Source of the DNA: an uncultured Eubacterium sp.
Lineage (GTDB): Bacteria > Bacillota > Clostridia > Oscillospirales > Acutalibacteraceae
Length of the DNA: 33,123 bases
Direction: 5' to 3'
Assembly: GCA_905233805.1 (NCBI GenBank)
Contig: CAJOER010000057.1
Location: 1 to 33,123 of the forward strand
Shown: positions 1 to 33,123 of the stretch, piece by piece
How positions within the stretch are numbered: the stretch's first letter is position 1
Layout of the letters: the number at the start of each line of letters is the position of its first letter
Made by a program: the position numbers and the translations under genes
The notes under the pieces: model-generated
Databases searched by the model: none
Told to the model about the DNA's origin: nothing
Seen by the model: only the letters and a program-made list of their open reading frames with translations

Positions 1-1251
1 ATTAATATATCCGTTTTCGTTTGTAAATTTAACCGCATTATCGAAAAGATTATATATAACCTGATATACCATATCGGTATCGGCATGAACAAACATGGGT
101 TCAATATCTTCAAGCCCTCTTATTTCAATATTCTTCTTGTCGATTTTCTGCTCGAAAGTCAGAAGAATATGAATTATCTGGTCTGAAATATTATAGTTTT
201 TGGGCTTCATTTCAAAGTCGCCCGATTCCATCTTGCTCATATTGAGCATAGCAACAACAAGCCGCGAAAGACGTCTTACCTCGTCGGAAACAATTTTGAG
301 ATAGTACTCGTGCTTTTCCTTGGGTATGGTACCGTCGAGAATACCGTCGATAAAGCCCGCTATCGAAGTCATCGGCGTTTTTAATTCGTGGGACACGTTC
401 GCCACAAAGGAACGCCGCGAGCCTTCAAGTTTGTCAAGCGCCTCCGCCATATCGTTAAACGCGTAGCCGAGGTCAGCAAGCTCGTCGTTACTTTCAATTT
501 TAACTCTGTAAGAGAAATCGCCCACGGCAAAGCGCTTTGCAGCCGCGCTCATCTGCTGAAGAGGCGTTACCATACGCTTTGTAAGTAGCCATATTACAAG
601 CGAAGCTATTGCAATTATAAGAACGAGAATAATCAGAAACGTTCTTATAATCCTCAGAACAAGCTCCGTCGTACCCTCTTTAACGCTTGCGAAAACTATA
701 CCTATAATTCCCGCGGTGTCGCTGTCCGATACTACGTAATCCGGCGCAACGATTGCGGTTCCCACGACGTAACAGCTTACGCCTTTTATAATGGTTCTTG
801 TAACCGCGGTTCCGTTTTCGAATACGTCCTGCATAAGGATATCGTCAACTCTGAATTCCCTGTGGCTGTCGCAGACCATGGTGTCGGAATGGTATGACGC
901 GGTTCCGACCTGGTCCTTACACAGAATAACGTTTCCCTCAACGTCACAGACAAATACGTCGCTGTCAATACAGTTTGAAATCGTTTCAAGCGACTCGCAG
1001 ATTATCTGTTTATCCGAAGAGTAGGACGAATTCATATCGTTTACAATCAGCATCTGGGATATACTTTTCGCAACCGCGGAGGAGTTTTCTTTTAAAAGCT
1101 CCGTTTTTTCGTCAATGGAATAAGCGTTTACAAGAAGTATCAGGGTTATTCCGAGCGCCAGAAATCCAACAAGAAATATAGATACAAACAGTAAAAAGTA
1201 CTTCGCAAATATGTTAGAGCGTTTTCTCTTTTTTACCTTTTCATCTGCCAT
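1..1251 (-). CDS. Sensor histidine kinase (HAMP + HisKA), 3' end truncated by window edge
   Basis: Minus-strand frame from ATG at 1251 (MADEKVKKRKRSNIFAKYFLLFVSIFLVGFLALG...) reads open to the window edge; two TM segments, HAMP-like region, H-box FVANVSHELKTPMTSIAGFIDG; lies just downstream of a response regulator. Confidence 0.93.
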   Translation of the reverse strand, partial: MADEKVKKRKRSNIFAKYFLLFVSIFLVGFLALGITLILLVNAYSIDEKTELLKENSSAVAKSISQMLIVNDMNSSYSSDKQIICESLETISNCIDSDVFVCDVEGNVILCKDQVGTASYHSDTMVCDSHREFRVDDILMQDVFENGTAVTRTIIKGVSCYVVGTAIVAPDYVVSDSDTAGIIGIVFASVKEGTTELVLRIIRTFLIILVLIIAIASLVIWLLTKRMVTPLQQMSAAAKRFAVGDFSYRVKIESNDELADLGYAFNDMAEALDKLEGSRRSFVANVSHELKTPMTSIAGFIDGILDGTIPKEKHEYYLKIVSDEVRRLSRLVVAMLNMSKMESGDFEMKPKNYNISDQIIHILLTFEQKIDKKNIEIRGLEDIEPMFVHADTDMVYQVIYNLFDNAVKFTNENGYIN

Positions 1252-1256
1252 TAATA

Positions 1257-1949
1257 TCAGTCTTTCGTCTCAAATTTATAGCCTACTCCCCAAACGGTTT
1301 TAAGCACCCATTTGTCCGATACGCCCTCAAGCTTTTCACGGAGTCTTTTAACGTGAACGTCAACCGTTCTTGAATCGCCGTAGTAATCAAAGCCCCATAC
1401 CTCGTCAAGAAGCTGGTCTCTTGTATAAACCCTGTTCGGGTTTGATGCAAAATGATAAATGAGTTCAAGCTCTTTGGGCGGGGTGTCAACGGGAACGCCC
1501 TTAACCTTCATTTCGTAATTTGTAATATTTATTTCAAGATTATCGTAAATAACGGTTTTGCTGTCCGCCTCGTTTACCTCGGGTTCGCCCTTGGTACGGC
1601 GGAGAACCGCCTTAACTCTTGCCATAACCTCTTTCGGGTCGAACGGCTTTACAACATAGTCGTCCGCGCCGAGTTCAAGACCGAGAACCTTGTCAAAGGT
1701 TTCGCCCTTGGCGGTAAGCATAATAATCGGAACAAGAGAGGTCTTTCTCACCTCACGGCAAACCTGCCAGCCGTCCATTCTCGGCAGCATAATATCAAGC
1801 AGGATAAGGTCCGGCGTTTTATTTTTGAACGTATCAACCGCAGCCTGTCCGTCATTAGCGGTAAATACGGTGTATCCGTCCTTTTCAAGATAGAGTTTTA
1901 ATAACTCACAGATGTTTAAATCATCATCAACAACAAGAATCTTTGACAT
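1257..1949 (-). CDS. OmpR/PhoB-family response regulator
   Basis: Receiver (KILVVDDDLNICELL, DLILLDIMLPRMDG, MLTAKGE) plus winged-helix Trans_reg_C (TRDQLLDEVWGFDYYGDSRTVDVHVKRLREKL). Confidence 0.96.
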   Translation of the reverse strand: MSKILVVDDDLNICELLKLYLEKDGYTVFTANDGQAAVDTFKNKTPDLILLDIMLPRMDGWQVCREVRKTSLVPIIMLTAKGETFDKVLGLELGADDYVVKPFDPKEVMARVKAVLRRTKGEPEVNEADSKTVIYDNLEINITNYEMKVKGVPVDTPPKELELIYHFASNPNRVYTRDQLLDEVWGFDYYGDSRTVDVHVKRLREKLEGVSDKWVLKTVWGVGYKFETKD

Positions 1950-2162
1950 AAATACATCTCCTTTTCTTAAATTTTATAAAACAGATAATTTAACATATAT
2001 AGTTATGCATTATTAATTTTATACCATTTTATAACAAAATACAATAGGTTTGTTCATAATTTTATCCGCACGGCGGAAAAAATGTTTGATTAAAGAAAAA
2101 AGTTTTTATCATTTTTCACGATTTTTGATTTTTAATAAATTGTTACCATTTGTAATATTTTC

Positions 2163-2191
2163 TTGACAAATACTAGATATAGGTGTAATAT
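2163..2191 (+). promoter_or_regulatory. Sigma-A-type promoter upstream of rny
   Basis: TTGACA (2163-2168), 17-nt spacer, TAATAT (2186-2191). Confidence 0.65.
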
Positions 2192-2352
2192 AATTAGGAA
2201 AATCTATATTTATTTAATCAGATTTTATGATTTTTAATGCTTTTAAATGCTTTATTACATAGATTTTTAACTGTACCTTTTCTGATGAAAAACCTGAGGC
2301 GCCGTCAACGTCTCTTGATGAAAAAATTTAGACAGAAGGAGGTGCTATTGAT

Positions 2353-3912
2353 TTGGAAATTACCTTCAGAGTTGTTGTAATACTGTCTGTTATCCTCGCA
2401 TTGGTTTTCTTCACAATCGGCTATTTGTTCAGCGAAATCCGCAAAACAAAGAAGGACGCGAAAAACCTTGAATCGGCAGGAAATCAGGCAAGAAACATTG
2501 TCAACACGGCATTAGCTGAAGCAGAAGCAACTAAAAAAGCTCAGATTATGGAGGCAAGAGACGAAGTTCATAAGCTCCGTTCCGACGCCGACAAAGAAAT
2601 CCGTGAAAGACGAAACGAAGTTCAAAAACAGGAAAAGAGGCTCAACCAACGTGAGGAATACCTCGACAAAAGAGCCGATTCTCTTGAAAACAAGAGTGAA
2701 ACTTTAACTCAGAAAATTAATGAAGCTGATGAAAAATTAGTCGAAATCGATGGCATCAAGAAAAGTCAGTTTGATATGCTTGAGAGAATATCAGGTCTCT
2801 CTCAGGAAGAAGCAAGAAAGCAATTATTACTGTCGCTTGAAAACGAGCTGGACGTAGAAAAGAGCAAGCGTATTCTTGAATACGAGCAGATGATTCGTGA
2901 CCAGAGCGACATTCTCGCAAGAGAAATTATCGGCACGGCGATTCAGCGCTGTGCGGCGGACCATACCGCTGAGACAACCGTATCGGTTGTTGCCCTTCCC
3001 ACCGACGATATCAAAGGTCGTATTATCGGACGTGAGGGAAGAAATATCAGGTCAATTGAGCAGATTACGGGCGCCGAGCTTATTATCGACGATACTCCCG
3101 AAGCTATTACGGTAAGTTCCTTTGACCCCGTAAGACGTGAGATTGCGCGCCTTACTCTTGAAAAGCTTATTCAGGACGGACGTATCCATCCTACAAGAAT
3201 TGAAGAGATGTTTGACAAGGCAAAACGCGAAGTTGAACAGACTATCCGCGCGGAGGGCGAAAAGGCCGTTATCAGTGCAAACTGCGGTTCCGTTCACCCC
3301 GAGCTTGTTAAACTTTTAGGTAAACTGAAATACCGTACTTCTTACGGCCAGAGCGTATTAAAACACTCGCTTGAAGTATCTTATATCGCAGGTCTTATGG
3401 CTGCCGAACTCGGCGCTGACGAAAAGACCGCAAGAAGAGCAGGTCTTCTTCACGATATAGGTAAGGCGCTCGACCATGAGATGGAGGGCAGCCACGTTGC
3501 TCTCGGCGTTGAATACGCTAAAAAGTATAAGGAAAATGACGCTGTCGTTCACGCAATTCAGGCTCACCACGGCGATATTGAATGCAAGACGGTAGTGGCG
3601 GCGCTTGTTCAGGCTGCCGACGCAGTTTCTGCGGCAAGACCCGGCGCAAGACGCGAAAATATTGAAAATTACATTAAAAGACTTCAGCAGCTTGAAGAGA
3701 TTTCAACAAGCTTTGACGGCGTAGATAAGGCGTACGCTATCCAGGCGGGCCGTGAAATACGAGTAATGGTTAAGCCCGAGGTTATCGACGATAACACTAT
3801 GCCGCTTGTAGCTCACGAAATTGCCAAGAAAATCGAAGAGGATATGGAATATCCCGGTCAGATTAAGGTTAATATTATCCGTGAGTCAAGGGCTTTTGAC
3901 GTAGCAAAATAA
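2353..3912 (+). CDS. rny: Ribonuclease Y
   Basis: N-terminal TM, long coiled coil, KH domain ([27 protein letters not shown]), HD domain ([12 protein letters not shown]); TTG start after AGAAGGAGGTG. Confidence 0.97.
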
Positions 3913-3918
3913 AAATTT

Positions 3919-3939
3919 ATGGGCGGCTGTGCCGTCCAT
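3919..3939 (+). other. RNA hairpin between rny and the Dabb gene (weak terminator or processing structure)
   Basis: ATGGGCGGC-tgt-GCCGTCCAT, 9-bp stem with one G-T pair, followed by a weak T-rich stretch (attttat). Confidence 0.45.
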
Positions 3940-3958
3940 ATTTTATGGGAGAAAAGCT

Positions 3959-4249
3959 ATGATTAAACACATTGTTTGTTTCAAATTAAAGGACAACAGC
4001 AAAGAAGAGTGCGAAAAAGCAAGAGATATCCTCCTTTCAATGGACGGGAACGTTCCGCTTTTAAGAGGAATTGAAGTCGGAGTCGATTTCCTTCACTCAC
4101 CGCGCTCTTACGATATTATTCTTCAGGTTATTCTCGACGACGAAAAGGCGCTCGACGATTACCAGAACGACGAATATCACTGCTCGGTAGTTAAAAAACA
4201 TATGCACGAGGCGGCTGAAAGCTCCGTTGCAATAGATTATTACATTTAA
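3959..4249 (+). CDS. Dabb-family (stress-responsive A/B barrel) protein
   Basis: MIKHIVCFKLKDNSKEECEKA...; start moved from the track's 3929 to the ATG following a GGGAGAAA RBS. Confidence 0.88.
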   Translation: MIKHIVCFKLKDNSKEECEKARDILLSMDGNVPLLRGIEVGVDFLHSPRSYDIILQVILDDEKALDDYQNDEYHCSVVKKHMHEAAESSVAIDYYI

Positions 4250-4260
4250 CTTTGTGTGTT

Positions 4261-4300
4261 AAAAACGCATCCGGATACGTTCCGGGTGCGTTTTATTATT
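4261..4300 (+). terminator. Rho-independent terminator after the Dabb gene
   Basis: ACGCATCCGGA-tacg-TTCCGGGTGCGT stem (G-T tolerant) followed by TTTTATTATT. Confidence 0.8.
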
Positions 4301-4346
4301 AAAATATATTTCCAAAATTTTTAATAATAAGTTTAATATTATTAAA

Positions 4347-4375
4347 TTGACATTATAAACTTTTAATGCTACAAT
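4347..4375 (+). promoter_or_regulatory. Sigma-A-type promoter of the exopolysaccharide locus
   Basis: TTGACA (4347-4352), 17-nt spacer ending TGC (extended -10), TACAAT (4370-4375). Confidence 0.7.
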
Positions 4376-4415
4376 GTACAAGTATCTTTATATATAATTA
4401 ATAGGGGGGATAACT

Positions 4416-5246
4416 ATGGAAGAAACCAGAGAAATAGACATAGACCTTAGGAAGATACTTTATATGATGAGAACGAAAATCGTTTTCATCGCTATTATAA
4501 CCGTTATTTTCGGAATTGTTGCAGGGCTTTATACCCACTTTTTTATTGCTCCCACTTATCAGACGAGCATAAGCCTTTGCGTATATAACAATCCCGACAG
4601 AGTCACAACGGACCAGACTATTACGCAAAGTGAAATCAGCGCTGCTCAGCAGCTCGTCGGAACATATATGTTCGCCCTTAAAAGCGACCTCGTTCTCGAC
4701 AAGGTTGCCGAGGAACTTAAACTCGGTTCAGGTTCAAGCATCCGCGGTTTCATAGAAACTTCGGCGGAAGCGAACACCTTTGCATTCACGGTAAAAGTTA
4801 CGGGTAAGGACCCGACGATGTGCGCCAACATAGCAAACGCCATTGCGAAGGTCGCGCCGACTGAAACGACGAAGGTTGTTAAATCGGGCGCGCTTTCGGT
4901 TATCGATACGGCAAAGGTTCCGGGTGCCCCGATTTCACCCAACCTCAGAAAAAATATACTTATCGGTCTTGCAGTAGGCTTTGCCCTTTCGTTCGCAGGT
5001 TTCTTTATCTACGAAATGTTTGACTCGACAATTACCAACGTCAAAGACCTTGCAAGAGACTTTGACCTTCCCGTTCTCGGTACCGTTCCGATGCTCGAAG
5101 CGGTTGAACATTCCGACGACGCCGAAGACGAAACAAAGGAAAACGCGGACGCTCCCCTTCCGAAACCGAAGGAGCCCGTCCCGAAGCCAAGCAACGCCTT
5201 GCTTGAAAATATACAGAATATGAAGGGAGATGCGAAGAATGACTAA
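4416..5246 (+). CDS. Wzz/CpsC-like polysaccharide chain-length determinant / BY-kinase modulator
   Basis: Short cytoplasmic N-terminus, TM (IVFIAIITVIFGIVAGLYTHF), Wzz-like extracytoplasmic domain, second TM after APISPNLRKN. Confidence 0.93.
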   Translation: MEETREIDIDLRKILYMMRTKIVFIAIITVIFGIVAGLYTHFFIAPTYQTSISLCVYNNPDRVTTDQTITQSEISAAQQLVGTYMFALKSDLVLDKVAEELKLGSGSSIRGFIETSAEANTFAFTVKVTGKDPTMCANIANAIAKVAPTETTKVVKSGALSVIDTAKVPGAPISPNLRKNILIGLAVGFALSFAGFFIYEMFDSTITNVKDLARDFDLPVLGTVPMLEAVEHSDDAEDETKENADAPLPKPKEPVPKPSNALLENIQNMKGDAKND

Positions 5247-5953
5247 ACGTGAAAAAAGAAGACAGCTCGCAAGAAGCAACGGCTTCAAGCAGAATGACGC
5301 AAAGAAAATTCTCTGCCAGGAATCCTCCTTCTCTGTTAAAGAGGCGTACAACGCGATAAGAACAAACCTTCTTTTCCTCCAGCAGGGTGAGAAGTGCCCC
5401 GTATTCGTAATTACAAGTCCCACCGCAAACAACGGTAAAACGATTAACTCGATTAACCTTGCGGTAAGCTTTGCGCAGATGGGAAAGAAAACGCTTCTTA
5501 TCGACTCGGATATGAGAAACCCCACTATCCACAGAATGTTCTCCATTCCCGTAAAGAACGGCCTTTCCGAAATTCTTGCGGGACTTACGGATAATATTTC
5601 GGTATCAAAAACCGATATTGAAAATCTTTCGGTTCTACTTTGTAAGAGCTCATTATGACTGTGTGTTTATTGATACCCCTCCCGTAAACGTTGTAACGGA
5701 TTCAACCGTTTTTGCGGATAAGACTACGGGTTATATCCTCATTATCAAGACGGATACGACGAACACTCACGACGTTAAACTGACTATCTCAAACCTTCAG
5801 CAGATTAACGGAAACATTCTCGGATTCGTTCTCAACGACGTTAACAGTGAGAAGAAGAAGTATTACTCTTACTACAAGAGATACAGTTACAACTATAACT
5901 ACAACTACAACTACTACAATCAGTACGACAAGTACGATACTTATTCTTATTAA
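5239..5953 (+). pseudogene. CpsD-like bacterial tyrosine kinase, frame-disrupted near 5645
   Basis: Frame 1 (5239-5658) has the AY+xLRTNLLF start and IDSDMRNP Walker A'; frame 2 carries HYDCVFIDTPPVNVVTDS Walker B and the Tyr-rich tail; the PPNPxELL segment normally between them is absent. Confidence 0.88.
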
Positions 5954-5962
5954 GGTGATTTA

Positions 5963-7414
5963 ATGAACAGACGCAAAAGAGTACAGCTTTCGCTTGAATT
6001 TTTAATAGATTTATTCTGTATTATTCTCGCAAGCGCTGTTTCTATTGTTCTTTTCAGATACTTATTAAACAGAATACCTAAGTTCCCTTATGAAGAGTGG
6101 GCGAGATACTGGGCTACCCTTATTCTCGCCTACCTTGTAGTGTTCTTCGGATACTACGTCAACATCGACGTTCAGAGAAGAAGCAGGGGAAAAGAATTTT
6201 ATTCCGTTTTTCAGAACGCTGCTCTGACATTCGGCTTTTTCTCCGTTCTTATCGTTCTTTTAAAGAACCCGATTGTTGAATCAAGATATATGCTTATTTC
6301 AAGTTTCGTTTTCTTCGTTGCTTTTACGTCCGTAGGACGGTACTTTTTAAAGCGTTATCTTACGGGTTATTTCAAGCACGGAAAAACGGCGTCCCTCGTC
6401 GGCGTTATCACCACTACGGACAGAGCCGAGGAACTTATATCCAAGTTAAAACTCGACTGGACCTTAAATGTAAAAGGCGTTGTTCTTCTTGACGATTACT
6501 GCAAAAACGATATTTTCAGTTACAGGGGAAAAACAGTTCAGACGGTCAACGGAATTCCCGCGCCTGCCGTAAAGTCTTTTATGGACTGGATTCTCGCCTC
6601 CCCCCTTGACGAGGTTTTCGTTAACCTCCCCTACGGCGACGACTCCGAGCTTCAGGTGCTTATTGAAGAGCTTGAGGATATGGGAATTACGGTACATATC
6701 AACCTCCCTGCGCTTGACGATATTCTCAGCGAAAGCAAGTTCAACAACATTAACTGTAAGATGCAGTACGGCTATCCCATGGCTTCCTTTACGGCAAGCG
6801 AAAAGAAATTCGGACTTCTTGCAGTGAAAAGAGCCTTCGATATCGTTTTAGGCCTTGTCGGCTGTATAATCTCTCTTCCCATTATTGCAATAACCGCTAT
6901 TCCGCTTAAAAAGGAATCTCCCGGTCCGCTTATCTTCAAGCAGGCGAGAGTAGGTAAAAACGGAAGAATATTCAACATATACAAACTGCGCTCAATGTAC
7001 GTTGACGCTGAAGAGAGAAAGCAGGAACTGCTTGAACAAAACCAGATGGACGGCTTAATGTTCAAGATGGAAGATGACCCGAGAATCACCAAGGTCGGTC
7101 GCTTTATAAGAAAAACAAGCATTGACGAGCTTCCTCAGTTTTTTAACGTTGTCAAAGGCGATATGAGCCTTGTAGGTACAAGACCGCCCACCGTTGACGA
7201 GTTTGAACAGTATGAGAGCCGTCATAAGAGAAGACTTTCAATGCGTCCCGGTATTACGGGTATGTGGCAGGTCAGCGGACGAAGCGAGATTACGGACTTT
7301 GAGGACGTAGTTGAACTTGACTGCCGGTACATAGACGAGTGGTCGCTCAGTCTTGACGCAAGAATTATATTCAAAACCGTCGTAGTCGTTTTGACCCGAA
7401 AAGGAGCGGAATAG
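5963..7414 (+). CDS. Polyprenyl-phosphate sugar-phosphate transferase (priming glycosyltransferase, WbaP/CpsE type)
   Basis: N-terminal TMs plus C-terminal bacterial sugar transferase domain (FKQARVGKNGRIFNIYKLRSM..., TSIDELPQFFNVVKGDMSLVGTRPP, RPGITGMWQVSGRS). Confidence 0.95.
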   Translation: MNRRKRVQLSLEFLIDLFCIILASAVSIVLFRYLLNRIPKFPYEEWARYWATLILAYLVVFFGYYVNIDVQRRSRGKEFYSVFQNAALTFGFFSVLIVLLKNPIVESRYMLISSFVFFVAFTSVGRYFLKRYLTGYFKHGKTASLVGVITTTDRAEELISKLKLDWTLNVKGVVLLDDYCKNDIFSYRGKTVQTVNGIPAPAVKSFMDWILASPLDEVFVNLPYGDDSELQVLIEELEDMGITVHINLPALDDILSESKFNNINCKMQYGYPMASFTASEKKFGLLAVKRAFDIVLGLVGCIISLPIIAITAIPLKKESPGPLIFKQARVGKNGRIFNIYKLRSMYVDAEERKQELLEQNQMDGLMFKMEDDPRITKVGRFIRKTSIDELPQFFNVVKGDMSLVGTRPPTVDEFEQYESRHKRRLSMRPGITGMWQVSGRSEITDFEDVVELDCRYIDEWSLSLDARIIFKTVVVVLTRKGAE

Positions 7415-7421
7415 TTATCAT

Positions 7422-8540
7422 ATGAAAATCGCAATGATAGGCCACAAGCGTATTCCCTCCCGTGAAGGCGGAATTGAAATCGTCGTCGGCGAACTGTCAA
7501 AAAGAATGGCTGCCCTCGGCAACGAGGTTACGGCGTATAACCGTAAGAGCAGGCACATAGCGGGCGAAGGCTTTGAAACCGCCGAAGGACTCGGCAGTTA
7601 CGAGGGCGTAAAGCTTAAATGGGTATACACTCCCGATTCGGCCAGGCTTAACGCAATAGTATACAGCTTTTTATCAACGGCTGACGCCGTTTTAAAATCA
7701 TACGATATTATTCATTTTCACGCAGAGGGACCGTCGGCAATGGTTCCTCTTGCAAAATTTTTCAAAAAAAGATGCATTGTCACAATCCACGGCCTTGACT
7801 GGCAGCGTTCAAAATGGGGCGGCTTTGCAACAAAGTTTTTAAAGTACGGCGAAAAATGCGCCGCAAAATATGCCGACGAAATAATTGTTCTTTCAAAAAA
7901 CGTTCAGGAGTATTTTAAAAATACATATAACCGCGATACCGTATATATCCCGAACGGAATCGAAGAACCTCAAATAAAAAACGCTGAGATAATAAAAGAA
8001 AAGTATGCCCTTGAAAAGGACGGATATATTCTTTATCTCGGTAGGCTGGTCCCCGAAAAAGGGATTCATTTTCTTATTAACGCGTATAAGAACACTGATA
8101 CTGCCCTGCCGCTTGTAATCGCGGGAGGCGCAAGCCATACTGTCGAATATGAAAACGAGCTGCGCGAACTTGCAAAAGACGATAAAAGAATCGTTTTTAC
8201 GGGATTCGTTGAGGGCTACGAACTCGGCGAGCTTTATTCAAACGCTCTGCTTTACGTTCTTCCGAGCGAGCTTGAGGGTATGCCTATCAGCCTGCTTGAA
8301 GCTATGAGCTACGGCAACGCCTGCCTTACTTCCGACATTTCGGAATGTACCGAGGTATGCGAGGACACGGCGGTGTACTTTAAATCCGGCGACGAAAACG
8401 ACCTGAAAGAAAAGCTTGAAGGCTTAATCAGTTCTCCCGAAAAAATCAAAGAACTTAAAAGCAAATCAAAAGACTTTATTTTAAATAAATACAACTGGGA
8501 CGAGGTCTGCGAAAAAACGCTCAGGCTATATAAAAAATAA
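7422..8540 (+). CDS. GT4-family glycosyltransferase
   Basis: KRIPSREGGIEIVVGELSKRMAALG; LGRLVPEKGIHFLINA; PSELEGMPISLLEAMSYGNACL. Confidence 0.93.
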   Translation: MKIAMIGHKRIPSREGGIEIVVGELSKRMAALGNEVTAYNRKSRHIAGEGFETAEGLGSYEGVKLKWVYTPDSARLNAIVYSFLSTADAVLKSYDIIHFHAEGPSAMVPLAKFFKKRCIVTIHGLDWQRSKWGGFATKFLKYGEKCAAKYADEIIVLSKNVQEYFKNTYNRDTVYIPNGIEEPQIKNAEIIKEKYALEKDGYILYLGRLVPEKGIHFLINAYKNTDTALPLVIAGGASHTVEYENELRELAKDDKRIVFTGFVEGYELGELYSNALLYVLPSELEGMPISLLEAMSYGNACLTSDISECTEVCEDTAVYFKSGDENDLKEKLEGLISSPEKIKELKSKSKDFILNKYNWDEVCEKTLRLYKK

Positions 8541-8554
8541 AGCGAGGTGAAAAA

Positions 8555-9745
8555 ATGAAAATCCTTATGGTAAATAAGTTTCTCCATCCCAACGGTGGCT
8601 CGGAAACTTATATATTCAAACTCGGCGACTATTTAAAGTCAATCGGTCACGAGGTTGAATACTTCGGTATGGAGCACGAGAACAGAACCGTATCAAATTC
8701 TCTCGGCCTCTATACGGATAATATGGATTTTCATACCTCAAGCAAGCTGACTCAGCTCACCTACCCGCTTAAAACTATATATTCCTCAGACGCAAAAAGA
8801 AAAATGCTCTCTCTGCTGAAAAGTTTTCAGCCCGACGTTGTTCACCTGAATAACTTTAACTATCAGCTGACACCGAGCGTTATTTACGCGGTCAAGGACT
8901 ATGAAAAAGCGTATTCGAAAAAGGTAAAGATTATTTATACCGCGCACGACTATCAGCTTATCTGCCCTAACCATATGCTCAGGGATATGCAGGGCGGACT
9001 CTGCGAGGACTGCCTCGGCGGTAGCTTTTTGCCCTGCGTCAAAAAATCATGCATTCACTCGTCGAAAGCGAAGAGCCTTACGGGCTTTGCGGAGGCGACT
9101 CTTTATAAAAAGCTCAAAGCGTATAAGCATATTGACTGTATTATATGCCCGAGCGGTTTTATGAAAACCAAGCTTGACCTCAGCCCCGTGCTCAGCGGAA
9201 AAACGGTTACGCTGCACAACTTCATTGACGACGTTGAGAGAAAAGAAAGCGAAAAGAAAGACTACGTTCTCTATTTCGGACGTTATGCCGAGGAAAAAGG
9301 AATTGACACTCTTCTTGACGTCAACGGAGTTAACCTCGTGTTTGCAGGCTCGGGCGACTCTGAAGAAAAAATAAACAGCAAGCATGGCGTTAAAAACGTC
9401 GGCTTTAAAACAGGTAAAGAACTTGAAGAATTAATCCGCGGCGCGGTATGCTCCGTTTATCCGAGCGTGTGGTATGAAAACTGCCCGTTCTCGGTTATGG
9501 AAAGCATAATGTACGGCACCCCCGTTGTCGGCGCCGATATCGGCGGAATCCCCGAACTCATTGACGAGGGAAAGACAGGTTTTCTTTTCAAGGCGGGCGA
9601 CCCCGCCTCGCTTGAAGAAGCGATTAAAAAGATAACCGAAAAACCTGCGCTTGCAGACGAAATGCAGAAAAACTGTCTTAATAAGAAGTTTGACACGGTT
9701 GACAGGTACACCGAAAAATATCTTGAGATAATTGAGGCGCTTTAA
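8555..9745 (+). CDS. GT4-family glycosyltransferase
   Basis: NKFLHPNGGSETYIFKLGDYLKSIGHEVEYFG; YFGRYAEEKGIDTLL; YENCPFSVMESIMYGTPVVGADIGGIPEL. Confidence 0.94.
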   Translation: MKILMVNKFLHPNGGSETYIFKLGDYLKSIGHEVEYFGMEHENRTVSNSLGLYTDNMDFHTSSKLTQLTYPLKTIYSSDAKRKMLSLLKSFQPDVVHLNNFNYQLTPSVIYAVKDYEKAYSKKVKIIYTAHDYQLICPNHMLRDMQGGLCEDCLGGSFLPCVKKSCIHSSKAKSLTGFAEATLYKKLKAYKHIDCIICPSGFMKTKLDLSPVLSGKTVTLHNFIDDVERKESEKKDYVLYFGRYAEEKGIDTLLDVNGVNLVFAGSGDSEEKINSKHGVKNVGFKTGKELEELIRGAVCSVYPSVWYENCPFSVMESIMYGTPVVGADIGGIPELIDEGKTGFLFKAGDPASLEEAIKKITEKPALADEMQKNCLNKKFDTVDRYTEKYLEIIEAL

Positions 9746-10812
9746 TGGCAGACGGAAAAAAGAAGTATTACGACGAACTGAATATTTTTCGCAGTCTTAT
9801 AATCATATGGGTAGTTATAGGGCACTCGTTTGATACCGGAAGCGATTTTCTCGGCCTTCTCCATACCTACGCCTATACCTTCCATATGAAGGCGTTCATT
9901 TTGCTCAGCGGTCTGCTTTTTGCAAAAAAGATAAAAGCGCTCGTTTCATATAAAGACGGCGCAAAACTTATCGGCGACAGATTTTTAAGACTTATGGTCC
10001 CGTACTTTTTCTATACCGCGGTATCAATCGTCTTAAAGCTTTTCCTTGACGACTACGCAAACAACAAGCTTTCGCTTAAGGTTGTTATCGACTCGCTCGT
10101 CGGCGTTTCAAATCCCAACGGCGGAATATGGTTTTTATACGCGCTGTTCGTGCTTAACGTATTTGCTGTGCTTATATATAAACTGCCCGCCCTTTTAGGA
10201 CTTATCCTGACGTTTGCGCTTCATATCGTTCATATAAAAACGGGCGTCTTTTCTTCAATCCCGCTCGTTACGCATATTACATTTTACGGCGTATTCTTCT
10301 ACGGCGGAATGGTAATAGCGGATTACTATGACAGCATCTCTCTTTCAATGAACGAGTTTTTCAAAAAAAGCCCCGTTATATCGGGCGCCGCGTCTTTGCT
10401 GTACCTCCCCGTAGCGTTTATTATTTCGCTCATTTCGGTTAAGGCGCTGAAAAGCAGCAGCGTTTTAACCCTGCTTATCCCCGTACTGAATATAACCGTT
10501 TACTACTGTCTTTCGGTGTTTATCAATTCTATTGCAAAACTGAAAAAGCCGTTTGTGACGGTAGGCGACTACGGAATGGATATATATCTTATCGGCTACT
10601 ACGTCCAGATTACGCTCAGAGTACTGCTTAAATCAATGCTCGGCCTGCCGTACGTTGTTTATTCGCTTGCTATGTGTATCTGCGGACTGCTTGTGCCGAT
10701 ACCGATTTCAAAATATTTTGTAAGAAAATTCAGAATAACAAGAATACTCGCTCTCGGCGATTATAAAAAACGAACCCCAAAGGAAGAAGAACAAGATGTC
10801 AAAAAAGCTTAA
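9745..10812 (+). CDS. Acyltransferase family 3 (membrane O-acyltransferase)
   Basis: DELNIFRSLIIIWVVIGHSFDTG...FHMKAFILLSGLLFAKK; multiple TM segments; start codon overlaps upstream stop (TAATG). Confidence 0.9.
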   Translation: MADGKKKYYDELNIFRSLIIIWVVIGHSFDTGSDFLGLLHTYAYTFHMKAFILLSGLLFAKKIKALVSYKDGAKLIGDRFLRLMVPYFFYTAVSIVLKLFLDDYANNKLSLKVVIDSLVGVSNPNGGIWFLYALFVLNVFAVLIYKLPALLGLILTFALHIVHIKTGVFSSIPLVTHITFYGVFFYGGMVIADYYDSISLSMNEFFKKSPVISGAASLLYLPVAFIISLISVKALKSSSVLTLLIPVLNITVYYCLSVFINSIAKLKKPFVTVGDYGMDIYLIGYYVQITLRVLLKSMLGLPYVVYSLAMCICGLLVPIPISKYFVRKFRITRILALGDYKKRTPKEEEQDVKKA

Positions 10813-11934
10813 CGGAACGGTAATTGTAACCTACCGATGCAACGCGCGCTGCAATATGTGCAACCGATATAAAGCCCCCTCGAAACCCGAGGAGGAAATC
10901 AGCATTGATACAATTAAAAAGCTCCCCGAAATGTATTTTACCAACATTACGGGAGGCGAGCCGTTTATAAGAACAGATTTAAAAGACATTGTACGCGAAC
11001 TCGATAAAAAAAGCGACCGTATTGTTATTTCAACAAACGGTTTCTTTACGGACAGAATAATTGACCTTTGCAAAGAATTCCCGAATGTGGGAATAAGAAT
11101 ATCCATTGAAGGCCTTGAAGAAACGAACAACAAAATAAGAGGCCTTGACGACGGATATAACAAGGGCTATACAACGCTCAAAAAACTTGTTGAAATGGGG
11201 CACGGCGACGTCGGCTTCGGTATGACCGTTCAGGACGCCAACGCAGACGATTTAGTCAATTCGCGACCGCGTCGCTTCATAATTCCTTCTATTTCGTTGA
11301 GGCTAAAAATATTATTCACGACCGCGAGGCGGTTGCAAAGAATTTTGAAAAGCTGATTAACGAGCTTTTAAAATCGAACTCACCGAAAAAGTGGTTCAGA
11401 GCGTATTTCAACCACGGACTTATTAATTATATCTACGGCCAGAAAAGGCTCCTTCCCTGCGATATGGCGTTCGATACCTTCTTTATCGACCCCTACGGCG
11501 ACGTAATGCCCTGTAACGGAACTAAGGAAAAAGAGGTTATGGGTAACCTCAACGAACAGAGCTGGGACGAGCTTTGGAACAGCGGGCAGGCGGAAAAGGT
11601 AAGAGAAAAAGTGCGCCACTGCGACAGGCAGTGCTGGATGATAGGTTCGGTATCCCCCGCTATGCACAAATACATAACCGTTCCCGCCGCATGGGTAATT
11701 AAGCATAAGTTTTTACGCTTTTTCAAAGAAAACAAATACTCTATGTACGAAAATAAAATCTGCTGCGATTACAGAGACGGCAAGGTTACGAAGGAAGAAC
11801 TTGACGCTCTTTCAACCTGCGATATGAGCGCGGTGAGCAGCGACGGACTCAGCGACGAGTCAAAGGCGGCGCTTGAGGGTACTACCGGCGAAGCAATAGT
11901 CGACGCAGATATAAAAGCACAGTTGAGGGATTAA
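10796..11934 (+). pseudogene. Radical SAM/SPASM protein, frame-disrupted near 11255
   Basis: First frame has CNARCNMC (CxxxCxxC) and ITGGEPFIR; second frame gives FATASLHNSFYFVEAKNIIHDREAVAKNFEKLINELL...DTFFIDPYGDVMPCNGTKEKEVMGNL (SPASM-like). Confidence 0.87.
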
Positions 11935-14235
11935 ATGAAAGTTTTATTTGTAAACCCGATAATTTATACCTCCGAAACAGCGGACATAAAAAGGGCCGAG
12001 TCAATTAAAGACACGATGAGCTACGATTTGTGCCTCGCGTTCAAAAACGAAGGGCACGATATAACTCTCGTCGCGGGCGAACCGTTCAGACCTGAAAACG
12101 ACGTGGACTATCCGTTTAATATCGTGTGGGCAAAATGCGCTCTCCCTTCGGTTTGCAGGCCCAACGCGCTTCCGTTTTGTCCCGAGGTAATAAAACTTGT
12201 AAAAGACGAAAGCTTTGACCTTGTAATTTCAAGTGAAGTGTTTTCGCTTAATTCCCTTATGCTCGCGCTCAAATCAAGGGACAATCTTATAGTCTGGCAC
12301 GAGCTTGCAAAGCACAATAATATTTTCCGCTCAATCCCTTCAAAAATCTGGTATAACCTCATAGCAAAAACCGCGTTTAAGGGCGTGCCCGTAATCGCAA
12401 GAAGCGAGGAGGCAAAACGCTTTATTTCGCAGTTTTGCAACAACGTATCAAACAGCATAATCGACCACGGCGTAAATCTTGAAAAGTTTAAGGCGTGCAG
12501 CGAAAAGGAAGATTATTTTATAGTTTCCTCCCAGCTCATTGAGAGAAAGCAGATAGATAAGATAATTGATAAGTTTTCTGCGTTTTCAAAAACGCATCCC
12601 TCGTATAAGCTTTACATTTTCGGTGAGGGCGAATGCGAAGACGCGCTTAAAAAGCAGAGCGAGGCGCTCGGCCTTACAGATAAAGTGAAATTCTTCGGCA
12701 AGGTTTCTCACGAAGAGCTTAAAGAGTACCTTTCAAAATCAAAGGCTCTGCTTGTATATACAAGAAAAGACAACAATATGATTTCAGTCGTTGAAGCTAT
12801 TGCGTGCGCTACTCCGATTATTACGACGGGCGTGCCTTACAACGCGTCGTATATCAGAAAATACCGCCTCGGTATAGTAAACGACGAGTGGAATGAAAAC
12901 GACCTTGAAGAAATCATTTCAAACGGCGAGTATATCAACAACTGCCTTTCTTACCGCGAAGGTATATCAAACGAAAGCAAGGCAAACGCTTTTATTAAAG
13001 AAAAAAGTTCCAAAAACGTTCTGCTTTCTTCTTACAGCGTTAACCCCTACCACGGAAGCGAGGACGGCATAGGCTGGAACTGGACGCTTCAGGCGGCAAA
13101 ACAATTTAATGAAAACGATAAAATCTACCTCATTACCAAAAAGGTAAACGAGGCGGATACGATAAAAGGCATTGAAGAACTCGGCCTTGATAACGTTAAG
13201 CTCAGAATAGTCGACACGCCCTACTGGCTTAACTGGTACAGGGAGCACAACTCAATGTTCCACCACCTCTACTACATTATGTGGCAGGCGGTTGCGTATG
13301 GCTGGGCAAAAAGAAGCAAAATTGATTTTGATATTATTCACCACATAACAATGGTTGATTTCAGAATACCAGGCTTTATGTGGAAATTCAAAAAGCCCTA
13401 TACCCTTTTCGGCCCTGTCGGCGGAGGACAGTCAACCCCCGCGGCACTGAAAGACTACGAAAAGTCAAAGACGGTTGAAAAGTTCAGGGAAAGCATCAAT
13501 AAGGCTTGCTCTGTAGTACCGTACTATAAAAAAGCAATCAGCCGTTTTGACCGTGTTTTCGCTATTAATAAAGAAACCGAGGCGTATATGTCAAAAGCGC
13601 TCGGCAAAGGCTGTGAAAGGCTGACGGAACTCGCGCTTGCAAAAGAATTCCGCGCGCTTGATATTCCACCGAAAGCCGAAAACGAAACGGTAAAAATCCT
13701 CTACCTCGGCAGACTTATCGAAAAGAAAGGGCTTATGCTTTTGCTTGACGTAATTAAAAATATGCCCAAGGACGCGGACTTTATTCTTGAAATTTACGGC
13801 GGAGGCCCGCTTGAAGAAAGAATAAAAGCGTTTATTGACGAAAACGCGCTTAGCGAAAAAGTAAAGCTTTGCGGCGAGGTTGACCATACTCTCGTTTCCT
13901 CGGTATATTCCGGCGCGGACATTTTCGTTATGCCCTCGCTCAGGGAAACGAGCGGAAACGTGCTCGTTGAGGCTATGGCGCACAAACTGCCCGTCGCGGC
14001 GCTTGATATGAGCGTTTGCAGCGATTTCAAAGAATACAGCTGCGGCGAGTTTGTAAACGTAAATCAGAGCAAAGAAGAGATAATCAGAGAGTTCGCGGAT
14101 AAGCTGACTCTTCTCGTAAATGATTATGAACTAAGAAAAACGCTCGGCGAAAACGGCTATAAATTCGTAAACGGCGAGCTTTCATGGGAAAAGAAATTTG
14201 AGAAGGTCTATGAAGGACTTATAAATCAGGAGTAA
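11935..14235 (+). CDS. Tandem (double) GT4 glycosyltransferase, 766 aa
   Basis: Two GT-B/GT4 modules in one ORF, each with its own C-terminal half (FIVSSQLIERKQIDKIIDKF... and ILYLGRLIEKKGLMLLLDV...FVMPSLRETSGNVLVEAMAHKLPV); junction near residue 357. Confidence 0.88.
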   Translation: MKVLFVNPIIYTSETADIKRAESIKDTMSYDLCLAFKNEGHDITLVAGEPFRPENDVDYPFNIVWAKCALPSVCRPNALPFCPEVIKLVKDESFDLVISSEVFSLNSLMLALKSRDNLIVWHELAKHNNIFRSIPSKIWYNLIAKTAFKGVPVIARSEEAKRFISQFCNNVSNSIIDHGVNLEKFKACSEKEDYFIVSSQLIERKQIDKIIDKFSAFSKTHPSYKLYIFGEGECEDALKKQSEALGLTDKVKFFGKVSHEELKEYLSKSKALLVYTRKDNNMISVVEAIACATPIITTGVPYNASYIRKYRLGIVNDEWNENDLEEIISNGEYINNCLSYREGISNESKANAFIKEKSSKNVLLSSYSVNPYHGSEDGIGWNWTLQAAKQFNENDKIYLITKKVNEADTIKGIEELGLDNVKLRIVDTPYWLNWYREHNSMFHHLYYIMWQAVAYGWAKRSKIDFDIIHHITMVDFRIPGFMWKFKKPYTLFGPVGGGQSTPAALKDYEKSKTVEKFRESINKACSVVPYYKKAISRFDRVFAINKETEAYMSKALGKGCERLTELALAKEFRALDIPPKAENETVKILYLGRLIEKKGLMLLLDVIKNMPKDADFILEIYGGGPLEERIKAFIDENALSEKVKLCGEVDHTLVSSVYSGADIFVMPSLRETSGNVLVEAMAHKLPVAALDMSVCSDFKEYSCGEFVNVNQSKEEIIREFADKLTLLVNDYELRKTLGENGYKFVNGELSWEKKFEKVYEGLINQE

Positions 14236-14236
14236 T

Positions 14237-15316
14237 ATGCAGGAAAAGATAAGATACGCTTACATCGACAATATGAAATTTGCTGCGTGCATTCTTGTTG
14301 CCCTCGGCCATTTCTTTATGTCAATGACGGCGAACAAGGTTATGCCTTACAGCTTCGCGTATAACTATCTTATCAAAACGCTCTACACCTTCCACGTGCC
14401 GATATTCTTCGTTTGCAGCGGTTTTTTATATCAGAATTCGTGCAGGGTTACGTCGTTTAGTGCGTATAAAAAAGAACTGCCGAAAAAACTGCTTGACCTC
14501 GGCGTTCCGTACTTCGTGTTTTCCGCAATTACCCTGCTTTTGAAAATACTGTTTGAAAACGACGTTACTACAAAGGCAACCGCGTTCTGGGATACTTTAT
14601 TTATTCACCCGACTGCGCCGTATTGGTTTTTATATTCCCTGTTTTTCATGTTCCTCTTCATACCCTGTATAAAATCAAAAAAAGCTGCATATATACTGTT
14701 TTTTGTATCGCTTGTTTTTAAAATCGGAGTGTTATTAATCAGCGACAAACTGACTGTTCCTATTACTAACGGAGTAATTCTTTTTATTGCTTTGCGTCTT
14801 GAAAAATTCTGCCATAGCGCAATATGGTTTTGTTTCGGAATGCTCCTGAGGTTCATTGATAAAGAAAAAATAAAAAAATACGGAAAATTTCTTGCGCCCG
14901 TTTTTCTGGCAGTAGGCATAGCTTTAAGTTTTTATTTCTTGTCGGGCAAGAGTGATATGAGCCAAGGGGAGGATTTTATCACCGGAGCGGCATTTATACT
15001 CTTCACTGTTACAATATCGATAGTCTTCGCGCCCGAGGCGCTTAACAGGATTTCTTTAAAGTTTTCGGAATTCTTTATGCCCGTATTCGTAATGCACACA
15101 ATCTGTGCCGCCGCAATACGCATATCACTGTTCAAAATTGGAATTGAAAGCTTGCCCATACATATTCTCGGCGGACTTATCGGAAGTTTTGCAGTACCTA
15201 TAATTATTTACATAATCTGCAAAAAACTTACTCCGTTGATGTTCTTCTTCTATCCGACCAAAACGATAAAACTTCTGAAAGGGAAAAAGCATGAGCAAGG
15301 CGAAATCTCTCTTTGA
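14237..15316 (+). CDS. Acyltransferase family 3 (membrane O-acyltransferase)
   Basis: RYAYIDNMKFAACILVALGHFF...YTFHVPIFFVCSGFLYQ; about 10 TM segments. Confidence 0.9.
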   Translation: MQEKIRYAYIDNMKFAACILVALGHFFMSMTANKVMPYSFAYNYLIKTLYTFHVPIFFVCSGFLYQNSCRVTSFSAYKKELPKKLLDLGVPYFVFSAITLLLKILFENDVTTKATAFWDTLFIHPTAPYWFLYSLFFMFLFIPCIKSKKAAYILFFVSLVFKIGVLLISDKLTVPITNGVILFIALRLEKFCHSAIWFCFGMLLRFIDKEKIKKYGKFLAPVFLAVGIALSFYFLSGKSDMSQGEDFITGAAFILFTVTISIVFAPEALNRISLKFSEFFMPVFVMHTICAAAIRISLFKIGIESLPIHILGGLIGSFAVPIIIYIICKKLTPLMFFFYPTKTIKLLKGKKHEQGEISL

Positions 15317-16199
15317 AAAAAGTAAAAGCAACCACTCTCTGCTGTACGACTCGGTTTCGTACGGTATGTATAAGCTTGGCTACGGCGACATAAATCTCGC
15401 CGGCGCAAACTCACGCTATAAAACCTTTACGAAGCTTGAAAAGGAATTCAAAGGCGAGATAGGAAAAACGGATTTTAAAACCTACGAAAACGATATGAGC
15501 AATACCGTATGGATTTGCTGGCTTCAGGGAGTTGAAAACGCGCCCGAGCTCGTGAAAAACTGTATTACCTCAATTCAGTATTATATTAAAGACAGGGACT
15601 TCATTTTTATAAACAAAGATAACTTTTCAAATTACTGCGAAATCCCCGGATATATTGTCGACAAGTGGAAAAAGGGCGTTATCTCAAATACTCATTTTTC
15701 GGATATACTACGCCTCGCGCTTTTAATTCAGCACGGCGGGCTTTGGCTTGACTCAACGGTTTATATGTCGGGCGAGCTCCCCGATTATATAACCGACGGC
15801 GATTTCTTCGCATACAGGGACGGCTTTTTCAACTGTGATTTAATCAACATAGGCAACTGGCTGATTTATTCAAAGCCGAACAATATTCTTTTAAACGAAA
15901 CGCTCAGTCTTATTTACAGTTACTGGAAAAAGTACAACCACACAAAGCATTATTTCATTTTCCAGATGTTTTTCAGAATGGTTACTGACTGCTATGAAAA
16001 AGAGTGGAGCGACGTTCCCTATTTCAGCCAGATGGACCAACACATTTTCTCCTTCGAGCTGCTTGACAAATTCAGCGAAAAACGCTGGGCACAGCTTAAA
16101 GGACTCACTAATATTCACAAGCTGACCAACAAAATCTACGTATCAAACGCCGAGGACGGCAGCTACTATTCAATGCTTGATAAACTATATAAACTATAA
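15291..16199 (+). CDS. Capsular polysaccharide synthesis / GT32-like glycosyltransferase
   Basis: VWICWLQGVENAPELVKNCITSIQ...HFSDILRLALLIQHGGLWLDSTVYM (DxD-like LDST). Confidence 0.9.
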   Translation: MSKAKSLFEKSKSNHSLLYDSVSYGMYKLGYGDINLAGANSRYKTFTKLEKEFKGEIGKTDFKTYENDMSNTVWICWLQGVENAPELVKNCITSIQYYIKDRDFIFINKDNFSNYCEIPGYIVDKWKKGVISNTHFSDILRLALLIQHGGLWLDSTVYMSGELPDYITDGDFFAYRDGFFNCDLINIGNWLIYSKPNNILLNETLSLIYSYWKKYNHTKHYFIFQMFFRMVTDCYEKEWSDVPYFSQMDQHIFSFELLDKFSEKRWAQLKGLTNIHKLTNKIYVSNAEDGSYYSMLDKLYKL

Positions 16200-16224
16200 A
16201 AACCTACTCCGGAAGGATTATTAA

Positions 16225-17508
16225 ATGGATAACAAGAAAAACCCTCAATCCAACATTCAGGTTGTAAAACCAAACGGGATTATCATTTTAAACTACAAAA
16301 GTTTAATAGTTTTTGCAGTATTCGCTGCATTAACTATTATCGAATATAAGTATAACGGAAGCTATTTTGACGAGGTTCTCGGAATTGTTTCCATTTTGGT
16401 AGTTGCATATAAGTGGAATAAGCTTTACTATCACGATTTCCGTGCACTGTTTCTTTTGTTTATCACTATGGGGTTGGGATTATTCTCCAATTTATATTAC
16501 AATCTACACTGGTCGTGGTTCTCGGTTGCGGTTGATATATTGACACAGTTAAAGCTTATATTCTGCTTTATGGCGGTAAGATACTTTTTAAGCGAAAGAG
16601 AAAAACAGATTGTAATAGATTATATTTCCCCCTTCGCCCGAATTTACTTCATATTTGCATTTGTTCTTGCAATATACACCCAGATTTTTGACACGGGAAT
16701 GAACGAGGAAATCCGATACGGACTTAAAACCTTCCGCTTTATCTTCCAGTTCAGCCACCAATATACAACTATAAGTTTCTTCCTGATAGGTTCAATTATC
16801 TCGGCAACAAATATTAATTCGAAGAAAAAGAATTTCTACATATTCATAGGTACTGTGTCGATTCTTTTTGCGCTGAAGTCCCCTGCTTTAATCTATACAA
16901 TTACTTATATTTTCCTTTTCTATTATTTCAAGAAGTATGAGAGACTTAATTACAAGATTATAGTACCGCTTATTCTTGCACTTTTAGCTGCAAGTACTTA
17001 CCAGATACAAACATATCTGCTGAATGAGGAGGCAGCGCGACGCATATTCTTTGAATACGCATTCAAGACGGCAAATCACTACTTCCCGCTCGGCTCGGGC
17101 TTTGCAACCTACGGTTCGGCTGAGGCAGCAAAGCATTACTCAATCTTATATGTTAAATATAAATTCTATACTCACTGGGGTATGGCAGAGGGCAATAACG
17201 GTCAGTTCCTGTACGACACATACTGGCCCATGGTAATAGGTCAGTTCGGCTGGATAGGTACGGTCCTTTTCGGATACTCCTACATAAATATTTTCAAATC
17301 TGTTCAGCGTTCAAAAGCCGACTATGCAAAGAAAGCGTATATCTACGCTATGTTTATTCAGTATATGGTTCACGCGCTCGGTGCGTCAATTCTCTCAAGT
17401 TCTACCGGACTTATCGGATTTATGGCGCTTTCGCTTTACACTTTCCCCGACCCGACTAAGGAACAGATAAGGTGGAATACAAGAGTACATTTGGATTTAA
17501 GGGATTAA
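16225..17508 (+). CDS. Polytopic O-antigen polymerase/ligase-like (Wzy) protein
   Basis: About 10 hydrophobic segments, large extracytoplasmic loop with LGSGFATYGSAEAAKHYS, located among glycosyltransferases. Confidence 0.8.
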   Translation: MDNKKNPQSNIQVVKPNGIIILNYKSLIVFAVFAALTIIEYKYNGSYFDEVLGIVSILVVAYKWNKLYYHDFRALFLLFITMGLGLFSNLYYNLHWSWFSVAVDILTQLKLIFCFMAVRYFLSEREKQIVIDYISPFARIYFIFAFVLAIYTQIFDTGMNEEIRYGLKTFRFIFQFSHQYTTISFFLIGSIISATNINSKKKNFYIFIGTVSILFALKSPALIYTITYIFLFYYFKKYERLNYKIIVPLILALLAASTYQIQTYLLNEEAARRIFFEYAFKTANHYFPLGSGFATYGSAEAAKHYSILYVKYKFYTHWGMAEGNNGQFLYDTYWPMVIGQFGWIGTVLFGYSYINIFKSVQRSKADYAKKAYIYAMFIQYMVHALGASILSSSTGLIGFMALSLYTFPDPTKEQIRWNTRVHLDLRD

Positions 17509-18525
17509 ACGAAAACGAATAACGCCGCAGCGTTTATAGGGAATACGCTCGATACGATTTTAGCTCAGACGTATAAAAACTTTGAGGTTGTTGTTATTAA
17601 CGACGGCTCGAAGGACAATACGCTTGACATTTTAAAAGAATATGAGAAAAAAGACAGCCGAATCCGCGTTTTCTCTCAGGAAAACGGCGGCGTTTCGGCT
17701 GCGCGTAATACTGCGCTTACAAAGATTAAGGGCAAGTTTATTACGTATATCGACGCCGACGACTCCGTGCCGCCGACGGCGCTCGAAGACTTGATTTCTC
17801 TTATGGACGAGGACGTTGACCTTGTAGTCGGCTCTCACAACGAAGTGAGAATAGGTATGCACCCTCACCTTGAAAAGCCGAACATTATCGAAGGCAGAGA
17901 AATTCCCGAGCGTTTCAGGGAGTATGACTCCGTGGTATGGTGGCCGTGGGGAAAACTTTTCAGGGCCGGCATTATCCTTGACAATAATTTAAGTTACGAT
18001 ACAAATATCACCTTCGGCGAGGACCATATTTTCAACCTTCTTTACGGAAAATATATCAAGGGCAAGGTAGTAGTGACAGACAAAATAGTTTATAACTATC
18101 ACTATATAAGAGGCGGTCTCTGCTCAAAATACTATCCCGATATGAACGCCCTTCAGAAGTACGTTTATATTGAAATAGAAAACTTCTTCGGCGGTCACGG
18201 TTCAACGCCTTACCCCATCCGCCAGAGATATTCGGGCGCATATCTTAAAGGGCTTGTTGACTACTATGCCGCGTGGCTGAAATTCGGCGACGCAGTTCAG
18301 AAGATTAAAGAAAGCTTTGATATGTACAGCGATATTACCGACGAAGATACGCTCAAAGAATTCTTCACCTCAGAAGAATACGCGTATATTGAAAAGGGTG
18401 ACTTTGCGGCATTTACAAAGCTTTATATCAAAAACAATCCGAGGAAAACGACTGTAAGAAAATACAGGCGCTTTGTCCGCCGTGCCCTTGAACGCGGTCA
18501 GAAAGTCTTTTTAAAACGCAAATGA
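17509..18525 (+). pseudogene. GT2-family glycosyltransferase lacking start codon and first beta strand
   Basis: Open frame after the upstream TAA reads TKTNNAAAFIGNTLDTILAQTYKNFEVVVINDGSKDNTLDILKEYEKKDSRIRVFSQENGGVSAARNTAL...FITYIDADDSV; expected (M)xxVSVIIPVYN start missing; the track's 17767 start is an internal GTG. Confidence 0.85.
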
Positions 18526-19034
18526 AAAAGAACGGTAAAAAAACCTCAATAATAATTATTTCGGCTGTGCTTTTGTGCGGCGTAATAATTGCGGGAGCGG
18601 TATTTATGTTTTTCAATAAAGGCAACGGCGGCGAAAAGCCCGCCGCAATTAATGAGATTACGGAGTTTGAAAGCCTTAATCTTCGCATCAGCGGTATGCG
18701 CGGGTCGGAGGAATATGAGATTATAAGCAGCGGCGAAAAGTCGGAAATATCGTATTATCAGATTAAATATATAAACGGAAATGACGAAAGAGAACTCCGG
18801 AAAAGCGCCGTCTGCAATACAAGCGAAGTAATTGATATTCTTAACGTCTGCAAAGCCGGAAAATGGAACGGCTTTCACGGAAAGCACCCGAAGGGCGTAC
18901 TCGACGGAAGGATGTTCACCCTGAGCGCGAGCGTAAACGGCGGCGTAAAGCTGAGCGCCGAAGGCTCGGAAAACTTCCCGAAAAACTATAACACCTTTGA
19001 AAGCTGGCTCAGTACTAAACTTTATAACGAATAA
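18522..19034 (+). CDS. Membrane-anchored protein of unknown function
   Basis: Single N-terminal TM (TSIIIISAVLLCGVIIAGAVFMFF); start overlaps upstream stop (ATGA). Confidence 0.75.
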   Translation: MKKNGKKTSIIIISAVLLCGVIIAGAVFMFFNKGNGGEKPAAINEITEFESLNLRISGMRGSEEYEIISSGEKSEISYYQIKYINGNDERELRKSAVCNTSEVIDILNVCKAGKWNGFHGKHPKGVLDGRMFTLSASVNGGVKLSAEGSENFPKNYNTFESWLSTKLYNE

Positions 19035-19036
19035 AT

Positions 19037-19068
19037 AAAAGCTGACTGAAATATCAGTCAGCTTTTTT
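19037..19068. terminator. Bidirectional Rho-independent terminator closing the EPS locus and the PHP gene
   Basis: AAAAGCTGACTGA-aata-TCAGTCAGCTTTTTT. Confidence 0.88.
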
Positions 19069-19732
19069 AATATGATTTTATGAGCTTTATATCGCGGGAT
19101 TTAAGTATGCGGATTAAATCCGCGTTATTTTTTATCGGCTCTTTCGTGATTATGCCGCCACGTCCGAGGTGTTCGGGCGTGTGGAAATCCGAGCCTGAAC
19201 TCATAAGCTTTCCCGTATCAATCGCCCACTGAAACGCCTTGAAATTAGTCAGCGCGTCGCACTTTCCGTTAAACACTTCAATACCGTCGATATAATCGGG
19301 GTTGCAGCGCAGAATATACGGCCGAAACGGGTGCGCCTGAAAAACTAGGTAGCCCTGCGCGTGCATAAGCTCATACGCCTGCTTTTCCCACAGCGCCATT
19401 AAGTTCCCCTGCTGCCTGAGCCAGTCAGGCTCAACGCCGTAGATAAGATAATCCGCGCCCGTTGCATAGTGCCTGAGCTCCATACCGAAAAGCACGGTAA
19501 AATCCTCGGTTTCGTACTTTTTCATTTCTTCATAAGAAGAAATATAAAAGTCAATGTATTTCTGCGGTTTTATGAGGTTTTTATTACCGAAGGTAAGGGG
19601 GCTGTAATGCTCGGTTACAACTATGCCCGAGTAGCCCTTTTCCTTATACATTTTTACAATTTCCTTCGGATGAACGCGTCCGCACTGGCTTACCAAATTT
19701 GTATGGCAGTGCAGTTCATATTTATATTCCAT
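19067..19732 (-). CDS. PHP-domain phosphoesterase/metal hydrolase
   Basis: ELHCHTNLVSQCGRVHPKEIVKMYKEKGYSGIVVTEHY; FGMELRH; AHPFRP; SGSDFHTPEHLG. Confidence 0.92.
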   Translation of the reverse strand: MEYKYELHCHTNLVSQCGRVHPKEIVKMYKEKGYSGIVVTEHYSPLTFGNKNLIKPQKYIDFYISSYEEMKKYETEDFTVLFGMELRHYATGADYLIYGVEPDWLRQQGNLMALWEKQAYELMHAQGYLVFQAHPFRPYILRCNPDYIDGIEVFNGKCDALTNFKAFQWAIDTGKLMSSGSDFHTPEHLGRGGIITKEPIKNNADLIRILKSRDIKLIKSY

Positions 19733-20747
19733 TAAAGTAAAGTCCTTTTATAAATTTCCTTTATATCGTCATTATCAAGCACGGTCGGGTGAGTCGAGAG
19801 TTTCGATACATTGACCTTCGATACAAATTCGTCAATCTTATCCTCGCTTACCTTCGGGAATTCGAGAGCGAACTCGCTGAGAAGCGCGTCAAAAATCTTA
19901 ACTCCGTCTTCGGCGTTTTCGCCGCCCATAAGCTTCCCGAGTTCGTCAAGATTTGAGAAGAAATAATCATGTCCCCTGTCGCCGTTTAGCTTTTCGTTAT
20001 GTTCAAGCGCGTATTTCCAGAGACGGCTCTGAAGCATGGCAACGCTGTGGCCGTGCGCCGTGTTGCAGTTCATGGTTATGCTGTAACAAAGCGCGTGCGC
20101 CGCGGTAGTTCCCGTAACGTTAATCATACCGAGGTTGCCCTCGGGCGTATTATTCATATATGCGTCCTTGTTTTCAAAGAAAAGCTTTATAGACTTTGCA
20201 GCGTATTCCTTGCTCTCCTCGTTTGCCGTAGTTGACCAGAAGCTCTCAATCGAGTGGCAGAGTGCGTCAAGACAGGTTGCCTTTCTCTGATACGGCGGCA
20301 CGGTACTGAGCAGGCGTTCGTCAAAGAGAATATAATCGGGAATAAAGTCGTAGTTATGAACGCTGAACTTGTCAACGTCGTTAAGATAGAATACCGAGGT
20401 CTTGGTCGCCTCGCTTCCCGTGCCCGAGGTAGTCGGGATAAAAAGCGCCTTGTATTCATTGTTTTCCATCGGCTCGCTGAGCGCCTTACTGACGTCGTTA
20501 GTCGCCATAAGACGAATCATTTTTCCCCCTAACGCTTCAGTACATTTATTTAAAGTTAGATTTAGAGCATATCGTCAAAGCGCGGGTTCGGGCGGATTGT
20601 ATCCCAGACGACTGTATCAAACTTTTTAAGATATTCAAAAATATCCGTTTTCTGAAAGCTCTTGCCGCAGCAGACGAAGGGCTTTTTTACGTTATTTTCC
20701 TCGAATATCCTGTCAATTTCCTTATAGCTTTTTAAAAATTCAGACAT
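19732..20747 (-). pseudogene. Iron-containing alcohol dehydrogenase, disrupted around 20521-20562
   Basis: N-terminal piece (20562-20747) ends FDTVVWDTIRPNPRFDDML*; C-terminal piece (19732-20520) has IPTTSGTGSEATKTSVF, DALCHSIESFWS, GHSVAM; the GGGSxxDxAK cofactor loop is missing. Confidence 0.83.
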
Positions 20748-20765
20748 AGTATCACTCCTGAAATA

Positions 20766-20793
20766 ACTATACTACTTTTAAACCTTTTGTCAA
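20766..20793 (-). promoter_or_regulatory. Sigma-A-type promoter upstream of the Fe-ADH/PHP genes
   Basis: Minus strand TTGACA (20793-20788), 16-nt spacer, TATAGT (20771-20766). Confidence 0.6.
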
Positions 20794-20794
20794 C

Positions 20795-21565
20795 TTATAA
20801 AACGAAATATGTAATATAAATTTTATGCTTTACGGTAAAGCTTTCGGGGTAAGAGGAAAGCATTTTAAGGTGCGACCTGCTCCATTTTTCAAACTGCTCT
20901 TTGCTCATTGAGGCGAGCGTTCCGCGGCAGGCGCACATTCTTCCGTGCCAGCCCTCCCGCGTGAACGCAATATCGCAGTAAAATTCCTCGGTTTTTCTGC
21001 CTGCAAAAAGGTCGTCGTATATATCCTCTTCTATGCCCATTTTGCCGGTCCAGTCGGGATTATACTCTTTAACAAGGCTGACGCTTTTTTCGGCGATTTC
21101 ATCGTCAAGGCACCAGTCCATATATATCTTAATGAGCTTTCCGCCCGGCTTTAAAAGCCGTTTTACTTCCGCCTTCATTTTATCGCGCTCAAAATATGAA
21201 AAGCACTGCGCCGCGGTTATGGTATCAAAGCTCCCGTCTGGGAGGTTCGTGCTCTCCGCGGGGGAAACGAGGTAATCAACTTCAAAGCCGTTTTCCTTCG
21301 CAGTTTCTCTTGCAAAACGAATCTGCTCCTCGGTAATATCAACACCTGTAATACGGGCGTTTTTATTATACAGATTCTGAATAAGTACCCCCGTACCCGT
21401 ACCGAGGTCAAGCCACGCCGTACCGTCCGCCGCAACGCCGAGGGCGCGCAGCTTTTCATACAGTTTATCGGGGTAAATATCGCGGTATTTTGCGTACTGC
21501 TCGGACGTAAAGCCCCAGTCATACGCCTTCCCGCAGTCAATGTTTTCAAGTTTCACTTTAATCAC
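20795..21565 (-). CDS. Class I SAM-dependent methyltransferase
   Basis: AWLDLGTGTGVLIQNLYNKNARITGVDITEEQI; SFDTITAAQCFSYF; RLLKPGGKLIKIYMDW. Confidence 0.9.
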   Translation of the reverse strand: MIKVKLENIDCGKAYDWGFTSEQYAKYRDIYPDKLYEKLRALGVAADGTAWLDLGTGTGVLIQNLYNKNARITGVDITEEQIRFARETAKENGFEVDYLVSPAESTNLPDGSFDTITAAQCFSYFERDKMKAEVKRLLKPGGKLIKIYMDWCLDDEIAEKSVSLVKEYNPDWTGKMGIEEDIYDDLFAGRKTEEFYCDIAFTREGWHGRMCACRGTLASMSKEQFEKWSRSHLKMLSSYPESFTVKHKIYITYFVL

Positions 21566-21579
21566 ACCTTTTTCTAATA

Positions 21580-22356
21580 TTATTCTTTTTTGGTGAAAAT
21601 ATCAAGCATATGTATTGAAAATCCTGTCAAATCGTCGCGCTCACAAATACTGTGCATGAATTTCATATACTCTTCAAATTCTCTTTTGTTAAGGCGGTTG
21701 AGTTTGTTATTCACAACGTAAGAAAGCATATCAACGCCGACAAAATGTAGCCGCGTTACGTTATAGCTTTTCATCAGCTCGTCAATATCGGACTTTCTGT
21801 ATAATTCAAAAATTTCATTCGGACTTGATATTGCGTGGTAATCCTCGCCTATCATTCCCTTTTTTCTTAAACTGAGAATACGCCTTTCATAAAACATTTT
21901 ATACATACAAGTATCATTGTTACAGTAAGAAGCGTATATAACGCCTCCCGTTTTCGCAACCCTGACGGCTTCGCTGAGCGCGGAGTGCTTTTCCTCGTCA
22001 GTAAACAAATGATACATCGGTCCGAGCAACAGCACTATATCAAAGCTTTCATCATCGAGGAAGAATAAATCAACGGCATTCCCCTCAATGATTTTTATTT
22101 TATGCTCTGCTTTTACTTTCTTTTTCATAATATCAATATTATGCTTTACAAGCTCAACCGCCGTAACGTCGTAGCCCTTTTCAGCGAGCGCTACCGAATA
22201 TCTTCCCGTTCCGGCACCGATTTCAAGAATTTTTGCACCTTCAAACAGATATTTTTCAATGTATTCCATGGTAAGCAGATATTCGGGACGTCGATTTTTC
22301 TTCAATAATCTACCGTCCTCGTCATAATGATTATAATATTCAATAACAGAATTCAT
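21580..22356 (-). CDS. Class I SAM-dependent methyltransferase preceded by attenuator-like leader
   Basis: MNSVIEYYNHYDEDGRLLKKNRRPEYLLTMEYIEKYLFEGAKILEIGAGTGRYSVALAEKGYDVTAVELVKHNI; start at 22356 after RBS GAAAGGAGAATCAGT. Confidence 0.93.
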   Translation of the reverse strand: MNSVIEYYNHYDEDGRLLKKNRRPEYLLTMEYIEKYLFEGAKILEIGAGTGRYSVALAEKGYDVTAVELVKHNIDIMKKKVKAEHKIKIIEGNAVDLFFLDDESFDIVLLLGPMYHLFTDEEKHSALSEAVRVAKTGGVIYASYCNNDTCMYKMFYERRILSLRKKGMIGEDYHAISSPNEIFELYRKSDIDELMKSYNVTRLHFVGVDMLSYVVNNKLNRLNKREFEEYMKFMHSICERDDLTGFSIHMLDIFTKKE

Positions 22357-22372
22357 ACTGATTCTCCTTTCA

Positions 22373-22411
22373 AAAAAATAACTGCTGACAAACCTTGTGT
22401 TCATCAGCAGT
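22373..22411 (-). terminator. Intrinsic terminator between the leader ORF and the methyltransferase RBS (attenuator)
   Basis: Minus strand AACTGCTGA-tgaacacaaggtttg-TCAGCAGTT followed by ATTTTTTT, immediately before GAAAGGAG. Confidence 0.85.
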
Positions 22412-22437
22412 TCGGTAATTTATATAATCTTACAAAA

Positions 22438-22527
22438 CTATCTTAAATGAACACAACGCCGATAAGCCCATACCTTCTGGCAGGGCTGCTGATACTGTGC
22501 ATTCAGTTTTGTAAAATGCTTTTTCAT
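22438..22527 (-). CDS. 29-aa leader peptide (uORF)
   Basis: MKKHFTKLNAQYQQPCQKVWAYRRCVHLR*; RBS-like GAGG 8 nt upstream of ATG; sits between a strong promoter and the attenuator. Confidence 0.72.
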   Translation of the reverse strand: MKKHFTKLNAQYQQPCQKVWAYRRCVHLR

Positions 22528-22548
22528 AGTGATTACCTCGTTTTGATA

Positions 22549-22577
22549 ATGGTAGCATAAATGATTAACGTTGTCAA
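22549..22577 (-). promoter_or_regulatory. Sigma-A-type promoter of the leader ORF/methyltransferase unit
   Basis: Minus strand TTGACA (22577-22572), 17-nt spacer ending TGC (extended -10), TACCAT (22554-22549). Confidence 0.75.
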
Positions 22578-22603
22578 ACGTTAAGTCCATATTCCCCTCC
22601 ATT

Positions 22604-22642
22604 AGTTTTAAAAAACAAAGGGCACGCCGTAAAGCTGCCCTT
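22604..22642 (-). terminator. Rho-independent terminator of the nadB-nadC-iolB operon
   Basis: Minus strand AAGGGCA-gctttacggcg-TGCCCTT then TGTTTTTTAAAA. Confidence 0.85.
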
Positions 22643-22655
22643 GATTCTGCATTTA

Positions 22656-23429
22656 TTACGGTGCGTCGATAATCCATTCGTGGGCTTTATCGTTAATACG
22701 GGTTTTGTCCCACGGGTCGCCGTCAAGGTGGCGGATAAGCCAGACGTAATACATCTCATAGCACGGGGCGGTTACCTGCTGGTGCGCGTTGCCACCTCTT
22801 ATGCAAAGGCAGGTACCGTTTTCGGTTTTATAGGGCGTGTCGCCCTCAAAGCCCGCACCGAAGCACTGCGAGGGGTTGAACTGATAGTAATAAAGTTCGG
22901 GCTGGGGGTGGTGGTGAGGAGGATAAGACGACCAGCGACCCTGCTGATTGAATACCTCGCCCATAACCATATTTGAATACGGAGCGTTCGAGAGGTCGAA
23001 CATAGTGGATACAATTCTGTAGCCGACGCCGTCCCACTGGCCTTTTCCGAAATGCTGGTAAAGGCAGTTGTCGGGATTATAAAACTGCGGCTCCCAGGTC
23101 TTTTCGTTATCCGTCATCTGAACAAGGACCTCGCTGTCCTCAATTGCCTCAACATGCGCGGGAGTACCGTGAGAAAAATGAACTGCGTAGGGAGTCTTCT
23201 GAAACGGACTTTCCCTTTCGCATATCTCGTCAATATTATTGCCTACGGCAAATCTGATTTTACCGGAAAGAAGAAGAATTGCGGTTTCATTTTCCTCCTC
23301 GTTAAAGGTGAGAATTTCGCCCGCCTTCATCTTTTTTACGTAAATATCCATAAGCATATCGGAATTTACGCCGTTCATTTCGCAGAGAACTTTCTTTCCG
23401 TTTTCGTCATATTCAGGTCTGTAAAGCAT
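22656..23429 (-). CDS. iolB: 5-deoxy-glucuronate isomerase (IolB-like)
   Basis: KIRFAVGNNIDEICERESPFQKTPYAVHFSHGTPAHVEA; YPPHHHPQPELYYYQFNPSQCFGAGF; NAHQQVTAPCYEMYYVWLIRHLDGDPW. Confidence 0.88.
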   Translation of the reverse strand: MLYRPEYDENGKKVLCEMNGVNSDMLMDIYVKKMKAGEILTFNEEENETAILLLSGKIRFAVGNNIDEICERESPFQKTPYAVHFSHGTPAHVEAIEDSEVLVQMTDNEKTWEPQFYNPDNCLYQHFGKGQWDGVGYRIVSTMFDLSNAPYSNMVMGEVFNQQGRWSSYPPHHHPQPELYYYQFNPSQCFGAGFEGDTPYKTENGTCLCIRGGNAHQQVTAPCYEMYYVWLIRHLDGDPWDKTRINDKAHEWIIDAP

Positions 23430-23431
23430 AA

Positions 23432-24235
23432 TTAATCCTCCGTCGGTCTGAGGTTTTTAAGACTTAAATCAAGGATAGGCGCCGAATGGGTAAGCGCGCC
23501 GCAGGATACGAAGTCAACGCCCGTTTCGGCTATTGATTTAAGGCGTTCCTTTGTAACGTTTCCGCCTTTTTTCATAGTTTCATTATCCATATTATCGAGC
23601 ATAATTATATCCGCGCCCGCTTCGACCGCCTCTTTAACCTGCTCAAGCGTTTCGGTTTCAATCTCGATTTTACGAACGAACGGAGCGTATGCCTTTGCAA
23701 GCTCTATCGCCTTTTTAACCGAGCCCGCCGCGCCGATATGGTTATCCTTTAAAAGCACGCCGTCGGAAAGATTGTAGCGGTGGTTAGTACCTCCGCCGAT
23801 TTTTACCGCATACTTTTCAAAGGGGCGCATATTCGGGGTGGTCTTTCTCGTATCAAGAAGAACGGTTTTATACCCTTCAAGCTCGTCGGAAAATTCTCTT
23901 GTAATAGTTGCGATACCGCTCATACGCTGCAAGTAGTTGAGCGCGGTTCTCTCGGCTGAAAGAAGCGCCTTAATCTCGCCGTAAATCACGCCGATAAGCT
24001 GACCCTTTTCAACCCTGTCGCCGTCCTTGAAATCAGTTTCAAAGCGGCTGTTTTCATCAAGGAGCTTAAAAGCTCTTTCAAACACGTCAAGTCCGCAGAT
24101 TATTCCGCTTCCCTTACAGATAAGTTCGGCTTTACCCTGCTTATCCTCGGGCATTACGGCGTTTGCCGATACGTCCTCGTAGGTAACGTCCTCTTTAAGA
24201 GTATTGAGAATATACGCGTCAACGTTAATCTTCAT
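23432..24235 (-). CDS. nadC: Nicotinate-nucleotide pyrophosphorylase (quinolinate phosphoribosyltransferase)
   Basis: MKINVDAYILNTLKEDVTYEDVS; ERTALNYLQRMSGIAT; VLLDTRKTTPNMRPFEKYAVKIGGGTNHRYNLSDGVLLKDNHI; annotated from the likely true ATG. Confidence 0.96.
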   Translation of the reverse strand: MKINVDAYILNTLKEDVTYEDVSANAVMPEDKQGKAELICKGSGIICGLDVFERAFKLLDENSRFETDFKDGDRVEKGQLIGVIYGEIKALLSAERTALNYLQRMSGIATITREFSDELEGYKTVLLDTRKTTPNMRPFEKYAVKIGGGTNHRYNLSDGVLLKDNHIGAAGSVKKAIELAKAYAPFVRKIEIETETLEQVKEAVEAGADIIMLDNMDNETMKKGGNVTKERLKSIAETGVDFVSCGALTHSAPILDLSLKNLRPTED

Positions 24236-25550
24236 CGTTACACCATTTAGCATAAAAATCTCCGTCCTTTCTTTTGATTTCATCCATAATGAGCTTTTTG
24301 AACTCTTTTTGTATCTCCGTTTTATTCGGATACGCTTTTAAATTAACCTCGGGCAGCTCGCTGCCTTTATCGGTTTTATCTTTGGCTATTACGTCAGCCG
24401 CGCGCTTTGCAAAAACAAGGCTTTCAAGAAGCGAGTTTGATGCAAGGCGGTTCTTTCCGTGAACGCCGTTGCAGGCGGTTTCGCCGACGGCGTAAAGATA
24501 ATTCATCGAGGTTTTTGCGTTAATATCGGTTTTGACTCCGCCCATCATATAATGCTGCGCGGGGGTTACGGGGACTCTGTCCTTGGTAATGTCGTAGCCC
24601 TCTTCCATACACTCCTCAAATATATTCGGGAAGCGCTGCGCCGCCTCCTCGCTCGTCATGGTAGGAAGAGTGAGGTAAACGTGGTCGGTACCGAATTTTT
24701 TCATCTCTTCAACTATTGCGTTTGTTACAACGTCCCTCGGCTGAAGCTCGTCAACGAAGCGCTCGCCGTTTTCGTTAAGAAGGATTGCGCCCTCGCCCCT
24801 TACGCTCTCGCTGATAAGAAAACGTCTTCCCGCCTTCTTTGAATAGAGCGTGGTCGGATGAATCTGGATATAGTTCATATCCTGAAGCTCGACGTTATGC
24901 TTCAGGCTCAGCGCGAACGCGTCGCCCGTGATATGTGAAAAGTTGGTTGAGTTTTTGAAGAGTCCGCCGATACCGCCGGTTGCAAGAATAATATCGTGGG
25001 CGATAATCGCGCCCATTTCGCCGAACTCGTCCTCGCAGACTATGCCGTAGCAGATATTGTCCTTTTCAATAAGGTCAATCATAGTAGTCTGCTCAACGAA
25101 GGTTATATTTTCCCTCTGCTTTGCAATCTGTAAAAGCGCCTCGGTAATTTCTTTTCCCGTTTCGTCCTTATGATGAAGAATACGGTTCTGACGGTGCGCG
25201 CCCTCGCGAGTGTAGTCATAGTTTCCGTCGCCCGCCGTATCGAATTCAACGCCGAGCTTTACGAGCGTTTTAATAATCTCGGGCGAGCTTTCAATCATTA
25301 CCTTGACCGCCTCGGGGTTATTTTCAAAATGCCCCGCCTTCATTGTATCCTCGAAATAGCAGCCGAAATCCTCAATACTTTTAAGCACGCAAACGCCGCC
25401 CTGCGCGAGGTAAGAGTCGCATTCGGCAAGTTTTTCTTTGGTAATTACAAGAATTTCGCGCTCCCGCGGGAGGCACAGCGCTGCAAAAAGCCCTGCTACT
25501 CCGGAGCCTACTATTACGGTTTGAGTTTTAATAAAGTCTTCTCTTTTCAT
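24225..25550 (-). CDS. nadB: L-aspartate oxidase
   Basis: VIVGSGVAGLFAALCLP; YLAQGGVCV; HRQNRILHHKDETGKEITEAL; HPTTLY; RDVVTNAIVEEM; HYMMGGVKTD; GVHGKNRLASNSLLESLVFAKRAA. Confidence 0.96.
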   Translation of the reverse strand: MKREDFIKTQTVIVGSGVAGLFAALCLPREREILVITKEKLAECDSYLAQGGVCVLKSIEDFGCYFEDTMKAGHFENNPEAVKVMIESSPEIIKTLVKLGVEFDTAGDGNYDYTREGAHRQNRILHHKDETGKEITEALLQIAKQRENITFVEQTTMIDLIEKDNICYGIVCEDEFGEMGAIIAHDIILATGGIGGLFKNSTNFSHITGDAFALSLKHNVELQDMNYIQIHPTTLYSKKAGRRFLISESVRGEGAILLNENGERFVDELQPRDVVTNAIVEEMKKFGTDHVYLTLPTMTSEEAAQRFPNIFEECMEEGYDITKDRVPVTPAQHYMMGGVKTDINAKTSMNYLYAVGETACNGVHGKNRLASNSLLESLVFAKRAADVIAKDKTDKGSELPEVNLKAYPNKTEIQKEFKKLIMDEIKRKDGDFYAKWCNDED

Positions 25551-25581
25551 TTGCTTTACCACAATAAGTATATTTATATTA

Positions 25582-25610
25582 AATATATAATTTATTGACT
25601 TTTATGTCAA
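25582..25610 (-). promoter_or_regulatory. nadB promoter with overlapping dyad operator
   Basis: Minus strand TTGACA (25610-25605), 17-nt spacer, TATATT (25587-25582); dyad TTGAC-N6-GTCAA at 25595-25610 overlaps the -35 and spacer. Confidence 0.72.
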
Positions 25611-25653
25611 GTATTTAATAAAGTAAAGGCGCATATATTTATACGGTGGTCTT

Positions 25654-25905
25654 ATGAAAAAAACAGGAAGCGACGGTATGATAAGCTCCGCTTTCGCCCC
25701 GAGAATAGAGCTTACGGGCAACGCCTGCTGCGTCGTTGAGGGAATACGCTCCATACCGAAATACGGCGGCGGAGAAATAAAACTCGACCTCGGTAAGTAT
25801 TCGGTTTCTTTTTTCGGGGACGGGCTGTTTATCAAAGCGTTTACCCGCGAGGGCGCGGTAATTGAAGGGATAATCGTTTCAATGGAGTTTGAGAGTAATG
25901 GTTAA
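25654..25905 (+). CDS. yqfC: Sporulation protein YqfC
   Basis: SAFAPRIELTGNACCVVEGIRSIPKYGGGEIKLDLGKYSVSFFGDGLFIKAFTREGAVIEGIIVSMEF; directly upstream of yqfD. Confidence 0.9.
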   Translation: MKKTGSDGMISSAFAPRIELTGNACCVVEGIRSIPKYGGGEIKLDLGKYSVSFFGDGLFIKAFTREGAVIEGIIVSMEFESNG

Positions 25906-27073
25906 AATCATACGGTGGCTTTTGGGCTGGGTGAAATTTGCGTTCGTCGGCGGTTTTAACGAGGGCTTTCTCGACAGCTGCTACGAAGAAAAATATAATA
26001 TACGAAATATAACAGTTGACGGTAAAACGCTTTACGCCGAATGTCTTGCGGGGCTTTATCCTCGCCTGAGAAAACCGGCAAGGGAAAACGGCGGACGGCT
26101 GAAAATCATTAAAAAGCACGGCTTCCCTTTTATTTTCCTGAAAATCCGCAACCGCTGGGGAATCTTTACGGGTATCGTTATCGGAATTGCATTTATCTCT
26201 TTTATTTCGGGCTTCGCTTGGAATATTGAAATCACGGGGAACGAAAGGCTGAGCGAGGAAACCGTAAGAGCATTTTTAGCCGAAAACGGATTTTATGAGG
26301 GCGCGCGGTTTAAAAGCGTTGACCGCCCGACTCTTGAAAAACTGCTCCTCGCCTCCTTTGACGATATCGCCTGGGCGCATATAAACCGCAACGGAACCTC
26401 TGCAACGGTCGAAATAAACGAGGCGGTAATAAGGCCTAAAACCGTGAACCGTAAAAAATACGCTAACCTGAAAGCGAAAAAGAGCGGCGTTATAGTAAAG
26501 GCAACCGCATACGACGGCTGGGCAAAGGTCAGAAAAGGCGACGCGGTAAATAAGGGCGACCTTCTTATTTCGGGAATTTATACAAACGAAAAGGGCAAAA
26601 CGTATTTCACCCGCGCACGCGGGCAATACATTGCCGAGGTTAAGGAAAAATTTGAACTGACCGTCAGCAGGCAGCAAAGCTATAAGCGGAGCCTTAGCGA
26701 AACCGAGCGCACGGCGCTTTTATTATTCGGGCTCAGGATTCCGCTTTATCTTGAAAAAACTCCGAAAAACGCAGAGGTTGAAACGCAGAATAAACGCATA
26801 ATTCTGAACGGGAAAGCCCTGCCTGTAGGGCTTGAAAAAAGCATAGTCAGGGTATATAAAAAAGAGGTAAAAACCCTGAGCGACGGCGAACTAACCGCCC
26901 TTTCAAAAAAAGAAGCCGAAAGAAAACTGAAAAAAGAATACGGCAAATATGAAATAATAAAACAAAAAATTGATACCGAGCTGACTGACTCAGCCGCGGT
27001 ATCAAAGGGCTACGTCCTCTGCCTCGAAGACATAGGAAAAGAAGTCAGAATAAAGATAAAGAAGAACAAATAA
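25898..27073 (+). CDS. yqfD: Sporulation protein YqfD
   Basis: WNIEITGNERLSEETVRAFLAENGFYEGARFKSVD; VKATAYDGWAKVRKGDAVNKGDLLISGIY; N-terminal TM; overlaps yqfC stop. Confidence 0.92.
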   Translation: MVKIIRWLLGWVKFAFVGGFNEGFLDSCYEEKYNIRNITVDGKTLYAECLAGLYPRLRKPARENGGRLKIIKKHGFPFIFLKIRNRWGIFTGIVIGIAFISFISGFAWNIEITGNERLSEETVRAFLAENGFYEGARFKSVDRPTLEKLLLASFDDIAWAHINRNGTSATVEINEAVIRPKTVNRKKYANLKAKKSGVIVKATAYDGWAKVRKGDAVNKGDLLISGIYTNEKGKTYFTRARGQYIAEVKEKFELTVSRQQSYKRSLSETERTALLLFGLRIPLYLEKTPKNAEVETQNKRIILNGKALPVGLEKSIVRVYKKEVKTLSDGELTALSKKEAERKLKKEYGKYEIIKQKIDTELTDSAAVSKGYVLCLEDIGKEVRIKIKKNK

Positions 27074-27115
27074 AAACAGGACAGAAAGCCGTACTCTGCC
27101 CTGTTTTTCATATAT
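27073..27115. terminator. Rho-independent terminator between convergent yqfD and LRR gene
   Basis: AAAACAGGACAGA-aagccgta-CTCTGCCCTGTTTTT (one G-T pair). Confidence 0.8.
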
Positions 27116-27123
27116 TACGTTAA

Positions 27124-28275
27124 CTATTTTTTATATTTAATTTTGAAACAGTTTTTATAGCCGTAGTTTTTTTGTATTTCTTTATTCTGCTTTTTAACCA
27201 TTTTTACAATACGCTTATCAAAACACTTTATGGTAGTATGCGTAAATCTCTTTCCAACATAAAAACCATCATCATAATCACCATATCCGATGTATGATAA
27301 GTCAAAACTCTTGAGTTTTGAGCCTTTTTCAAATGTAATTGTTTTAAGGGTATAATTAGAATATCGGGAATTTTCGCCGTAATCAGCGCCGAAAGCTTCT
27401 GAATCAATAGTTTTTACGCTCTTTGGAATAGTTACGTTTTTAAGATATTTGTTACGGAGAAATGCGAAAGATGCAATTTTTTTAACACCCTTGGGAACAG
27501 TGTAGCTTTTAGCCGTTTTTCCTGCGGGGTATCTGATAAGAGCGGTCTTATTCTTATTAAAGAGAACCCCGTCTACAGATGTGAGGTATTTGTTCTTCTT
27601 GTCAACATTGATTTTCTTAAGCTTATCGCACTTGGTGAATGACCACTGTTCTATACTCTTTACGCTATACTTTTTAGAACCGATTTTAATACTCTCCGGA
27701 ATTCTGGCATTTTTTGTTTTCTCATTAACGTCTGAAACAGCAAAGCTTTTGCCTTTAAGTTGGTATGTGATTCCGCTTTTTGTTATCTCATTAGCGTTGA
27801 TTCCGATGTAAAAAGCGCGTTTAGAATTACTGATTTCATGGTAACCGTCTGAAAAGTATCCATCGTGATTCTTATCAAAGATTGAAAGTGTGGTATAATT
27901 ATTTCCAAAGCCTATTAAACCGGTAGCCTGAATAACTACTACTAAATCGTATTTTCCGACTAATTTTTTGTCGGTTGTTTTCTTCTGTGAATACCAGTTT
28001 TTCTTATGACCTTTAACGTAATAAGCCTTGACTACTTTAACGCTACTTTTAGATATATTTTCATCGTTTTCGCCATTGTACGAACTGACGCTTTTTACTG
28101 CAAGAGCTCCGACCTTTGTAGAACCGTATATAGCGTTAGGTTTTGCTTTTGAATATAACTCTATACCGTTAATATCTTTTTGAGTGTTTACGTCATCCGC
28201 CTGTACGGAAATCGTTGCGGAAAATGTGGTAAATACCATCATAACCGCAAGAATAACAGATAATACTTTTTTCAT
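27124..28275 (-). CDS. Secreted leucine-rich repeat (BspA/LRR_5-like) surface protein
   Basis: Signal peptide MKKVLSVILAVMMVFTTFSATISVQA; LRR_5 units (IKIGSKKYSVKSIEQWSFTKCDKLKKINVDKKNKYLTSVDGVLFNKNKTALIRYPAGKTAKSYTVPKGVKKIASFAF); start at 28275 with GAAAGGAAGAAAAA RBS. Confidence 0.9.
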   Translation of the reverse strand: MKKVLSVILAVMMVFTTFSATISVQADDVNTQKDINGIELYSKAKPNAIYGSTKVGALAVKSVSSYNGENDENISKSSVKVVKAYYVKGHKKNWYSQKKTTDKKLVGKYDLVVVIQATGLIGFGNNYTTLSIFDKNHDGYFSDGYHEISNSKRAFYIGINANEITKSGITYQLKGKSFAVSDVNEKTKNARIPESIKIGSKKYSVKSIEQWSFTKCDKLKKINVDKKNKYLTSVDGVLFNKNKTALIRYPAGKTAKSYTVPKGVKKIASFAFLRNKYLKNVTIPKSVKTIDSEAFGADYGENSRYSNYTLKTITFEKGSKLKSFDLSYIGYGDYDDGFYVGKRFTHTTIKCFDKRIVKMVKKQNKEIQKNYGYKNCFKIKYKK

Positions 28276-28381
28276 TTTTTCTTCCTTTCTTTCAGTCATT
28301 CCCGAACCGGACAGTAGACGGTTCTCTGTCAGGTTACGCATGTTTACTCTATCACCTGTAGATAACTAATATTTTGCCTGT

Positions 28382-28403
28382 ATCGGTGTAAATAATCACC
28401 GAT
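28382..28403. promoter_or_regulatory. Inverted repeat spanning the predicted LRR-gene transcription start
   Basis: ATCGGTG (28382-28388), 8-nt spacer, CACCGAT (28397-28403), perfect 7-bp arms just downstream of the -10. Confidence 0.55.
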
Positions 28404-28406
28404 TTC

Positions 28407-28435
28407 AGTATATCAAATTGACTGATGGATGTCAA
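28407..28435 (-). promoter_or_regulatory. Sigma-A-type promoter of the LRR protein
   Basis: Minus strand TTGACA (28435-28430), 17-nt spacer, TATACT (28412-28407). Confidence 0.68.
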
Positions 28436-28472
28436 TTAAGCGTAGTGCAGAAAGGAATCCGTTAATTCTGTA

Positions 28473-28520
28473 TAAAAAAGGGTTGACAAGGAACTATTAA
28501 TCCTGCCAACCCGTATTTTT
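28473..28520. terminator. Rho-independent terminator after the beta-helix gene
   Basis: GGGTTG...AGGA-actatta-TCCT..CCAACCC with A-run on the left and T-run on the right; functions for the minus-strand gene. Confidence 0.65.
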
Positions 28521-28529
28521 GCTATGCGT

Positions 28530-29823
28530 TTAACTGTTTACAGCCTTGCCGTTAACATAAAGCGTGTAGCCATTGAAATCAATATTTGAATTAGTACTGT
28601 CCGCATTATCAAGCGAGGTCACGTAAGAATCGCCCGTAAGCTTGATTTTTGAAGCTTTATCGAGTTTCAGGGAAACCCCTTTTGCTGAATTGTCGGCGTT
28701 GATTGTTCCCTCATAGCTTGAAGAAGTAAGGTTAATTGAAACGGTTGAAATACTGTCGGCTTCAACGTCGCCCGTTAAGGTCTGAATTTCGGCGTTGAGA
28801 GTTACGTTGCCGCCGTTTGAACCGCTGTTGCCCCACTCGTCGGTTGCCTTCGCACTGATAAGCACGCCGCTGCCGTAGCTGAGCTTCGTGTTGTTCAGAT
28901 TGATAACGGCGTCGGTATTGGTAATAAAGAACATCGGCGCTGTTTTATAAACCGACGAGCTTTCGCTGACGGAAAGCGAGGAGTTCTTTGCGGTAAATGT
29001 GCCTGTACCCTCGCCCGCGTCGCCGGACATAGACTGATAAATCATAATCCCGCAGTTATCAACGTTATTTCTGTTGCCTATACCGCTTGCTGTAAGAGTT
29101 GAATTTGTAACCGTTGCCGAGTTTTTGCCCTCGATTACAACCGTCTGTGAGCCGTTTGCGGTACCCTTTGAACTCTCAATACTGATATCTCCCGTTGAAT
29201 AGATTACGGGCGAGCCCTTTCCGTTGGTTTCAAGAGTTGAATTTATTGCAATAACGGTACCCTCGCCCCTGTCGGTAGCGAGCGAGGCGCAGGAGCCGCC
29301 CTGAGTAGTAATGCTGACCTTTTCGGCTTTGATATATCCGCCGTAGGTCGCATCAAGTCCCCTTGCCGAGGACTCGCCCGTAGTCTTGATAGTCGAGTCG
29401 CTGATATAGATTTTTGCGTTCTTGCCCGTTGCAAATACTGCGTTTGAGCCTTTCGCTTCGGTTGAAATCGTCGCATTTTTAATAGTAGCCGTCGAGTTTT
29501 CCTGAACGAGAATTCCCGCGTTTACGCCGTTGAATTCCGAACTTTCGGTGCTTGTGGTGTCACCTGATTTCGTGACGGTTGCGCCGTCAATAGTTGCATT
29601 ACCGCCGTTTGTTACGAGGACTATCCGTAAGCGTTTCTTCTCCTTCAACAGTTTTTGCGCCCGAGGCGTCAACGCTTTCGCCCTGTCCGCCCGGCGTATC
29701 GGACGGTGCGCCGAAAGAGGACGGGCTGTCCGCGCTTTGCGTATTTCTTAACGCGAAACCCGTGGCGGTAAGACCTGCAATAATAAATATTAATACAATA
29801 ATAATGATGTTTGTTCGTTTCAT
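28530..29823 (-). pseudogene. Secreted right-handed beta-helix protein, frame-disrupted near 29625
   Basis: 29599-29823 encodes MKRTNIIIIVLIFIIAGLTATGFALRN...EGEETLTDS; a different frame continues VLVTNGGNATIDGATVTKSGDTTSTESSEFNGVNAGILVQENSTATIKNATIST... Confidence 0.82.
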
Positions 29824-29883
29824 TGTTTTACTCCTTTTGTATTATTCAAAGTATTTCCTTTGTTGGCTTAATAATACACGGCA

Positions 29884-29903
29884 TATCTTAAACAAACATT
29901 AAA
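29884..29903 (-). promoter_or_regulatory. Candidate response-regulator binding site upstream of beta-helix gene
   Basis: Minus strand TTTAATGTTTGTTTAAGATA, 16/20 identical to the site upstream of the RR gene; TATTAT -10-like box 7 nt downstream. Confidence 0.5.
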
Positions 29904-29935
29904 AACCGGGGACAGTGCCCCGGTTTTTTATTTTA
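29901..29935. terminator. Rho-independent terminator between histidine kinase and beta-helix gene
   Basis: AAAAACCGGGG-acagtg-CCCCGGTTTTTTA. Confidence 0.85.
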
Positions 29936-31151
29936 CCTTGAATATTGCTTTGAACGTTGTATAACCGTTTTCGCTTTTTGCCGAAATCGTTCCGCCGTGG
30001 GAGATAACGATATTTTTTGCTATCGCAAGCCCGAGGCCGTAGCGGTTGTCGTTGCGGTTCCTCGACTCGTCGGCACGGTAGAAGCGCTCGAAGATTTTTT
30101 CCTCCTCGCCCTTCGGTATTCCCTCGCCCTTATTTGTAACGGTTAAAATTATATCCTTATCCTGTTTGAGTTCAACGGAAATTTCGCTTCCGCTCTCGCT
30201 GTGCTTTATTGCGTTGTCAAGCAGGATTGATATGAGCTGCTGGATTTTGCTTTCGTTCATATTCAGCATAATATTATCCTGAATACTGTCGCTCAGCGTT
30301 ACGCCCTTTTCAAACATTACGCTTTCAAAGGTAAGCGTTGCCTTTTCAACAAGCTTTGAAAGATTGCCCTGAGTGAAAGCGGAAATATCGTTTACCTCCT
30401 CGCTTTTTGCAAGTTCCAGAAGGTCGGCGATAAGGGCGTTCATCCTGTCGCCCTCGCTCTTGATATTTTCAAGCCACTTCTTTTCCTCGGGGTTGCTTTC
30501 AAGCGCGTCGGCGCTCGCGATAATAACCGAAAGCGGGGTTTTAAGTTCATGCGACGCGTCGGCGATAAAGCGTTTCTGCTTATCAAAGCTTTCCGCAACC
30601 GGCTTTGCAATCCAGAGCGTAAGACGTTTTGAAATAAGAAGAATAATCAGCTCCGCAATTAAGTAAAGCAAAACCGAAACCAAAAGCGTCGTTGTAAGCA
30701 GCTGCTTAACCGAGGAGTTATCGACTATTACTATCGAGGTGGACGGCTTATATGAATATGAGTAATTTGCAAAATAGAGGTTGCCTATCTCTTTCTGATA
30801 GCTCTGGGAAATCATCGTTACGGCAACTTCTTCAATCTCGTCGTCAGAAACGTCATAGTTCGAGTGGTTGATAACGCCCGTAATCTCGTCGTTTTCGTCA
30901 AGGATTACCGTATATACGCTCCTGTCAAGAAAACGGATGTTGTCAAAACTGCTTGAATCGGGCTTTTTAAATCCGCCGTTATTCGGGGGGAACGCCATTA
31001 TTTCCATCTGAGTAGTCTGGTTCAGGCTTCTTTCAATGCTCCGTTTCTCCTGATTATAAAGCGTAAAATTGTAAGCAAAAAGTATTCCCGTTGTAAATAT
31101 TGTAAAAATAAGAAAGATTACAAGAAATACCTTGTTCTTCAGTTTTTTCAC
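29928..31151 (-). CDS. Sensor histidine kinase
   Basis: Two TM segments, FIADASHELKTPLSVIIASADAL (H box), QLISILLDNAIKHSESGSEI, RYGLGLAIAKNIVISHGG. Confidence 0.95.
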   Translation of the reverse strand: MKKLKNKVFLVIFLIFTIFTTGILFAYNFTLYNQEKRSIERSLNQTTQMEIMAFPPNNGGFKKPDSSSFDNIRFLDRSVYTVILDENDEITGVINHSNYDVSDDEIEEVAVTMISQSYQKEIGNLYFANYSYSYKPSTSIVIVDNSSVKQLLTTTLLVSVLLYLIAELIILLISKRLTLWIAKPVAESFDKQKRFIADASHELKTPLSVIIASADALESNPEEKKWLENIKSEGDRMNALIADLLELAKSEEVNDISAFTQGNLSKLVEKATLTFESVMFEKGVTLSDSIQDNIMLNMNESKIQQLISILLDNAIKHSESGSEISVELKQDKDIILTVTNKGEGIPKGEEEKIFERFYRADESRNRNDNRYGLGLAIAKNIVISHGGTISAKSENGYTTFKAIFKVK

Positions 31152-31831
31152 TGTGATATCTCCATTCTGTAGCCCATACCGCGGACCGCTTTAATGTTTA
31201 CCTTAGAGTCAATCGCCTTAAGCTTTCTGCGTATAAAAGAAAGGTACGCTTCAAGGTTGTTTGACTCAATCTCGTTATCGTAGCCCCAGACCTTGTCGTA
31301 AATCATATCCTTAGATAAAATCTGGTTTGCGTTTGTGATAAAGTATTCAAGGAGCTGAAACTCCTTATTAATAACCGAAATTTCCTCGCCCGAGGAGGTG
31401 CAAATCAGCGTTGACGATTTTGTATTTAGCTGAAGGTCGCCGAACTCGATATAATCCTTCTTCGGCGCGGAGTTATCAACTCTGAGCTGTAAATTCACTC
31501 TTGCAACAAGCTCGTCAATATGAAACGGCTTCGTAACGTAATCGTTGGCGCCGCCCGTAAGCCCCTCGAGCTTATCCTCAAGCATTGACTTTGCCGTGAG
31601 CATAATTACCTTTGAGTCGATTTTTTCCTCGCGGATTTCTTTAAGAATTTCAAAGCCGTTCATCTTCGGGAGCATTACGTCAAGTATGATTAAATCGTAA
31701 ATTCCGCTCTCCGCATTATAGAGTCCGTCCTCGCCGTCGGTTGAAATATCAACCTCGTAATTCTCCTTTTTTAGTCTCGCGGCGACTACGTCGGCGAGCT
31801 TGTATTCGTCTTCAATAATTAATATTCTCAT
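31148..31831 (-). CDS. OmpR/PhoB-family response regulator
   Basis: MRILIIEDEYKLADVVAARLKKENY; DLIILDVMLPKMNG; VIMLTAKS; winged helix ILSKDMIYDKVWGYDNEIESNNLEAYLSFIRRKLKAI. Confidence 0.95.
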   Translation of the reverse strand: MRILIIEDEYKLADVVAARLKKENYEVDISTDGEDGLYNAESGIYDLIILDVMLPKMNGFEILKEIREEKIDSKVIMLTAKSMLEDKLEGLTGGANDYVTKPFHIDELVARVNLQLRVDNSAPKKDYIEFGDLQLNTKSSTLICTSSGEEISVINKEFQLLEYFITNANQILSKDMIYDKVWGYDNEIESNNLEAYLSFIRRKLKAIDSKVNIKAVRGMGYRMEISQ

Positions 31832-31861
31832 AGTTATCACCCGAATATCATTTTATATCCC

Positions 31862-31881
31862 AAGATTAAACAAAGATTAAA
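31862..31881 (-). promoter_or_regulatory. Tandem direct-repeat OmpR/PhoB-type site upstream of the RR gene
   Basis: Minus strand TTTAATCTT-TG-TTTAATCTT, two identical 9-mers at 11-nt spacing, just upstream of a TATAAA -10-like box. Confidence 0.6.
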
Positions 31882-32516
31882 GCGCCGTTTTCATTTTCTT
31901 TTCGGTTTCCCTGTATGAGGGCATATGTTTAAAAAGGAGCGCCTTAAAGTCCGCCGAGTGGTTCGGAACCGCCGTATGAACAAGCTCGTGAAGAATAACA
32001 TAGTTTAAAAATTCCTCGTCGTTTTTCGCAGCCCCACCGCGTTTTCATATCCTTCGTCTGATATGACGAGCAGTAAAGCCCCGTTTTTTCTTCCCAGAGC
32101 GGAAGAAGAAGGTCAGTTTTCTTTTTCAGCTCCGCACGGTAAAACTCTTTAACGTGCGCATCAAGCTTTTCAATCGGCATATCAGCGGGGTAAGTAATAT
32201 AAGCGCCGTTATCGCTTATCTTAACCGAAAACCGTTTACCGTCAAGGGCGGTGATTTTATATTCTTTCCCCCAGAGGTAAAAACTTTCGCCCGTTTTATA
32301 GCTGCACTTTTTAGGCGCATTTTCCTGACGGGAAAGCACCTCGGCGCGCTTTTTTATTACCCAGTCCAGGTGGGAAGAAACGAAGCGTTTTATATCCCCG
32401 TCCCTGATTCTTTTCGGACAAGTAATAAGCACCCTTGCGTCAGGGGGTTTGACGTAAAGGTGCATATTTTTAATATTCTTTTTCTGAACCTCGATTTCAA
32501 TTCCGTCAATAACCAT
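31877..32516 (-). pseudogene. YgjP-like (DUF45/M48-type) metallopeptidase, frame-disrupted near 32030
   Basis: First frame to YCSSYQTKDMKTRWGC; second frame AKNDEEFLNYVILHELVHTAVPNHSADFKALLFKHMPSYRETEKKMKTAL*; the segment after RWG(SC) is absent and HExxH is in a different frame. Confidence 0.87.
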
Positions 32517-32556
32517 ATAATAATTATATCATATTATATCGGGAATGTAAAACGGT

Positions 32557-33123
32557 TTATAAGCAGTGCGCGCGAAGCTCGTCGCCCGATTTTGCGCTGA
32601 GATAAGCGGGAGCTATATCAAATACGGTCATAGCACCGGTCTTGCCCTCTTCATTGAGTCTTGCAACCGCTCTTGCATACGCAACGATAACGGAACCCGT
32701 GAATTCGGGATTCGAGTCAAGCTTTAAGCTGTACTCGATAACGTGGTTTACACCGTCGCTCGTTTCGCCCGAATAGATAACGGAGCCGCCGTGCGGAAGT
32801 CCGCTGTGGTCTTTTTTCATCTCTTCGGCGGAAATGAAGTGTACGGTCGTATCATAATCCGCAAAATAGTTCGGCATAGTCTTGATTTCGTTTTCAATTC
32901 TCTTAAGGTCCGCGCCCTCTTCGGCTACTACAAAGCACTCTCTCGTGTGCTTTTCTCTCGTAGTAAGTTCGGGATTTTCGCCGTTTCTAACCTTTTCAAG
33001 CGCCGAGGGAACGGGGATAGTATACTGTCTTGCGTCAATAACGCCGTCAATTCTTCTTACCGCGTCTGAATGTCCCTGGCTTACGCCCTTGCCCCAGAAG
33101 GTATAATCCTTGCCGTCGGGGAG
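32557..33123 (-). CDS. ddh: meso-Diaminopimelate dehydrogenase, 5' part outside window
   Basis: Minus-strand frame open to the window edge: LPDGKDYTFWGKGVSQGHSDAVRRIDGVIDARQYTIPVP...REKHTRECFVVAEEGADLKRIENEIKTMPNYFADYDTTVHFISAEE...HGGSVIYSG. Confidence 0.93.
   Translation of the reverse strand, partial: LPDGKDYTFWGKGVSQGHSDAVRRIDGVIDARQYTIPVPSALEKVRNGENPELTTREKHTRECFVVAEEGADLKRIENEIKTMPNYFADYDTTVHFISAEEMKKDHSGLPHGGSVIYSGETSDGVNHVIEYSLKLDSNPEFTGSVIVAYARAVARLNEEGKTGAMTVFDIAPAYLSAKSGDELRAHCL

Follow-up and report, generated by a model that had tools for sequence, protein, structure and literature searches.

Genes and regulatory features of the locus

The window, by which we mean the whole 33,123-nucleotide stretch of DNA that was analysed, encodes two neighbouring class I SAM-dependent methyltransferases on its minus strand. 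The first, MTase1 (258 aa, 21580..22356, minus strand; Pfam Methyltransf_11/25), begins with an ATG at 22356 that follows an AAAGGAG sequence. MTase2 (256 aa, 20795..21565, minus strand; assigned by Pfam) has a GTG start at 21565, 14 nt past the MTase1 stop, and is presumably co-transcribed with MTase1. The two genes recur together in both orders (window 20795-22356; loci L005 and L010), and this gene arrangement suggests that their functions are linked.

The region upstream of MTase1 contains, on the same strand, a promoter, a short open reading frame and an intrinsic terminator. The promoter (22549..22577, minus strand) consists of a -35 TTGACA (22577-22572), a 17-nt spacer, and an extended -10 in which TGC precedes TACCAT (22554-22549). 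It is apparent on reading the sequence and, with 10 of 12 matching positions and the TG, is the top promoter match in the 2.6-kb region scanned. A leader ORF of 29 codons plus stop (22438..22527, minus strand; sequence MKKHFTKLNAQYQQPCQKVWAYRRCVHLR) starts with an ATG at 22527, ends with a stop at 22438, and has a GAGG upstream at 22539-22536. The terminator (22372..22412, minus strand) has a 14-bp stem and a 5-nt loop, the hairpin spanning 22412-22380, followed by a run of 7 T, and is the top terminator match of the same scan. The 205-nt window RNA folds with z = -4.6, that is, 4.6 standard deviations below shuffles. The original prediction had described the promoter, the 29-codon leader, the terminator and complementary segments within them, and all are found at the positions that it gave.

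The structure model of MTase1 (pLDDT 92.9) has a Rossmann fold. Among solved structures, the closest in fold are TM1389 and the tRNA methyltransferase CmoM (TM 0.79), followed closely by many small-molecule enzymes. MTase1 scores 32.7 bits against the NCBIfam model Erm23S_rRNA_broad (cut-off 212) and 34.3 bits against ksgA (cut-off 171). No radical SAM match is listed for it in Pfam or NCBIfam, and its Pfam matches are to class I Rossmann methyltransferase families only. These curated-model scores rule out identification as Erm, KsgA, Cfr or a curated resistance methyltransferase, bearing out the earlier remark that the protein carries no obvious Erm or Cfr signature.

Elsewhere in the window, an iron-containing alcohol dehydrogenase ORF of 262 aa (19732-20520, minus strand) matches the N-terminal domain profile only from about position 99, and is probably truncated or a pseudogene, judging from this match. 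A capsule or exopolysaccharide cluster at 5963-16199 (plus strand) encodes a sugar transferase, several GT4 glycosyltransferases, acyltransferases and Caps_synth.

Homologues of MTase1 and their upstream regions

In named genome contigs, 28 relatives of MTase1 were found, many of them from metagenome-assembled Clostridia of ruminant and other guts. The gene is patchily distributed, occurring in 30 of 200 genomes of the family. In relatives with at least 68% identity, a diverged leader and terminator lie immediately upstream, or ahead of the first gene of the operon (L005, L010, L013); L007 and L016 were left out of this judgement owing to a contig end or differing upstream sequence. None of the inspectable close homologues lacks the leader or the complementarity. 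The L016 copy (L016:1-240) is about 69% identical to the window protein, and other sequence, possibly an insertion, replaces the leader beside the contig end. At L019 / L076 the methyltransferase frame is interrupted (a two-piece match) behind an intact switch, and this may be a decaying copy.

Among distant homologues (about 40-54% identity), eight have a clearly different leader and terminator with similar complementarity (L017, L018, L020, L021, L023, L024, L026 and L033; p = 0.065 in L018 and L023), and in four no leader or terminator was seen (L022, L025, L027, L028). Complementarity is visible in L034, L053 and L055, but does not rise above shuffles. In other lineages, switches that are unrelated in sequence or strongly diverged precede members of the same methyltransferase family (L018, L020, L021, L023, L024, L026 and L033, as well as L036 and L038-L041 with leaders of the MNTYL type). 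This pattern suggests that the control either evolved repeatedly or diverged fast.

One element upstream of many different genes

With a covariance model built on the leader region (R1), the same element was found before other genes, and a second model (R2) was used for scans of the genus and order. R2 matches 42 of 80 genomes of the genus, with about 60 elements, and 66 elements were aligned. Across the order, it matches 6 of 394 genomes, most of them of this genus. All 66 aligned elements have a leader of 28-38 codons, and 63 of the 66 have a promoter of the TTGACA-N17-TGnTAnnnT type at a similar distance, versus 2.9 expected. The promoter travels with the cassette.

The original prediction described the switch before the methyltransferase, but its distribution shows that it is not dedicated to that gene: the same element heads genes for GNAT acetyltransferases, two methyltransferase families and Walker-A proteins. 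Over 64 element entries, in which a few contigs are counted twice via two collections, the first gene behind the element encodes a GNAT acetyltransferase (30), MTase1 (18), MTase2 (6), a phosphoesterase (2), an S51-peptidase-like protein (2), a Walker-A protein (1), an alkaline-phosphatase-superfamily-like protein (1) or an unassigned product (4). Relatives of MTase2 directly follow the same switch in L005, L063, L073 and L086. Genes further behind the cassette encode Walker-A proteins, HIT, Nudix, MATE and HAD proteins, and a weakly S66-peptidase-like protein. These assignments derive from similarity clusters, reading of the Walker A motif, and NCBIfam matches that are all below curated cut-offs; no tested downstream gene meets a curated resistance-family cut-off.

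Near-identical leaders stand before different gene sets (L077, L079, L080 and L081; L078 and L084), indicating that the genes behind the cassette have been exchanged. Spread of the enzymes on plasmids was considered and discarded, as plasmids carry only distant relatives (<60% identity). Some cassette operons encode a peptidase S51-like protein, or a GNAT with an S66-like peptidase (L116, L117, L119), with scores far below cut-off. These combinations recall microcin C detoxification by MccF and MccE, a resemblance that we take to be a lead only.

Predicted competing helices in the leader RNA

Four parts of the transcript are central to the predicted switch, all on the minus strand. Segment 1 (22495..22517) comprises leader codons 4-11 and can pair with segment 2, as judged from duplex energies over the 66 elements. 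The P1 hairpin (22465..22487), AGCCC...GGGCT, lies within the leader and is supported by covariation. Segment 2 (22435..22456), the 5' strand of the antiterminator, covers the last leader codons, the stop codon and 3 nt further. Segment 3 (22395..22413), the 3' strand of the antiterminator, overlaps the 5' arm and loop of the terminator. Segments 2 and 3 were delimited by duplex and covariation analyses.

The original prediction rested on two pairings, which fared differently. The first, 10 nt long, is exact: TTGTGTTCAT (22456-22447) is the complement of ATGAACACAA (22404-22395). As described it was incomplete, being part of a 19-bp antiterminator helix (22456-22435 with 22413-22395) that extends beyond the leader stop and takes up nearly the whole 5' arm of the terminator. 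In the window this duplex has an energy of -18.1 kcal/mol (p about 0.01 against dinucleotide shuffles). The second pairing, 8 nt long, is also exact in the window (ATCAGCAG, 22493-22486, with CTGCTGAT, 22410-22403), and marginal at p = 0.04, but is not part of the conserved design. It reaches p ≤ 0.05 in 6 of 66 elements, which is about chance level, and its medians equal those of shuffles. Moreover, it crosses the 10-nt pairing, so that the two could occur together only as a pseudoknot, and we rejected it as a component of the switch. A different competitor, the helix between segments 1 and 2 (22517-22495 with 22456-22426), has -17.2 kcal/mol and p = 0.14 in the window alone, and p ≤ 0.05 in 40 of the 66 elements. 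Backed in most relatives, it is a candidate anti-antiterminator that could block the antiterminator.

Covariation was counted in alignment A4 (70 rows, 68 distinct sequences). The 66 elements of the duplex and masking analyses are A4 minus three overlapping or reverse-strand matches and one truncated row, all of which remain in the pair counts. In A4, 97.1% of the terminator cells are paired, 12 of the 14 pairs show two-sided changes, and the covariation is 0.459 (0.205 shuffled); for P1, 91.3% of cells are paired over 68 sequences, with covariation of 0.468 (0.275 shuffled). Both sets of counts lean upward, as these two helices belonged to the structure used for fitting A4. The antiterminator core lay outside that structure, and 81.2% of its cells are paired in A4, with 31-49% in slid controls. 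Its covariation of 0.146 versus 0.105 shuffled, a value that none of 500 shuffles reached, is significant but modest. In 59 of 66 elements the leader end and terminator arm, taken as free strands, form a duplex better than 95% of mononucleotide shuffles; against dinucleotide shuffles, the same holds for 52 of 66. Compensatory changes across homologous loci are found in the terminator, the P1 hairpin and the antiterminator.

Modelled effect of ribosome position

The influence of a ribosome on the leader was modelled by masking a 30-nt footprint and folding the RNA up to the terminator loop, which represents the moment of decision; the footprint is treated as fixed, and the truncated RNA as folding at equilibrium. 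With the ribosome at codon 8, the median probability that segment 2 captures the terminator arm before the 3' arm exists is 0.78 over the 66 elements. The family median falls to 0.07 with the ribosome at the last codon and is 0.33 without a ribosome. Codon 8 favours the antiterminator over the last codon in all 66 elements, largely because segment 2 sits in the last codons, a placement that is itself conserved. Stalls anywhere between codon 1 and about codon 19 leave the antiterminator open in the window. These results agree with the earlier proposal that a ribosome finishing the leader would mask the antiterminator strand, and that one stalled early would free it.

Two further results qualify this picture. 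In the window, the antiterminator prevails (0.97) even in naked RNA that still lacks the 3' arm, unlike the family median, and an untranslated leader may therefore be ON here. In full-length RNA, a stall with codons 7-11 in the P site moves the window equilibrium towards the antiterminator (0.41-0.44), and the terminator wins in most masking states, from which it follows that the switch must be kinetic.

What the leader may sense

The predicted dependence on ribosome position raises the question of what slows the ribosome. In attenuators of the trp/his type, a stall at a scarce codon, here possibly Trp codon 20, reports an uncharged tRNA. The mechanics would be the same: in the window the antiterminator still forms (0.97) when the ribosome stalls at P-site codon 19, and in many leaders a W belonging to a WAY/WAF motif lies close to the switch point. 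However, codons 2-19 contain no amino acid that every leader shares, and W is present there in only 27%. An MGY..CVHLW subgroup reads the same nucleotides in another frame and loses that W. Further, the downstream genes encode GNAT, methyltransferase, Walker-A, phosphoesterase and peptidase-like proteins rather than biosynthetic enzymes or aminoacyl-tRNA synthetases. On leader codon content and downstream gene content we rejected the trp/his/ilv-type starvation model, which we regard as quite improbable. Somewhat less improbable, though still unlikely, is drug-specific arrest by the nascent peptide, as in ErmCL and MsrDL, where the leader peptide and one drug class together arrest the ribosome and the peptide sets the specificity. 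Such arrest would fit the location of segment 1 at codons 4-11, where stalls tilt the full-length equilibrium in the window, and the recurrence of K7-L/M8-N9 in the leaders. It fits poorly with the divergence of the leader N-termini, whose pN/pS is about 1.0 in the main group, and with the occurrence of very different peptides on one RNA layout. The sequence GTTCAT, for example, is read in frame 0 in 41 leaders and in other frames in 7. The frame changes, the pN/pS of about 1.0 and the lack of a universal amino acid indicate that the RNA layout is kept rather than the peptide, although a pN/pS of 0.39 in the VHLW group, a point in favour of arrest, suggests that the peptide may matter in that subgroup.

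It could also be that translation plays no part, the structures being a constitutive terminator, a processing site, or an RNA that binds a protein or ligand, with the ORF incidental. P1 and the terminator are indeed the most strongly covarying parts. Yet in all 66 elements a leader ORF ends near segment 2, segments 2 and 3 are complementary in 59 of 66, and there is no Rfam match, making this the least credible of the alternatives and a very improbable one. Rfam gave 0 matches at the gathering score, and only chance-level matches below it, on which ground a riboswitch, T-box or known leader RNA was rejected. By this analysis, the leader looks like a general sensor of translation slowdown, which fits better than either amino-acid starvation or a fixed arrest peptide.

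A proposed translation-stress attenuator

The window element is very probably a ribosome-mediated transcription attenuator, predicted to respond to a general translation-slowdown signal, with the same cassette placed over unrelated enzymes. In silico support covers its parts, their conservation, covariation and geometry, and the modular distribution. The attenuation mechanism originally proposed is upheld by the ribosome-position-dependent choice between terminator and antiterminator, the conserved leader ORF and the covarying helices; the switch is not dedicated to the methyltransferase.

Transcription would begin at the extended -10 promoter, and the 29-codon leader would be translated by a ribosome. 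Under fast translation, the ribosome would cover segment 2 as it reaches the last codons, the terminator would form, and transcription would end short of the two methyltransferase genes. A ribosome that slows or stalls somewhere within about codons 1-20 should leave segment 2 free, so that it could pair with nearly the whole 5' arm of the terminator, forming the 19-bp antiterminator while the 3' arm has yet to be transcribed. We infer that readthrough in the cell, as well as termination, follows this course, and with the antiterminator formed both methyltransferases would be transcribed. A stall over codons 4-11 would also open the competing helix of segments 1 and 2. Most likely, the leader responds to ribosome-targeting compounds of the rumen or gut that slow translation in general, not to shortage of one amino acid, and we infer that such compounds are the inducers. 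Placed before the genes of several small modifying enzymes that are unrelated to one another, the same cassette would constitute, within the genus, a translation-stress regulon.

A broader hypothesis, which we hold tentatively and at slightly less than even odds, is that duplication and transfer spread the cassette over many unrelated enzyme operons, producing a genus-wide regulon that needs no regulatory protein and senses translation inhibitors via the ribosome. Its GNAT, methyltransferase and Walker-A products would then be undescribed enzymes that inactivate translation-blocking compounds, or shield from them the ribosome or tRNA as presumed targets of protection. Near copies of the switch before many small enzyme genes of related bacteria from gut and rumen suggest a shared response to such compounds. 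The cassette would be a searchable tag, marking the gene behind it as a candidate for inducible protection of gut and rumen Clostridia from compounds that act on the ribosome, and would offer a testable function for GNAT and methyltransferase families missed by curated resistance models.

Comparison with known systems

Characterised antibiotic attenuators have mostly been described gene by gene. A homologous attenuator before unrelated enzymes would amount to a riboswitch-style regulon in which the sensor is the translating ribosome. We found no description of this cassette family in the open-access literature, a scope outside which most subscription papers and all preprints fall.

A close parallel in leader design is bmrB-bmrCD of B. 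subtilis, where a translated leader has a predicted terminator, antiterminator and anti-antiterminator, and several ribosome-targeting antibiotics induce with no amino-acid specificity (PMC4191407). The window element likewise combines a leader ORF with a predicted terminator and antiterminator, and shows no evident amino-acid specificity. However, in bmrB the terminator is located within the leader ORF and a single ABC transporter is controlled, whereas here the terminator follows the ORF and copies stand before many unrelated enzymes. B. subtilis yxjB (RlmA-II), a tylosin-induced rRNA methyltransferase controlled with NusG pausing and an SD-sequestering hairpin, similarly has a leader peptide and terminator before a methyltransferase in a Gram-positive (PMC6851288), but the window enzyme falls outside the curated rRNA methyltransferase families. 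In E. coli, the toiL uORF of topAI-yjhQ-yjhP is a proposed sensor, along its whole length, of stalling by several ribosome-targeting antibiotic classes (PMC12121999), and so resembles the leader proposed here as a general sensor of translation stalls. It acts at a single locus on topAI translation with Rho termination, not via an intrinsic terminator as here. The smtA 'Soda Lake RNA', found upstream of a class I methyltransferase, is a different motif of >350 nt from Thioalkalivibrio (PMC11109978).

Within the same genus, ABC-F genes that score above the NCBIfam ribosomal-protection cut-off are also preceded by a uORF and then stem-loops (L125, L127, L132, L133, L134, L136). These uORFs of 6-7 codons (MYNFSCK, MSSFSCK, MINTCK) are unrelated in sequence to the 28-38-codon leaders, which excludes kinship, and apparently represent a second attenuator type. 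That ABC-F genes have short-uORF leaders of their own indicates that uORFs ahead of resistance-type genes are no oddity in this group. The mechanism class is already known from bmrB (PMC4191407) and yxjB (PMC6851288); the novelty lies in the family itself and in the way that it is distributed, as a module, across operons of unrelated enzymes.
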